From: Gammaproteobacteria bacterium
Lineage (GTDB): Bacteria > Pseudomonadota > Gammaproteobacteria > VBWC01
Direction: 5' to 3'
Length of the DNA: 64,000 bases
NCBI GenBank assembly: GCA_023266115.1
Contig: JAHFRU010000002.1
Coordinates: 1-64,000 of the forward strand
The position numbers were made by a program, and so were the translations under genes. This document shows, in pieces, positions 1 to 64,000 of the stretch. The notes under the pieces are model-generated. The model was not told the DNA's origin. It saw only the letters and a program-made list of their open reading frames with translations, and did no database searches. Positions within the stretch are counted from its first letter, which is position 1; each line of letters opens with the position of its first letter.

Positions 1-1
1 G

Positions 2-130
2 CTCGACAGCCGGGTCGAAAACCTGGTCAGCGCCATGGCGGCATTTGCACCGCCCGGCGCGGGGCAGACGACCCTGCCGCCGAACTATCAGTCGGCACTC
101 GCCAGCACGATCGCGGCGAACTGGCAGTAG
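2..130 (+). CDS. C-terminus of a type I secreted (RTX/VCBS-like) protein, partial
   Basis: An open frame enters from the left edge and ends at TAG 128-130, giving 42 residues. The tail contains an AAFAPPGAGQTTLP stretch and ends in AANWQ, which resembles the last residues of many very large calcium-binding or adhesin-like proteins exported by type I systems, where the uncleaved secretion signal is at the C-terminus. Its position before the exporter ATPase (852-3005) and HlyD adaptor (3247-4680) on the same strand suggests it is their cargo. The rest of the protein, and so its activity, lies outside the window. The family assignment rests only on the tail and the context. Confidence 0.6.
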   Translation, partial: LDSRVENLVSAMAAFAPPGAGQTTLPPNYQSALASTIAANWQ

Positions 131-148
131 GACGCAGTGGCGAGAGTC

Positions 149-176
149 TGGATTCCGGCCTGCGCCGGAATGACGG
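149..176 (+). repeat. Palindromic repeat, copy A
   Basis: The sequence reads TGGATTCCGGCCTGCGCCGG followed by AATGACGG. The CCGGC/GCCGG core can form a short hairpin. It is the first of four related copies around the GIY-YIG gene, in forward orientation, 18 bp after the stop of the secreted-protein fragment. Confidence 0.75.
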
Positions 177-302
177 GTTACGGGAAAGCGTCGGACTTCG
201 GTGCATGGCGGATGGACGCGGGTGGTGGAAGGTCGTGTACGGAATCCCGGCGGGGGTCATCGGCGGCAGGTTTCGTACAAGGTGAGCAAGTTATAGTAGT
301 TT

Positions 303-329
303 CGTCATTCCGGCGCAGGCCGGAATCCC
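303..329 (-). repeat. Palindromic repeat, copy B (inverted)
   Basis: CGTCATTCCGGCGCAGGCC and the following GGAATCCC are the reverse complement of copy A apart from one terminal base. It ends 22 bp before the ATG of the GIY-YIG gene and faces copy C on the other side of that gene. Confidence 0.75.
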
Positions 330-351
330 GATATGCTTGCAGGGGACCGGT

Positions 352-642
352 ATGGAGCGACAGCCGTGTGTGTACCTGTTGGCAAGCAAGCCAAACGGGA
401 CACTGTATGCGGGGGTAACCTCCCATCTGGTCAAGCGGGTTTGGGAGCACAAGAACCACGCCGTTGAAGGGTTTACCCGAAGATATCGGGTGAGTACGCT
501 GGTTTGGTATGAGGTACATGAAACGATGGACGCCGCTATACGCCGCGAAAAGGCGATCAAGAATTGGCGGCGGGCGTGGAAGATCAGGGGTATCGAGAAG
601 ATGAATCCTGAGTGGCGCGATTTGTATTACGAATTGTTGTGA
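352..642 (+). CDS. GIY-YIG domain nuclease-like protein
   Basis: The 96-residue product is a single GIY-YIG domain of the small stand-alone type. The hallmark strands appear as CVYLL and LYAG, followed by the helix VKRVWEHK with the conserved Arg, and a C-terminal RREKAIKNWRR segment typical of this subfamily. The family consists of metal-dependent endonucleases; the substrate of these small versions is mostly unknown. ATG 352 is chosen because AGGGG (341-345) lies 6 bp upstream; an in-frame TTG at 337 is less likely. The gene is bounded by inverted copies of a palindromic repeat: copy B ends 22 bp before the start and copy C begins 5 bp after the stop. This separates the secreted-protein gene from its exporter. 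Confidence 0.85.
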   Translation: MERQPCVYLLASKPNGTLYAGVTSHLVKRVWEHKNHAVEGFTRRYRVSTLVWYEVHETMDAAIRREKAIKNWRRAWKIRGIEKMNPEWRDLYYELL

Positions 643-647
643 ACAGT

Positions 648-675
648 CTGGATTCCGCCCTGCGCCGGTATCCAG
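648..675 (+). repeat. Palindromic repeat, copy C
   Basis: CTGGATTCCGCCCTGCGCCG followed by GTATCCAG is a degenerate forward copy of the same repeat. It starts 5 bp after the TGA of the GIY-YIG gene. Its ends, CTGGAT and ATCCAG, are themselves inverted. Confidence 0.65.
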
Positions 676-704
676 TTATGAATTACTGTGACGAGAAGGC
701 GGCT

Positions 705-726
705 GCGGCCTGCGCCGGAATGCCGG
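705..726 (+). repeat. Palindromic repeat, copy D (partial)
   Basis: GCGGCCTGCGCCGGAATGCC matches the central and right part of the repeat in forward orientation. It lies 30 bp after copy C. Confidence 0.55.
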
Positions 727-851
727 AATCATGGAGTGACGTCACAGCGAGAATCCGAAATTCTCTTACGTAACCGGCGCGGGTAGCGCCGGGACTGACA
801 TGAAGCACAACCTTCTTCAAAAGGAAGCAGGGAGGGTTGTTGGCAGTAGCA

Positions 852-3005
852 ATGAACACAAACACCGATACTGATGCTGCGCAATCGACCGCTTCCGTCG
901 AGCCAATCGATACCGGCCTGACCTGTCTGGTCATGCTGGCGCGGTTTCATTCGGTGGCGGCGGACCCGGATCAGCTCAAGCATGAATTTGGCGACGGCGG
1001 ACGGTCTTTCGGCGTCAGCGATGTTCTGCTGGCGGCGAAGAAGCTGGGTCTCAAGGCGAAAACCGTTCGTGCCGAGGCCGCGCGTCTGGGCAGTACGCCG
1101 CTGCCGGCGATCGCGATCGGCAACGCCGGCGACTATTTCATTCTCGCCCGTGCCGATGCGGACAAGGTGTTGATCCACGATCCGCGCGTGGATCGGCCGC
1201 AGTTGATCCCACGTGCGGAATTTGAAAGCCGCTGGGCCGGCGAATTGATTCTGTTCGCGTCGCGCGCATCGATGATGGGGGAACTTGCGCGATTTGATTT
1301 CAGCTGGTTTGTCCCGGCGATTGTCAAATACCGGAAGCTGCTGGGCGAAGTACTGCTGGTGTCATTCGCGTTGCAGTTTTTTGCGCTGGTCACACCGCTA
1401 TTTTTTCAGGTGGTCATGGACAAGGTGCTGGTCCATCACGGCTTGACGACTCTGAATGTGATTGCCGTCGGGCTGCTGGTTGTCGTCATCTTCGAAGTCG
1501 TGCTGACCGGATTGCGCAGTTACGTGTTCGCGCACACCACCAGCCGGATCGATGTCGAGTTGGGTGCAAGGCTGTTTCGCCATCTGCTCGGTTTGCCGCT
1601 CGCCTACTTCCAGGCGCGTCGCGTCGGCGATTCCGTTGCCCGTGTGCGCGAGCTGGAGAACATTCGCAGTTTCCTGACAGGAAATGCGATCACCATTGTA
1701 CTCGACCTGCTGTTTTCGGTGGTGTTCATCGCGGTGATGCTTTATTACAGCGGCTGGCTGACCCTGATTGTGCTGGCGTCGCTGCCGTGCTACGTGCTGC
1801 TGTCGATCGCCATCACGCCGTCATTGCGCGCGCGGTTGCACGAGAAGTTTAACCGCGGCGCGGAGAATCAGGCATTTCTGGTTGAAACCATCAACGGCGT
1901 CGATACCATCAAGGCGATGGCAGTGGAGCCGCAACTGACGCGGCGCTGGGATACTCAACTCGCCGCCTACGTGTCGGCAACCTTCCGTGCGTCGGTGTTA
2001 TCGACGTTCGCGAACAGTGGTGTGTCGCTGGTCAGCAAGCTGGTAACGGTGGGCACGCTGTGGCTCGGCGCCCGGCTGGTGATCGACGGCGACCTCACGG
2101 TCGGCCAGCTCATCGCGTTCAACATGCTGGCGAATCATGTCGCAAGCCCGGTAATGCGGCTGGCGCAGTTGTGGACTGATTTTCAGCAGACCGGAATCTC
2201 GGTACAGCGGCTCGGTGATATTCTTAACACACGTACCGAGATCGCCGGAAGCAAGAGCACTCTGCCGGCGTTGCACGGAAGGATCGAATTCGATCAGGTG
2301 ACGTTCCGCTATCGTCCCGACGCGCCGGAGGTGCTGCGCGATATCAGTCTGGCGATACAGCCGGGCGAGATCATAGGCATTGTCGGTCGTTCGGGGTCGG
2401 GCAAGAGCACGTTGACGAAACTGGTGCAGCGACTGTATCTGCCGGAGCGCGGCCGGGTGCTGGTCGATGGCATGGATCTGGCGCTCGCGGATGTGTCGTC
2501 GCTGCGCCGCCAGATCGGTGTCGTGCTGCAGGAGAACGTGCTGTTCAACCGTACGATACGCGAGAACATCGCGCTGGTCGATCCGGGCATGCCGATGGAG
2601 GCGGTGATTCAGGCGGCTCGGCTAGCCGGCGCGCATGAGTTCATCCTGGAATTGCCCGAGGGTTACGACACGGTGGTCGGTGAGCATGGCTGCACGCTGT
2701 CCGGCGGGCAGAGGCAGCGTATTGCGATCGCACGAGCGTTGATTACCAATCCGCGCATCCTGATTTTCGACGAGGCGACCAGTGCGCTGGACTATGAATC
2801 CGAGCGCATCATTCAACAGAACATGAAGTCCATCTGTCAGGGTCGTACGGTGCTGGTCATCGCGCATCGCTTGTCGGCGGTGCGCGACGCGCATCGGATC
2901 ATTGTGCTGGATCGCGGCAGGATCGTCGAGCAGGGAGCGCATGCCGAGTTGTTAGGTCATGAGGCCGGGCATTACGCGCGGTTGTACCGGATGCAGGAGC
3001 GGTAG
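852..3005 (+). CDS. Type I secretion system permease/ATPase (HlyB/LapB-like)
   Basis: This inner-membrane ABC exporter couples ATP hydrolysis to one-step export of a C-terminally signalled protein with an HlyD adaptor and a TolC-like channel. Residues about 18-140 form a C39-peptidase-like domain that appears inactive: the catalytic Cys position reads DTG (Thr21), as in HlyB-type exporters where this domain binds cargo. A six-helix membrane domain follows (about 155-430). The ATPase domain has Walker [10 protein letters not shown] (about 512), signature LSGGQ (about 616), Walker [13 protein letters not shown] (about 635) and an H-loop. The 717-residue length is normal. The start is uncertain: ATG 852 is 15 bp from GGAGGG (831-836), while the in-frame TTG codons at 837 and 840 are too close to it. 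HlyD follows at 3247; no TolC gene is in the window. Confidence 0.93.
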
Positions 3006-3066
3006 GGCGATGCGTAGTAAAACTCTAACTATCGAGAATTGTTTATTACTTGACATATTCCAGGAA

Positions 3067-3197
3067 CGTCATTCCCGCGAAAGCGCGACTGCATGGATGC
3101 AGGAGGTAGGGCGGCGTCGGGAACAGCCGCCGAGGAATCCAGTCGTACTAACGACCGCTGGATTCCGGGTCACCGCGACGCTACGCCCGGAATGACG
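3067..3197. repeat. 131-bp element with inverted CGTCATTCC ends
   Basis: The stretch starts with CGTCATTCCCGCGAAAGCG and ends with CCCGGAATGACG, so its outer 9 bp are perfect inverted repeats. CTGGATTCCGG also occurs inside, near 3160. It resembles the repeat around the GIY-YIG gene but has a different interior. It fills most of the gap between the ATPase and HlyD genes. Confidence 0.6.
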
Positions 3198-3246
3198 GCC
3201 ACAATGTGTTAGCTTGTAATTTGGCAATTTCCAAAATAAATAGCGT

Positions 3247-4680
3247 ATGTCCGGATCAATGAAATTTCACCTTCATGCGGCAGCCGATCTCGCGCAGCGT
3301 TACGCGCGGGTGTTTCGTCATTCCTGGCGCGAGCGCAAGAAGCTCGACCCGATACCGCGTCAGCCGCATGAAGTGCAGTTTCTGCCAGCTTCGCTGGCGT
3401 TGCAGGAAACACCGGTGTCCCCCGCGCCGCGCGTGACGATGTGGTTGCTGATGACCTTTGCGCTGATCGCGTTGTTGTGGTCGGTGTTCGGGCGCATCGA
3501 TATTGTTGCGACAGCGCATGGCAAGATCATTCCCGATGACCACAGCAAGGTGGTTCAGCCGCTGGATAGCGCGACGGTCAAGGCGATTCACGTCGCCGAC
3601 GGACAGCCGGTCAAGGCGGGCGACATGCTGATCGAACTGGATGCGACAGTCACGACGGCGGATTCAGAACGTATTGCCAACGACTTGGCGACAGCCTGCT
3701 GGCAGGTGGCGCGTGCCGAAGCGCTGCTCGGTGCGATCAAGACCGGCAGACCGCCGGTTCTTGTGCAACCTGACGGTATTGCCACGGACCGGTTTGCGCA
3801 GGAGCAGCAGGGGCTAGACGGGCAGTACGCGGAATTTCGCGCCAAAGCGGAACAAATCGATGCCGAGATTGCAAAGCGGGACGCGGAATTGCGTTCTACA
3901 TCGGAGATGGTCCACCGGCTTGAGCAGACAGCGCCGATTGCGAAACAGCGCGCCGAGGACATGAAGACGCTGGCGGAAAAGAACTTCGTCGCGCGTCACG
4001 GGTTTCTGGAGCGAGAGCAGGAACGCATCGAGCAGGAGTCGGAGCTTTTAGTGCAGCGCAGCCGCGTCAACGAAATTACCGCGGCGCTGAACGAGGCCAG
4101 ATCGCAACGCGTGACGCTGGTGGCGGAAACCCGCCGGGCAACACTTGATGCATTGAACGACGCTGAACAGAAGGTGGCGAGTTATTCGCAGGAACTTATC
4201 AAGGCTGATCAGCGCGGCCGGCTGATGACGCTCACTGCGCCGGTTGACGGGATTGTCCAGCAACTCGCTGTGCATACGGTGGGCGGCGTGGTGACGCCGG
4301 CGCAGCCGTTGATGGTGATCGTGCCGACAGATCATCCGTTGGCGATCGAGGCGTTTGTTGAGAACAAGGATATCGGGTTTGTAAACCAGGGTCAGAATGT
4401 GGAGGTCAAGGTCGAGACATTTTCGTTCACCCGGTACGGTACGCTCGAAGGGAAAGTGACTAATATCTCGCACGATGCGATCAATGACGAAAAGCGCGGA
4501 CCGATCTACGCCGCGCGCGTGCAGCTCGAGCGCTCAACGATGCAGGTGGAAAACAAGCTGGTTAATCTGACGCCGGGGATGGCGGTGACCGTCGAGATCA
4601 AGATCGGTCGGCGGCGGGTTATCGAGTACTTCCTGAGCCCGCTATTGCAGCACGCCCGCGAGAGCCTCGGCGAGCGATAG
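3247..4680 (+). CDS. HlyD family type I secretion adaptor
   Basis: This membrane fusion protein bridges the exporter ATPase and the outer-membrane channel. A cytosolic N-terminal segment of about 63 residues precedes one membrane helix (about 64-82). A lipoyl-like half-motif follows (VKAIHVADGQPVKAGDMLIE, about 118-137), then a long coiled-coil hairpin (about 150-320) and the second lipoyl half with LTAPVDGIVQQ. The C-terminal beta-barrel part contains LTPGMAVTVEIKIG, typical of the family. The 477-residue length is normal. It lies 241 bp after the ATPase stop, with a repeat element between them. The substrate is inferred to be the protein whose C-terminus lies at 2-130. Confidence 0.93.
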   Translation: MSGSMKFHLHAAADLAQRYARVFRHSWRERKKLDPIPRQPHEVQFLPASLALQETPVSPAPRVTMWLLMTFALIALLWSVFGRIDIVATAHGKIIPDDHSKVVQPLDSATVKAIHVADGQPVKAGDMLIELDATVTTADSERIANDLATACWQVARAEALLGAIKTGRPPVLVQPDGIATDRFAQEQQGLDGQYAEFRAKAEQIDAEIAKRDAELRSTSEMVHRLEQTAPIAKQRAEDMKTLAEKNFVARHGFLEREQERIEQESELLVQRSRVNEITAALNEARSQRVTLVAETRRATLDALNDAEQKVASYSQELIKADQRGRLMTLTAPVDGIVQQLAVHTVGGVVTPAQPLMVIVPTDHPLAIEAFVENKDIGFVNQGQNVEVKVETFSFTRYGTLEGKVTNISHDAINDEKRGPIYAARVQLERSTMQVENKLVNLTPGMAVTVEIKIGRRRVIEYFLSPLLQHARESLGER

Positions 4681-4726
4681 GTCGCTGAATCACACGCCGG
4701 TCCGCGCTTGAGCTTCCCGACAGAAT

Positions 4727-4760
4727 CACGTAGGGTGGGTACGTTTTTCGTGCCCACGTG
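4727..4760 (+). repeat. GTAGGGTGGG hairpin repeat, degenerate copy
   Basis: CACGTAGGGTGGGTACG, a TTTT loop and CGTGCCCACGTG form an imperfect hairpin. The same AATCACGTAGGGTGGG start recurs at 4940, where the hairpin is perfect. Confidence 0.65.
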
Positions 4761-4841
4761 TCCCTGCTACCGCTCCGCGTGGGCGCACAAATGTGCCCGC
4801 TCAATGGGGCTCGTGTGCTGTCCGGTAAATAAGTTTCATAC

Positions 4842-4916
4842 GTAGCCTGGATGGAGCGCAGCGTAATCCGGGTAACATTCCCGGATTACGGCGCTACGCG
4901 CCTGCATCCGGGCTAC
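4842..4916. repeat. GTAGCC...GGCTAC inverted repeat
   Basis: GTAGCCTGGATGGAGCGCAG at the left and CCTGCATCCGGGCTAC at the right are imperfect inverted ends. A second inverted pair, GTAATCCGGG and CCCGGATTAC, surrounds a short loop. Repeats of this kind occur dispersed between genes in many gammaproteobacteria. Confidence 0.7.
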
Positions 4917-4939
4917 ATGAGTTTGTAAAGCGGAATCAC

Positions 4940-4972
4940 GTAGGGTGGGCACGTTTTTCGTGCCCACCCTAC
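4940..4972. repeat. Perfect 14-bp hairpin of the GTAGGGTGGG family
   Basis: GTAGGGTGGGCACG pairs exactly with CGTGCCCACCCTAC across a TTTTT loop. It lies 35 bp upstream of the purT start. It could stop or slow transcription, or protect message ends, but the sequence does not say which. The core GTAGGGTGGG also occurs in the element at 8418-8600. Confidence 0.8.
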
Positions 4973-5007
4973 AGGGGCACCGTCAGGTATTCATGGGGAA
5001 TTCAGGT

Positions 5008-6189
5008 ATGAAGATCGGAACGCCGTTGAAACCCAATGCGACGCGCGTGCTGCTATGCGGTGCCGGGGAGCTGGGCAAGGAGCTGGTGATTGAGTTTCAG
5101 CGGCTCGGTGTCGAGGTCATTGCGGTGGATCGTTACGCGAACGCGCCGGCGATGCAGGTGGCGCATCGCAGCCATGTGGTTAATATGCTCGACGGCGCCG
5201 CGCTGCGCGCTGTGATCGAAAAAGAACGGCCGCATTATATCGTGCCGGAGATCGAGGCGATCGCGACGCATGAATTGCTGAAGCTGGAACAGGAAGGCTT
5301 CACGGTTGTGCCGACGGCGCGCGCGGCGCGCCTGACGATGGATCGTGAGGGAATACGCCGGCTGGTTGCGGAAGAACTGAGACTTCCAACATCGGTCTAC
5401 CGGTTTGCCGACGCCGAGGAGGATTACCGAGAGGCGGTAAGAGAAGTCGGCATGCCGTGCGTCGTGAAACCTGTGATGAGTTCGTCGGGCAAGGGCCAGA
5501 GTGTAGTACGCGCCGACGCCGATATTGGCAAGGCTTGGAAGTACGCGCAGCAGGGTGGACGCGCCGGCAAGGGGCGCGTGATCGTCGAGGGGTTTATCGA
5601 CTTCGATTACGAGATCACGTTGCTGACCGTGAATGCGGTCGATGGCATTCATTTCTGCGCGCCGATCGGCCACCGGCAGGAGGATGGCGATTATCGCGAA
5701 TCGTGGCAGCCGCAGCCGATGAATTGCAACGCGCTCAAACAGGCGAAGGCCATCGCGCGTACGGTTGTCGAGAATCTCGCGGGTTACGGCATCTATGGCG
5801 TGGAGCTGTTTATCAAGGATGAGGATGTCTATTTCAGCGAGGTGTCGCCGCGGCCGCACGATACCGGCATGGTGACGCTGATTTCGCAGGATCTTTCGGA
5901 ATTCGCGCTGCACGTGCGCGCCGTGCTGGGCCTGCCGATCGGATCGGTCCGGCAGCTGTGCCCGAGTGCGTCGGCGGTAGTGCTGGCCGAGGGCGAATCG
6001 AACATGATCGCGTATCACGGGTTGTCCGATGCGCTCTCGGTGCCGCATGCGCAGGTGCGCTTGTTTGGCAAGCCGGAGATTGCCGGCCGCCGGCGTCTCG
6101 GCGTCGCGTTAACCACGGCGGAATCCGTGGAGCAGGCGCTGGAAAATGCCAAGGCGGCGGCGAACAAAGTAAACGTCGTGTTGTCGTAG
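5008..6189 (+). CDS. purT: Formate-dependent phosphoribosylglycinamide formyltransferase (GAR transformylase 2)
   Basis: PurT makes formyl-GAR from GAR, formate and ATP in purine synthesis, independently of folate. The 393-residue ATP-grasp protein matches the E. coli enzyme over its whole length. Recognisable segments include CGAGELGKE near the N-terminus, [30 protein letters not shown] in the ATP-binding part, [15 protein letters not shown], and [14 protein letters not shown] with metal ligands near the end. ATG 5008 is chosen because it aligns with the family N-terminus and GGGGA (4996-5000) lies 7 bp upstream; ATG 4993 is in frame but lacks a good site. The gene stands alone between repeats. 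Confidence 0.96.
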
Positions 6190-6484
6190 TCTGGTTGGCT
6201 GCCGCGGCAGCAACGGCATAGACGGTGATGTTCCAGTGGCGATGCCCGGGCTAGCCGTTTTGCCTGTATGACGGCGGGATCAACGCGGGTTTTCTGGATA
6301 TGACGCCTCGCGCGGGATCGTTTCAGCCCGTTGGTCGCGGTGTACCTGACGCGAGTTGCCGGGGAAGGCTCCGGTGGCGTCGCCGATCGCGTATCATGTT
6401 GCGGGTAATGATGGCCGGTTCCGGATCGGGCCGGCGTTGTCGCGTCGACAACGTGGGTTATTTGTTAGGATAATCGGGTGTGTT

Positions 6485-7303
6485 ATGCGTAGATTAAATA
6501 TACCCTGGGGACTGTCCGCCGCGGTCATCGCGCTGACGGTGGTGGCATGTGCGACGTCGCCGACCGGTCGACGGCAACTGGTGTTGCTGCCTGAATCCCA
6601 GATTGTGGTGATGGGTGTGCAGTCCTTTCACCAGCTGCAGGACAATACCCCGATTGAAAAGAAGCCGGCAGTCAAAGCTTATGTGCAGTGCGTGGCGGAT
6701 GCCATTACCCGGTTGCCGCCGGTGCAGGAGCAAAGCACGGACTGGGAAGTCGTGGTATTTGATTCCAAAGACGTGAACGCGTTTGCATTGCCCGGCGGCA
6801 AGATCGGCGTTTATAACGGACTGCTGACCGCGGCACAGACGCAGGATCAGCTCGCCGCTGTCATTGGCCACGAGGTCGGACATGTGCTGGCGCGTCATGG
6901 CAACGAGCGTATGTCGCAGCAGTTTGCCGCACAACAGGGGCTGGCACTGCTGGATACCTGGATGACGGCGAACAATAGCGGCAGCCGTCAGACGGCAATG
7001 GCATTGCTGGGTATCGGTGCCCAGGTTGGCGTGCTGTTGCCGTTCAGTCGCATTCAGGAAAGCGAGGCCGACAAGATCGGGCTGCATTTGATGGCAATGG
7101 CGGGTTTTGATCCGCGCGAGAGCGTGAAGTTGTGGCAGAACATGAGCAAGAGCGGTGGCGGAAATCCACCGGAATTCATGTCGACACACCCGTCGCACGG
7201 CACCCGCATTCACGATCTTGAGGCAGGCATGGCGAGTGCGGTGACGCGTTATGAAGAGGCGCGGGCAGCCGGCCGACGACCGGCCTGCAAGGCGCCCGCC
7301 TGA
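6485..7303 (+). CDS. M48 family metalloprotease, lipoprotein (LoiP/YcaL-like)
   Basis: The product is a 272-residue zinc protease, probably anchored in the outer membrane and facing the periplasm, of the type that degrades damaged envelope proteins. It has a lipoprotein signal with lipobox VVAC (Cys22). The zinc site is HEVGH (129-133) and the third ligand is in ESEAD (about 192-196). The DVNAFALPGGKIGVYNGLL stretch is typical of M48. ATG 6485 is chosen because it places the signal peptide at the N-terminus; the open frame runs further upstream without a leader. It lacks the TPR tail of the second M48 protein at 25773-27272. A terminator-like hairpin overlaps its stop. Confidence 0.9.
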   Translation: MRRLNIPWGLSAAVIALTVVACATSPTGRRQLVLLPESQIVVMGVQSFHQLQDNTPIEKKPAVKAYVQCVADAITRLPPVQEQSTDWEVVVFDSKDVNAFALPGGKIGVYNGLLTAAQTQDQLAAVIGHEVGHVLARHGNERMSQQFAAQQGLALLDTWMTANNSGSRQTAMALLGIGAQVGVLLPFSRIQESEADKIGLHLMAMAGFDPRESVKLWQNMSKSGGGNPPEFMSTHPSHGTRIHDLEAGMASAVTRYEEARAAGRRPACKAPA

Positions 7304-7319
7304 GCGCGGCCGGTTTTTT
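7280..7319 (+). terminator. Rho-independent terminator after the M48 gene
   Basis: CCGGCC (7280-7285) pairs with GGCCGG (7308-7313) and is followed by six T (7314-7319). The left arm lies in the last codons of the protease gene. Confidence 0.6.
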
Positions 7320-7364
7320 GCGGATGCATGGCGAGCCGCGGCTCACGCGAAACGAGGTGTACGG

Positions 7365-7670
7365 GTGAGAAAGAAAACAGAGCCTTACGTTGGTATCCAG
7401 AACGAGATACACGGCGGTATGACCGAGATTGGCCGGATTGTCCGCGATGCATGGGTGTTCGGTATTATTCCCGAGACGGAAACCTGTGAAGGCTGGTTGC
7501 TGGGCGGTATTCAAAGTCTGGTTGAAAAGGTTAATACGCGTTGGGAAGAATATGGATGTATGGTGAGTCGCCTGCCGGATGACCTGCGCGAACGTCACAT
7601 GCGCATACACAACGAAGCGATAACGCGTGCCCGCAAGGAAGGCTGGGAGCCGGAGATGTACGCGGAATAA
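7365..7670 (+). CDS. Conserved hypothetical protein, 101 aa
   Basis: The sequence begins RKKTEPYVGIQNEIHGG and contains the segments RDAWVFGIIPETETCEGW and LPDDLRERHMRIH. It has no signal peptide or membrane helix and looks like a small soluble helical protein. GTG 7365 is the likely start, with GAGG about 8 bp upstream; earlier in-frame starts would overlap the M48 gene and its terminator. I recall similar short proteins of unknown function in other gammaproteobacteria but cannot assign a role. Confidence 0.7.
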   Translation: MRKKTEPYVGIQNEIHGGMTEIGRIVRDAWVFGIIPETETCEGWLLGGIQSLVEKVNTRWEEYGCMVSRLPDDLRERHMRIHNEAITRARKEGWEPEMYAE

Positions 7671-7914
7671 GGCCGCTCTGTCGCCGTGCCCGGCCGGTTG
7701 GCGTGTGCATGGTATCGATAGTGTTCATTCGGGGCAGTTCTGGCTGGTTCTGGTATTGTCGGCCAGGGGTAGCAGGCCGGCGAGCCGGGTTCCGGTAATA
7801 TCCGGGAATTTCCGGAGTCCCGCGAGTTTATGCCCGGAGGGTACGGGAATGACAATACTGGAACGAATCAGAGACTCTTCGGTTTAATTTTTCGTGAACA
7901 GAGTGGAGAAGAAA

Positions 7915-8403
7915 ATGACGTGTCGCGGTGTAGTGGTGGTGGTTGCCCTGTTGGTTGTGGCCGGTAGTGCGAATGCTCAGGACAAGTTCGGTGTCGGCAT
8001 CATCGCCGGCGAACCGACTGGAATTACCGTGAAGAAGTGGCTCGACAATCGCGTCGCCATCGACGCCGCGGCGGCGTGGTCGTTTTCGGACAATGACTCG
8101 TTCCAGTTTCACATGGATTATCTGATTCATGACTACACGGTGTTCCACCCCAAAGAGCTAAAAGGCAAGCTGCCTCTTTATTATGGTGTAGGCGGTCGGC
8201 TGAAACTGAGGGACAACGACAACAACAGGAACAAGAACAACGACGACACGCTGGTGGGTGTCCGCGTTCCGATCGGGATTGCCTACCTGTTGCCAAACGA
8301 TCCGTTCGAGTTTTTCGCGGAAATCGTTCCAACCCTCGATATTGCGCCGGAAACCGATCTCGATATCAATGCCGCGCTGGGCTTCAGGTACTATTTCAAG
8401 TAA
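7915..8403 (+). CDS. Putative outer-membrane beta-barrel protein
   Basis: This 162-residue protein has a clean Sec signal peptide (positively charged start, VVVVVALLVV core, cleavage near SANAQ). The mature part alternates aromatic and polar residues and ends in Phe-Lys after GFRYYF, like a small eight-stranded barrel. It resembles small barrel proteins with an N-terminal GVGIIAGEPTGITVKKW motif. A run rich in Asp and Asn (RDNDNNRNKNNDD) probably forms an external loop. ATG 7915 has GGAG (7905-7908) 6 bp upstream; the open frame could also begin at GTG 7894. Function is unknown. A MITE-like element lies 14 bp after the stop. Confidence 0.75.
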   Translation: MTCRGVVVVVALLVVAGSANAQDKFGVGIIAGEPTGITVKKWLDNRVAIDAAAAWSFSDNDSFQFHMDYLIHDYTVFHPKELKGKLPLYYGVGGRLKLRDNDNNRNKNNDDTLVGVRVPIGIAYLLPNDPFEFFAEIVPTLDIAPETDLDINAALGFRYYFK

Positions 8404-8417
8404 TCGTTGCTGACCCG

Positions 8418-8600
8418 AATGGCACTTACTTAAGCGGTTTCACAATCGATGTAGGGTGGGTTAGGCGCGTGTTGCGCGCCGACCCACCAACCTGTGCGGT
8501 TAGGCGCCCATTAAAAAACAGTCTGTGTGCTTCGCACGCTTGGTGGGTTACGCAAAAAAAACGCTCACCCACCCTACATTCGGCTTAAGTAAGGGCCATT
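8418..8600. mobile_element. MITE-like element with 18-bp inverted ends
   Basis: The left end AATGGCACTTACTTAAGC (8418-8435) matches the reverse complement of the right end (8583-8600) at 17 of 18 positions. Inside, GTAGGGTGGGT (8451) and ACCCACCCTAC (8567-8577) form a second inverted pair. The flanks GTTGCTGACCCG (8406-8417) and GTTGCTGACACG (8602-8613) are direct repeats differing at one base, as expected of a target-site duplication. No transposase frame is inside, so movement would need one supplied elsewhere. Confidence 0.7.
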
Positions 8601-8648
8601 GGTTGCTGACACGATAACGTGATCCTGAATAAGGCGGCGTCTTGCTTC

Positions 8649-9452
8649 ATGCGGTATCCCGTTGAGGAACTTCAAGAGATCGTCACCGGCATAGCGCGGA
8701 CCGAGCTGTTGCCGCGTTTTGCCGATGTGCGTCGCACGCACAAGCGCGACGGCAGTGTCGTGACCGAGGCAGATATCGTCGTCCAGAAGAAGATCGGCGC
8801 GGCCTTGTCGGCGCGGTGGCCGGACGTAGCCTTGCTCGGCGAGGAGATGCCGACGGACGAGCAGGGCGCGCTGTTGATTAATCGCCGGCCGGTCTGGTTG
8901 CTCGATCCGCTCGACGGGACCAGTAACTTTGCCGCCGGTGTGCCGTTTTTCAGTACGTCGCTGGCGCTGCTCGAAAACGGCAGGATCGTGCTCGGGATCG
9001 TTTACGATCCGGTGCGTGACGAATGCTTTACGGCAGTTCGTGACCGCGGTGCGTTCCTGAATGGCGAAAAACTGCATGCCCGCGCGACCGGGCTGTCGTT
9101 ACAGCAATCGATTGGCTTGATTGACTTCAAGCGGCTGCCCAGGGATCTGGCAACCCGCCTCGCCGGCAGCCCGCCATATGCGTCGCAGCGCAGCTTCGGT
9201 TCGATCGCGCTTGACTGGTGCTGGATGGCGGCGCAGCGCGCCCACGTGTATCTGCACGGTAAACAGAATATCTGGGACTATGCGGCCGGATGCCTGATTC
9301 TTCAGGAGGCCGGTGGTCACTCGGTCACGCTGGCCGGTGACGGGGTATTTGTAAACTCGCTTTCCCCGCGATCTGCCGTCGCGGCGGCGGACGGGCAGTT
9401 GTTGGGCGAGTGGCTCGTGTGGCTTGGGATTACCCCGACGTCCGCCCGATAG
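8649..9452 (+). CDS. Inositol monophosphatase family protein
   Basis: This 267-residue sugar-phosphate phosphatase belongs to the magnesium-dependent IMPase/FBPase fold. The metal-site motifs are complete: GEE (64-66), DPLDGTSNF (86-94) and WDYAAG (about 209-214). Members dephosphorylate inositol phosphate, histidinol phosphate or PAP, and the substrate cannot be told from these motifs. ATG 8649 is used; an in-frame GTG at 8619 has no ribosome-binding site, although the site for 8649 (AAGGCGG, 12 bp away) is also weak. It is separated from the preceding gene by the MITE-like element. Confidence 0.88.
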   Translation: MRYPVEELQEIVTGIARTELLPRFADVRRTHKRDGSVVTEADIVVQKKIGAALSARWPDVALLGEEMPTDEQGALLINRRPVWLLDPLDGTSNFAAGVPFFSTSLALLENGRIVLGIVYDPVRDECFTAVRDRGAFLNGEKLHARATGLSLQQSIGLIDFKRLPRDLATRLAGSPPYASQRSFGSIALDWCWMAAQRAHVYLHGKQNIWDYAAGCLILQEAGGHSVTLAGDGVFVNSLSPRSAVAAADGQLLGEWLVWLGITPTSAR

Positions 9453-9734
9453 CGGCGCGGATTTTCCCGGCGGCCGGAGAAATTAGCAAGACCAGATTGG
9501 CAGGTTACGATTACCGCCACGCAGGAACGGGTCATGGCCACCCGCAATTTCCTGGCGCTCAGCCGCTCGAATTGATCCGACCTTTCGGTGGCACAGGGTT
9601 TGCTATGTTTGACGATTTCTATATTTTCTGCTACACCAGCATCCGCGCTCCGCAGCATTGCAGCGCTTAGGTATCCTGACGTACCTCGTCTGGAGGCCCG
9701 TCTTCCGATTTGATCGATCCGTGGAGGTAATTTG

Positions 9735-10313
9735 ATGGAGGACTTCATGAAAACCAGTGTGCTTTTGCCGTTGGTAGGAGGGCTGTTGTTCGTGGTGGCC
9801 CAGCAGACACATGCGGCATCAATGAATGATAAAGACAAGATTCGCAACGCGATGAGTTCGGCGCCAGCATCCGTTGCCGCCAAGGCGACTATCAAGGACT
9901 GGCCGGCCAAAGCGGGCGGTGAAATGCCGGTGCTCAGGGCGGGCTCCAACGGCTGGACCTGCCTGCCCGACATGCCGGATACCGAGGGTAACGATCCGAT
10001 GTGTCTCGATGACATGTGGCTCGCCTGGGCGGACGCATGGATGAACAAGAAACCATTGAAGAATGAGCGGATGGGATTTGGCTACATGCTTCAGCAAAAC
10101 GGTGCGGACAGTAATACCGATCCCTATGCCACGGCACCTGCGCCCGACAACGAGTGGATGAAGGAAGGTGTGCCGCATATGATGATACTGGTGCCGGACG
10201 CCACATCGCTGAAAGGCGTGCCGACCGATCCGCATCAGGGTGGTCCGTGGGTGATGTGGCGTGGAACGCCGTATGTACACGTGATGGCGCCGATGCCTTT
10301 GTACAAGCCCTGA
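9735..10313 (+). CDS. Conserved secreted protein of unknown function
   Basis: The product is about 190 residues with a Sec signal peptide (KTSVLLPLVGGLLFVVAQ, cleavage near HAAS). The mature part has the segments NGWTCLPDMPDTEGNDPMC, WADAWMNKKP, MGFGYMLQ and GGPWVMWRGTPYVHVMAP, a Trp- and Met-rich pattern I recognise from uncharacterised exported proteins. Two Cys residues flank the CLPDMP segment. Two starts are plausible: ATG 9735 with GGAGG 7 bp upstream, and ATG 9747 with another GGAGG 5 bp upstream, which gives the more typical signal peptide. No function can be given. Confidence 0.8.
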   Translation: MEDFMKTSVLLPLVGGLLFVVAQQTHAASMNDKDKIRNAMSSAPASVAAKATIKDWPAKAGGEMPVLRAGSNGWTCLPDMPDTEGNDPMCLDDMWLAWADAWMNKKPLKNERMGFGYMLQQNGADSNTDPYATAPAPDNEWMKEGVPHMMILVPDATSLKGVPTDPHQGGPWVMWRGTPYVHVMAPMPLYKP

Positions 10314-10328
10314 GAGTCTTGCGCGCAG

Positions 10329-10364
10329 CGCCCCAGCGTAATCTGTGCAATCACAGGCGGGGCG
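10329..10364 (+). terminator. Probable terminator after the secreted-protein gene
   Basis: CGCCCC (10329-10334) pairs with GGGGCG (10359-10364). An inner stem CTGTG/CACAG has a four-base loop. Only TTT follows, so termination may be weak. Confidence 0.45.
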
Positions 10365-10457
10365 TTTCGCCGGCGTCATCCGGCGTCGGCGGGCATGGGC
10401 CGGCGTGATCAGGTATCATGCCGGTTTCCGGATAAATCGCGCGCTGTTGAACAGTAC

Positions 10458-11087
10458 ATGACCGAAACCATCGTTGTCGCCTTCACCACTTTTTTCGCAA
10501 CGGTCGGGCCGGTGGATGTCGCGGCGATGTTCGCTGCGATTACCGCCGGAGCCACGTCGTCCGCCCGACGCTCGATGGCGTTCCGGGGTACGCTGATCGC
10601 CGCTGTTATCCTGCTGGTCTTCGCTTTTTTCGGAAAATTTCTGTTGTGGAGTCTGGGTATTTCCCTGCCTGCGTTACGCATCGCCGGCGGCATACTGCTG
10701 TTGCTGATTGGCATCGACATGGTATTTGCGCGACCGTCGGGCGGCGTTTCAACCACGGAAGCAGAGGCGCAGGAAGCACGCGGCAAGGCCGATATTGCGG
10801 TGTTTCCGCTGGCCACGCCACTGATCGCCGGTCCGGGTGCGATCAGCGCAACGATCCTGCTGATGGCGAACACCCAGGGCGATTACTCGCTGCAGGTTGC
10901 CGTGCTGTTATCGCTTGCCGCGGTGCTGCTGATCACCCTGGCGACACTGCTGGTGGCCGGTCAGATTCATCGGCTGCTCGGTGTCACCGGTTTGCATGTC
11001 GTCAGCCGGATTTTCGGTATTTTGTTGTCCGCGCTGGCCGTGCAGTTCGTGATCGACGGCGTGGTCGAGAGTTTCCTGAAACGTTGA
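10458..11087 (+). CDS. MarC family integral membrane protein
   Basis: This 209-residue protein has about six hydrophobic helices and the family segments FFATVGPVDVAAMFAAIT near the start and FPLATPLIAGPGAISATIL in the middle. MarC/UPF0056 proteins lie in the inner membrane and their function is not settled; the old link to multiple antibiotic resistance is not supported. ATG 10458 matches the usual N-terminus (a short lead-in before the first helix). No strong ribosome-binding site is visible. Confidence 0.9.
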   Translation: MTETIVVAFTTFFATVGPVDVAAMFAAITAGATSSARRSMAFRGTLIAAVILLVFAFFGKFLLWSLGISLPALRIAGGILLLLIGIDMVFARPSGGVSTTEAEAQEARGKADIAVFPLATPLIAGPGAISATILLMANTQGDYSLQVAVLLSLAAVLLITLATLLVAGQIHRLLGVTGLHVVSRIFGILLSALAVQFVIDGVVESFLKR

Positions 11088-11177
11088 GTGCGAACGGGCG
11101 GGAGTCCTCGGCCATTATGACCGGCGCACGCGGACCTGCCGCCCGTGAGTTGGCAACGAAGGAACAGAGTAGGCAAA

Positions 11178-12077
11178 ATGGTACGCCGTTTGACAGGCAT
11201 GAAGCCAGGCATCGCTGCGCGATTCCTTCTTTTATTATTGATCGTTTCCCGTGAGGTATTATCCGGCACCGCGCAGGCGGACGAGCCGCCACTGTCCGCC
11301 ATCGATGAACGTATCGTCAAGGAGCAGGCGGCCTTTCAGAACCGGTTTGCGCTGATGCCGCACAAGCCCAGTTACATCCTGCCGCTGAGTTACGCCAGCA
11401 AGGTTAATCAGGCGCCGTTCGAGGATCTCGGCGGCGACGCAGAGCACCTTGAAGTGAAGTTTCAGATCAGTCTCAAGTTGCCACTGATGCGCAATCTGTT
11501 CGGGAGTAACGGCCATCTATCGTTCGGTTACACGCAGGTCTCGTTCTGGCAGGCCTACAATTCACAGTTGTCCTCGCCGTTTCGTGAGACTGACCACGAG
11601 CCGGAGTTGATGCTGTCGTTCTTTAACGATTACCGATTGTTCGGCGTGCGTAACCGGATTATCACGCTCGGGTTAGTACATCAGTCCAACGGACAGCTCG
11701 GCGCGCGGTCGCGCAGCTGGAACCGTGTCTACGCGAACTTCCTGTTCGAAAGAGGCCGCTGGGCGTTCAGTCTGCGGCCATGGCACCGAATCCCGGAGAG
11801 CGTGGCGAATGACGATAATCCGGATATCTCCCGGTATCTTGGCCATGGCGATGTAATTGCCGCGTACCGGCTCGGCGAACATGTGCTGGACATGATGTTG
11901 CGAAATAATCTGGATTCGCCGAACAGGGGTGCGATCAGTGTTGGCTGGAGTTTTCCAATCAACGAGCGGGTAAGCGGTTTCGTGCAGTATTTCAACGGCT
12001 ATGGTGAGAGCCTGATTGACTATAATACGTCGATCAGTCGCATCGGTCTGGGTATCATGTTAACGAACTGGTTGTAG
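11178..12077 (+). CDS. pldA: Outer membrane phospholipase A
   Basis: OMPLA hydrolyses phospholipids that reach the outer leaflet and so helps keep membrane asymmetry; it works as a calcium-dependent dimer. The catalytic residues are all present: His168 and Ser170 in GLVHQSNGQ and Asn182 in SRSWNRVY. A signal peptide covers about 1-35 (cleavage near TAQADE) and the 12-stranded barrel follows, ending in a hydrophobic NWL. The 299-residue length fits the family. ATG 11178 is chosen over GTG 11145 because it puts the signal peptide near the start. It lies about 90 bp after marC and may be co-transcribed. Confidence 0.92.
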   Translation: MVRRLTGMKPGIAARFLLLLLIVSREVLSGTAQADEPPLSAIDERIVKEQAAFQNRFALMPHKPSYILPLSYASKVNQAPFEDLGGDAEHLEVKFQISLKLPLMRNLFGSNGHLSFGYTQVSFWQAYNSQLSSPFRETDHEPELMLSFFNDYRLFGVRNRIITLGLVHQSNGQLGARSRSWNRVYANFLFERGRWAFSLRPWHRIPESVANDDNPDISRYLGHGDVIAAYRLGEHVLDMMLRNNLDSPNRGAISVGWSFPINERVSGFVQYFNGYGESLIDYNTSISRIGLGIMLTNWL

Positions 12078-12139
12078 CAAAACGGAGTGAAAGTCGTTCG
12101 GGAGCTTTTCAACGTTTCCGGCGGGGAGGCTGGTGACCG

Positions 12140-12550
12140 ATGGCTGTTGAGATAGCGTTGCTCAAGGTGGTGGATCTGCTGGTCGGTGCCTTGAAGTATT
12201 ATGTGCAGAAACGAAAAAAGGCGACAGAAGAAAGCGGGGAACTGGAACGCCGTGAGCGGTTGATTTCGGAGGCCATACGCGAGCTGCTTTCGCGCCGGCC
12301 GAACATCAATATCGCCCGGGCCAGAATCGAAGAGGCCCGGGCGTTGGGCAACAAGGCGACCGAGCATCTGCTGCGCGCCGAGGAATTGCTTGACGCGGTC
12401 AGTGCTGTGGGAGCTCGCACCGTTGAACCTCGGGCGCGGGCGGCAAGTCACCGTTCTTCGTCGGGTACCGCCAGGAAGCGGGGTGGTCAGGCGCCGCGGG
12501 CGAAGAAAAAGCTGGTTAAGCGACGTCAGCCGAAGAGCGTAACGCGATAA
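12140..12550 (+). CDS. Hypothetical protein with a strongly basic C-terminal tail
   Basis: The 136-residue product starts with a helical hydrophobic segment (EIALLKVVDLLVGALKYYV) and then a charged helical region. The last 40 or so residues are rich in Lys, Arg, Ser and Ala (GTARKRGGQ, RAKKKLVKRRQPK), like histone-type tails that can bind nucleic acid or acidic surfaces. I do not recognise a family. The start lies 62 bp after pldA, with GGGGAGG (12122-12128) about 11 bp upstream. Confidence 0.55.
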   Translation: MAVEIALLKVVDLLVGALKYYVQKRKKATEESGELERRERLISEAIRELLSRRPNINIARARIEEARALGNKATEHLLRAEELLDAVSAVGARTVEPRARAASHRSSSGTARKRGGQAPRAKKKLVKRRQPKSVTR

Positions 12551-12689
12551 TAAGCAGAATAACGCGGTTGTCTCACGAGGGACTCGGTTGCACCGCGATT
12601 TGAAAATGTCCTTGGCGAGCGCATACTGGCGTTGATACAACCGATTGAGTGGGGTCATCACGGGTCTGTTCAACGGGGGAGGAGCGACC

Positions 12690-13025
12690 ATGGACAGGAG
12701 CAAGTTCGATCTGGCGATTATTCCCTGGCCGCATGTGTCCGCCGGTGACACCCGGGAAGCGGTGCAACGGCTCAGAGCCGCACGCAGTATTGATCGGAAA
12801 CTGGTCGTGATGCCGGGGGGATACGGCTATTATTTTTTTCGCGACTGGATGATTCGTTCCGGTGACTTCCGCACATGGGTCGACCGATTCGTCAACGAAG
12901 TTCCGTGGTGCTGGGACCACCTCGAAGACTTGACGGTCAAGGAGTTCATTACCGCTAAAGCGGGGGTGCCCCATCAGGAACCGCCGCCGTGGTTACGTAT
13001 CCAGGCGCCTGGCCGGATACGGTAG
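12690..13025 (+). CDS. Hypothetical protein, 111 aa
   Basis: A purine-rich GGGGGAGGAG lies just upstream of ATG 12690, a very strong start signal; the open frame extends to 12645 but without such a site. The protein is soluble and rich in Trp, Arg and Asp, with segments LAIIPWPHVSAGDTREAVQRL, split around residue 12, and VDRFVNEVPWCWDHLEDLTV. I do not recognise a domain. No partner is obvious in the neighbourhood. Confidence 0.6.
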   Translation: MDRSKFDLAIIPWPHVSAGDTREAVQRLRAARSIDRKLVVMPGGYGYYFFRDWMIRSGDFRTWVDRFVNEVPWCWDHLEDLTVKEFITAKAGVPHQEPPPWLRIQAPGRIR

Positions 13026-13193
13026 TTCGGCTGAGCGCGCAACGAACGCTCGCCCGACCCGGTTGAGTGCAGAGTCTGACAGGAGAACGCTCGTCGATGC
13101 GTCCGAGGTTGTGGCGGGGGAGTCGTTTCCTGCGGCTTTTGGTTATGCGATGATCCGTGAACGCTTCGTTCTGGCACGACGGGAATTGACGAC

Positions 13194-13709
13194 ATGCTAC
13201 GAGTTGTTCCGGCGGATCTCGCCGACGCGGCGCACGCCGATGCGCTCGTTACTCTCCTGGATCTCTATGCGCAGGACCCGATGGGCGGTGGCGACGGATT
13301 GTCGGATTACACCCGGGATCATCTCGTACCGAGACTGCGTGATCGTGCAAACACCGTCATTGTGTTGGCATTTGTCGACGACGCACCGGTCGGTCTGGTG
13401 GTGTGCTTTGAAGGATTTTCCACGTTCGCGGCGCTGCCGCTACTGAATGTTCATGACATTGTCGTCGCGCCGCTGTATCGCGGGCAGGGCATCGCCGCAA
13501 GAATGCTGGGCCTCGTCGAGAGTATTGCCGTGGGTCGTGGTTGCTGCAAGTTGACGCTCGAGGTATTGGAGAGTAATGACGCGGCGCAAGCCGCCTACCA
13601 GAGATTCGGTTTTCGACCGTATCAGCTTGCACCAGAGCTTGGATCAGCGCTTTTCTGGGAAAAGAAACTACCAATAGCCGGCGGCAACCGGCATAATTCC
13701 AGCCAGTAG
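13194..13709 (+). CDS. GNAT family N-acetyltransferase
   Basis: The 171-residue product has the GNAT fold. The acetyl-CoA binding motif A reads VAPLYRGQGIAARML, following the beta-strand NVHDIVV, and the C-terminal part has LEVLESNDAAQAAYQRFGF, which is typical of the family. The substrate cannot be predicted. Neighbouring small genes on the same strand do not suggest a pathway. Confidence 0.88.
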   Translation: MLRVVPADLADAAHADALVTLLDLYAQDPMGGGDGLSDYTRDHLVPRLRDRANTVIVLAFVDDAPVGLVVCFEGFSTFAALPLLNVHDIVVAPLYRGQGIAARMLGLVESIAVGRGCCKLTLEVLESNDAAQAAYQRFGFRPYQLAPELGSALFWEKKLPIAGGNRHNSSQ

Positions 13710-13761
13710 CTGTTGTTCGGACATTACCGGGCGCCGGTCCCGGTCAAGGAAGGAGAAGGCT

Positions 13762-14457
13762 ATGCAGTGGCGAATCGTGGTTGGCGCTGTCGCGGTAACG
13801 CTGGCCTGTTTCGCGAAATGGCAGCAAAGCAAGTCGCTATCCGGTGGGACGCAGCCAACCGCGAAGAAGACCGGCCGCTCTGCGGCGAATATGGTCAATC
13901 CCCCCGGCCCGATTACCGCAGATACAAGAGCCTATCAGTTTATAGCAAGTCTGAAACTCGGGACGCCGCTCAGCGTTCTTGAGCATCACCGCGACGTGCG
14001 CAGGGGACCGAAATCCACCTTGCCAGCCTACGGTGGTGCCAACGGCGGTACGTGGGTGTTGAAGGAACAAATAAACCTGGAGCTGACCGCGCCCAGAGCG
14101 GACAAGAAACTTGCCTTCCTGAAAGACTTTCGCAGGATAGTGGAATCGAAAGCGGCGCCTGACCGGAAACGACAGGCACTGCTCGATCTGGCGTCGCGTA
14201 ACGATGATTACAGTCGCATCATCGCGACGCATAAAAAGGCCAATCCGAATTGGGCCGACGAGTGGGTTGGCTATGAGGAAACCCTGGGTCTGAAAGGTAT
14301 CGGCAGCAGTACGGCGAGAAAGCTGTATGACGCTGGATATCACCGGTCCTCCGATTTGAAGCAGGCCGGGGACAAGGACATCGGCGCCGTGAAAGGTATT
14401 GGGCCGGCAACCATCAGCAAGATCCGCGAGCTGCTTGAGCAGCGCGCAGGCGTCTAG
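13762..14457 (+). CDS. Membrane-anchored or exported helix-hairpin-helix protein
   Basis: The 231-residue product begins with a hydrophobic segment (IVVGAVAVTLACFA) that is either an anchor or a signal; the LACF context could also be read as a weak lipobox. The C-terminal 50 residues carry two helix-hairpin-helix motifs, LKGIGSSTARKL and VKGIGPATISKI, which bind DNA non-specifically. The middle region is unassigned. The layout of anchor plus C-terminal HhH recalls ComEA, the DNA-uptake receptor, but the protein is longer and has extra sequence, so this is only an analogy. AGGAGAAGG lies directly before ATG 13762. Confidence 0.7.
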   Translation: MQWRIVVGAVAVTLACFAKWQQSKSLSGGTQPTAKKTGRSAANMVNPPGPITADTRAYQFIASLKLGTPLSVLEHHRDVRRGPKSTLPAYGGANGGTWVLKEQINLELTAPRADKKLAFLKDFRRIVESKAAPDRKRQALLDLASRNDDYSRIIATHKKANPNWADEWVGYEETLGLKGIGSSTARKLYDAGYHRSSDLKQAGDKDIGAVKGIGPATISKIRELLEQRAGV

Positions 14458-14859
14458 CGAGTAGAATCATCGTCTCGCCCGGTAGGGCGTAAGGCAATAG
14501 CAGCGACCTCGTCTGCGGGTAGCGAGAGAATTCACCGGGGATGAAGCTGTGCGCTGCCGGTGTTGTTCAAACTGTCGTCATGGCGCGGTACATGCTCGAC
14601 TGGTGTGGTGACAGTCATGCTGCGCCGCGACTGACGGTTTTGATCCACGGTCGCTCCGTATCCCTGAGTGCCGGGTTGGCCGGGGTAACCGCGCGCGCGT
14701 CTTCGCTTATTGGTCGGGGAGCCGGCCCGGCGACATGGGCTCGTTTTGGCGGCGGTACCCGACCGCGCTGTGTTGCAGACCGCGTGGCCGTCGACTATTG
14801 ATGTGGAATAGGCGCTTAATCGATACTGCGGCGTAACCGACAATACGCTGGAAACCGCC
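14458..14859. other. Gene-free stretch, 402 bp
   Basis: One short open frame (14541-14801, 86 codons) is present, but its composition looks random and it has no recognisable domain, so I do not call it. I see no repeat, RNA gene or clear terminator. Confidence 0.5.
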
Positions 14860-15345
14860 ATGGATTCTTTGCAAAGACCGGTAACGACCGGCGTGAGTTT
14901 CGGCCTGGTGTCCGGCGTGATCACCACGCTCGGCTTGATGTCGGGTCTTTACGGAGGAACGCATTCCGTCAAGGTTGTGGTCGGGGGCGTGATTACCATC
15001 GCGGTGGCGGATGCGATGTCGGACGCGCTCGGTATTCATGTATCGGAAGAGTCGCGGAACGTGAATACGCCCGGGCAGATATGGATGGCCACGTTGATGA
15101 CCTTTGCCACGAAATTTCTGGTCGCTCTGTCGTTTCTTGTACCGCTGCTCATGCTGGAATTGTCCGTCGCCATTATTGTCAGTATTGCGTGGGGTATCGG
15201 TATTATTTCGCTGCTCAGTTATCGGCTGGCGCGACGTCAGGGTATTTCGCCGGGTATCGCGATAGCGGAACATATCAGCCTGACGATCGCCGTTGTCGTG
15301 TTAACCGGTTTTCTGGGCGAGTGGGTCGGCGCGGAATTCCAGTAA
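14860..15345 (+). CDS. VIT/CCC1-like membrane protein
   Basis: The 161-residue protein has about four or five hydrophobic helices. Its N-terminal part, SGVITTLGLMSGLYGG followed by VVVGGVITIAVADAMSDALG, matches the start of VIT1/CCC1-type iron or manganese transporters, including the Asp-containing helix. It is shorter than plant or yeast members, as bacterial VIT-like proteins often are. It is likely in the inner membrane; the transported metal cannot be stated. It stands alone between unrelated genes. Confidence 0.75.
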   Translation: MDSLQRPVTTGVSFGLVSGVITTLGLMSGLYGGTHSVKVVVGGVITIAVADAMSDALGIHVSEESRNVNTPGQIWMATLMTFATKFLVALSFLVPLLMLELSVAIIVSIAWGIGIISLLSYRLARRQGISPGIAIAEHISLTIAVVVLTGFLGEWVGAEFQ

Positions 15346-15660
15346 CTGGCTGTTGCGCTGGCCTGGCAGGGTCAGCCGGGTCTCTAGCGTCCCCAAGGAC
15401 CGGACGGTGCACTGCTCGCGGGTAACCGGACAGCAAAACCACTGCCGCATGAATGTCTTCCCGGCCGCGAACGTTTTTTGATCTTGGGGCAGAACTGACG
15501 CCGTGTGGTAAGCGGTGTCATCCTGCTGCTCCGGGTACGGTATCTTTTACGGTCGGGGAAGACCAAGGCGGTCCTTGTCGAGCATGGCCTTATCGCGTGG
15601 GTTCCTTGCTTCCGGGCCAAGTCTTTGTGGTAAATTTGCGGTTTCTTGTCGATTGGTTCG
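15346..15660. other. Gene-free stretch, 315 bp
   Basis: Overlapping open frames exist here, but none has a convincing start or composition. I see no repeat or RNA feature. Confidence 0.45.
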
Positions 15661-16653
15661 ATGGCGAATATGAAGCTGTGGCGTGGAACGATGGCTTGTT
15701 TCCGGGCAATGCTTGCCCTGGTTTTATTGTATTCATGTGAAGCTTCGGCGGGATTTCCGGAGGCTGATGAAGCCTATGCGCGTGGGGATTATGACAATGC
15801 CTTTCTTGAGTACAGATCGCTGGCGTATAAGGGAGAAGGGCAGGCGCAGTATATGGTCGGACGCATGTATCGCGACGGTATCGGCGTCAACGAGGATCGG
15901 TCGCTGGCGGTAACGTGGTTCCGGAAATCGGCGGAGAGCCGGGTAACCGATGGTCAGGTTGCGCTTGCGCAGATGTATCTTGACGGTCGCGGGGTGCCCA
16001 GGAATCCGGACGATGCGGTACTGTGGCTGCGCAAGGCGGTTGTCGAGGAAAACCCGGTTGCTATGGACATGCTCGGAGAGCTTTATGAGGAGGGTACTGG
16101 TGTCCTGCAGAATTTTCTGAAAGCAGCCTCGCTATACCGCGACGCATCGCAACTGGGCGATCCGGTCGGGCAGAATCGCCTTGGCAAGATGTTTTACGAC
16201 GGCAAGGGTGTTCCCAAGGACTATGAGCAGGCGATCACGCTGTTTCGCAAGGCCGCCGCTGCTGAAAATTCCGACGCGCAAAATAATCTCGGACGCGCCT
16301 ACGTTGATGCAAAGGGAGTCGCTCAGGATTACGTGGAGGCTGCGTCGTGGTTTCGCAAGGCAGCGGAACTCGGTAACGCGATGGCCCAGAATAACCTTGG
16401 TTTGATGTATTACGAGGGCAAGGGAGTGCCGAAGGATCACGTGCTGGCGCATATGTGGTTCAATCTGGCCGCGGCGCAAGGGTCGGAGTCGGCGACACGT
16501 CTTCGCGACCTCGCCTTGTCTGCAAGACTGACCCCGGAACAGATTATTGAGGCACAGCGTTTGGCGCGTGAATGGGAGGAAAAACATGCGCCGCCACGGT
16601 TAATACGGCGAAAACCGTTTGAGCCCACGCAGGCCGTTACGTCACCACCGTAA
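15661..16653 (+). CDS. Sel1-repeat (TPR-like) exported protein
   Basis: The 330-residue product has a signal peptide (CFRAMLALVLLYSCEASAG) and then about seven Sel1-like repeats of 36 residues. Clear units include AQYMVGRMYRDGIGV, GQVALAQMYLDGRGV, GQNRLGKMFYDGKGV, AQNNLGRAYVDAKGV and AQNNLGLMYYEGKGV, most followed by WFRKAA. Sel1 repeats form protein-binding solenoids. The YSC context (LLYSC) could make it a lipoprotein, but this is uncertain. The function in this organism is unknown. It converges with the gene at 16787-17440. Confidence 0.88.
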   Translation: MANMKLWRGTMACFRAMLALVLLYSCEASAGFPEADEAYARGDYDNAFLEYRSLAYKGEGQAQYMVGRMYRDGIGVNEDRSLAVTWFRKSAESRVTDGQVALAQMYLDGRGVPRNPDDAVLWLRKAVVEENPVAMDMLGELYEEGTGVLQNFLKAASLYRDASQLGDPVGQNRLGKMFYDGKGVPKDYEQAITLFRKAAAAENSDAQNNLGRAYVDAKGVAQDYVEAASWFRKAAELGNAMAQNNLGLMYYEGKGVPKDHVLAHMWFNLAAAQGSESATRLRDLALSARLTPEQIIEAQRLAREWEEKHAPPRLIRRKPFEPTQAVTSPP

Positions 16654-16786
16654 CGGGGGCGAGTGACTTGCGCGGTATTTTGTATGGCGCGGTCGGGGCA
16701 GAGGTAGTTTATCGGGCACCTATGCTTCTGCGCCAAGGACAGGCACTGCCGGAATGGGACCACGCGCGGTACGCTTCGGGGTGGAT

Positions 16787-17440
16787 CTATTCGTCGGATA
16801 GCGGGGACGATATATAGTGGAGAAACCGCCGCCCCTGGTCAGTAATGACAGGGATTTCCTGTATTGTGCGATTTCTGCCCTCGTTTTTTTTGATAAAAAC
16901 AAGTCCCAGGCCTGCCAGATCGTTGACCAGGTTTTCATAAAACTTCGGTTGCTTCACGACCGGCGGCAGTTGTGAATCCATTTCTTTCGCGTCGATTAAC
17001 GATACATGGCTGAATGCCCTGAGCAGGCGATAGTGCCATGGCGTGAAGATATCGATTATCTTCAGGTAAATGATCTGCGCACGCTCTTCCGGCGCATCGG
17101 GGAGCGCCGCGTTGAGGACCGCACTGCGCAGCACGGCAAGCTTTTCCGGTTGGCGGCATCCGCCGGCATATTCGGCGGCGATTTTCATGACGTTGTGGAA
17201 AGCGCGATTCTGATGTATCGCATCGAAATCGAATAACGGATAGTTAGCGGATAGTTGTGTAAGACCATGGTTGACGGAGGCCATCCATCGATCAGACCGG
17301 TGTTTTCCGGACTGACCGCTCAGTGCGCCAAATAACTCTTTCGTCGGTATCGTGGCGCGGCTCGTCTTCTCGATATTATCAATGCCGTGTTCGAGTAAAC
17401 GATATTCGCTGTCGCTGAGGCGTGAATCCAATGGCCGCAT
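16787..17440 (-). CDS. Hypothetical protein, 217 aa
   Basis: The protein is soluble and mainly helical, with no signal peptide. Segments such as EERAQIIYLKIIDIFTPWHYRLL and, near the C-terminus, IPVITDQGRRFLHYI suggest a winged-helix-like end (the last part reads like a wing followed by a short helix), but I do not recognise a family. The start ATG at 17440 has no strong ribosome-binding site. It is transcribed away from the host-attachment-like gene at 17712. Confidence 0.65.
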   Translation of the reverse strand: MRPLDSRLSDSEYRLLEHGIDNIEKTSRATIPTKELFGALSGQSGKHRSDRWMASVNHGLTQLSANYPLFDFDAIHQNRAFHNVMKIAAEYAGGCRQPEKLAVLRSAVLNAALPDAPEERAQIIYLKIIDIFTPWHYRLLRAFSHVSLIDAKEMDSQLPPVVKQPKFYENLVNDLAGLGLVFIKKNEGRNRTIQEIPVITDQGRRFLHYISSPLSDE

Positions 17441-17638
17441 TTATGTAAACCGTGTTCGCGTTGGTCGCTGAATCGCCGCAGACAGTCGCCTGGGCGCCCA
17501 TTGATCGTCTACCAATATTATCACCGGATTCCGGTTATACCCAGCACTACGGAATTTCCCGCGCTGCCGGCGAATGGATGTCAAGGTAACGTGTTTCAGG
17601 TCGGGAATCCTGCGGGTGGCAGGTCGTGTCAGGGTCGG

Positions 17639-17668
17639 TTGGATTCCTGCCCGACAAGTCATTACACT
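17639..17668 (+). promoter_or_regulatory. Possible promoter of the host-attachment-like gene
   Basis: TTGGAT (17639-17644) and TACACT (17663-17668) are 18 bp apart, about 45 bp upstream of ATG 17712. The match to the sigma70 consensus is moderate. Confidence 0.35.
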
Positions 17669-17711
17669 TAAGAAAAGCGGGCAGGCGATACCATCAATGG
17701 AGAAGCGATCA

Positions 17712-18161
17712 ATGGGTACTATCTGGATATTGGTAGCGGAGAGCAGTCGGGCAAAGGTATATGAAATGCAGTCGCGCAAGGCGCCACTCCTGGAACTCGA
17801 TGAGTTTTCTCATCCGGAGTCCCGGCAGCATGAGCATGATCTGACGACGGATCTGCCGGGGCGATCGTTTGACTCGATGGGTCTGGGAGGACGTCACGCA
17901 ATGGAGGCACGCGAGAGCGCCAAGGAGCACGAGGCGAAGGTATTTGCGAAAACGCTCGGTGTATACCTCGAGGCGGCCCGCATCAAAAAACGCTTCGATG
18001 ATCTGATCATCATTGCGGCGCCGGCGTTTCTTGGCCTGTTGCGGAAGAACCTGAGTGACGGGACGAACCAGTGCGTAATCGAGGAGATTGACAAGAATCT
18101 GGTTCAGCATGACGCGGCGGATATTCGTGCGCATCTTCCGGAGCGTCTGCTGGCGATATAG
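17712..18161 (+). CDS. Host attachment protein family (AtsA-like)
   Basis: The 149-residue product starts with TIWILVAESSRAKVYEM and contains DLPGRSFDSMGLGGRHAME, then KTLGVYLEAARIKKRFDDLIIIAAP and LPERLLAI at the end. This pattern is that of the bacterial host-attachment family (Pfam Host_attach), named for an Agrobacterium mutant with altered attachment; the biochemical function is not known, and the fold resembles release-factor-1-like or Dom34-like domains. GGAG (17699-17702) lies 9 bp before ATG 17712; the open frame extends upstream without a site. It is a single gene here. Confidence 0.85.
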   Translation: MGTIWILVAESSRAKVYEMQSRKAPLLELDEFSHPESRQHEHDLTTDLPGRSFDSMGLGGRHAMEARESAKEHEAKVFAKTLGVYLEAARIKKRFDDLIIIAAPAFLGLLRKNLSDGTNQCVIEEIDKNLVQHDAADIRAHLPERLLAI

Positions 18162-18288
18162 CCAGATAGATTTTCGTCAGACAGCGATATGGCCGGCTTT
18201 TGGTGCCGGTGCAGTGGTTGCGGTTGCGTCCGCGCGGCGCCTGATGGCGGTGTCCGGGGCGCGCTCTGGTGGTTGTATAATCCCTGCC

Positions 18289-18432
18289 GGGTATATTGAG
18301 TATTACCTGTGGCCGTGGATCTATCCTGATGTTCTGTCACGTGATCATCAAGTAACGCTGGGATTTCTTGTGCTCACTGGCAACCTCGCAAGCTACATGT
18401 GGCTGTGGCGGTCGCGTCAACGCAGTCAGTAA
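18289..18432 (+). pseudogene. Remnant of a DUF2784 membrane protein gene
   Basis: The last 47 codons of an open frame, GYIEYYLWPWIYPDVLSR followed by a hydrophobic helix and WLWRSRQRSQ, match the C-terminal part of DUF2784 proteins, whose usual ending is a FIEHYLLPLIYP-type segment, a last helix and a basic tail. The three N-terminal helices expected before it are missing: the same frame upstream overlaps the preceding gene and is not hydrophobic, and other frames are closed. This looks like a decayed copy rather than an intact gene. Confidence 0.5.
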
Positions 18433-18644
18433 TGTTGTTGCCGGGGTACGGCCATTCTTGTGCCACGCGAATGACCGGCCGCTTGCCCATATGCGTCACC
18501 CCGCAGGTGTAAGGTCGGCGTCTATGCCAGGACTAACCTCACAGCTGCCGATGACTGGCTAACCGCGTGCGGTATCTCGTGCGATACCCGTGTCAGGACG
18601 AGGCGGCTGCAGTATGCTTCCGCTGGATGTTCGATTAACCTGCG
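18433..18644. other. Gene-free stretch before the VTT gene
   Basis: Together with the DUF2784 remnant and the sequence before it, this makes a 483-bp gap (18162-18644) without an intact gene. I see no repeat or RNA feature in it. Confidence 0.45.
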
Positions 18645-19394
18645 ATGAGGACTTCTCAAGTCATGGGATCGCCCGTGCCACTTCCGACTGACGACATTCG
18701 GCCATCCGGCGGATGGTCCGCCGGTCGATGGATATTACTGGTGGTGTTGGGTGCTGGCGTCGGACTGTTTTTTTTCTTTGGCCTTGCGCAATACCTGTCG
18801 CTGGAATCGCTGAAGACTCATCGCGATGAATTTCTGGCGTATACGCTGCGTCATTATGGCGTGGCCGTCGGATTTTTTATCGCGATCTATATTTTACAGA
18901 CGGCGTTTTCGCTGCCCGGCGGGGCGATACTGACTCTCGCCGCAGGCTTTCTATTTGGCGCTGTCTCCGGCACAGTCATTGTTAACGTCGGTGCCACCGC
19001 CGGTGCGACGCTGGCATTTCTCGTCGCCCGGTATCTGTTGCGCGACTGGATAGAATCAAGGTTTGGCGAGCGGCTCGCATCGCTGCAGGCCGGTTTCTCC
19101 AGCAACGCTTTTCACTATCTCCTGACGCTGCGGCTTATCCCGCTGTTCCCGTTTTTTCTGGTCAATCTTGTTTCCGGTGTGACTCGAATAGGTTTAGGCA
19201 GCTATATTGCCGCTACCGCGATCGGCATTATTCCCGGCAGCTTTGTGTATGCGTATGCGGGGCGTCAATTGGGAACGATAAACAGTGTTGCGGAAATTGC
19301 CTCGCCGTCAGTATTGCTCGCATTCACGCTGCTGGGTGCCTTGGCACTGATTCCGGTGATCTACCGGAAATATATTTCCGGTAAGAATCGATAA
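18645..19394 (+). CDS. TVP38/TMEM64 (VTT-domain) membrane protein
   Basis: The 249-residue protein has a cytosolic N-terminus, a first helix (about 28-50) and the VTT core. Core motifs are FSLPGGAILTLAAGFLFG, NVGATAGATLAFLVARYLLR and LRLIPLFPFFLVNLVSG with the conserved Pro residues, then GSFVYAYAGRQLG. VTT/DedA proteins are thought to move lipids or ions across or within membranes. It lies 58 bp before the flavoprotein gene at 19453 on the same strand, a pairing I have also seen in other bacteria, which suggests a shared membrane redox role. Confidence 0.9.
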   Translation: MRTSQVMGSPVPLPTDDIRPSGGWSAGRWILLVVLGAGVGLFFFFGLAQYLSLESLKTHRDEFLAYTLRHYGVAVGFFIAIYILQTAFSLPGGAILTLAAGFLFGAVSGTVIVNVGATAGATLAFLVARYLLRDWIESRFGERLASLQAGFSSNAFHYLLTLRLIPLFPFFLVNLVSGVTRIGLGSYIAATAIGIIPGSFVYAYAGRQLGTINSVAEIASPSVLLAFTLLGALALIPVIYRKYISGKNR

Positions 19395-19452
19395 ATCGAG
19401 TATCGGTTCGTTCGGAAATTATGTATGGCTATTCGGGGGACACATTATTGCT

Positions 19453-21000
19453 ATGCGGCCTGACGATGTGACTCAATTAAATCTCTTGCCGATGGATGAG
19501 CACAACCGGAAGCTGGTGGAGAACGTCCACCCGTCCGGCTGGCCGAATCCAACGCCCGACGGGCGCTACAACCTGGTGGTGATAGGTGCTGGTACAGCGG
19601 GACTGGTTACTGCTGCGATCGCCGCGTCGCTGGGCGCGAAGGTGGCATTGGTTGAGCGCCATTTGATGGGTGGGGATTGTCTGAACGTGGGCTGTGTACC
19701 TTCCAAGGGCATCATCAGTGCAGCTCGAATCTGGCAGGCGCTAAGGCGTGCTCCGGAATATGGAATATCGCCCGGTGCGGATTCGGTGCAGAGTTTCAGT
19801 GCAGTGATGGAGCGCATGCGCCGCCTGCGGGCCGATATCAGTCATGTCGATTCCGCGCGCCGCTTCAAGGATATGGGAGTCGACGTGTATATCGGGGAAG
19901 GCGTATTTGTTGATCGAGGCACCGTCGCGGTCGAAGGCGCAAGACTGCGTTTCTCAAAGGCCGTCATTGCGACCGGGGCACGCGCCGTGGCTTTGCCAAT
20001 TCCGGGCCTGAGGGAAGCCGGGTTTCTGACCAATGAAACGGTGTTCTCGTTGACCGAGTTGCCGCGTCGTCTGGGCGTTATAGGCGCGGGCCCGATCGGC
20101 TGTGAAATGGCACAGTCGTTTGCGCGATTTGGCAGTGAGGTTAGCGTATTCGAGCAATATTGCCGTATTTTACCGCGCGAAGACGAGGATGCCGGTGCCT
20201 TGGTCGCGAATTCCATGCGGCGTGATGGTGTCAGGTTTGTCTGTGACGCAAAAATTACCCGAATTTCGACGTCAGACCACGGGAAAGTTATTCACTATTC
20301 ACGCGACGATGAAGCAGGCGAGCTGGTAGTCGATGATATCCTGGTCGGTATCGGGCGTGCACCCAACGTCGATGGGATGGGTCTGGGAAATGCCGGTGTT
20401 GAATATGACGTAGGGTCCGGAGTCAAGGTCGACAAGCATTTGCGAACGACCAATAGGCGGGTTTTCTCGGCAGGCGACGTTTGTTCGCCCCTGAAATTTA
20501 CGCATACGGCCGACGCGATGGCGCAGATAGTTATCCAGAATGCGCTGTTTCCTCACCCGTTCGGGTTGGGTTACGCGAGTACGGATAACCTGGTTATTCC
20601 GTGGTGTACCTATACTTCACCGGAAGTAGCTCATGTGGGTTTGTACGCATCGCAAGCACAGGATGCCGGAGTGGAAGTCGAGACGTTCACTGTTGCATTG
20701 AGTGACGTGGATCGCGCGGTTCTCGATGGCGAGACCGATGGTTTCGCGCGCGTCCATTTGAAGATGGGGTCTGACAGGATACTCGGTGCGACGATTGTGG
20801 CGGCCCACGCTGGCGATCTTATCAGTCAGTTTACGCTGGCCATTAAAAACGGGCTTGGTCTTGGCTCGCTCGGAGGTATGATCTATCCGTACCCGACCCA
20901 GGCCGAGGTTATCAGGAAGGTGGCCAATACGTGGCGCAAGACTGTTCTCACCGACCGGAAGAAGCGGCTGTTAGGCAAGTTGTTCGCCTGGATGAGGTAG
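19453..21000 (+). CDS. Mercuric reductase-like FAD/NAD(P)-dependent disulfide oxidoreductase
   Basis: The 515-residue class I flavoprotein has the FAD-binding VVIGAGTAG (42-50), the redox-active disulfide GGDCLNVGCVPSK (Cys76 and Cys81), a second dinucleotide motif GVIGAGPIGCEMA, and the FAD motif VFSAGDVC. The dimerisation domain closes with YPYPTQAEVIRK, where lipoamide dehydrogenases have an HxHPT motif with a His-Glu pair; here the first His is Tyr. The C-terminal Cys pair that binds Hg in MerA is absent and no mer genes are near, so mercury reduction is unlikely. It follows the VTT gene and may act with it on a quinone or membrane disulfide (inference). Confidence 0.85.
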   Translation: MRPDDVTQLNLLPMDEHNRKLVENVHPSGWPNPTPDGRYNLVVIGAGTAGLVTAAIAASLGAKVALVERHLMGGDCLNVGCVPSKGIISAARIWQALRRAPEYGISPGADSVQSFSAVMERMRRLRADISHVDSARRFKDMGVDVYIGEGVFVDRGTVAVEGARLRFSKAVIATGARAVALPIPGLREAGFLTNETVFSLTELPRRLGVIGAGPIGCEMAQSFARFGSEVSVFEQYCRILPREDEDAGALVANSMRRDGVRFVCDAKITRISTSDHGKVIHYSRDDEAGELVVDDILVGIGRAPNVDGMGLGNAGVEYDVGSGVKVDKHLRTTNRRVFSAGDVCSPLKFTHTADAMAQIVIQNALFPHPFGLGYASTDNLVIPWCTYTSPEVAHVGLYASQAQDAGVEVETFTVALSDVDRAVLDGETDGFARVHLKMGSDRILGATIVAAHAGDLISQFTLAIKNGLGLGSLGGMIYPYPTQAEVIRKVANTWRKTVLTDRKKRLLGKLFAWMR

Positions 21001-21040
21001 CTGCGAGTAGACACTGGCATGTGCCCCGAAACGGGTGCCG

Positions 21041-22000
21041 TTACTGCTGGAGCGTGCCGTGGTGTTTTTTGAGTGATTTCAGCGTCTCGGGATGTTGTAG
21101 CAGATTGGACTTGATTTCCAGTATGTCCAGTTTGTCGATGTCGACGAAATGATTGCCTTTCAGAATACCGTCGATCGTGATCACGCAACCGTCGGCCAGT
21201 TTTCGGTATACCTTTCCGCTCAGTACGAATGATCTCGCCTGGTTGCCGAGACCAATCGTCATGATGATCTCTTTGCCGGGTGTGACCAGCGTTTCGGTTT
21301 TTTTATCGTCGTAATGCAGTCTTATGCTCTGGTTAGAAAGATCCAGTAGCGTACAGTGATGTGATTCATCATGGTCGGCGAAGCGGATTGTAACAGGGAC
21401 GCGTGTGCACAGGCGCTGGTGTTCACGTCGGTCAACGACAAGAAAAGTATTGGGCAGGATATCAATGATTGCGATTTCCTGGCCGGCGTAGTAGCCATCA
21501 TTGAGTATGGTTCGTCGACGTACTGTTGTATCGATTTGCGGTGCACCGCGATCCACGTAACACGAAAGCAGCGTCACGTTATTTCCGGCGCGGAACGGGC
21601 CACCCGGTCCTAGCGCTGCGCGGCGGTCGTAATCGAGGCTATTCTCAAGGCCGTCGATGTACGGTAACAGAAAACAAAAACTTTCTATCTTTTTTAACGG
21701 CAGGTATTTTCCGTTGTCGTCGAGCAGAATCGTATGCCGATTTCCCTCGTACTGACTGCGGATATCATTATGGGAGTAGACGACGTAGTCGTTGATTCCG
21801 TACCCGATCACCAGCGATTGGAGCACGATATCTTTTTGGAATTCCGGATAAAAGCGTACGCCGCCACCGATTGGAAAGTATTGCATCAGCTCGATCAGCT
21901 TGACGCCTTCGATAACCTCGGCCGACGAGCCCTTTTCCTGGCGGCTATTTCGCAGTAATTTCAACATGATTCGATCATGCGGGGGCAGTCCAATTCTCAC
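21041..22000 (-). CDS. PilZ domain protein, YcgR-like layout
   Basis: The 319-residue soluble protein has an N-terminal flagellar-brake-like region and a PilZ domain at about 190-300. PilZ proteins bind cyclic di-GMP through RxxxR and [D/N]xSxxG. Here the first motif is present (RLCTR, 196-200), but the second reads DLSNQS (220-225) with Ser in place of Gly, so binding may be weak or lost. The start is uncertain: GTG 22000 is the furthest, and ATG 21967 is a good alternative. It converges with the flavoprotein gene and is divergent from the VWA gene at 22250. Confidence 0.75.
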   Translation of the reverse strand: MRIGLPPHDRIMLKLLRNSRQEKGSSAEVIEGVKLIELMQYFPIGGGVRFYPEFQKDIVLQSLVIGYGINDYVVYSHNDIRSQYEGNRHTILLDDNGKYLPLKKIESFCFLLPYIDGLENSLDYDRRAALGPGGPFRAGNNVTLLSCYVDRGAPQIDTTVRRRTILNDGYYAGQEIAIIDILPNTFLVVDRREHQRLCTRVPVTIRFADHDESHHCTLLDLSNQSIRLHYDDKKTETLVTPGKEIIMTIGLGNQARSFVLSGKVYRKLADGCVITIDGILKGNHFVDIDKLDILEIKSNLLQHPETLKSLKKHHGTLQQ

Positions 22001-22249
22001 CCCGCATTATCGGCACACCACGTGGAACCTGAAGCAAACCGATTTTCGACAGGGGCTGCGGGTGCTTCGCCCGTCGCGGCGAAGAGAGCGTATGCAGTAA
22101 CCGGTTGTTACCTCGCTGAATTGCCGGTGGATTTTTCTAAAGTCGTCGACGAGTGTTCCCGATAATACGTTAAGAATCTGATCCCTCAAGATAAAATCCC
22201 GCATTACGCGGAAGGTATCGACGCAATGGACGCAATGGAACGATAAGCG

Positions 22250-24154
22250 ATGGATCTGCGCTGGTGCTTCACTACTTCGGCGGTTTTCATAATGTTGTTC
22301 GGTGTCGGGCCACCGGTACTGGCATCCTCGGCGTTCGATAACAGTCCCCGCATTCGCGACGTGCGGTTCCTGATCGACGGATCGGGGAGCATGCACGCCA
22401 ACGACCCCGATAACCGGCGTGGCAGCGCGTTGCGCCTGATTTCCGGAATATTGCCGGCCGGCGCCCGTTCCGGCGTATGGATGGTCGATGACCAGGCAAC
22501 GAATGTTGTGCCGGTGATGGAGGTCAATAGTCGCTGGCGCCAAATGATGCGTGAGGCATCTGAAAGGCTGGTGCCGTCAGGTCTCACTGCGAACCTGGAG
22601 GAGGCGCTCCTTGTCGCCACAAAGGACTGGTCCGCTTCCGATCCACGATTCGATCGTCACCTTGTCATTCTGTTTGACGGGTACATTGAGAAGTCGGCAT
22701 CGGCCGTTGAAAACGAAGCCTCCCGGCAGCGTATTCTTGCAGAAATATTGTCGAATCTATCCGACGAGAAAGTCACAGTCCATACAATTGGCCTGTCCGA
22801 AGGCGTAGACAGCCAGCTGTTAAGGTCCTTGTCCGCAGCTACCAATGGACGCTTCGAATATGTGGAAAAGGCCGCGCTTCTCGAGCGAGCGTTTTTGAGG
22901 ATCGTGACAAATATTGTTGTTCCTAACGCGATTCCGACAGAGAACAATGAGATCGTCGTAGACGGGACGGTTGGCGAGCTAACGTTGGTAGCATTTCGCA
23001 AGAGCAAAGCCGACCAGGCGACATTAGTTAACTCTGCCGGCGAGAGCATCGATTTCAAGTTCCCGCCGACAAACGTTTCCTGGCAAAGAGAAGCCGCTTT
23101 CGAGCTTATAACGATCAAACGTCCCAAGGAGGGAGTCTGGAAGTTGATCTCGGGCGTTGACCCCGACAATCTGGTGATAGCGGACTCCAGTTTGGCGATT
23201 GACGTGACGGGGATTTCCGATAATCAGGGCGCGACGAGCGATATCATCGTTCAAACGAGAATTTTGAACAGCGGCAGACTGGTAGTCGATCAATCGTTTC
23301 TAGAGACGGTATCAGTAACGGTGTTGCATTTCGAAAATGACGAATTGCGTCAGCAATGGACAGTTTATGACGATGGAAAAAACGGCGATGAAAAGCCGGG
23401 TGATGGAATCTTTACACTTAGATTAGATAAGCCGTTGTCGCCGGGAGCGCATCATTTCACTGTAATTGCCGATGCTGCTAACTTTCGGCGCGCACAGCGC
23501 CGTTATGTCTCAGTCCAGTTACTGCCAGTTATAGCGACCATCGCGGTGGACCGGGGCGCAATAGCGGGGACCTATCGCGTTAACGTAATTCCGAATCGTG
23601 GCCATATATCACCAGAGACAATGACGGTCACGGCGACGATAAGCGCTGCCGGAATCCGGAAGCCACTACAGTTAGAAAAGATCGGAAAGGTTCTTTGGCA
23701 ACAGACGCTAAGTAGTATGCCGGACTCCGAACATCAGGAGATTGTTGTCACCGTAATCGGGAAGAACGCCCGCCTGGACGAACTGAAATACGAGCTCGAG
23801 CCACTAGCATTTGAAGGGATGAGACTATTGGTATCCGAAGCATCCATAGCGAGACGGCGTGACGACGTCAATCCAAAAAAAGCTAAAACACCTGTACCCG
23901 GTCGCGCAGATATGCCGGAGTACGTCGAATTCGAGGACGTTGGCTGGGGTACGGTGCTGTGGCAGGTAATGCTAGTTAACTTTTTGGTGGCAGGTGCGGC
24001 CTATGGTGGGTACCGATTGTGGCAAGCACGTATGCGGCAGGGCGACAACATGACTGTTAGTCGCAGTATGCCGGCGGGAAAGGATGATAACCATGTTGTT
24101 GAGCGTCATCAGGAATTGGCTAGCACTCCTGCCGAGGAAGAAAAGCGCGAGTGA
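22250..24154 (+). CDS. Exported von Willebrand factor A domain protein with C-terminal membrane anchor
   Basis: The 634-residue protein has a signal peptide (about 1-26), a VWA domain (about 37-215) with an intact metal site DGSGS (Asp43, Ser45, Ser47) plus a downstream TANLEEAL and ILFDGY, then beta-rich domains (about 230-540) and one membrane helix near the C-terminus (WQVMLVNFLVAGAAYGGYRL). It resembles the TIGR03503-type VWA family of gammaproteobacteria, whose role is unknown. VWA domains bind partner proteins through a metal ion. A 157-bp gap separates it from the membrane coiled-coil gene, and TerB follows, suggesting a joint envelope function. Base composition seems more AT-rich than the flanks. 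Confidence 0.8.
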   Translation: MDLRWCFTTSAVFIMLFGVGPPVLASSAFDNSPRIRDVRFLIDGSGSMHANDPDNRRGSALRLISGILPAGARSGVWMVDDQATNVVPVMEVNSRWRQMMREASERLVPSGLTANLEEALLVATKDWSASDPRFDRHLVILFDGYIEKSASAVENEASRQRILAEILSNLSDEKVTVHTIGLSEGVDSQLLRSLSAATNGRFEYVEKAALLERAFLRIVTNIVVPNAIPTENNEIVVDGTVGELTLVAFRKSKADQATLVNSAGESIDFKFPPTNVSWQREAAFELITIKRPKEGVWKLISGVDPDNLVIADSSLAIDVTGISDNQGATSDIIVQTRILNSGRLVVDQSFLETVSVTVLHFENDELRQQWTVYDDGKNGDEKPGDGIFTLRLDKPLSPGAHHFTVIADAANFRRAQRRYVSVQLLPVIATIAVDRGAIAGTYRVNVIPNRGHISPETMTVTATISAAGIRKPLQLEKIGKVLWQQTLSSMPDSEHQEIVVTVIGKNARLDELKYELEPLAFEGMRLLVSEASIARRRDDVNPKKAKTPVPGRADMPEYVEFEDVGWGTVLWQVMLVNFLVAGAAYGGYRLWQARMRQGDNMTVSRSMPAGKDDNHVVERHQELASTPAEEEKRE

Positions 24155-24311
24155 CGACATAGGCACACCTATTTCAGTATTGATCGGCGGCGTGATCGAT
24201 GTGTAGAGAATTGGATAAAATAGTAGGTTGCTCCCGCGACAGGAAAAAGGAGTACGTTGATCTTAATCGCTTGGACAACAATATAACAGTTGTGCGAGGA
24301 ATGGCGGTGTC

Positions 24312-25163
24312 ATGAAAATTAGTCCTGCTCTCATTGTCCTGCTGGTAGAACTGACTGTCGCGTTACTGGTGATCATCGGCGTAACAGCATATATCGCTTT
24401 CCGTCGCCACCGGCAGGTGACTGTTGCTCTCCAGATTATCAAACAGAAGCAAATGTCGTCCGAGCCAGTTCGTCAGGAAGAGTTGTTGAATGAACTCAGG
24501 GAGGCGTTAAGAGACGAAAACGATGAGATAAGACTCAAGGCCGAGCAGATTATTGAGTCGGAAAGGGTTTTTCATAACCGCGTTATTGATGCCTTTCGCA
24601 CGCGCGATCGTGAGGCGATCGTGAAACTTGATGATTGGGCAAAAGATCTTGTGGTGCCGTATCGATCCTTGATAAGCGATGTCGTCGGCAGCAGCGAAAA
24701 AGAAATGAAGGAGATAACAGAAAAGCTCGGCGAAATGGAGGAGGCAATGGAGGCGCTAGCGTCGGAGCGTGATCGAATGACCGAGGAACTCCGGAAAAAG
24801 GAACAAGAAGTCGAATCGATGGTGAGCGAGTATGTATCGGCGGTTAGAGATAAAGACCCGCGAAACGATTCTGGCGACGATGCCGCGCACGTGAATTCCG
24901 CGACCGGATCTGAGGGTGCTGGTGCGGTGTCAGCAGGGGAGAGTGCTGCATCGGCGAGCGATGCCGAAGTAACCGATGACCGGTTTTTAGATAAGGATAT
25001 TGAGGAGTTTCTCGAGCGGGAGGAGGCAGAGGTAGCCGGCGGAAACGCCGTGCCGACGGCGAAGAAAACGAGCAGGCTAGGTGATAGTCGTGGGGCAGCG
25101 GGATCCGGACAAACGGAAGCATCGCCCGTTAAAAACTCCGGCGACATCGAATCGAAGAGATAA
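24312..25163 (+). CDS. Membrane-anchored coiled-coil protein
   Basis: The 283-residue product has one N-terminal membrane helix (about 7-30, IVLLVELTVALLVIIGVTAY) and then a long charged region (about 45-185) with heptad-like leucine spacing, for example EELLNELREALRDENDEI and EKEMKEITEKLGEMEEAM. The tail (about 190-283) is disordered, rich in Ala, Ser, Gly and Asp. No family is recognised. The same layout occurs in membrane scaffold proteins. AGGAATGG precedes ATG 24312. It sits between the exported VWA gene and the TerB gene. Confidence 0.65.
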   Translation: MKISPALIVLLVELTVALLVIIGVTAYIAFRRHRQVTVALQIIKQKQMSSEPVRQEELLNELREALRDENDEIRLKAEQIIESERVFHNRVIDAFRTRDREAIVKLDDWAKDLVVPYRSLISDVVGSSEKEMKEITEKLGEMEEAMEALASERDRMTEELRKKEQEVESMVSEYVSAVRDKDPRNDSGDDAAHVNSATGSEGAGAVSAGESAASASDAEVTDDRFLDKDIEEFLEREEAEVAGGNAVPTAKKTSRLGDSRGAAGSGQTEASPVKNSGDIESKR

Positions 25164-25282
25164 ACGCGATAATATACACTGCGTATACGTCCACAGGCCA
25201 CGGCGATCAGGGTGGTCACCGTGCTTGGGCGAACAAGTGTTTCCGCGAACGTTTCCTGTAACGGCTGCCGCGAAAGGACAAC

Positions 25283-25739
25283 ATGCTCCAATCTATCAAG
25301 AGTTATTTTTCCCGGTATTTGCAACCGGGTGCGGCGCCGGAGGTTGGCGAACATTCTGTACGGCTGGCAACCGCGGCATTGTTGGTTGAGGCGATGCATG
25401 CCGATGACTCAATCACGGATGAGGAACGTCGTGCTGTTGAACGCTGTTGCGGGGATATTTGACCTGTCGCCGGTGGAAACCACTGAACTTATCAGCCTGG
25501 CCGAGCAGGAAGTCAGGGACGCAACTTCGCTGTACCAGTTCACCAGTCTCATCGATCAATATTTTCCGTTAGAAAGTAAGATCCACGTCATAGCACCACT
25601 CTGGAGGGTCGTGTTCTCCGACGCCTGCAAAGATAAGCATGAAGAGTCCCTCGTTCGTCAAATTGCCGATTTGTTGCACGTTCCGCACCGGGAATTTGTA
25701 CGTACCCGCGATTTGGTGCAGTCTGCGCCCTGTACATGA
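25283..25739 (+). pseudogene. TerB-family (tellurite resistance TerB-like) gene, split by a frameshift
   Basis: The reading frame from ATG 25283 (AAAGGA, 4 bp upstream) encodes a normal TerB N-terminus (MLQSIKSYFSRYLQPGAAPE, then RLATAALLVEAMHADDSIT and EERRAVER) and stops at 25460-25462. The second part continues in another frame from about 25443: AVAGIFDLSPVETTELISLA, then SLYQFTSLIDQYFPLESKI and ADLLHVPHREF, ending at TGA 25737-25739. Joining VER and AVAG restores the family sequence, so two bases (GC in a CGCGCT) seem to be missing at 25442-25445, or one base has been gained. TerB-like proteins are helical cytosolic metal-binding proteins. Whether the shift is real or a sequencing error cannot be told here. 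Confidence 0.75.
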
Positions 25740-25772
25740 ATATCAGCTTGGCATTGCGCCGGAAGTAATCAG

Positions 25773-27272
25773 TTAGCGAGTGGTTTCCTGTGCCAATACC
25801 GCCTGGAATTGATCTCTGCGTGCAGTGATTCGCGAGCGCTGATAGTCGCTTATTCTGTCAGTGTATTTCAGGGCTATTTTCAACTGCTCGATGGCCGAGG
25901 CCGTTTCTCCGATCAAATAATAGTACTCTGCCAGTGACTGGTGCGCGTTTACCACTTGGCCGGATGCCTCTTCGACGCGGGCAAGAAGCTGGTAAAGTAG
26001 CAACGTCGGTTTTTTGCGTCGGCTATATTCCTCGAGCAGTGATCGAGCTTGGTCTGCCTGCTGGTCTTGCAGTAACGCCTCGGCATATCGGATAGTCAGG
26101 GGATAGTTATACGGAAATAACTTAAAGGCATTTGCATGGATTGCGACAGCCTGCCCGGTGTTTCCCCGCGCCAGGTCGTGCTTGGCAAGCGCAAGCAGGT
26201 AGGGGAGTCTTTCCGGGTCATCTTTAAGTAATATATCCAGCTGAACACGCGATTCGTCAAGCTGCGAATCGGCCAGCAACGCGAGTACGTAGCCGTAACG
26301 CAGCGCCGAAGTGTCTTCCGCCGACGCGTCCTTTAACTTCTCCCGGAAATAATTGATCGCTTGGGGAGGCGAGGATTGCATCACCCGTAATTTTGCCTGC
26401 ACCAGACGATAGGCGGACCTGCCAGTGTCTTGTCGCGCGGGGTACGTTTCGGCGCGGGCCATCGAGTCCGCGATACGGGCATGCGTAACCGGATGGGTTT
26501 GAAGAAATTCCGGTAGATCGCTGTCGTAGTACCGGGTGGCCTGTTGTAGCCGCTCGAAGAATGCAGGCATGCTGCGCGGATTAAAGCCGGCTTGAGCGAG
26601 TGTCTGAATCCCGACACGGTCGGCTTCTTTTTCGTGCGCCCGGGTGAAGTTAATCTGGCTCTGTACCGAACCTGCGGCGGCAGCGACTATGGCTGCTTCG
26701 GTAACCTGGCTATTCTGAGCGCCGAGAATGATTGCGGCCAGTACCGCGGCCCCGGTCGGAATGCTCATTTTCGATGCGGCTTCATAGGCCCTGGCAAGAT
26801 GGCGTTGCGTAACGTGCGCGATTTCGTGTGCCAGCACGGCAGCAAGCTCACCCTCGGTTTCGGTCGCGAGTATAAGACCGGTGTTGATGCCGATAAAGCC
26901 CCCGGGGGCGGCAAACGCGTTGATAGAGGGATCTTCTACAACGAAAAATGTGAATTCCTGCGATGGACTATCCGAGCTGGATGCGAGTCGAAATCCAAGC
27001 GATTCGACATATTCTACGATCTCCGGTTCCTCGATTATCTTAAGTGTTGCGCGGATCTGGCGCATAAAGGCTTCGCCGCGCCGCCGTTCCTCGTCGGCGG
27101 ACATGAAAGTGCTGGTGGTATCACCAATATCGGGAAGCCCATCCGCGAAACTCAGCGATGACGGCGATCCGGGAGCCAGGATCAGGCTGACAACAAGGAC
27201 CGAAGACGCAAGGGGTCGCAAAGAATGCTCCGTGGATAAACTCGCTGTTGAGTACGATAATTCGACCGGCAC
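25773..27272 (-). CDS. bepA: BepA-like M48 metalloprotease with TPR domain
   Basis: BepA is a periplasmic protease and chaperone that controls assembly of outer-membrane proteins such as LptD. The 499-residue protein has an N-terminal signal (about 18-43), the zinc site HEIAH with a third ligand in AHEKEADRVG, the NAFAAPGGFIGINTGLI stretch, and a C-terminal TPR region (about 270-490) as in BepA. GTG 27272 is the start of the frame; no stronger start is visible. The function is inferred from the domain layout. It converges with the frameshifted TerB gene and is divergent from the lipoprotein at 27487. Confidence 0.9.
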   Translation of the reverse strand: MPVELSYSTASLSTEHSLRPLASSVLVVSLILAPGSPSSLSFADGLPDIGDTTSTFMSADEERRRGEAFMRQIRATLKIIEEPEIVEYVESLGFRLASSSDSPSQEFTFFVVEDPSINAFAAPGGFIGINTGLILATETEGELAAVLAHEIAHVTQRHLARAYEAASKMSIPTGAAVLAAIILGAQNSQVTEAAIVAAAAGSVQSQINFTRAHEKEADRVGIQTLAQAGFNPRSMPAFFERLQQATRYYDSDLPEFLQTHPVTHARIADSMARAETYPARQDTGRSAYRLVQAKLRVMQSSPPQAINYFREKLKDASAEDTSALRYGYVLALLADSQLDESRVQLDILLKDDPERLPYLLALAKHDLARGNTGQAVAIHANAFKLFPYNYPLTIRYAEALLQDQQADQARSLLEEYSRRKKPTLLLYQLLARVEEASGQVVNAHQSLAEYYYLIGETASAIEQLKIALKYTDRISDYQRSRITARRDQFQAVLAQETTR

Positions 27273-27486
27273 GCTGTAGCGTTGGTTCCGGATAACCGGC
27301 GCCGGCTATTGGTCGCCGGGGTGCAAAATTCCGCCCACGAGGATTCTATCACCGAATAAATTGTAGGGGATGATGGCGGAAGATGGTAGGATTTGAACAC
27401 TCACCGACCGCACATTGTAAAGATGGCATAATTGTGCCGGCCGCGTCTTATCAGGATGCTTGGTACTATAGATAGCAGGGGGAACT

Positions 27487-27864
27487 ATGACGAGAAATTA
27501 TTCGGTCTTTATCATTGTTGCCGCGCTGATGCTGGCATGTTCGAAGGGAGACAGCAGCAAGACGCCGGCGGCGTCCGCGACTGCCGGCGGTTCGGTCGGC
27601 GTCAAAATCCTTATGCCAGTAGACCGTTCCAAAATAAATGCCGATTCCGTTACGGTTACTTACGAGGTCAAACCCAGCCCCAACGGGGATCACATTCACG
27701 TTTACGTCGATGATCGCAAGCCTGATGTGCTAAGAAAGCTTAAAGGGGATTATGACATAGCGGGTCTGACGCCGGGCGAACATACCGTGGCTATTAAGGA
27801 AGTGAACGCTGGTCATACGCCAACCGGTCACGATGCCGTCGTGCACTTTACAGTGGAAAAATAG
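27487..27864 (+). CDS. Small lipoprotein of unknown function
   Basis: The 125-residue product has a lipoprotein signal with lipobox LMLAC (Cys18). The mature part looks like a single beta-sandwich: VKILMPVDRSKINADSV, VTYEVKPSPNGDHIHVYVD and GLTPGEHTVAIKEVNAG, with a HIHVYVD segment typical of small periplasmic beta domains that could bind metal. AGGGGGA precedes ATG 27487. I cannot name a substrate or partner. Confidence 0.75.
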   Translation: MTRNYSVFIIVAALMLACSKGDSSKTPAASATAGGSVGVKILMPVDRSKINADSVTVTYEVKPSPNGDHIHVYVDDRKPDVLRKLKGDYDIAGLTPGEHTVAIKEVNAGHTPTGHDAVVHFTVEK

Positions 27865-27957
27865 CGCGCTGATTTATTGCTCCATCGAGGCGCGGCGGTT
27901 GTCGCCTGATACAGCGCGAGTGCTGTCGCGAATGATGGAGTCTTTCCTGCATTTATT

Positions 27958-28734
27958 ATGATGAAGATAATTACGGTTAACGTTAACGGTATACGGTCAG
28001 CTGCCAGCAAGGAGTTTTTCAAGTGGATGGCCAAGCAGGAGGCGGATTTAATTTGCCTGCAGGAGACCAAGGCGCAAGAGCACCAGCTTACCGCCGAGAT
28101 ATTCCGACCCGCTGGATATCATGCGTTTTTTCATGATGCGCAAAAGAAAGGCTACAGCGGCGTAGCGCTTTATTGTAGAAGAAGACCGAACAAGGTGACC
28201 ATGGGCTTGAACTGGCCTGACTTCGATAGTGAAGGCCGTTATGTTCAGGCGGATTTTGGCCGGTTAAGTATTGCGTCACTGTATATGCCGTCTGGATCGT
28301 CCGGTCCGGAACGACAGGCCGTCAAATTCGATGTTATGGCGAGAATGATGCCGCTCTTGAAAAAGAGGTGCCGCGAAAAACGCGATTACATCATCTGTGG
28401 CGACTGGAATATCGCGCATAGGGAGATTGATCTTAAAAACTGGCGCGGGAATCAGAAAAATTCCGGATTTCTTCCGGAGGAACGAGCGTGGCTGGACGAA
28501 CTTTTTGGGGCGGCAGGATTTATCGACGCATTCCGCGAGGTCAATCAACAGCCAGACCAGTATACGTGGTGGTCAAACCGCGGTCAGGCATGGTCAAAAA
28601 ATGTGGGATGGCGCATTGATTATCAAATCGCTTCGCCGACGCTCAGGGATAAGATAAAATCCGCCTCGATATACAAGGCGCAACGCTTTTCTGATCACGC
28701 TCCGTTGATCATCGAATACGACTACGACCTGTAA
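27958..28734 (+). CDS. xthA: Exodeoxyribonuclease III (AP endonuclease)
   Basis: Exonuclease III cuts DNA at abasic sites and removes 3' blocks in base excision repair. The 258-residue protein has the family motifs: NVNGIRS, LQETKA with the metal-binding Glu, YSGVALY, GDWNIAHREIDL with catalytic Asp and Asn, and the C-terminal WRIDYQ and FSDHAPL with the catalytic His. Length and order of motifs are normal. ATG 27958 and ATG 27961 are adjacent. It converges with the Rieske ferredoxin gene 14 bp downstream. Confidence 0.95.
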   Translation: MMKIITVNVNGIRSAASKEFFKWMAKQEADLICLQETKAQEHQLTAEIFRPAGYHAFFHDAQKKGYSGVALYCRRRPNKVTMGLNWPDFDSEGRYVQADFGRLSIASLYMPSGSSGPERQAVKFDVMARMMPLLKKRCREKRDYIICGDWNIAHREIDLKNWRGNQKNSGFLPEERAWLDELFGAAGFIDAFREVNQQPDQYTWWSNRGQAWSKNVGWRIDYQIASPTLRDKIKSASIYKAQRFSDHAPLIIEYDYDL

Positions 28735-28747
28735 CGCCGAACGTATC

Positions 28748-29083
28748 CTAATCCTGGCGATTGTCGCGAACCTGTACGAGGCCGTTGCAGACTCGCACGG
28801 GAAATGTCGCGATGTCTTCATAAGCCGGCGGAGAGAGCACCGCGCCAGTACGTATGCAAAAGCGCGCGCCGTGCCTTGGGCAGGCGATCTGGTCTCCTTC
28901 TATCGGTCCGCCCGTTAATGTCGCGCCGTCGTGAGTACAGACGTCCTCGATAGCATAGAACGTGCCTTCGATGTTAAAAACGGCAATCAATGCGTCGTCG
29001 ACCTCGGTGACGCGATAATTGCCGGGCGATAATTCTCCTGCCGGTACTACGTCGATCCAGTCACTCACGGGAATTCTTCCCAT
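28748..29083 (-). CDS. Rieske [2Fe-2S] ferredoxin
   Basis: This 111-residue protein binds a Rieske cluster through CTHDG and CPRHGARF, each with one Cys and one His. It resembles the small soluble ferredoxins of dioxygenases and nitrite reductase small subunits, and it has no membrane anchor. It is the last gene of the suf operon, 46 bp after sufT, and may be a client of the machinery, an electron donor or both (inference). Confidence 0.92.
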   Translation of the reverse strand: MGRIPVSDWIDVVPAGELSPGNYRVTEVDDALIAVFNIEGTFYAIEDVCTHDGATLTGGPIEGDQIACPRHGARFCIRTGAVLSPPAYEDIATFPVRVCNGLVQVRDNRQD

Positions 29084-29129
29084 CCGCGATTGTTCGGTCC
29101 GGTGTTGCCGAGTTCTTGAGCGACACGAA

Positions 29130-29663
29130 TTACCACATCATGCCGGTTCTTAGTTTCGCTTCCTCGCTCATCATGCTTTGATCCCACGGAGGATCGAACA
29201 CCAGTTCGATGTTCGCTTTCGTCACGTTTGGGACTGTGAGAACCTTGTTTCGCACGTCTTCTACGAGAATCGGGCCCATGCCGCACCCCACTGCCGTCAA
29301 GGTCATCTTGATGTTCACCCGATTTCCGCCATCCTCGATCGCCGAAATGCTGCACTCGTAGATCAGGCCGAGATCGACGATGTTGGTTGGAATCTCCGGG
29401 TCGTAACAGGTTTTCAGGATGGCCCAAACCTTGGCTTCGTCTACCGGGCCGCCAGCGACGTTGTCGTCGTCGATGTTGGTAACCGGTTGCAGTCCGAGGG
29501 CGTCCGCGTCTTTTCCGTCTATCCGTGCAAGATTGCCCTGAATATTGATCGTATAACTGCCACCCAGTGCCTGCGTAATCGTGACCTGCGTGCCCGCCGG
29601 AATGGTGATTTTGGTGCCTGCCGGGATCAGCACTGCGTCGCAGTCGCGTTTTAGTATTTCCAT
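29130..29663 (-). CDS. sufT: SufT-like iron-sulfur cluster assembly protein (DUF59/MIP18 domain)
   Basis: The 177-residue product has an N-terminal SufT-specific region (IPAGTKITIPAGTQVTITQA) and a C-terminal MIP18/DUF59 domain: VWAILKTCYDPEIPTNIVDL, then LTAVGCGMGP and ELVFDPPWDQSMMSEEA. SufT proteins help mature Fe-S proteins downstream of the scaffold. The conserved Cys of the DPEIP and GCGMGP motifs is present. It lies 40 bp after sufU in the same operon, which supports the assignment. Confidence 0.9.
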   Translation of the reverse strand: MEILKRDCDAVLIPAGTKITIPAGTQVTITQALGGSYTINIQGNLARIDGKDADALGLQPVTNIDDDNVAGGPVDEAKVWAILKTCYDPEIPTNIVDLGLIYECSISAIEDGGNRVNIKMTLTAVGCGMGPILVEDVRNKVLTVPNVTKANIELVFDPPWDQSMMSEEAKLRTGMMW

Positions 29664-29703
29664 GATTCGTATTGGTCGGGATTCGCTTGTCTGGATGTAG
29701 CTA

Positions 29704-30155
29704 CTATTCCGTAGTAGCTGCCTGTGGCTTTTGCGCCTGCGCCGCCTTTAACGTATGCCAGCAAAGCGTGGCGCATTTTACCCGCATCGGGAAGCGTCTC
29801 ACACCTGCCAGCGCGGCAAGCTTGCCGACTTGTCCGGCATCTACCGGCGCGTCTGCATCGGCCGTAACCATGTCCTGGAAGTGGTGAAACAATGTATCGG
29901 CTTCCTGCTCTGTTTTCCCCTTGAGCTGCTGGGTCATCATTGATGCAGAGGCAACGGATATAGCGCAACCGGAAGCCTCGAAGCTGACGTCCTGGATAAC
30001 TCCGTCCACGACCTTCATATAAACGTTGAGGCGGTCACCGCACAACGGGTTAAAGCCCTCGGCCGTTCGATTGGCGTCCTCCATGCGATGGAAGTTTCGC
30101 GGATGCTTGTTATGGTCGACGATGACTTCCTGGTAAAGATCCTGTAAATCCAGCA

Positions 30156-30156
<1 letters not shown>
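29704..30156 (-). CDS. sufU: SufU-type scaffold or sulfur-transfer protein
   Basis: The 150-residue protein is NifU/IscU-like, with conserved Cys39 (in NPLCGD), Cys64 (SGCAIS) and Cys127 (VKCATLCWHTL), plus an extra Cys131. The insertion between Cys64 and Cys127 is longer than in IscU, as in SufU of SUF systems, where the protein accepts sulfur from SufS and is zinc-dependent. Its start overlaps the sufS stop by one base (TAATG), so the two are translationally coupled. No sufE is present, which fits SufU taking its place. Confidence 0.9.
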
Positions 30157-31404
<1,248 letters not shown>

Positions 31405-31415
<11 letters not shown>

Positions 31416-32760
31416 TGTAGACCAGCCCTCTCAAACTCGTGCCTGCGGGCAGCCGGTTGAGGATGGTTTGCTCCAGTTGCTTCCTGAGAGGCGCGATCTC
31501 GATCCGTCTGATTACATCGTCAACAAATGCGAACGTTAAAAGATTCCGCGCCAGTGCTTCATCGACACCGCGGGAGCGCAAGTAAAATATCGCGTCGTCA
31601 TCCAGCTGGCCGATGGTTGCACCGTGTGCGCATTTGACATCGTCGGCGTAGATTTCCAGCTCCGGCTTGGTGTCGATTTCGGAATTGCGCGACAGCAGGA
31701 GATTGCGATTCGTCTGGCTGGAGTCGGTTTTCTGTGCTCGCTCGTGTACTACCACCTTGCCGTTGAATACCGCGCGCGCGTTGCCGTTTAACACGCCTTT
31801 ATAGTATTCAGTACTTTTCCCATGCGGTTTCAGGTGATCAATACGGGTATGATGGTCGACATGTTGCCTGCCATCACCCATATAAAGCCCGTCCAGACGG
31901 CATTCCGCGCCTTCCGCCTGCAAGGTTACGCGAATGTCTGTTCTGGCAAGTGCTGCGCCAAGTGCGACGGAATGCGAATGGTAGAAACTGTCGCGGTTCT
32001 GTGTAACGTCGATTTCGCTGAAATGAAATCCTGTAGTGTTTTCCTGCTGTAGTTTTATATGGGTTACCCGGGCATTGTCGTTAACCGTGATGCTCGTTAC
32101 CGAGTTGGTAAACGTCGCTTTGCCACCCGTGGTCGAGTAGTGTTCGACGATGGTTGCCTGGCTGTCGGTATCCGCGACGATAACGTTGCGGCATTGCGAT
32201 GTGATGGCCCGATCTTGATCGCCGGAAATAAATAATAGCCAGATAGGCTGTTTCAGCACTGTTCTCGGGGCCAGGCGGATAAATATGCCATCCGTCATAA
32301 AGGCGGCGTTGAGCGCGCCAAAGCCGTTTCGAAATACTGTCGGGGAATTTTCCAGCAGCGATTCAACCGCGGCCGGCTCATCCCGCAGTTTTGTCGCCAG
32401 GCTGGAAACTTCCGCGCCGGCCGGCATCGCGGCAGTGTCGGACAAAACCCTGGAGAAATGGCCATTGACGAATACGATGCGTATGCATTCGACGCCCGCG
32501 GGAATCAGGCGTTCTATGTCAGTGAGCGCAAGGTGCGACGACGGTTCCAGTACCGAATCAAATGGTTGTTTTTCGAGTGCCTTGACGCTCGTGTACTTCC
32601 AGTCCTCATCGCGATGGCCAGGAAATCCCAGCTCACGGAAGCGATCCAGCGCGTTACGGCGCCATGCGGTCGCCCACGGGGCGTCATGGCCGGGAAGATG
32701 ATTTTCCGCCGCGGAGAATTGAGCGAGATAGAATTCCGAACTACCTGCCGCCGTCGTCAT
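31405..32760 (-). CDS. sufD: SufD, Fe-S assembly scaffold subunit
   Basis: SufD joins SufB and SufC in the SufBC2D complex that builds Fe-S clusters and supplies iron. The 451-residue protein has the N-terminal helical part (GHRDEDWKYT) and the beta-helix core typical of the family, with KPELEIYADDVKCAHGATIG and SRGVDEALARNLL near the end. The start overlaps sufC by 4 bp (ATGA). Function is by family and operon context. Confidence 0.95.
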
Positions 32761-33512
32761 GCCGCTCCGGCCTTCGATCCGATCCAGCCATAGCCGTGCT
32801 TCTCAAGTTCCAGGGCCAGCGACTTGTCGCCCGTACGCTGAATACGGCCGTGCGCCAGTACATGAACCTTGTCGGGCACGATGTAATCGAGCAGGCGCTG
32901 GTAATGCGTGACCAGAATAATCGCGCGATCCTTGTTGCGCAGCTTGTTGACGCCGCCGGCGACGCTCTTAAGCGCGTCGATATCAAGCCCGGAATCAGTT
33001 TCATCCAGAACCGCCAGGCGCGGTTCAAGTACCGCCATCTGGAAAATTTCGTTGCGCTTTTTCTCTCCGCCGGAAAAGCCCTCATTGACTGAGCGATTCA
33101 TCAATGATTCGTCCATGTTGACAATCTTCATTTTCTCGCGCACCAAGCTTAGGAAGTCGACAGCATCCAGCTCTTCTTCACCGTGGTGCCTGCGAATCGC
33201 ATTCAATCCTGCCTTCAGCATGTAAATATTGTTGACCCCCGGGATCTCGACCGGGTACTGGAAAGCCAGAAAGACCCCTTCATGCGCGCGCTCGTCCGGC
33301 GACAGCGCGAGCAGATCCTTGCCCATATAAGTAACGGTACCGCGCGTGACCTCATATCCGCTGCGTCCGGCGAGCACGTGCGCAAGCGTGCTTTTACCAG
33401 ACCCATTAGGGCCCATAATCGCGTGAACTTCACCGGCTTTTACCTCCAGGTCGATTCCATTGACGATGGGCTTTCCAGCGACGCTGACGTGCAGATCCTT
33501 GATGCTCAACAT
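32757..33512 (-). CDS. sufC: SufC, Fe-S assembly ATPase
   Basis: The 251-residue ABC-type ATPase drives conformational change of SufBD. Motifs are Walker A GPNGSGKST, signature SGGEKKRNEI, and Walker B with DETDSGLDIDAL, which is the SufC-specific reading. It has no membrane domain. It follows sufB by 30 bp and overlaps sufD by 4 bp. Confidence 0.96.
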   Translation of the reverse strand: MLSIKDLHVSVAGKPIVNGIDLEVKAGEVHAIMGPNGSGKSTLAHVLAGRSGYEVTRGTVTYMGKDLLALSPDERAHEGVFLAFQYPVEIPGVNNIYMLKAGLNAIRRHHGEEELDAVDFLSLVREKMKIVNMDESLMNRSVNEGFSGGEKKRNEIFQMAVLEPRLAVLDETDSGLDIDALKSVAGGVNKLRNKDRAIILVTHYQRLLDYIVPDKVHVLAHGRIQRTGDKSLALELEKHGYGWIGSKAGAA

Positions 33513-33542
33513 ATTGAAACAAAGCCCTCGATGGAAAAATAA

Positions 33543-34991
<1,449 letters not shown>

Positions 34992-35113
34992 CGACAGTGT
35001 CCTGAGAAATCGTCAAGCGGTCAAGCATGGGACCAGATAATAAATTCTATTATTCAATTAGTTATCAATACATCGGCTAACGCGGAATGGGTCGGAGCAA
35101 CCACACGAAATAA

Positions 35114-35134
35114 ACCTGACTAAAATACTCAGGT
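35114..35134. promoter_or_regulatory. IscR-type (Rrf2 family) operator of the suf operon
   Basis: ACCTGACTAAAATACTCAGG (35114-35133) plus T is an imperfect palindrome, close to the type 1 IscR site with its CCTGACTAA half. It starts one base after the -10 hexamer and so covers the transcription start, consistent with repression when cluster-loaded. Binding is inferred from the match only. Confidence 0.7.
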
Positions 35135-35135
35135 A

Positions 35136-35164
35136 AATATACTCGTCCCAAGGTACGTGGTCAA
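35136..35164 (-). promoter_or_regulatory. sigma70 promoter of the suf operon
   Basis: On the minus strand TTGACC (35164-35159) and TATATT (35141-35136) are exactly 17 bp apart. They point toward sufB and abut the IscR-type operator. Confidence 0.75.
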
Positions 35165-35188
35165 GTTTAGTGGAATTATCGATACATT

Positions 35189-35797
35189 CTAGCTTTTTTT
35201 ACCGCGCCGAAACCGATAGATGGCGATTTCACCGAGCAAGTTCGGCGCGAACCGCATGCCGAGCGAACGCTTGTGGCGCTGGTCGACCACGGTCCGTTCC
35301 AGAATTTCGATATTTTTCTTGGTACAGAGCTGCTCGAAATCCTTTACGGTGCACAAGTGCAGGTTAGGGCTGTTATACCAGTCGTAAGGCAGAATGTTGG
35401 ACACCGGCATATGGCCGGTGATGGCCAGCTGAAAGCGTGCCAGCCAATGGCCGAAATTTGGAAATGTGACGATCCCTTCCCGGCCGACGCGCAGCATTTC
35501 ATCGAGAACCCGGTCGGGATAATGGACCGCCTGCAGCGTCTGTGACATGACTACATAGTCAAACGAGTCGGCATCGAACTCCGATAAGCCGGCGTCCAAG
35601 TCAGTTTGAATGATATTGATGCCGGCCTCGATGCATTGCAGTACGTTCTGATAGTCGATCTCAATGCCGTAGCCGTTGACATTGCGGGTATCCCTCAAAT
35701 ATTTCAGCAACACGCCGTCGCCGCAGCCGAGATCCAGGATGCGGCTGCCTGGCGCTATCCACTCGCTGATAATTTCCAGTTCCGGACGCAACGCCAT
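35189..35797 (-). CDS. metW: MetW, methionine biosynthesis methyltransferase-like protein
   Basis: The 202-residue protein has a class I methyltransferase fold with SAM-binding segment ILDLGCGDGVLLKYL near the N-terminus and FDYVVMSQTLQAVHYPD after it. MetW is needed with MetX for homoserine acylation in many proteobacteria and forms a complex with it. Its start overlaps the metX stop by one base (TGATG), indicating coupled translation. The 3' end is near the suf promoter, which runs in the same direction. Confidence 0.93.
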   Translation of the reverse strand: MALRPELEIISEWIAPGSRILDLGCGDGVLLKYLRDTRNVNGYGIEIDYQNVLQCIEAGINIIQTDLDAGLSEFDADSFDYVVMSQTLQAVHYPDRVLDEMLRVGREGIVTFPNFGHWLARFQLAITGHMPVSNILPYDWYNSPNLHLCTVKDFEQLCTKKNIEILERTVVDQRHKRSLGMRFAPNLLGEIAIYRFRRGKKS

Positions 35798-36942
35798 CAG
35801 CGGGACACCTCGGCAACCCGGTTCATATAGGCCCTGAAGACATCTAAATAATGCGGGATCGGCATCAGAAACGCGTCATGACCCTGATGGGCCTCGATTT
35901 CTGCGTAGCTGACATCCTGGTCGTCATCCAGCAAAGCCTTGACGATTTCGCGCGAGCGGGCGGATGAAAAACGCCAGTCGCTGGTGAACGATACGACAAA
36001 GAATTTCGCGGTAGCATGATCCAGCGCTTTCGCCAAATTGTGGTCGTAATCCGCCGCGGGATCAAAGTAATCCAGCGCTTTGGTCATTAGCAAATAGGTG
36101 TTTGCATCAAAGTGCTCGGCGAAAGCCTCCGCCTGATGACGCAGGTAGCTCTCGACCTGAAATTCAACATCAAAGCCAAACCCGAATTTTCCGTCGCGCA
36201 GTTCCCGGCCGAATTTACCGCCCATGGCGTCATCCGATAGATAGGTGATATGCCCCAGCATACGCGCCAGTTTGAGGCCGCGGAGAGGCTTTACACCATG
36301 CTCATCGTAGCGGCCATCGTAAAAGTCCGGATCAGAACGGATCGCCTGTCGCGCGACTTCGTTAAACGCAATGTTCTGAGCGGAAAGTTTCGGTGCTGCT
36401 GCGATAACCACCGCATGGCGCAATCGGTTCGGGAGATCAATCGCCCATTGCAAAGCCTGCATGCCACCCAGGCTGCCGCCGATCACCGCCGCCCACTGCT
36501 TGATACCCAGTGCGTCGCTGAAGCGTGCCTGACTGCGGGTCCAATCCTTCACCGTAACCACCGGAAAATCCGGCCCGTAGGGCCGGCCTGTTGCCGGATT
36601 GGTGCTCATGGGTCCGGTCGATCCCCTGCACCCCCCCAGGTTGTTGCTACAAACGACAAAAAAACGTTCCGTATCGATAGGCTTGCCGGGGCCGATGCAT
36701 GTTTCCCACCAGCCTGATTTGCGGTCGTCAACGTGGTGGTAACCCGCCGCGTGGGCGTCGCTGGAAAGCGCATGGCAAACCAGCACCGCATTGCTGCGGG
36801 AGGCATTGAGCTCGCCGTATGTTTCATAGACGAGATCGTAGTATTCGAGAGTCTTGCCGCCATCCAGCGACAATGGTTCGTCGAAGTGTATCGATTTTGG
36901 CACAACCAGGCCGACGGAGTCGGCCGGAAACGGTTCTGGCAT
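35797..36942 (-). CDS. metX: Homoserine O-acyltransferase
   Basis: MetX acylates homoserine in the first committed step of methionine synthesis. The 381-residue alpha/beta hydrolase has the nucleophile Ser in GGSLGGMQ, the catalytic Asp in FTSDWRF and the His in HQGHDAF, with [14 protein letters not shown] near the N-terminus and [13 protein letters not shown]. Family studies show that MetX enzymes paired with MetW in gammaproteobacteria often use succinyl-CoA rather than acetyl-CoA; the choice cannot be made from the visible motifs. The gene contains a run of seven C at 36631-36637. It is coupled to metW. Confidence 0.93.
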
Positions 36943-37087
36943 CGCTTGATCCGTCCGCCGGTAGCGGTGAAAAATCCGCTGAGTCTAACGGTAGAGGGGG
37001 GTGCACGCAACTGACTCAATTGGTGGGGACTATGCCCTGCCGGACTTAAAGCCGCGGAACACCGGGCAGTACGCGGATAGGCGTCGT

Positions 37088-39064
37088 TCAGCGGTGATCA
37101 GGCTCGGTTCGTTGCACGCTCTGCAGCAAGTCAAGCAACTGAACCAGATGATCGTCATATACGGAGATGCGCCGCTCAATATCCTGAATCATTTCGGCCA
37201 GTTCGTTGCGCGATTCGTTGACGCGCAGTAAGGACTCCATATGCTTTTCGAGCAACTCCCGATTGTCCTCGACTTGCCGGACAAGAGGCGCGGTCAGTTC
37301 TTCGAACCATATCTTGGCTTCCCGATGCGCCATCGCATAGACCTGGCGCACATGACTCACCAGCGATATGAAGAATTTTTTGATCACCGCAGTCTGTTCA
37401 GTCATCGTCGTAGTGCGGCTGTCACGGAAATCCTTGGCGCGGCTGTGAAGATCGTCGACCTCTCGTCTGAATTTCCCGATATCGAACGGCCGGAGATTCA
37501 TTTGCACCAGAGAATGTTCTTCCTGCAGGCGCTGGTAGATTTTTTTAACGGTATCTTCTGCTTGCTGACACTGCGTTTCAGCGACTTTCATTGTGTCGCG
37601 TACGCCGTCAAAGAAATCCGCCATGCACTTCTTGAGCCCCGAGGTGGTCCAGCTGTCGACCATGGTGTCGCGCGTTTCCTGTGCCATCCGGTCGATCGCA
37701 TCAACATTGAGGGTACCAAGTATCATTTTTGAGTTTTGGGCGAGCTTGCGACGGCACGTCTCGAAGTAGGCGACGTTTTGGTAATAGTCTTCCTGTTTTT
37801 TTCGTATCGTGGCGATCATGTTATTAGCGAGTTCGGTATTCCTTTCGCACAGGCCAGAGATGTCGCTGTGGTTCTTGTGTAGCTTGGCCAACCGGGTTGC
37901 GATTAGCCTGCCAGTATCGTCGAGCAGGGCGCTAACTTCCGTAACCACGTTCTCCCAGATCAGGCGTTGTTTTGCCGGTAACACTTCATTGGCGAGGAAA
38001 GACTGCAGTGAATCCAGCCGGCTGGCTGTCAGCAGGCGCCTGTCCCCGCGTATTTGAGCGACCAGTCCTTTCTGCGCCGACACTGGAAACACGCGACTTA
38101 CGTCTAGCCCCAGCTGCCGCGCTGTTTTCCGGCATTGCTCGTTGATTGAATGTTCGATTTCCTGCGGTGACTTCATATCGTCCCACAGCGTATCGATCTT
38201 GTTCAGTGCGGCGATCAGATTGCTCGATGTGCCGCTGCACGATCGAGCGATATAGGTCCTCCACATATTCATGTCGCTACTGGTAACGCCGGTATCGGCC
38301 GCCAGTATGAACATGACGGCCTGGGCGCTCGGGAGCATAGTGAAGGTTAGTTCCGGCTCTGTTCCCAGGGCGTTCAGGCCGGGGGTGTCGAGCACCACCA
38401 GGCCCTGCTTCAGTAGTGGATGAGGAAAGCTGATGAGTGCGTGACGCCACATTGGGATCGTCACTGTGCCCGAGTCTGGCTCATCAGTGTCGGTGACGCA
38501 ATTGTCGTGCTCGCCCAGCAGCCCGAGCTGCTCTGCAATTTCTCGCGTGACCTGCTTTGTCTTGATCACTTCGCGGAACGTTTCGGCCATTTTATCGGGA
38601 CTGTCTGTATCGAGCTCGACGGTTGTCCACTGGTCAGGATCATCCTTGAATTCCCGTATTGTCCGGTCTGCCAGCCGGGTCTCGATTGGCAGGAGTCTGA
38701 TGTACGATTCGTTCGTGACATTGTCGTAAAGAATTTCCGTCGGACACATCGTGGTACGGCCGACATCCGAGGGTAACAATCGGCGCTGATAGTCGGCGAA
38801 AAATATCGCGTTGATGAGTTCCGTCTTGCCGCGCGAGAACTCCGCGACGAATGCAATCGTGAACTTGTCCGACCGCAGACGCTCCTGCATTTCATGCAAG
38901 CGAAGTTCAATCTCGGGAGATCCCCAGCCGTGGCTATTGAGCCACTGCTGGCAGCTGGCGATTGCACTGGCGAGATCAAGGCGCCAATGTTCGAAGGCAT
39001 TCATTTGCCGGTTAAGGCTGTTGGCCTGTGTCGGCGGGGTGATGTGCAATGAATGGATGCCCAT
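37088..39064 (-). CDS. Dynamin-like GTPase
   Basis: The 658-residue protein has a large GTPase domain: P-loop AEFSRGKT (74-81, with Ala where Gly is usual), a switch Thr (VGRTTMCP), G3 DTPGLN (226-231) and G4 NKID (288-291). A long helical region follows (about 340-650), rich in charged residues, as in bacterial dynamin-like proteins that bind membranes. No membrane helix is clear. Bacterial dynamins act in membrane repair, fission or phage defence. It sits between yggT and metX, which are neighbours or nearly so in other gammaproteobacteria. The start could instead be ATG 39004. Confidence 0.85.
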   Translation of the reverse strand: MGIHSLHITPPTQANSLNRQMNAFEHWRLDLASAIASCQQWLNSHGWGSPEIELRLHEMQERLRSDKFTIAFVAEFSRGKTELINAIFFADYQRRLLPSDVGRTTMCPTEILYDNVTNESYIRLLPIETRLADRTIREFKDDPDQWTTVELDTDSPDKMAETFREVIKTKQVTREIAEQLGLLGEHDNCVTDTDEPDSGTVTIPMWRHALISFPHPLLKQGLVVLDTPGLNALGTEPELTFTMLPSAQAVMFILAADTGVTSSDMNMWRTYIARSCSGTSSNLIAALNKIDTLWDDMKSPQEIEHSINEQCRKTARQLGLDVSRVFPVSAQKGLVAQIRGDRRLLTASRLDSLQSFLANEVLPAKQRLIWENVVTEVSALLDDTGRLIATRLAKLHKNHSDISGLCERNTELANNMIATIRKKQEDYYQNVAYFETCRRKLAQNSKMILGTLNVDAIDRMAQETRDTMVDSWTTSGLKKCMADFFDGVRDTMKVAETQCQQAEDTVKKIYQRLQEEHSLVQMNLRPFDIGKFRREVDDLHSRAKDFRDSRTTTMTEQTAVIKKFFISLVSHVRQVYAMAHREAKIWFEELTAPLVRQVEDNRELLEKHMESLLRVNESRNELAEMIQDIERRISVYDDHLVQLLDLLQSVQRTEPDHR

Positions 39065-39420
39065 GCTGAATTAATTTCCTTGGTGACAACTGAGCCGGAA
39101 CCTTCCGTCAGAGTTTATCGGCACGATAACCGGCGGCCTTGATTGAAGAGGCGAGGCAATAGTGATTATTGCTGGGCGAAATTACCTATTTGTAACGGGC
39201 GGTTACTCGTGGTCTTCGAGAGACGCGACGCGACTGCGATCTTCATCACGCTTCAACAAGGACATATCAGGGAAAGCGGGGCGGGCCGGATAGCAGCAAA
39301 AGCGATCTGATTGTGGCTCGGTATTCGTGTGAACGCTTCAGACTAGGTTCCAGACGCACCAAGCCCCGGCTGACAGCCGTCTACAGGTAGGCTGGAGTCG
39401 CGGCGATTACCTTCGTCGTA
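39065..39420. other. Gene-free stretch, 356 bp
   Basis: This gap lies between yggT and the dynamin-like gene, both read leftward. I see no repeat, tRNA or obvious hairpin terminator. A promoter for the GTPase gene is expected here but not clear. Confidence 0.45.
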
Positions 39421-40005
39421 TTATGCCTGTGCGAGGGCATGTCCAAGGTCGGCGACGGGAGCCACCAGCAATATCTGTATCAATTGTAGTGCTATCAAGG
39501 CAAAAAGAGGTGATAAATCGATGCCGGCTATTGGTGCGATCATGCGCCGAAAAGGACGCAGTACTGGTGCGGTCAGATACTGAAGCAGGGCGGTGAGGGG
39601 ATTGTACGTGCCGGGCCCGATCCAGCTGAACACGACCTGGATCAAAATCGAAAAAACGAACACGTTAAAAAAGAGGCGCATCAGGTCGGCGATGGCGCTG
39701 ACGGCGAGGCTTGTCCCGGTAAACGGATGACCGGCAATAATATGCCCGAGCAGCAGTTCGATCACTTGCAGGATAAGAAGCACCAAGATTGAGGCAGTGT
39801 CGACTTTGCCAATTGACGGGATGATACGCCGTAGTGGCACCACGGCTGGATTGGTGATTTTTACGACGAATTGTGAAATGGGGTTATAAAAATCAGCGCG
39901 AACCCATTGCAACAGCAACCGCACCATGACGGCGAGAATGTATAGTCCGAACAACGCACCGATCACAAGACTGGCCGAGGCGGCGATGTACAAATTTTCG
40001 GTCAT
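39421..40005 (-). CDS. YggT family membrane protein
   Basis: The 194-residue inner-membrane protein has two copies of the YggT unit, each with a pair of helices around an amphipathic turn: YNPISQFVVKITNPAVVPLR in the first half and YNPLTALLQYLTAPVLRPFR in the second. The function is unclear; in E. coli it is linked to osmotic and potassium stress and cell division. It overlaps the proC stop by 3 bp (ATGA) and is part of the yggS-proC-yggT operon. Confidence 0.92.
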   Translation of the reverse strand: MTENLYIAASASLVIGALFGLYILAVMVRLLLQWVRADFYNPISQFVVKITNPAVVPLRRIIPSIGKVDTASILVLLILQVIELLLGHIIAGHPFTGTSLAVSAIADLMRLFFNVFVFSILIQVVFSWIGPGTYNPLTALLQYLTAPVLRPFRRMIAPIAGIDLSPLFALIALQLIQILLVAPVADLGHALAQA

Positions 40006-40826
40006 TCATTACCCAGTATGTTGGCTAGTTCAACAGACCGATCGCGAGCGGCGGTCAAGGCTTCGGTAAATATCTGTTCCAGTCGATTATCTTTCAGGAC
40101 GTTCACGGCGCGCTCGGTCGTTCCGCCTGGCGACGTGACGCGTTCGCGCAATAGGTGGCTATCGGTAGTGGTTTCGAGGGCCATTTTCGCCGCGCCAAAG
40201 GCGGTTTGCAGCGTAAGCAGGCGCGCTGTCTCGCGCGGTAATCCGAGCTGTTCCCCGGCTTGTTCGAGTGCTTCCATGACAAAGAAGAAGTAGGCTGGCC
40301 CACTGCCGGACAGGGCGGTGACGGCGTCCATCAACGATTCGTCTTCCAGCCACAACGTCATACCAACCGCCCGCATGATCGATTCTGCCTGATTACGCTG
40401 TTCCGTGGACACGTGTCGATTCGCCACCAGCGCGGTTGCTCCGCTTTTCACCAGGGCAGGGGTGTTGGGCATGGCGCGGACAATCGCAGTGCTCGTGCCG
40501 AGCCATTTGCCGAGATGTGCAAGCCGAACACCTGCAGCGATAGAGATTACGAGTGGCCTGTCGCGCGCGATTGTGGGCGCCAGTTCCGCCGAGACCGCTT
40601 GGATATTTTGTGGTTTGACCGCCAGCACAACGATATCGGATTTCTCCGCTACCTCCCGGTTGGACAGGGAGGCGTGGGTACCAAAGCTCAGCCTGATATC
40701 ATCGAGCTGTTGTTGGTTGGGATCGGCAACCCGGATGTCGCCGGGTTGTATCCCGTCGGCTATCAGGCCGCCGACGAGGCAGCGGGCCATGTTACCGCCG
40801 CCGATGAAGCCAATTGCCGTGCTCAT
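40002..40826 (-). CDS. proC: Pyrroline-5-carboxylate reductase
   Basis: ProC reduces pyrroline-5-carboxylate to proline with NAD(P)H. The 274-residue protein has the N-terminal Rossmann GFIGGGNMA, VVLAVKPQ, MPNTPALVKSG and a C-terminal signature reading VTSPGGTTERAVNVL. Length and motifs are typical. It lies 60 bp after yggS and overlaps yggT by 4 bp. Confidence 0.96.
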   Translation of the reverse strand: MSTAIGFIGGGNMARCLVGGLIADGIQPGDIRVADPNQQQLDDIRLSFGTHASLSNREVAEKSDIVVLAVKPQNIQAVSAELAPTIARDRPLVISIAAGVRLAHLGKWLGTSTAIVRAMPNTPALVKSGATALVANRHVSTEQRNQAESIMRAVGMTLWLEDESLMDAVTALSGSGPAYFFFVMEALEQAGEQLGLPRETARLLTLQTAFGAAKMALETTTDSHLLRERVTSPGGTTERAVNVLKDNRLEQIFTEALTAARDRSVELANILGNE

Positions 40827-40886
40827 AAAGTGTCGCGAAATGGGAAAGCGTCCAAAGAGTCTAGCTTTTAGGCGATTAGGATACTG

Positions 40887-41618
40887 TTATTGATCGCTGC
40901 GTACCAGCCCGTCGCCGGAGATTATGCGGCGCTCGCCAAATATCGAGGTACCCACGCGCACTATCGTCGCCCCTTCGGCGATCGCCGCTTCGAAATCGTC
41001 AGACATTCCCATTGAGAGCGTATCGATCGTTATCCCGTCGTCGGCTAGCCGTTCACCAGCGGCCCGCAGCATTCCAAACACCTTCCGCTGTGCCGCAAAA
41101 TTACTGGTCGGTTTGGGTATTACACTCAGGCCGCGTAATCGAGTGCCGGTTAGTTTGGTGATATCTCGTGCCACCGCCAGTAGCACGTCCGGGTGGGCGC
41201 CGCTTTTGGTTGGTTCGTCGGATAGTTTGATTTGCAGGCAGATATTGAGGGGTGGCAGGTGCCCGGGGCGCTGGTCGCTGAGACGCTGTGCAATTTTCAG
41301 CCGATCGACCCCGTGGACCCAGCTGAATGACTCCGCAATCTGCCGCGTCTTGTTCGCCTGCATGCGCCCTATGAAGTGCCAGTTAATGGCGAGATCGGCG
41401 AGCGCGGTCATCTTGGACGAGGCTTCCTGCAGATAGCTTTCGCCGAAGCACCGTTGTCCAGCTTCATAAGCGGCACGGAGGGACTGCTCCGGCTGCGCTT
41501 TGCTGACCGCCAACAGTGTGACCGCGTGCGGCGGCCGGTGATATGCCTGCTCGGCCCGGGTAATGCGGTCGCGGATCTCGGCGAGACGTTCAGCGATGAA
41601 ATGCGGTTTGGTATCCAA
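40887..41618 (-). CDS. YggS family PLP-binding protein (PLP homeostasis)
   Basis: The 243-residue protein has the alanine-racemase-like barrel with the PLP lysine in LLAVSKAQPEQ, then CFGESYLQEA, WHFIGRMQANKTR and SMGMSDDFEAAI, all family marks. It binds PLP, regulates its supply and affects amino-acid metabolism, but has no catalytic activity of its own. It is the first gene of the yggS-proC-yggT operon and is divergent from pilT, 144 bp away. Confidence 0.94.
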   Translation of the reverse strand: MDTKPHFIAERLAEIRDRITRAEQAYHRPPHAVTLLAVSKAQPEQSLRAAYEAGQRCFGESYLQEASSKMTALADLAINWHFIGRMQANKTRQIAESFSWVHGVDRLKIAQRLSDQRPGHLPPLNICLQIKLSDEPTKSGAHPDVLLAVARDITKLTGTRLRGLSVIPKPTSNFAAQRKVFGMLRAAGERLADDGITIDTLSMGMSDDFEAAIAEGATIVRVGTSIFGERRIISGDGLVRSDQ

Positions 41619-41762
41619 TGGGCTCGCGGCGATTACAGCCTTTCAACAGGCATGATAATGTATCAAGAACACGACGCTATTGCCGCTAACGCCCGTTGGA
41701 GGCCATGGTTCCGACAAGCTGGCCAGGCGCCTGATATAGCTAGAGAACCGGAGGTAATGCAG

Positions 41763-42806
41763 ATGGATATTGCGGAGTTACTCGCATTCAGCGTGAAGAA
41801 CGGTGCATCGGACTTGCACCTGTCAGCCGGACTGCCGCCGATGATCCGGGTTGACGGCGACATTCGCCGGGTCAACGTACCGCCCCTCGATCACAAGTCG
41901 GTTCAATCCATGATGTACGACATCATGAATGATAAACAACGCAAGGATTTCGAAGAATTTTATGAGAACGACTTCTCGTTCGAAATTCAAGGGCTGGCGC
42001 GTTTTCGCGTCAACGCCTTTACCCAGAACCGCGGTATGGGCGGCGTGTTTCGTACCATTCCCTCGAACATCCTGTCGCTGGAGGAACTGGGCTGTCCGGT
42101 CAGTTTCAAGGAAATCGCAAAAAATCCCCGGGGCCTGGTGCTGGTGACTGGACCCACCGGTTCCGGCAAGTCAACCACACTGGCCGCGATGCTCGACTTC
42201 AAGAATCAGGATGAATTCGGGCACATCCTGACAATCGAGGACCCGATCGAATTTGTCCACACCAGCAAGAAATGCCTGGTCAACCAGCGCGAAGTACACC
42301 GTGATACGCTGGGTTTTAACGAGGCCCTGCGGTCGGCGTTGCGTGAAGACCCGGACATTATTCTCGTCGGTGAAATGCGCGACCCCGAGACCATTCGTTT
42401 GGCGCTGACCGCTTCGGAAACCGGCCACCTCGTGTTTGGAACACTGCATACGAGCTCCGCGGCCAAGACTATTGACCGTATCATCGACGTGTTTCCGGCG
42501 GCGGAGAAAGAAATGGTGCGTTCGATGCTGTCCGAGTCGTTGCGCGCGGTAATTGCCCAGACGCTGCTAAAACGCGTCGGCGGTGGTCGTGTTGCGGCGC
42601 ACGAGATACTGATCGGCACGCCCGCGATTCGTAACCTGATCCGCGAGAACAAGATCCCACAGATGTATTCGGCGATTCAGACCGGCCAGTCGCTCGGTAT
42701 GCAGACACTCGATCAGTGCCTGATGGAGATGGTCCGGCAGGGCGTCGTCAGCAAACAGGATGCTCGCTTGAAGGCGGCCAATAAGGACGCGTTCGCCAAC
42801 ATGTGA
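41763..42806 (+). CDS. pilT: Type IV pilus retraction ATPase
   Basis: PilT is the hexameric ATPase that depolymerises type IV pili, giving twitching motility. The 347-residue protein has Walker A GPTGSGKST (130-138), the Asp box EDPIEF, Walker B with VGEMRDPETI, and the AIRNLIRE segment near the C-terminus that is needed for retraction. ATG 41763 is chosen because GGAGG (41750-41754) lies 8 bp upstream and the sequence then matches the usual N-terminus (MDIAELLAFSVKNGASDLHL). No pilU follows, unlike in Pseudomonas; the next gene is convergent. Confidence 0.96.
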   Translation: MDIAELLAFSVKNGASDLHLSAGLPPMIRVDGDIRRVNVPPLDHKSVQSMMYDIMNDKQRKDFEEFYENDFSFEIQGLARFRVNAFTQNRGMGGVFRTIPSNILSLEELGCPVSFKEIAKNPRGLVLVTGPTGSGKSTTLAAMLDFKNQDEFGHILTIEDPIEFVHTSKKCLVNQREVHRDTLGFNEALRSALREDPDIILVGEMRDPETIRLALTASETGHLVFGTLHTSSAAKTIDRIIDVFPAAEKEMVRSMLSESLRAVIAQTLLKRVGGGRVAAHEILIGTPAIRNLIRENKIPQMYSAIQTGQSLGMQTLDQCLMEMVRQGVVSKQDARLKAANKDAFANM

Positions 42807-42814
42807 CCCCGGAA

Positions 42815-43585
42815 TTACCCGGGCACGAAGACATCAGCCGCCGGTCCCCGAATTCGGTGAATCGGATGCCCGTAGACGCTGGCGAGGTTTGCCTCGGTAA
42901 GCGTGGTCGATACGGGTCCGCATTCGTGCCTTCCGTCCCCATATAACAGCAGAACGTGATCGCAGTAGCGTGACGCGAGATTGGCGTCGTGCAGGATCAT
43001 CATCGCGGATTTTCCCTGTTCCCGTACCCGTCGGGTAATCGTATCCAGCACGGCGATTTGGTGATGGACATCGAGATGATTGGTCGGTTCGTCGAGCAAG
43101 TAGAGGTCAGGATCCTGCGTCAGCGCGGTGGCGATGGCCAGCCGTCGCCGTTCGCCGCCGGACAGTGTCGATACGATACGATGGTCCAGACCGGCAAGAC
43201 CAACGGCACGCAGGGCCGCGCGGGCGATCGATCGATCGTCGTCGTTTTCCCATTGCCACGGTTTCAGGAATGGATGGCGGCCGACGAGTGCGCTTTCCAG
43301 GACGGTGCTGGGAAAACGGTCGTCGCAGTCCTGAAACGTGACGCCGATATGCCTGGCGATATCTCGCCGGGGCCACTGATCGATGTCTTTGCCGAGCAAT
43401 CGAATTGAACCGTGATCGTACGGCCGCAGGCCGGCTAATGTATGCAAAAGCGTTGTTTTACCCGCGCCGTTTTTGCCAAGAATCGCCCAGCACTGAGGCC
43501 GGCGGATCGAGAACGTGAGATTTCTGCAGACCGTGAGTCCGACGATCTGGACATCAAGTGCGGTCGTTTCCAGCACGGTGTTCAC
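42815..43585 (-). CDS. ABC transporter ATPase of the FecE/BtuD type
   Basis: The 256-residue ATPase has Walker A GKNGAGKTT, the Q-loop, signature STLSGGERRR and Walker B LLDEPTNHLD. This is the reading of ATPases that power uptake of iron-siderophore, heme or cobalamin. It overlaps the permease gene by 4 bp. No substrate-binding protein lies beside it, so the substrate is open. It converges with pilT. Confidence 0.92.
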   Translation of the reverse strand: MNTVLETTALDVQIVGLTVCRNLTFSIRRPQCWAILGKNGAGKTTLLHTLAGLRPYDHGSIRLLGKDIDQWPRRDIARHIGVTFQDCDDRFPSTVLESALVGRHPFLKPWQWENDDDRSIARAALRAVGLAGLDHRIVSTLSGGERRRLAIATALTQDPDLYLLDEPTNHLDVHHQIAVLDTITRRVREQGKSAMMILHDANLASRYCDHVLLLYGDGRHECGPVSTTLTEANLASVYGHPIHRIRGPAADVFVPG

Positions 43586-44577
43586 CGGTATCCTCGTTGC
43601 AGCAACGCCAGAAAAACCGGTACGCCGAGAAAAGCGGTGATGACGCCAACCGGCAGTTGATCAGGCGCAAGTATCGTGCGAGCGAGCGTGTCAGCGATGA
43701 CAAGCAGGCTGCCCCCAAGCAGCACGGCGCCAGGCAGCAGGAAGCGCTGATCGTTACCGCCCAGCAGACGTACCAGGTGGGGCACAATCAATCCGACGAA
43801 GCCGATGCTGCCTGCCAATGTCACCGCAGCGGCAGTCAGCAGTGATGCAACAACATAGATTTGTAACCGTAGCGGCTGCGTGTTTACGCCAAGGGCGCTG
43901 GCCCGTAAATCGCCGTGTGACAGCACGTTCATTTGGCGCGCGAATGGCAGACAAATGACCAGGCCAGCAACGAGCACCATCAATGCGATCGCGGGATTCT
44001 CCGCGTACGTTAAATCCCCCATCAGCCAAAACAACATGCCGCGCAGCTGTTGTTCAGGGCTGACGGCCAGCAGGAAACTGATGAGCGCCCCCCAGCCCGC
44101 GGCGACAATGACGCCAGTAAGCAGTAACCGGGTCGGCGTCCAGCCACCGCCGCCGCGCGCCAGCGAGAACACCAGAAACATCGATACCAGTGCCCCCAGA
44201 AAAGCGCTGCCGGTCAGCACCAACGTCGCCGTGATGCCGGCGAGCATGGCACCCAGCGTGCCGACCGCCGCGCCGCCCGAAATGCCCAGCACGTAGGGAT
44301 CGGCCAACGGGTTACGCAACAATACCTGCATTAGTGCGCCGGCCAGCGCAAGCATACCGCCGGTGGCAAATGCACTTATGGCGCGCGGCCAGCGCAATTC
44401 CGTGATCACGCGTTGAACGGGTTCCGTGGCAGAGCCGGTCATCGCCTGCCAAACGTCGTGCCAGCTGGTGGCGACGCTGCCGGTCGTGACGGCAAAAACC
44501 AGGCAGACGGGCGCCAGCGCCGCGAGCCCGGTTAATAAAATCGGGCCGCGCATCAGCGGAGCGTGATGATCGGCCAT
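43582..44577 (-). CDS. FecCD family ABC transporter permease
   Basis: The 331-residue inner-membrane protein has about ten helices with family marks: LRWPRAISAFATGGMLALAG, LADPYVLGISGGAAVG and GFVGLIVPHLVRLLGGNDQR near the end. It forms the channel with the ATPase at 42815-43585. The family imports ferric siderophores, heme or vitamin B12. It overlaps the HAD gene by 25 bp, suggesting one transcript. Confidence 0.93.
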   Translation of the reverse strand: MADHHAPLMRGPILLTGLAALAPVCLVFAVTTGSVATSWHDVWQAMTGSATEPVQRVITELRWPRAISAFATGGMLALAGALMQVLLRNPLADPYVLGISGGAAVGTLGAMLAGITATLVLTGSAFLGALVSMFLVFSLARGGGGWTPTRLLLTGVIVAAGWGALISFLLAVSPEQQLRGMLFWLMGDLTYAENPAIALMVLVAGLVICLPFARQMNVLSHGDLRASALGVNTQPLRLQIYVVASLLTAAAVTLAGSIGFVGLIVPHLVRLLGGNDQRFLLPGAVLLGGSLLVIADTLARTILAPDQLPVGVITAFLGVPVFLALLQRGYR

Positions 44578-45206
44578 CCCTTGGTTTCCGCGTGCGCCGT
44601 CAAAGTGTCGTCCGGATCCACAGCGACCGGGTTGTCGACGATTTCCAGTAGTGGCAGGTCGTTGTGGGAGTCACTGTAAAACCAGCTGCCGGCCAGGTTG
44701 AGGCCTCGCGGTTCCATCCACTCGACAATACGCGTGATCTTGCCTGCGCGGAACGAGGGGACCCCGGCAACGCGACCCGTGTAGCGTCCGCCCACCGTCT
44801 CGGGTTCGGTCGCTATCAAGTCGTCGATGCCATAGAGTTTTGCAATCGGCTCGGTGATGAAACGGTTCGTGGCGGTCACAATGACCAGCGTATCACCGTT
44901 GTTTCGATGGCGTGCAATCAGATCCCGGGCCTTTGGTAACAGAACTGGCAGGATTTTTTGCTCGATGTAACCTTTGCGCCATTGGCGCAACAATGCTGGA
45001 TCGTGTGCGGCCAGGGGCCGCAGCTGGAACGCAAGAAATTCAAGAATATCCAGGGTTCCCCGGGTGTAATCATCATAGTAACGCTGGTTATCGTGTTCAT
45101 ATTGATCATGCGGCACTACGCCCTGCTCGATCAGAAAGCGGCCCCATAGATAATCGCTGTCGCCGGCCAGCAGGGTGTTGTCGAGGTCGAAGATCGCGAG
45201 GGTCAA
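44553..45206 (-). CDS. HAD-IB family phosphatase
   Basis: The 217-residue protein has the HAD motif I DLDNTL with nucleophile Asp7 and acid Asp9, motif II VTATN, the lysine in RAGKITRI and motif III FYSDSHNDLPLLE. Subfamily IB includes SerB-like and CicA-like phosphatases; the substrate is not clear. It is the first gene of the ABC importer operon and overlaps the permease start, so it may act on the imported substrate or be merely co-transcribed. Confidence 0.88.
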   Translation of the reverse strand: MTLAIFDLDNTLLAGDSDYLWGRFLIEQGVVPHDQYEHDNQRYYDDYTRGTLDILEFLAFQLRPLAAHDPALLRQWRKGYIEQKILPVLLPKARDLIARHRNNGDTLVIVTATNRFITEPIAKLYGIDDLIATEPETVGGRYTGRVAGVPSFRAGKITRIVEWMEPRGLNLAGSWFYSDSHNDLPLLEIVDNPVAVDPDDTLTAHAETKGWPIITLR

Positions 45207-45393
45207 CAGGATATTCCTTTTATGGCCGCGATCAGGCAGGTGCCGCGGACCGGTTCGATGAGCTACAAGATTTGCGTGTTGCCTGTTGTTTTTACCGGAT
45301 ATTTTTCAGTCATGTGGGCCTGGGTGGAAACCCCTTTACCCAAACAGGCGCTTTATAGAATAATAACAAGGAATTAGCACCTGCGCTTATCTG

Positions 45394-45891
45394 ATGATTG
45401 ATAACTGTGGTTACAGATCGAACGTCGGTATTATTCTGAGCAATCAGGATAACCGGGTCTTTTGGGCGCGGCGCGTCGGGCAGAATGCCTGGCAGTTTCC
45501 CCAGGGCGGCGTCCGTGAGAACGAAACCATCGAACAGGCGATGTACCGCGAGCTTGAAGAAGAAATCGGCCTGCGTGACGAGCATGTCATGGTCATGGGA
45601 CGTACTTCGGGTTGGCTGCGTTATCGTTTGCCGCGACGGCTGGTTCGTTACGACACCGAACCCGTCTGCATCGGTCAGAAACAGGTCTGGTTTATGCTGC
45701 GACTGATCGGTGATGAAAGCAACGTGCGATTTGATCGAAGCGACAAGCCGGAATTCGACAGTTGGCGTTGGGTGAGTTACTGGAGGCCGATGGAGGATGT
45801 GGTCGAGTTCAAACGCAAGGTATATGCGGACGCGCTGCGCCAGCTTGCACCGCTGGTATTCGATTCGATGACCCCTTTGGAGTCTTCATAG
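45394..45891 (+). CDS. rppH: RNA pyrophosphohydrolase
   Basis: RppH removes pyrophosphate from the 5' end of mRNA, which starts RNase E decay. The 165-residue Nudix protein has a complete Nudix box at 38-60 (GGVRENE, then REL and EEIGL) and the RppH-typical N-terminus [20 protein letters not shown] with WQFPQGG. The WRWVSYW and FKRKVY segments near the end are also typical. It converges with argA. Confidence 0.95.
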
Positions 45892-45918
45892 GCGGTCAGC
45901 GCGGCCTTTTCTTTGCCG

Positions 45919-47277
45919 TCACAAGTCCTTGACCAATATTTTCGAGCCGCGCTGGTAGTTATAGAGCGTTTGCCGTTTAACCGGTAATGCCTCAAGTCTT
46001 GAGCTGCGGAAACCGCGCTCGCGAAACCAATGAGCAGTATGGGTGGTCAGCAGGAATATCTGCCCGATCCGCTGTAGTCGGGCTTTCCGCTCCAGCGTGT
46101 TCATGAGGCGGTTACCATAACCGCAGCGGCGGTAATCGGGGTGTACCGCGAGGCAGGCGAGTTCCGCGGCATGTTCGTCAATGAACGGGTACAGCGCCGC
46201 GCAAGCGATGATCGTTCCGTCGCGTTCCACGACGGAGAAATTCGCGATTTCGGTTTCAAGCAGTTCCCGCGATCGCCGTACCAGCACGCCATCGTCTTCG
46301 AGAGGAGTGATCAGCGCAAGAATTCCCCCAATGTCATCAATCGTCGCCTGGCGAATCCCCTCGTAAATATCGCCGGCGATCAGCGTGCCGATACCGTCGC
46401 GGGTGAACAGCTCAAGCAGTAACCCGCCATCCACGTGGCGGCTGATGATATGTGTGCGCCGCACACCGCCGCGGCAGGCGGACACGCCAGTCAGCAAGGT
46501 ACGCGTGAGTTCCTCGGGCAGCTTGCGACGCGCGGCAAGCAGGTCCTGGGCCTCCGCCAGGTCGAGTTGCGCCAGCAGTTTCTTGCGGCCGTCGAGCAAT
46601 CCGCGTTCCTCGACCAGACAAATCAGCTTGTCGGCCTTCAGTGCGATTGCCGTTGCGCTGGCAACTTCCAGGGCGCTGAGATTGAAAATCTCCCCGGTGG
46701 GTGAATAACCCAGCGGTGGCAACAACACAATGGCTCCGCAATTGAGGTGGTGCGTGATCGCTTCAATGTCTATCCGCCGAACCTCGCCGGTATAGCGGTA
46801 GTCGACACCGTCACGTACGCCCAACGGTTGCGCGACGACCATGTTGCCCGAAGCGACGCGAATTCGCGCCCCGGCCATCGGCGAATTCGCCAGACCCATG
46901 GACAGCAATGCCTCGATCTCCAGACGTACGACGCTGCTCGCTAGTTTGACGCAGTCGAGCGCTACCTCATCCGTCACACGCAGGCCATTGACGTAGCGGA
47001 GTTGCGCGTCATGTTTGGTCAGGCAGTCCTCGATCTGCGGCCGTGCGCCGTGTACCACCACCAGACGGACGCCAAGCGAGCCGAGCAGCGCGAGATCGTG
47101 TATCAATCCGGAAAACGTCTCGTCGAGTACTGCCTCGCCGCCGAACGTGACTACAAATGTTTTACCGCGGAAGGCATTGATATAGGGCGACGAGTGGCGG
47201 AACCAGTTCACGAATTGCTGGCCATTTATCTTGTCAGGCAATGGATTCCGTCCTTCTGTCGTCGGTTGGTGTCTCAT
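45919..47277 (-). CDS. argA: N-acetylglutamate synthase
   Basis: ArgA makes N-acetylglutamate, the first step of arginine synthesis, and is usually inhibited by arginine. The 452-residue protein has an amino-acid-kinase-like domain (about 25-290: FVVTFGGEAV, RLVVVHGARPQIE and VLLPPLGYSPTGEIFNL) and a C-terminal GNAT domain (about 305-450: LACLAVHPDYRRCGYGNRLM). This is the classic two-domain ArgA. The start codon is ATG 47277. Confidence 0.95.
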   Translation of the reverse strand: MRHQPTTEGRNPLPDKINGQQFVNWFRHSSPYINAFRGKTFVVTFGGEAVLDETFSGLIHDLALLGSLGVRLVVVHGARPQIEDCLTKHDAQLRYVNGLRVTDEVALDCVKLASSVVRLEIEALLSMGLANSPMAGARIRVASGNMVVAQPLGVRDGVDYRYTGEVRRIDIEAITHHLNCGAIVLLPPLGYSPTGEIFNLSALEVASATAIALKADKLICLVEERGLLDGRKKLLAQLDLAEAQDLLAARRKLPEELTRTLLTGVSACRGGVRRTHIISRHVDGGLLLELFTRDGIGTLIAGDIYEGIRQATIDDIGGILALITPLEDDGVLVRRSRELLETEIANFSVVERDGTIIACAALYPFIDEHAAELACLAVHPDYRRCGYGNRLMNTLERKARLQRIGQIFLLTTHTAHWFRERGFRSSRLEALPVKRQTLYNYQRGSKILVKDL

Positions 47278-47662
47278 CTGCCTTCAGGCAGGCTTGCGCA
47301 TCCGCGCCGTGTGCAACAGCAATGTCAGCGTTATTCTATCCGATTCGGGCAGTTTGTCAGCCTGCCGGTCTGAACGATGCGGCTCGGCCCGGATTTAGTG
47401 GTCAAATGCGGATCGGTTGGGTAGAGGGTCGCCGCGTCGACGTCAGGCGGCGGGGTCAGCGCCCGTGTCCGAAGGCTGTTGTTTTGCACGGGTAGCGCGT
47501 CTTACGAAGTCCGATATGTGGGCCGACTGGTGCGCCCTGCCGGCACCAGTGCGTATTTACCGGTGCACTGAAGGGGCGAACCGATTGGACGCTGGTGGAT
47601 GCGAGATAGTGATCGTGATGGAGATGCATTGCGACGGACGTCGGGTGCGCGTGCCGAAACGT
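47278..47662. other. Gene-free stretch, 385 bp
   Basis: This lies between argA and ttcA, both read leftward. Short open frames are present but none is convincing. I see no repeat or RNA gene; an argA promoter would be expected here but none stands out. Confidence 0.45.
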
Positions 47663-48493
47663 TCAGCCAACTGACGACGTTGCGGGCTCCGGCGCCTCGT
47701 CGTCGAATGCGTCCGGGGTCCGTTGGCGATCAGCATCCAGCGATTTGAAGTTCCACAAGTCGTGGTCCATCAACTGGCTCGGCTGGATATTGCCGAGCGC
47801 GCCAAGAATGTTTGACGGAACCTTCGCGTTTTCCTGCGCAAGTTCGGCAATGAGTTCCTTCATTTTCTGGCGCTTGAGGTTATCCTGCGAGCCGCAAAGA
47901 TTGCACGGTATGATCGGATACGCGCGCAGTTTCGCATAGGCGGCTATGTCAGATTCCTGGCAGTAGGCAAGCGGCCGTATGACGATATTTTTCCGGTCGT
48001 CCGTCAATAATTTCGGCGGCATCGACTTGATCTGGCCGCTGTAAAAAATCGACATCAACAGGGTTTGGATTAGGTCGTCGCGGTGATGGCCGAGCGCGAT
48101 CTTGGTGAACCCGTTTTCCGACGCATAACGGTAGATATTGCCGCGACGCAGCCTCGAGCAGAGCGAGCAGTATGATTTTCCCTCCGGTATTTTTTCGATG
48201 ACCACGCCGTAGGTGTTCCGCGTTTCGATCGTGTATGGGATACCGCTGTCTTCCAGCCATTGCCTCAAGTAACGATCGTCCCAGCCCGGCTGGGACTGGT
48301 CGAGCGTGTAGGCCTGAATCTCGAATTTTCCGTTGGTGCGCTGCCGCAGTTGATTGAGCAAGTGCAGCAGTGTGTACGAATCCTTGCCGCCGGACAGGCA
48401 GACCAGAACGCGATCGCCAGTCTCTATCATGGCATAGTCAGCGATCGCTTTACGCGTGTAGTGCAGCAGCTTTTTTTCGAGTTTTTCGAGCAT
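47663..48493 (-). CDS. ttcA: tRNA 2-thiocytidine(32) synthetase
   Basis: TtcA thiolates C32 of certain tRNAs, using a [4Fe-4S] cluster and an ATP PP-loop. The 276-residue protein has PP-loop SGGKDS (34-39), the CxxC pair CSLC (109-112) and a second CNLC (197-200), with [14 protein letters not shown] and RPLAYCQE typical of the family. ATG 48493 is chosen from the usual N-terminus [17 protein letters not shown]; the open frame extends 70 codons upstream. It is divergent from ilvD. Confidence 0.95.
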
Positions 48494-48683
48494 AAACCTA
48501 TAGTGCCGAACCAATTGGTAAAGTAGGTGGCCGTGCGCGCGTGGGGTCGATACTTTACCAAAACGGCACGATAAAATCCGTAATTCTGGTATTCTCTGAA
48601 GCCCGCTGGCACGGTTGATTCGGTGCGATGACCTGCCCGGCGACAGGTTTTGCTGATAAATCGATGGATGAACGGAGCAGGTA

Positions 48684-50363
48684 ATGTCCAGGAAATTGAA
48701 CAAATATAGCGCGCGCGTTACCGAGCCGAAATCGCAGGGCGCCTCGCAGGCGATGCTCTACGGGACCGGGCTGACCGAAGGTGATATGCACAAGCCGGAA
48801 GTGGGGATCGCCAGCGTTTGGTATGAGGGCAACACCTGTAACATGCATTTGCTTGATCTTGCCGCCAAAGTGAAGTCCGGCGTGGTTGCCGCTGGCGCGG
48901 TTGGCATGCGCTTCAACACCATCGGTGTTAGTGACGGTATATCCATGGGCACTGAAGGCATGAGTTATTCGCTCCAGTCCCGCGACCTGATTGCGGATTC
49001 GATAGAAACAGTGGTCAGCGCCCAGTGGTATGACGCCGTTATCACCGTTCCCGGATGCGACAAGAACATGCCGGGCTGCCTGATCGCGATGGGGCGATTG
49101 AATCGTCCGGCCCTGATGATTTACGGCGGGACCATCAAGCCGGGGCATCGGGGTGAGCAGAAGCTGGATATTATTTCGGCCTTCCAGAGTTACGGCGAGT
49201 TCATCGCCGGCAAAATAGATGAGCAGACGCGTAGCGATATCGTCCGGCGATCCTGTCCCGGGCCGGGCGCGTGCGGGGGCATGTATACCGCCAACACCAT
49301 GGCGAGCGCGATTGAGGCGATGGGCATGACGCTGCCGTACAGTTCATCGACCCCGGCGATAGACCCCGGCAAGCACGACGAGTGTTTTCGTGCCGGGGCG
49401 GCGATGGCCCATTTGCTGGAAAACGATATCAAGCCACGTGACATCATGACACGGGCCGCGTTCGAGAACGCGATGGTCATTGTGATGGCACTCGGCGGAT
49501 CGACCAACGCCGTGCTGCATTTGCTGGCGATGGCGCGGGCTGTCGATGTGTCGCTGACGATCGATGATTTCCAGAGCGTCAGCGACCGGGTGCCATTGCT
49601 CGCGGATCTCAAGCCCAGTGGCAAGTACGTGATGGAGGATCTCCATGACGTCGGCGGCACGCCTGCGGTGATGAAATATCTGCTGGAGAAAGGCTTTATT
49701 GACGGTGATTGTATGACAGTGACCGGCAAAACGATCGCGGAAAACCTGGCGAACGTAACGCCGCTTGCCGACCGGCAAGACGTGATTCATCGGCTGGATC
49801 AGCCTATCAAGGCGACCGGCCATATCCGGATCCTCCGCGGCAATCTGGCGCCGGGCGGTGCAGTGGCCAAGATTACCGGCAAGGAAGGCATGCGGTTTGT
49901 TGGCACGGCCAGAGTTTACGATTCGGAGGAAGCCATGCTGGCCGCCCTTGAACGCGGCGAAATACAAAAGGGCGATGTGGTTGTGATCCGCTATGAAGGT
50001 CCGAAGGGCGGGCCGGGCATGCCGGAAATGCTGACGCCGACTTCCGCTATCATGGGCGCTGGCCTCGGGGCCGATGTCGCCCTGATCACTGACGGCCGCT
50101 TTTCCGGCGGCTCACACGGCTTCATTATCGGGCACGTGGTGCCGGAGGCGCAGGAGGGTGGCGCCATTGCGTTGGTTCGCGACGGCGACGTTGTTACCAT
50201 CGATGCGGATCGTAATGAATTATCCGTGGCAGTTAGTGAGGCGGAGCTGGCAAAACGGCGCGCCCGCTGGGCAATGCCGCCATACAAGGCGTCACGAGGA
50301 ACGCTTTACAAGTATATAAAGAACGTCAAGAACGCCTCGGAAGGTTGCGTGACTGACGAATAG
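48684..50363 (+). CDS. ilvD: Dihydroxyacid dehydratase
   Basis: IlvD dehydrates dihydroxyacids to 2-oxo acids in valine, leucine and isoleucine synthesis and needs an Fe-S cluster. The 559-residue protein shows [19 protein letters not shown] and [15 protein letters not shown], whose Cys residues bind the cluster, then [17 protein letters not shown] near the end. At about 560 residues it resembles the shorter [2Fe-2S] type (plant and mycobacterial enzymes) more than the 616-residue E. coli type. The start at ATG 48684 follows GGAGCAGG. Confidence 0.95.
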
Positions 50364-50433
50364 GCGGTGAACTTTCGGGTCGGCGGTTTCTCCAACGTAA
50401 GGTTGGCAATATGGTCTTTATGGAGGGCGTTTA

Positions 50434-50721
50434 ATGAAAGCAAAAATGGTATTCAACACGGTACTCTTCTTGGCGATGGCATTCGGTAGCCAGATGGTGC
50501 TGGCCTGTAACGTCGCTGGTCCGAACAAACATGTGGGACAGGTGACGGCGGTGGACAAGGGCAAAGAGACATTCACGATAATGGATGCCGAGACGCGCGC
50601 GCCAATCACCTTCAGGGCGAGTACTGCGATACTCAAGGACGTATCCAGCGCGAGCGGCCAGGTGATGGTCAGTTACGAAGCGAAAGGTAACGACCTTGTT
50701 GCCGTCGACGTGCACTTCTAA
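50434..50721 (+). CDS. Small periplasmic protein, unknown function
   Basis: The 95-residue product has a signal peptide (KAKMVFNTVLFLAMAFGSQM, cleavage near VLAC or after it). The mature part is a small beta domain: HVGQVTAVDKGKETFTIMDA, ITFRASTAIL and GQVMVSYEAKGNDLVAVDV. It resembles short exported OB-like or DUF1344-like proteins, but no name can be given. The single Cys lies at the presumed cleavage site (LAC), so a lipoprotein is possible. GGAGGG precedes ATG 50434. Confidence 0.7.
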   Translation: MKAKMVFNTVLFLAMAFGSQMVLACNVAGPNKHVGQVTAVDKGKETFTIMDAETRAPITFRASTAILKDVSSASGQVMVSYEAKGNDLVAVDVHF

Positions 50722-50741
50722 ATAAAACGCAGGTGAGTTTC

Positions 50742-50772
50742 AGTGCCGGAGCTGGCCCGCGGCTCCGGCACT
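50742..50772. terminator. Bidirectional terminator hairpin
   Basis: AGTGCCGGAGC (50742-50752) and GCTCCGGCACT (50762-50772) form a perfect 11-bp stem with a 9-base loop. It lies between the convergent genes ending at 50721 and 50807. No long T-run follows on the plus strand. Confidence 0.6.
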
Positions 50773-50806
50773 ATTGGTTCCAGCGTTCGCATTGTTATGG
50801 CCGTGG

Positions 50807-51508
50807 TTAGAGCGAATCCCAAGACGATTTCTTCTGCCAGCGGATTTTCGGGATGATCAGGCCGATCACCATGCCCAACAGAATGACGCCGGCGCCTACC
50901 ATAAACCAGTCTCTTGCAGTACGGTCTTTCAGCGCTTCATTTTCCTGCTTCAGTACTTGTAGATCCTGTTCGATAGTGACAAGCCGCGCCTTGTTCGTCC
51001 GATTTTCCTGATCAATGGCGAGTGTGCTTGCGGCGGTTTTGCGGATCGTGTTCAATTCAAGATCAAGTTTCCGCGCATCTTCTTCGAGTTGCTGCTTCTC
51101 GGCGGCGAGACTTTTGTGTTCCTCGTTACGTTGCTTAATCTCCTCTTTCAAACGCTTGGTTTCGATCTCGGTATTGACCTGCTTTTTTTGAGTTTCCGCA
51201 AGCCGATCCTGGGCGCTTGGGAGGTTCATCAGGTAACGTGTCAGTACGTAGCCGACAGTGCCTTTGGGATCGCGAACCCGCGAGTATCCGGTTTCAGTGT
51301 TTTCTTCCAGAACCTCAAGAGGCGTTCCGCTGGACAGCATGCGTACGATCTGGTGTCGGGTGCTTTCGCCGCTACGCATGGTGATTTCGAGATTATCGCT
51401 GACATATTGCGTGGTTTCAGCGGCGACAGCGCCAATAGAACAGGACAGATAAATCGCGCCACATAGTGTCCGTACTGTTGGCGCGTATCTGGTTATCGGA
51501 TCGGTCAT
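50807..51508 (-). CDS. TIGR04211-type SH3-domain membrane protein (YgiM-like)
   Basis: The 233-residue protein has a signal peptide (about 1-30), a bacterial SH3 domain (about 33-95: YVSDNLEITMRSGESTRHQI and VGYVLTRYL), a coiled coil (about 98-190, KQVNTEIETKRLKEEIKQRN) and a C-terminal membrane helix (WFMVGAGVILLGMVIGLIIP). This matches the YgiM type, of unsettled function at the cell envelope. The SH3 domain is predicted in the periplasm. Confidence 0.9.
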   Translation of the reverse strand: MTDPITRYAPTVRTLCGAIYLSCSIGAVAAETTQYVSDNLEITMRSGESTRHQIVRMLSSGTPLEVLEENTETGYSRVRDPKGTVGYVLTRYLMNLPSAQDRLAETQKKQVNTEIETKRLKEEIKQRNEEHKSLAAEKQQLEEDARKLDLELNTIRKTAASTLAIDQENRTNKARLVTIEQDLQVLKQENEALKDRTARDWFMVGAGVILLGMVIGLIIPKIRWQKKSSWDSL

Positions 51509-52422
51509 CTATCCCCCCGGGGTGAGTGAGTACTGCTGGTCTGTCACTTGGTGGTCCCTGTCACGACGCATCTTGCTAGCGGATAAAAAGCTGACAGGGT
51601 GCCTTTTATTAGCACGTTGTCTCACGGTGGCTGCGAGCAGGCGCCCGGTAGCCTTTGGTCGCATTATATGGCACCCAGGTTCTTGAATAAACTTTTCACG
51701 ATCTGTTTTCGGTTATTTTTCGTCGTCCCGCGCATTCGTCATGCTGCGCTGACGCGCGAAAATGTCGGCACAGCACAAATTTGATGCCGGCGCGTGCATG
51801 TAACCAATGTGTTGTCGTTGACGCGGCGGATTTTTTCTCGACACGCTGCGATATGTTGGCAGCTTTACGGCAAATCCGGGGCAGCCAAATATCCCATCAC
51901 GCGCCCGCTGACGCCGTTATTTATCGTCACCGCGGCAGGTAATCCGGTTTGGCGAGTGATCAAGATTGAACCCCGGCGCCGTGCTAGGAGACGGAAACCA
52001 TCTTGACGAGGTGCTTGTCTCGGCTATTCATGTGGCGGCGGTCGGGTGTTGGAAGGGCTCGAGCGCGGTCGAAAAGTATCGGCGGTATGCTTGAGATTCT
52101 AATCCCGGCCTGGACGATGTCGTGTCCAGGCATCAAGTTGCGGAATGCGATAATACATTTGGCCATTATTCAGGCGCTCGGTCGCGCGGACTCGGCAGGT
52201 TTGATTGGAAAAACACTCGAACTGCCGGAAATTTTCGGGTACACTTCGCGCCTTGGCCAGGGTGGCTGGAAGGAATCCCGTTTTTTTTTGCGAGTTACGG
52301 CAGGGAAAATTTGGCGTTAGGGTAGCGAAGTTCCGTATACGTCTGGCAGGCGTATTTGGCTTCGCTCGTCTTTCTATTGACACTAGAAAATATCTAACGC
52401 AAAATTAAATGTTTATGCGTTG
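51509..52422. other. Long gene-free stretch before the tRNA genes, 914 bp
   Basis: Only short, unconvincing open frames are present. The last 250 bp hold promoter-like and hairpin features: TACACT followed by GC-rich sequence (52240), a short hairpin followed by nine T (52251-52289), a longer hairpin (52324-52366), and a TTGACA hexamer (52377-52382). These may be the promoter region and leader of the tRNA-tuf transcript. Confidence 0.5.
52377..52405 (+). promoter_or_regulatory. Possible promoter of the tRNA-tuf operon
   Basis: TTGACA (52377-52382) is a perfect -35 hexamer. CAAAAT (52400-52405), 17 bp downstream, is a moderate -10, about 18 bp before tRNA-Tyr. An upstream TACACT at 52240 is an alternative. 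Confidence 0.4.
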
Positions 52423-52507
52423 GGAGGGGTTCCCGAGCGGCCAAAGGGATCAGACTGTAAATCTGACGGCTCAGCCTTCGGAGGTTCGAATCCTCCCCCC
52501 TCCACCA
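52423..52507 (+). tRNA. tRNA-Tyr (anticodon GTA)
   Basis: The 85-base gene has the acceptor stem GGAGGGG/CCCCTCC, D-arm CCGAGCGG, anticodon loop ACTGTAAATC with GTA, a long variable arm as in bacterial tRNA-Tyr, GGTTCGAATCC T-arm and an encoded CCA end. It is the first of three closely spaced tRNA genes, in the same order as in E. coli upstream of tufB. Confidence 0.97.
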
Positions 52508-52556
52508 GAGTTCCAGGTGGGGCTGAAACGCCAGAAGCTATCCCCCGGGCAAAATA

Positions 52557-52630
<74 letters not shown>

Positions 52631-52674
52631 TGTGGCGTTGAAGTATGCCGGCGGCGCAACGTTAGTGGAATTTG

Positions 52675-52750
<76 letters not shown>

Positions 52751-52892
52751 GTTTGTTTGTATAGCGGGCGGAAAACGCGGGGTTGCGAAGGCTCGAGGGG
52801 TCTGGCGATATGACAGGTTGGGCAGGCAGTTGCCATATCGCGAGATTCGTTGATTGGTACGGCAGGTAACGATAATTCGAGGAGACAGTTCG

Positions 52893-54083
52893 ATGTCCAA
52901 GGAAAAATTTGAGCGAAAGAAGCCGCACGTAAACGTCGGCACGATCGGTCACGTAGACCACGGCAAGACGACGCTGACAGCGGCGCTGACGAAAGTGCTG
53001 GCGGAGAAATTTGGCGGATCGTTTATCGCGTACGACCAGATCGACAAAGCGCCGGAAGAAAAAGCCCGCGGCATCACGATATCCACCTCGCACGTCGAAT
53101 ACGAAAGCGCCAAGCGCCACTACGCCCACGTTGACTGCCCGGGACATGCAGACTACGTCAAAAACATGATCACCGGAGCCGCCCAGATGGACGGCGCCGT
53201 ACTGGTCGTCAGCGCAGCCGACGGCCCGATGCCGCAGACGCGCGAACACATCCTACTGTCGCGCCAGGTCGGCGTCCCCTACATCGTCGTCTTCCTCAAC
53301 AAAGCCGACATGGTGGATGATGCCGAACTGCTCGAACTCGTCGAAATGGAAGTCCGCGAACTGCTCGACTCCTACAGTTTCCCGGGTGACGCCACCCCGA
53401 TCATCACCGGCTCCGCGCTCAAAGCCCTCGAAGGCGACCAAAGCGACATCGGCGTCCCGGCCATCCTCAAGCTGGTCGACGCGATGGACAGCTACATCCC
53501 CGAGCCCGAGCGCGCCATCGACGGCGACTACCTGATGCCCGTCGAAGACGTCTTCTCCATCTCTGGACGTGGCACCGTCGTCACCGGCCGCATTGAACGC
53601 GGCATCGTCAAAGTCGGCGACGAAGTCGAAATCGTCGGCCTCAAAGACACCCAAAAGACCATCGTCACCGGCGTCGAAATGTTCCGCAAACTGCTCGACC
53701 AGGGCCAGGCCGGCGACAACTGCGGCGTGCTGCTGCGCGGCACCAAGCGCGACGACGTCGAACGAGGCCAGGTACTGGCCAAGCCCGGCTCCATCAAGCC
53801 GCACACCCAGTTTGAAGCCGAGATCTACGTCCTGAGCAAGGAAGAAGGCGGGCGACACACCCCGTTTTTCAAAGGCTACCGGCCCCAGTTCTACTTCCGG
53901 ACCACCGACGTCACGGGCGAAATGGACCTGCCGGAAGGCGTGGAAATGGTCATGCCGGGCGACAACATCAAAGTGACGGTGACACTGATTGCGCCGATCG
54001 CGATGGAAGACGGGTTGCGTTTTGCGGTACGTGAAGGTGGACGTACCGTCGGCGCCGGTGTCGTTACCAAGATTCTTGCATAG
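52893..54083 (+). CDS. tuf: Elongation factor Tu
   Basis: EF-Tu carries aminoacyl-tRNA to the ribosome as a GTP complex. The 396-residue protein has GHVDHGKTT (about 18-26), DCPGHADY (about 81), NKADMVDD (about 136) and a SALKAL motif, then domains II and III, ending in VVTKILA. ATG 52893 ([20 protein letters not shown]) has GAGGAGA 7 bp upstream. The interior (about 53090-53930) uses C-ending codons far more than the secE or nusG genes next to it, which fits very high expression. One copy lies here, in the tufB position; a second copy may exist elsewhere. Confidence 0.98.
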
Positions 54084-54165
54084 GTTTTAATGAGGTTATT
54101 GGCCGGGACGAAATTTACCGGAAACAATATCGTGTTTCGGGTAACGTGCCCGGTTTGGCGATTAC

Positions 54166-54241
54166 AGGCCAGTAGCTCAATTGGCAGAGCGGCGGTCTCC
54201 AAAACCGCAGGTTGGGGGTTCGATTCCCTCCTGGCCTGCCA
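54166..54241 (+). tRNA. tRNA-Trp (anticodon CCA)
   Basis: The 76-base gene has acceptor stem AGGCCAG/CTGGCCT, D-arm GCTCAATTGGCAGAGC, anticodon loop TCTCCAAAA with CCA, T-arm GGGGGTTCGATTCCC and an encoded CCA end. It lies between tuf and secE. The E. coli order has no tRNA here, so the position is a lineage feature. Confidence 0.97.
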
Positions 54242-54276
54242 GTGAAAGGCAGGGCGTAAGAGTCACCGGCGTAACT

Positions 54277-54624
54277 ATGGCAGACAAGATTAAACTGGTG
54301 TTGGCGGTGCTGGTGCTCGCAGGGGCGGTGGGCGCGTTTTACTATTTTGGCAACGAGTCGGTGCTGTTGCGGGTATTTGGAATATTGGCTGGCCTTGCTG
54401 TGTCGACTGCGATTGTGTACCAGACGGCGGAAGGGCGCAGGGCCTGGTCGTTTCTCGGCGATTCAAGAACCGAAATCCGGAAGGTCGTCTGGCCGACCGG
54501 CAAGGAAACCAACCAGACAACGTTGCTGGTGATCGCGATGGTGATCGTTGTCGCGATCCTGCTGTGGCTCTTGGATATGCTTTTATTGTGGCTGGTCAGG
54601 ATGTTGACCGTATCAGGAGGCTGA
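54277..54624 (+). CDS. secE: Preprotein translocase subunit SecE
   Basis: SecE stabilises the SecY channel in the inner membrane. The 115-residue protein has three hydrophobic helices (two in the first 60 residues and one near the end) and the family segment [20 protein letters not shown] followed by ETNQTTL, the amphipathic helix. ATG 54277 is chosen because it follows the tRNA; the open frame otherwise runs into tRNA-Trp. NusG follows after 4 bp. Confidence 0.96.
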
Positions 54625-54628
54625 GTGC

Positions 54629-55162
54629 ATGGCGATGCGTTGGTATGTGGTTCATGCCTATTCGGGTTATGAAAAGCAGGTGGTGGTGTCGTTAAGGGAC
54701 CGTATCAAGCTGCGTGGCATGGAGGACAAGTTCGGCGAAATTCTTGTGCCTACGGAAGAAGTCGTCGAAATGCGTGGTGGCCAGAAGCGCAAAAGCGATC
54801 GGAAGTTTTTCCCCGGCTACGTACTTGTCCACATGGAAATGGATGAGGATACCTGGCACCTGGTCAAGGATGTGCCCAAGGTGATGGGTTTTGTCGGTGG
54901 CACCAGTGACAAGCCGGCGCCGATTTCCGAAAAGGAAGCCGACCGGATTCTGCAGCGTGTGCAGGAGGGTACGGAAAAGCCGCAGCCCAAAGTGCTATAC
55001 GAGGTTGGCGAAGTGGTGCGCGTTATCGACGGTCCGTTTGCCGATTTCAACGGTGTCGTTGAGGAAGTGAACTATGAGAAGAGTCGCGTACGTGTTTCAG
55101 TATTGATTTTTGGTCGTTCCACCCCGGTTGACCTGGAGTTCGGCCAAATCGAAAAAGGTTAG
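54629..55162 (+). CDS. nusG: Transcription termination/antitermination protein NusG
   Basis: NusG binds RNA polymerase and links it to Rho or to the ribosome. The 177-residue protein has the N-terminal NGN domain ([35 protein letters not shown]) and a C-terminal KOW domain ([20 protein letters not shown]). GGAGG (54616-54620) lies before ATG 54629. It is part of the secE-nusG pair. Confidence 0.97.
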
Positions 55163-55210
55163 GGGCGATCAACCACGGGAAGGCGCAGTAATCTGCGGCT
55201 TCTCAGAACA

Positions 55211-55236
55211 CGGGGAGCCTTGCGGCGTTTGAACCC
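55211..55236 (+). promoter_or_regulatory. Possible L1-binding hairpin in the rplK leader
   Basis: CGGGGAGCC, loop TTGC, then GGCGTTTGAACCCG form a small stem with an asymmetric internal loop, of the kind bound by ribosomal protein L1 to repress rplK-rplA translation in other bacteria. It lies about 20 bp before the rplK start. The match is by pattern only. Confidence 0.4.
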
Positions 55237-55254
55237 GAACATAAGGAAGCGGTG

Positions 55255-55686
55255 ATGGCAAAAAAAGTTCAGGCATATATCAAGTTGCAGGTTAAGGCAG
55301 GCCAGGCGAACCCGAGTCCGCCAGTTGGGCCGGCGCTGGGTCAGCATGGCGTTAACATTATGGAGTTTTGCAAGGCGTTCAATGCCCAGACGCAGAGTCT
55401 GGAAGCGGGGATGCCGATCCCGGTGATCATTACCGTTTATAGCGATCGCAGTTTTACCTTTGTTACGAAAACTCCGCCAGCGTCGGTCCTGCTAAAAAAA
55501 GCGGCGGGCATCAAGAGCGGCAGCAAGACGCCGCATACGGACAAGGTGGGTCACGTAACGCGAGCGCAGCTTGAAGATATCGCGAAGACCAAAATGCCGG
55601 ATCTGACGGCGGCCGACCTGAATGCGGCGGTACGCACCATCGCCGGAAGTGCCCGCAGCATGGGCATCACGACGGAGGGTGTCTGA
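55255..55686 (+). CDS. rplK: 50S ribosomal protein L11
   Basis: L11 binds 23S rRNA at the GTPase-associated centre with L10 and L7/L12. The 143-residue protein has [39 protein letters not shown] and the C-terminal [21 protein letters not shown] 55255 (AAGGAAG upstream) is chosen over the adjacent GTG at 55252. Only 2 bp separate it from rplA. Confidence 0.97.
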
Positions 55687-55688
55687 TC

Positions 55689-56399
55689 ATGACGACGTTG
55701 TCGAAGCGTATGAAAAAGATTCGCGAGCGGGTGCGGCCGGGTCAGCAGTATTCCGTCGACGAGGCGCTCGGCCTGCTTAAGGAGCTGTCGTCAGTCAAGT
55801 TTGACGAATCCGTTGATGTCAGCATCAATCTGGGTATTGATGCGCGTAAATCGGACCAGGTGGTGCGTAGTTCTACCGTGTTGCCGCACGGCACCGGAAA
55901 AAAGGTCAGGGTGGCGGTATTCGCGCAAGGCGCGAACGCTGATGCCGCTCGGAATGCGGGTGCCGATATCGTCGGGTTTGAAGACCTGGCGGAGCAGATC
56001 AAGGCGGGCAGCATGGATTTCGACGTGGTGATTGCGACGCCAGATGCGATGCGCGTGGTCGGTCAGCTCGGGCAGATCCTCGGTCCGCGTGGCTTGATGC
56101 CGAATCCGAAGGTGGGCACTGTCACGCCGAACGTGGCGGCGGCGGTGACCAACGCGAAGGCCGGTCAGGTAAGGTACCGGACCGACAAGGCCGGCATTAT
56201 TCACTGTACGATCGGTAAGGCGAGTTTTGACGTTGTGGCATTGCGCGAAAATCTTGGTGTGTTGCTGGTGGACCTTCACAAGGTGAAGCCGAGCGGTGCC
56301 AAAGGCATTTATTTGAAGAAGATCAGTGTGTCGACGACGATGGGACCAGGGCTCGCCGTTGACCCGGCTTCCGTGGTCGCCAGCGACGCGCACAGCTAG
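55689..56399 (+). CDS. rplA: 50S ribosomal protein L1
   Basis: L1 binds 23S rRNA at the E site and can repress its own operon by binding the rplK leader. The 236-residue protein has [56 protein letters not shown] and [20 protein letters not shown]. All parts of the family are present. Confidence 0.97.
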
Positions 56400-56412
56400 A
56401 CGAGCTTTGGGC

Positions 56413-56638
56413 TGCCGGAATTTCCGGTAGCCGTCAAAGACCGCAGGTGCTTGATGCTTAATCAGGATCGCAACAACACGTTGAATCCTGCCTGCGCAGA
56501 CGGTGGCGCCCGAGACAGGTTTTTTCCTGCCTACGGCCTCCGTGACAGGGCAGCCACCGGTGCAGACCGGCTTGGCTATTTTGAAACGGTGATCACGCCC
56601 GTGTGGCGCGATTGATTATAAGCAGAGGAGGTAGGCAT
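56413..56638 (+). promoter_or_regulatory. L10 leader of rplJ-rplL (autoregulatory mRNA element)
   Basis: The gap contains CCGTCAAAGACCGCAGGTG (about 56431-56449) and CCTGCCTGCGCAGACGGTGG (56488-56507), which pair to form the stem with the kink-type AAAGACCGCAGG loop bound by the L10(L12)4 complex in other bacteria. It represses rplJ when L10 is in excess. The rest of the leader up to the rplJ start shows more hairpins and ends with GAGGAGGT. Confidence 0.75.
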
Positions 56639-57163
56639 TTGTTAACACGCAAGGACAAGCAGGCAATTGTCGAAGAGGTGGCGGGTATCGCCGCCCGGGC
56701 GCAATCTGCCATTGCCGCGGATTACCGCGGCTTGTCCGTAGCTGAAATGACAGAACTAAGGGCGAAGGCGCGAGCCGAAGGGGTGAAAATGCGTGTGGTT
56801 AAAAACACGCTTGCCCGGCGCGCGCTTGAAGGCACCGAGTTTTCATGCATGAGTGATGGACTCGTTGGCCCGTTGATTCTGGCTTTCTCTTTGGATAGTC
56901 CGTCATCCGCTGCGCGGGTTTTCAATAACTTTGTCAAGGATCACGTAAAGCTCCAGATCAAGGTCATTGCGCTCGGCGGTAAATTGCTGGACCCGAGCGA
57001 ACTCAAAACACTGGCCAGTATGCCGACGCGCGATGAGGCGATCAGCATACTGATGGCGGTGATGAAGGCTCCGATAGAGAAATTGGCACGGACACTGGCT
57101 GCGCCCTCGACGAAACTGGTGCGGACGCTGGTCGCGGTACGCGATGCCAAACAGGCCGCATAA
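56639..57163 (+). CDS. rplJ: 50S ribosomal protein L10
   Basis: L10 forms the stalk base that carries L7/L12 dimers. The 174-residue protein reads TRKDKQAIVEEVAGIAARAQ, then DYRGLSVAEMTELRAKAR and MRVVKNTLARRALEGTEF, all typical. TTG 56639 is the likely start: AGGAGG (56626-56631) lies 7 bp before it and the sequence then aligns with the usual N-terminus; upstream in-frame starts precede the binding site. The rare TTG together with the leader may limit initiation. Confidence 0.93.
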   Translation: MLTRKDKQAIVEEVAGIAARAQSAIAADYRGLSVAEMTELRAKARAEGVKMRVVKNTLARRALEGTEFSCMSDGLVGPLILAFSLDSPSSAARVFNNFVKDHVKLQIKVIALGGKLLDPSELKTLASMPTRDEAISILMAVMKAPIEKLARTLAAPSTKLVRTLVAVRDAKQAA

Positions 57164-57195
57164 ACACATAAATTTATTGAATGAGGTAATTTGCA

Positions 57196-57573
57196 ATGGC
57201 TGTATCAAGTCAAGAAATTCTGGAATCGATCTCCAACATGAGCGTCATGGAGGTCGTCAACCTGATCTCTGCGATGGAAGAGAAGTTCGGCGTGTCGGCA
57301 GCTGCAGTGGCGGCGGTTGCGGCCCCGGCCGCGGCCGGCGGTGCGGCAGCTGCCGAGGAGCAGACGGAGTTTAACGTCGTGATGACCAGCTTCGGCGCCA
57401 ACAAGGTCGGCGTCATCAAGGTAATACGGGTTATTACCGGCCTGGGTTTGAAAGAGGCGAAGGACATGGTGGAAGGCGCGCCTTCCACGGTCAAGGAAGG
57501 CGTTTCCAAGGCAGAGGCTGCGGATCTCAAGAAGCAGCTTGAAGAAGCCGGCGCTTCGGTTGAAGTAAAGTAA
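57196..57573 (+). CDS. rplL: 50S ribosomal protein L7/L12
   Basis: L7/L12 recruits translation factors. The 125-residue protein has an N-terminal dimer helix ([20 protein letters not shown]), an Ala-rich hinge ([20 protein letters not shown]) and the C-terminal domain with [20 protein letters not shown] and [11 protein letters not shown]. It lies 32 bp after rplJ. Confidence 0.97.
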
Positions 57574-57619
57574 CAGCGGAATAGAGATCTCTGTACCGGA
57601 AAAACGTTGTACCAGGATT

Positions 57620-57657
57620 GGGCTGGTGACGCTGATGTCACCGGCCCGTTGCTGTTT
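57620..57657 (+). terminator. Attenuator-like hairpin between rplL and rpoB
   Basis: GGGCTGGTGAC (57620-57630) pairs with GTCACCGGCCC (57637-57647) with one G-U pair and loop GCTGAT. GTTGCTGTTTT follows, a weak U-tract. In E. coli a partial terminator in this gap lowers rpoBC transcription relative to rplJL. Confidence 0.7.
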
Positions 57658-57723
57658 TGAGAGTAAACCCGGTCGACGGACTTTACTGGTCGGCCACTAA
57701 TTTAAAACTGTTGAGGAACGCAC

Positions 57724-60700
57724 ATGGCTTATTCCTTTACTGAGAAGAAGCGGATTCGCAAGGACTTTGGCAAGCGTCCGACGATACTCGAAGTCCCCTT
57801 TCTGCTGGCGATGCAGATCGATTCGTTCAGCAAATTTCTGCAGGCCGATATGGAGCCGGCAAAAAGGGCGGACGAGGGGTTGCACGCGGCCTTCAAGTCG
57901 GTGTTTCCGATCGTCAGTTATTCGGGAAATGCGGAACTCCAGTACGTCAGTTATACGCTTGGCACGCCTCCGTTTAACGTCAAGGAATGTCAGCTGCGCG
58001 GATTGACCTATGCGGCGCCATTGCGCGTCAAGTTACGTCTGGTGATATACGACAAGGAGGCGCCTGCCAACGCCAAGCGCGTCAAGGATATCCGCGAGCA
58101 GGAAGTCTACATGGGCGAATTGCCCCTGATGACGGATACCGGCACGTTTGTCATCAATGGTACGGAACGTGTCGTTGTCTCCCAGCTGCATCGTTCGCCG
58201 GGCGTCTTTTTCGAGCACGATCGGGGTAAAACCCACTCGTCGGGGAAGCTGCTGTTTTCGGCGAGGATCATTCCGTACCGCGGTTCCTGGCTCGATTTCG
58301 AGTTCGATCCGCTCGATTGCGTTTTCGTGCGTATCGACAGGCGCCGCAAGTTGCCGGTGACCATACTGCTGCGCGCTCTCGGATTCAACAACCAGCAGAT
58401 ACTCGGTGTGTTCTATGAGAATGACACGTTCACCTTCGCCAGCGACGGTATTCAGCTCGAGTTGATTCCCGAGCGGTTGCGTGGTGACACGCTGTCGTTT
58501 GATATCAAGGCGGTTCGCGGCAAGGTGATCGTCGAGGCGGGGCGCCGCATTACCATGCGTCATATCGCCGAAATCGAGAAGGCCGACCTGAAGTCGCTGG
58601 TCGTGCCGACGGAATTCGTGATCGGCAAGCGCCTGGCGAACGATATTATCGATAAGTCCAGCGGCGAGATCGTCGCCAATGCCAATGACGAGCTGACCGT
58701 TGAGCTGCTCGACAAGCTGAACAAGGCCGGCATCAAGCAGATCAAGACGTTGTTCACCAACGATCTGGATCGTGGTGCCTATATCTCGGATACCCTGAAT
58801 ATCGATCTGACGCGCTCCGATCTGGAAGCGCAGGTCGAGATCTACCGCATGATGCGCCCGGGCGAGCCGCCGACAAAGGACGCGGCGCAGCAGCTGTTTC
58901 ACAATCTGTTTTTCTCGTCGGATCGCTATGATCTGTCGCCGGTCGGCCGCATGAAGTTCAATCGCCGCGTCGGTCGCAGCGAGATTGTCGGCGCTGGTGT
59001 GCTGTCGCAGGAAGACATTATTGATGTGCTGAAAGTGCTCATCGATATCAAGAATGGTCGCGGCTTTGTCGATGATATCGACCATTTGGGCAACCGTCGC
59101 GTGCGCAGTGTCGGCGAGATGGTGGAAAACCAGTTCCGTGTGGGGCTGGTGCGCGTGGAGCGCGCCGTCAAGGAGCGCCTGAGCCTTGCGGAAACCGAAG
59201 AGCTGGTGCCGCAGGAGCTGATCAACGCGAAGCCTGTGTCGGCCGCGATCAAGGAATTTTTCGGTTCCAGTCAGCTGTCGCAGTTCATGGATCAGAATAA
59301 TCCGCTGTCGGAAGTCACGCACAAGCGGCGTGTTTCGGCGCTTGGGCCGGGCGGATTGACACGCGAGCGTGCCGGCTTCGAGGTACGCGACGTGCATCCG
59401 ACACACTATGGCCGGGTCTGTCCAATCGAGACGCCGGAAGGCCCGAATATCGGTCTGATCAATTCGTTGTCGGTCTATGCGCGTACCAATGAATACGGGT
59501 TTCTTGAAACCCCGTATCGTAAGGTCGAAAACGGCAAGGCGACCAGTGATATCGAATTCCTCTCGGCAATCGAGGAAGGCCAGTATGTCATCGCCCAGGC
59601 GAGCGCTACGCTGGATAAGGCCGGGAAGTTTGTCGACGATCTCGTGTCGTGCCGGCATCAGAACGAGTTCTCGATGTTTACGCCGGATCGTATTCAGCAT
59701 ATGGACGTTTCACCGCGACAAATCGTTTCGGTGGCGGCGGCGCTGATTCCGTTTCTTGAGCACGATGACGCCAACCGTGCGTTGATGGGCTCGAACATGC
59801 AGCGTCAGGCGGTGCCGACATTACGTTCGGAAACACCACTGATCGGCACCGGTATCGAGCGCGCTGTCGCGATCGACTCGGGTACCGCCGTTGTCGCCAC
59901 GCGCGGTGGCGAGGTCGACTTTGTCGACGCCAGCCGTATCGTGGTGCGAGTCAATGACGATGAAACCGGCCCGGGCGAGCCGGGTGTCGATATTTACAAC
60001 CTGATCAAATACACGCGTTCGAACCAGAACACCTGTATTAACCAGCGCCCGCTCGTCAGCAAGGGCGATGTCATTGCCAAGGGCGATGTGCTGGCCGACG
60101 GCTCCTCGACGGACATCGGTGAACTCGCGCTCGGACAGAATATGCTGGTCGCCTTCATGCCGTGGAACGGCTATAACTTCGAGGACTCGATCCTGATATC
60201 GGAGCGCGTCGTTGAGGAAGACCGTTTCACGACGATTCATATCGAAGAGCTGGCCTGCGTGTCGCGTGACACCAAGCTGGGGCCAGAGGAGATAACACCG
60301 GATATCCCGAATGTCGGTGAGGCCGCGCTATCCAAGCTCGACGAGGCGGGTGTCGTGTATATCGGCGCCGAGGTGAAGCCGGGCGATATCCTGGTCGGCA
60401 AGGTAACGCCAAAGAGCGAGACGCCGCTGACACCGGAAGAAAAGCTGTTGCGCGCGATATTCGGCGAGAAGGCCGCCGAGGTGAAGGACACGTCATTGCG
60501 GGTTCCGTCCGGAATGAATGGTACCGTCATCGACGTGCGTGTGTTTACGCGCGATGGTGTGGACAAGGATACGCGCGCCCTTCAAATCGAGGAAAGCGAG
60601 CTCGCGCGGGTCAAGAAGGATCTGCACGACCAGTATCGTATCGTCGAGGATGACACCTATCAGCGCGTTGAAAGGTTGCTGGTTGGCAAGACGGCAGAAG

Positions 60701-61797
60701 GCGGTCCGAAAAAGCTGAAGGCGGGCACCAAGATCATCAAGGGCTATCTGGAGGAGATTCCTCGCGAGAAGTGGTTTGAGGTGCGCTTGCGCGGTGAAGA
60801 CGTCAACAAACAGCTCGAGCAGCTGCGCGATCAGCTCAAGCAGCAGCGTTCGCAGCTGGATGCTACCTACGAGGAGCAGCGCCGCAAGTTAACGGCCGGC
60901 GACGATCTGGCGCCGGGCGTGTTGAAGATGGTAAAGGTCTATCTTGCCGTCAAGCGCCGTATCCAGCCGGGTGACAAGATGGCCGGGCGCCATGGCAACA
61001 AGGGCGTCATTTCGATGATCGTTCCGGTTGAGGATATGCCTCACATGGAGGATGGTACGCCGGTCGATATTGTCCTGAATCCGCTGGGTGTGCCGTCCCG
61101 AATGAATGTCGGGCAGGTGCTCGAGGCCCATCTGGGCTGGGCCGCCAAGGGGTTGGGTAACAAGATCGCGAAAATGCTGGAAGATCAGCGAAAGGTCGCG
61201 GAGGTGCGCAAGTTCCTCGACCAGATATACAACTCCAGCGGTCGCAAGGAAGACCTCGACTCATTCTCCGACAACGAGATTATCGTGCTCGCCCGTAATC
61301 TGCGCGAGGGGGTGCCGATGGCGACCCCGGTCTTCGATGGTTGCAGTGAAGGCGAGATCAAGAAAATGCTGGCGCTCGCGGATCTGCCCACCGGCGGTCA
61401 GACGACACTGGTTGACGGCCGTACCGGAGAGGCGTTCAGACGCCAGATCACCGTCGGTTACATGTACATGTTGAAACTGAACCACCTGGTCGATGACAAG
61501 ATGCATGCCCGGTCCACCGGTCCGTACAGTCTCGTTACTCAGCAGCCGCTCGGCGGCAAGGCGCAGTTTGGCGGACAGCGTTTCGGTGAGATGGAGGTGT
61601 GGGCGCTCGAAGCCTACGGCGCTGCTTATACCTTGCAGGAAATGCTTACCGTCAAATCTGACGACGTCAGCGGTCGTACCAAGATGTACAAGAACATTGT
61701 CGACGGCGACCATCGCATGGAAGCCGGCATGCCGGAATCCTTCAACGTGCTCACGAAGGAAATCCGGTCGCTGGGTATTGATATCGAGCTCAGTTGA
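57724..61797 (+). CDS. rpoB: RNA polymerase beta subunit
   Basis: RpoB forms one pincer and much of the catalytic centre of RNA polymerase. The 1357-residue protein has the usual start [19 protein letters not shown] and the rifampicin region [20 protein letters not shown] and [14 protein letters not shown], with the wild-type residues at the usual resistance positions as far as I can compare. Later segments include [10 protein letters not shown] and [20 protein letters not shown]. The C-terminus is [17 protein letters not shown]. It is followed by rpoC after 85 bp. Confidence 0.98.
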
Positions 61798-61861
61798 ACA
61801 CGTATTGGCTGATGGCTGCGACGGATGAAATTCGAGGCAATTGCCGATCGCATCCTACTAA

Positions 61862-64000
<2,139 letters not shown>

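Follow-up and report, generated by a model that had tools for sequence, protein, structure and literature searches.

McaA and McaB of Magnetospirillum, judged by layout from their published descriptions, are the closest analogue of the gene pair described here. In two reports (PMC9512821, PMC13170167), McaA is a protein of 776 aa with a cytosolic part from about residue 392 and a functional region at residues 530-665, on which the McaA-McaB interaction depends. The same reports describe the two proteins as interacting in vivo and altering MamK dynamics; the authors leave it open what directs McaA to its site and whether its contact with McaB is direct. The 2022 paper describes mcaAB as specific to magnetotactic bacteria (PMC9512821).

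We analyzed a stretch of 64,000 nucleotides from a gammaproteobacterial genome (contig JAHFRU010000002.1, positions 1 to 64,000; hereafter the window), in which a VWA gene is followed by a gene for a coiled-coil protein. McaA of M. magneticum AMB-1 and the VWA protein share a VWA domain with a MIDAS and one membrane helix; McaA has a signal peptide, a periplasmic VWA domain and a cytosolic C terminus, an arrangement that is predicted from sequence for the VWA protein. McaB and the coiled-coil protein share an N-terminal membrane helix preceded by four residues, a predicted cytosolic coiled coil and an adjacent gene. The host is magnetotactic in both cases.

The VWA and coiled-coil genes of the window

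The preliminary description had placed three same-strand features at 22250-25739, and all three are present. The first is the VWA gene (22250..24154, + strand), identified by its ORF, PF00092 and the family alignment A1 and encoding a 634-aa protein of predicted export. The protein reads, in order, as a signal peptide, a VWA domain, hemicentin/CLCA-like beta domains, a single C-terminal-proximal membrane helix and a short tail. Its signal-peptide-like N terminus covers about residues 1-26 (22250..22327, + strand), and hydrophobic N termini precede the VWA domain in other A1 rows as well. The VWA domain at residues 37-209 (22358..22876, + strand) was located by A1 and by a PF00092 match with an E value of 9.9e-10 and 39.3 bits against a gathering cut-off of 23.8. 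NF041940 scored above its cut-off in this protein and PF23560 under its own. The membrane helix, predicted from A1 at about residues 569-590 (23954..24019, + strand), carries a near-invariant Asn 577; basic residues follow it, and about 44 residues separate it from the end of the protein. On this reading of the sequence, the VWA domain is predicted to lie outside and the C terminus in the cytosol. A structure predicted from a two-row alignment of the window and its sister species (L003) had a mean pLDDT of 32.

An exported, tail-anchored VWA protein with an intact metal site had been proposed. The VWA domain, the N terminus and the C-terminal-proximal helix agree with that proposal, but the metal site departs from it at one position. 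DxSxS (residues 43-47; 36 of the 38 A1 rows) and the loop-3 Asp 143 are in place. The loop-2 Thr, found in 35 of 38 rows, is Ala in the window (Ala 114) and in the sister species, with a Thr one residue earlier, and no other of the 38 rows has Ala at this position. With this Thr lost and 157 nt between the two genes of the window, ligand binding is possibly altered here.

The coiled-coil gene (24312..25163, + strand), identified by its ORF, gene order, a partner profile and alignment A2, encodes a protein of 283 aa. A membrane helix is predicted from A2 at about residues 5-30 (24324..24401, + strand) and contains a near-invariant Glu 13. The protein had been described as membrane-anchored with a coiled coil, and its sequence fits: an N-terminal hydrophobic helix and a predicted helical or coiled-coil middle precede a putatively disordered tail of 103 residues that is rich in acidic and small residues (22 D/E versus 12 K/R). 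Across the family, such tails vary strongly in both length and sequence in A2, and comparing A2 with solved structures and NCBIfam gave scattered helical matches only.

Conservation of the pair and of its neighbors

A search with the VWA family gave matches in 93 of 274 genomes. Taking 75 loci (E up to 1.2e-22, plus genome G139 at 1.8e-13), excluding weaker matches, almost all of which covered just the VWA part, and adding the locus of the sister species gave 76 loci. The corresponding set of 77 genomes consists of the 75 searched genomes, the host genome (G000) and the sister genome (G001), and the VWA domain is not intact in every one of them. A1 (38 rows) and A2 (35 rows) are selections from the family loci that include the window and L003.

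In 66 of the 76 loci, the VWA-family gene is followed by a same-strand partner whose product has a membrane helix at its N terminus as well as a coiled coil; a profile built up from the L003 protein detected 55 of these partners, and reading by eye added 11. Among 4,264 ORFs the profile made 55 matches, one per locus in 55 loci, all of them within 1 kb after a VWA-family gene. Such pairing is far beyond chance. Measured on the longest ORF, 61 of the 66 partners overlap the VWA stop or begin no more than 60 nt from it, 21 of them with a 4-nt overlap. A partner was not found in 7 of the 76 loci despite downstream sequence, L103 with fewer than 600 bases left being among them. The sequence ends too early for a partner to be judged in L073, L084 and L089, which were kept in the denominator of 76, as was L103; in L086 the VWA gene is split in two pieces. 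Against the sister species, dN/dS of the VWA and coiled-coil genes was 0.23 and 0.20. Around the pair, no other gene cluster held a constant position in the 76 family loci. Cumulatively, the VWA and coiled-coil genes are a conserved unit.

Wider searches were also made. Scanning viral contigs with A1 gave 20 pattern matches and no relative, and a plasmid collection gave one partial match, in Aeromonas caviae (38% of the query, 27% identity, no annotated features there). Pairs outside the class were sought by scoring the best three candidates per genome; the best two A1 matches cover the VWA part alone and were rejected. Read by eye, one of these (L152) combines a VWA domain with FHA-like repeats, and in the other (L153) a VWA domain is joined to a cyclase-like end. 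In PADLOC the VWA protein had no match, and three other submitted proteins had weak ones.

The third feature of the window, a TerB gene (25283..25739, + strand; ORFs, PF05099), is a neighbor outside this unit. Its TerB likeness is borne out by a PF05099 match of 70 bits, but the gene is frameshifted in this assembly: translation starting at ATG 25283 meets a stop at 25460, and the remainder runs in another frame to 25739, so that the N terminus of the ORF at 25212-25739 is false. In the sister species the gene is single and intact (152 aa), and the window assembly is two bases shorter there. The preliminary description had read the three genes as one set, in which the coiled-coil protein could connect the outside VWA domain with TerB in the cytosol, along the lines of the Ter stress complexes. 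The adjacency of three genes on one strand in both species, with TerB intact in one, speaks for such a complex. Beyond this genus, however, the three families are not neighbors: PF05099 is found in 70 of the 77 VWA-family genomes and adjoins the VWA gene in only two, both of this genus, and the pair is missing from all 20 TerB regions that were drawn from other genomes in this collection. Furthermore, TerD (PF02342) has no match in the host genome, which is 98% complete, indicating that this is not a Ter-type system. We therefore rejected TerB as a member of the set, keeping the VWA and coiled-coil part of it, and regard a Ter-like complex as highly improbable. The same fate befell the divergent PilZ-domain gene (21041..22000, - strand; 319 aa; PF07238, E 1.8e-7), a suggested further member, as a relative of it is found in 2 of 76 loci, the sister species being one. 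TerB and PilZ are bystanders of the pair.

Membrane-helix residues and possible roles of the pair

Each of the two membrane helices carries a conserved polar residue, Asn in 37 of 38 A1 rows for the VWA protein and Glu in 33 of 35 A2 rows for the coiled-coil protein. The next basic residue toward the cytosol lies at a median distance of 14 residues from the Asn and 18 from the Glu. This conservation suggests that the two helices may contact each other inside the membrane. Of the 14 VWA-family proteins that have no Glu-bearing partner next to them, 8 lack the Asn, versus 3 of the 63 that have one (Fisher p 1.8e-5, ancestry ignored). The 77 rows of this test were the window, 71 of the 76 loci (not L073, L084, L086, L089 and L103), L111, L154, L155, L156 and L157. 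This test scored L094 as Glu-less and L091 as Asn-bearing; inspection by eye and alignment gave the reverse for both, with which the comparison becomes 8 of 13 versus 4 of 64. A tree-based test of Asn against partner had five usable pairs (2.5 going the same way, none the opposite and 2.5 showing no difference) and was non-significant. Exceptions run in both directions: L066, L090 and L093 (and L091 by alignment) have a Glu-bearing partner despite an Asn-less VWA protein, and some Asn-bearing VWA proteins have no Glu-bearing partner.

Our preferred reading, to which we give about an even chance, is that the VWA and coiled-coil proteins form one two-protein complex spanning the inner membrane, in which the VWA protein senses a ligand or landmark outside and the coiled coil relays this to the cytosol. 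The VWA and beta domains would be displayed in the periplasm, and the metal site of the VWA domain would be expected to bind the ligand or landmark there. The Asn-bearing helix would pair in the membrane with the Glu-bearing N-terminal helix of the coiled-coil protein, whose coiled coil and tail would pass on position or state to a partner in the cytosol. By analogy with McaA/McaB, the job of the pair would most likely be to designate a site in the envelope for machinery in the cytosol.

Two other readings have to be weighed against this complex. If the proteins were true McaA/McaB equivalents, they would be dedicated to magnetosome positioning and act on MamK in this magnetotactic genus. The host genome does contain a magnetosome gene cluster with an actin-family gene within it, the layout resembles that described for McaA/McaB, and all four of the 274 genomes with magnetochrome (PF18509) matches above cut-off carry the pair; in addition, some other family members (L051 and L082, for example) resemble McaA in having long cytosolic tails, the helix of these two being followed by some 290 residues or more. 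However, the VWA family also occurs in many gammaproteobacteria that are not magnetotactic, and 73 of its 77 genomes lack a magnetochrome match above cut-off; the pair is present in 63 of the 270 sampled genomes that lack such a match. Even in the four magnetotactic genomes, the pair lies on contigs other than those with magnetochrome genes, and the tail of the window protein, at about 44 residues, is too short to contain a counterpart of McaA residues 530-665. We thus consider a dedicated magnetosome role unlikely. (In the class of G335, assumed to be Alphaproteobacteria, PF18509 scored above cut-off in 0 of 289 genomes.) A general envelope sensor unrelated to positioning, responding to envelope stress or to an outer-membrane or peptidoglycan ligand and signaling via the coiled coil, would fit this spread over non-magnetotactic hosts and the lack of a constant neighbor, and VWA domains are commonly ligand binders. 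Yet no signaling gene constantly adjoins the pair in the 76 family loci, and the variable tails of the coiled-coil proteins do not suggest one fixed output. Such a sensor is possible, and we entertain it tentatively.

The proposed two-protein complex can be approached directly. A pair of the same layout in many ordinary gammaproteobacteria would offer tractable hosts for asking what such pairs do, and two near-invariant membrane-helix residues provide a mutational handle on how the two proteins hold together.

Comparison with known families and systems

TIGR03503 (NCBIfam) matches all 38 A1 rows at E 0.01 or better. In the window protein the likeness covers residues 227-536, C-terminal to the VWA domain, but at 102.5 bits it falls short of the cut-off of 305.6. 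Shorter TIGR03503-type proteins of the family (L111, L155 and L156) have neither a VWA domain nor a partner gene directly downstream. At E 0.01, animal CLCA proteins (TIGR00868) match 22 of 38 A1 rows and a domain of animal hemicentin (PF23560) matches 32 of 38. Against structures, the VWA-family profile found a hypothetical membrane protein (4rck, 8.7e-7) first and a CLCA VWA domain (6pyo, 4.3e-6) second. In contrast to CLCA, the VWA family has no protease domain in its Pfam list, and the likeness is one of domains. Ter systems comprise TerB, TerD and a cytosolic VWA protein; they resemble this locus in the TerB gene next door in this genus and differ from it in that the VWA protein is predicted to be exported here, TerB is broken and unlinked elsewhere, and TerD has no match.

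Among these systems we return to McaA/McaB. A broader and rather doubtful idea is that the pair and McaA/McaB belong to one type of system, the pair being its widespread version in gammaproteobacteria and McaA/McaB a special case: the VWA domain would read a periplasmic place, an Asn-Glu contact would join the helices, and the coiled coil would position cytosolic structures, magnetotactic bacteria using it for magnetosomes. The contact inside the membrane, if true, would explain why soluble McaA and McaB fragments do not bind in vitro. McaA has a long cytosolic part, whereas the VWA protein of the window has a large predicted periplasmic part and a short tail. Finally, mcaAB is described in the 2022 paper as restricted to magnetotactic bacteria, whereas the VWA/coiled-coil pair is not, PF18509 being found above cut-off in 4 of 77 genomes.

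The VWA and coiled-coil pair as a two-gene unit

In the window, whose host is magnetotactic, the VWA and coiled-coil genes make up a genuine, conserved envelope unit, and the membrane helices of their products bear an unexpected signature. The ORFs of a 634-aa VWA protein (22250-24154) and a 283-aa coiled-coil protein (24312-25163) and a TerB match share the forward strand; that the three lie on one strand had been reported in the preliminary description. The VWA protein possesses a signal-peptide-like N terminus as read from its sequence, a VWA domain (residues 37-209), beta domains that weakly resemble hemicentin and CLCA proteins, and a single hydrophobic helix near residues 569-590 that leaves about 44 residues to the end. 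The coiled-coil protein starts with a hydrophobic helix followed by basic residues, and its helical middle leads to a tail of 103 residues (22 acidic versus 12 basic). Export, orientation and disorder are predictions made from sequence. Elsewhere in the window, tRNA genes for Tyr, Gly, Thr and Trp were found at 52423-52750 and 54166-54241.

A class-level search matched 93 of 274 genomes; 75 regions were taken, and addition of L003, the locus of a sister species of the same genus, gave 76 loci. When a profile built up from the coiled-coil protein of L003 was run against 4,264 ORFs, it matched 55, one per locus in 55 loci and all within 1 kb downstream of a VWA-family gene on the same strand. 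With 11 more loci whose downstream gene starts with a Glu-bearing membrane helix and looks coiled-coil-like by eye, a partner follows the VWA-family gene in 66/76 loci; three of the 10 loci without one end too early to judge, and all were kept in the denominator. Because 61 of the 66 partner ORFs (longest ORFs) overlap the VWA ORF or begin at most 60 nt after it, 21 with a 4-nt overlap, coupled translation is suggested in these relatives; the window has a gap of 157 nt. Around the pair, no other gene cluster keeps a fixed place. The PilZ gene, proposed as a possible member of the set, drops out, since PilZ relatives were found in only two of the 76 loci, one being the sister species. Comparison of the window with the sister species gave dN/dS values of 0.23 (VWA), 0.20 (coiled coil), 0.09 (PilZ) and 0.09 (metalloprotease). 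Selection on the pair is purifying but less strict than on the PilZ and metalloprotease neighbours.

At the phylum level, 103 of 398 genomes matched. All matches along most of the profile fell within the window's class, and the two best outside it covered the VWA part only. Magnetochrome-bearing genomes outside the class encode VWA proteins of different architecture (domains by eye): one carries FHA-like repeats (L152:9002-11422) and another a cyclase-like C terminus (L153:4038-7796). The 38 rows of the VWA family alignment matched TIGR03503 (38/38), PF23560 hemicentin (32/38) and TIGR00868 CLCA (22/38) at E 0.01. In shorter family proteins of three loci (L111 from Aeromonas caviae, L155 and L156), we saw neither a VWA domain nor a partner gene immediately downstream; these lineages have perhaps lost both together. 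Literature searches of partial coverage on TIGR03503, on VWA/TerB/coiled-coil/periplasm/operon, on bacterial CLCA relatives and on VWA/MIDAS/Gammaproteobacteria yielded no title or abstract start describing the pair.

Metal site and membrane helices

The metal site, previously called intact, is so only in part. DxSxS (kept in 36/38 alignment rows) and the loop-3 Asp (38/38) are present, but the loop-2 Thr, found in 35/38 rows and gapped in one, is replaced by Ala in the window and sister proteins, where a Thr stands one residue before that Ala.

Both membrane helices carry a conserved polar residue. Asn occupies the position of Asn577, inside the VWA protein helix, in 37/38 rows, and Glu that of Glu13 in 33/35 rows of the partner alignment. 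Median distances to the next cytosolic-side basic residue are 14 (Asn) and 18 (Glu) residues, and the two would sit at roughly equal depth in the membrane's outer half, provided that the predicted orientation is right. We propose that Asn577 and Glu13 would touch within the membrane. Where no Glu-bearing partner is encoded next to it, the VWA-family protein is missing the Asn in 8/14 cases, versus 3/63 where there is one (Fisher p 1.8e-5, uncorrected for ancestry; the counts include two wrongly assigned rows, whose errors run in opposite directions). Shared ancestry may account for this association, because the tree offers only 5 independent pairs, of which 2.5 point the same way, 0 the opposite way and 2.5 show no difference. 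As to mode of action, we infer that the VWA domain outside would read a landmark or ligand and be coupled across the membrane to the coiled coil inside.

TerB and the three-gene reading

The TerB match (25283-25739) is frameshifted: one frame from 25283 stops at 25460 and a second carries the rest to 25739. The sister species, whose VWA protein is 86% identical, has an intact 152-aa TerB gene at the same place, where the window sequence is two bases shorter; the frameshift may be a sequencing or assembly error. dN/dS for the two TerB parts, both short stretches, was 0.29 and 0.58. A second PF05099 match of the window's genome is on contig C6, where the frame is longer (285 aa).

Of the 77 genomes that have the VWA family, 70 contain PF05099 matches, yet TerB and VWA genes stand together only in the window's genome (G000) and G001, of one genus. 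In the others, no listed PF05099 match lies within 30 kb of a VWA-family gene on one contig, many contigs being short. Among 20 TerB regions from other genomes of that set, 18 hold a TerB matching that of the sister and none a VWA or coiled-coil family gene. In two of them (L171 and L177), the gene after TerB is convergent and clusters with the L003 gene that adjoins TerB, by eye an M48-type metalloprotease. Because TerB is unlinked elsewhere and these two loci keep it with a metalloprotease-type neighbour, it seems to belong to a different chromosome piece, which the pair adjoins in this genus. The proposal of a Ter-like locus with TerB as third member thus fails: among the 77 genomes the three-gene order is confined to one genus, TerB is frameshifted in the window, and the genome has no TerD match.

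Magnetotactic host and comparison with McaA/McaB

Judged from its gene content, the source of the window is a magnetotactic gammaproteobacterium, because its genome has Mam-gene matches and an actin-family gene. There are nine PF18509 (magnetochrome) matches, versus none in 14 control genomes. Among the proteins encoded near these matches, NCBIfam cut-offs are exceeded for MamO, MamB, MamM, MamT and MamZ, while MamE, MamP and MamQ match below theirs. The actin-family gene (C35:414364-415311; PF06723, E 4.3e-20) is called MamK-like from its place in the cluster, which occupies contigs C35 (L183 and L184, G000:C35:398000-437000) and C16 (L182, G000:C16:30000-49000); the window is on C46. Between the MamE-like and actin-family genes lies a 530-aa protein with a Lys- and Ala-rich start (L183:14677-16269), possibly a lineage-specific magnetosome protein, for which no NCBIfam match was found at 1e-5.

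Among the 274 sampled genomes, the pair is present in 4/4 with PF18509 over cut-off (G000, G001, G116 and G231) versus 63/270 others. This co-occurrence is no proof of a link, because the four represent only two families. In the second such gammaproteobacterial family (L052 of G231 and L055 of G116), the pair is on contigs other than those with magnetochrome matches. The best tree sets the two magnetochrome-bearing lineages apart. Their pairs may have a common origin, because starred branches force only one origin in the rebuilt tree (two in the first).

The closest known system appears to be McaA/McaB of Magnetospirillum magneticum AMB-1, likened here by description and not by sequence, and the pair is not classed as McaAB. 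According to the literature (PMC9512821, PMC13170167, PMC13052382), McaA (776 aa) carries a signal peptide and, in the periplasm, a VWA domain whose MIDAS is required for localisation; a single membrane helix separates this from the cytosolic C-terminal part, which starts near residue 392 and whose 530-665 region is needed. McaB has a helix at the N terminus and a cytosolic coiled coil. The two interact in vivo and each binds MamK, whereas their soluble fragments showed no binding to each other in vitro. The window pair has the same layout. Compared with McaA as so described, the window protein has a large periplasmic part and a short tail; some other members of its family have long tails, like McaA. 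Whereas the 2022 paper describes mcaAB as specific to magnetotactic bacteria (PMC9512821), the present pair extends beyond them: of the 77 genomes that have the VWA family, only 4 show PF18509 over cut-off.
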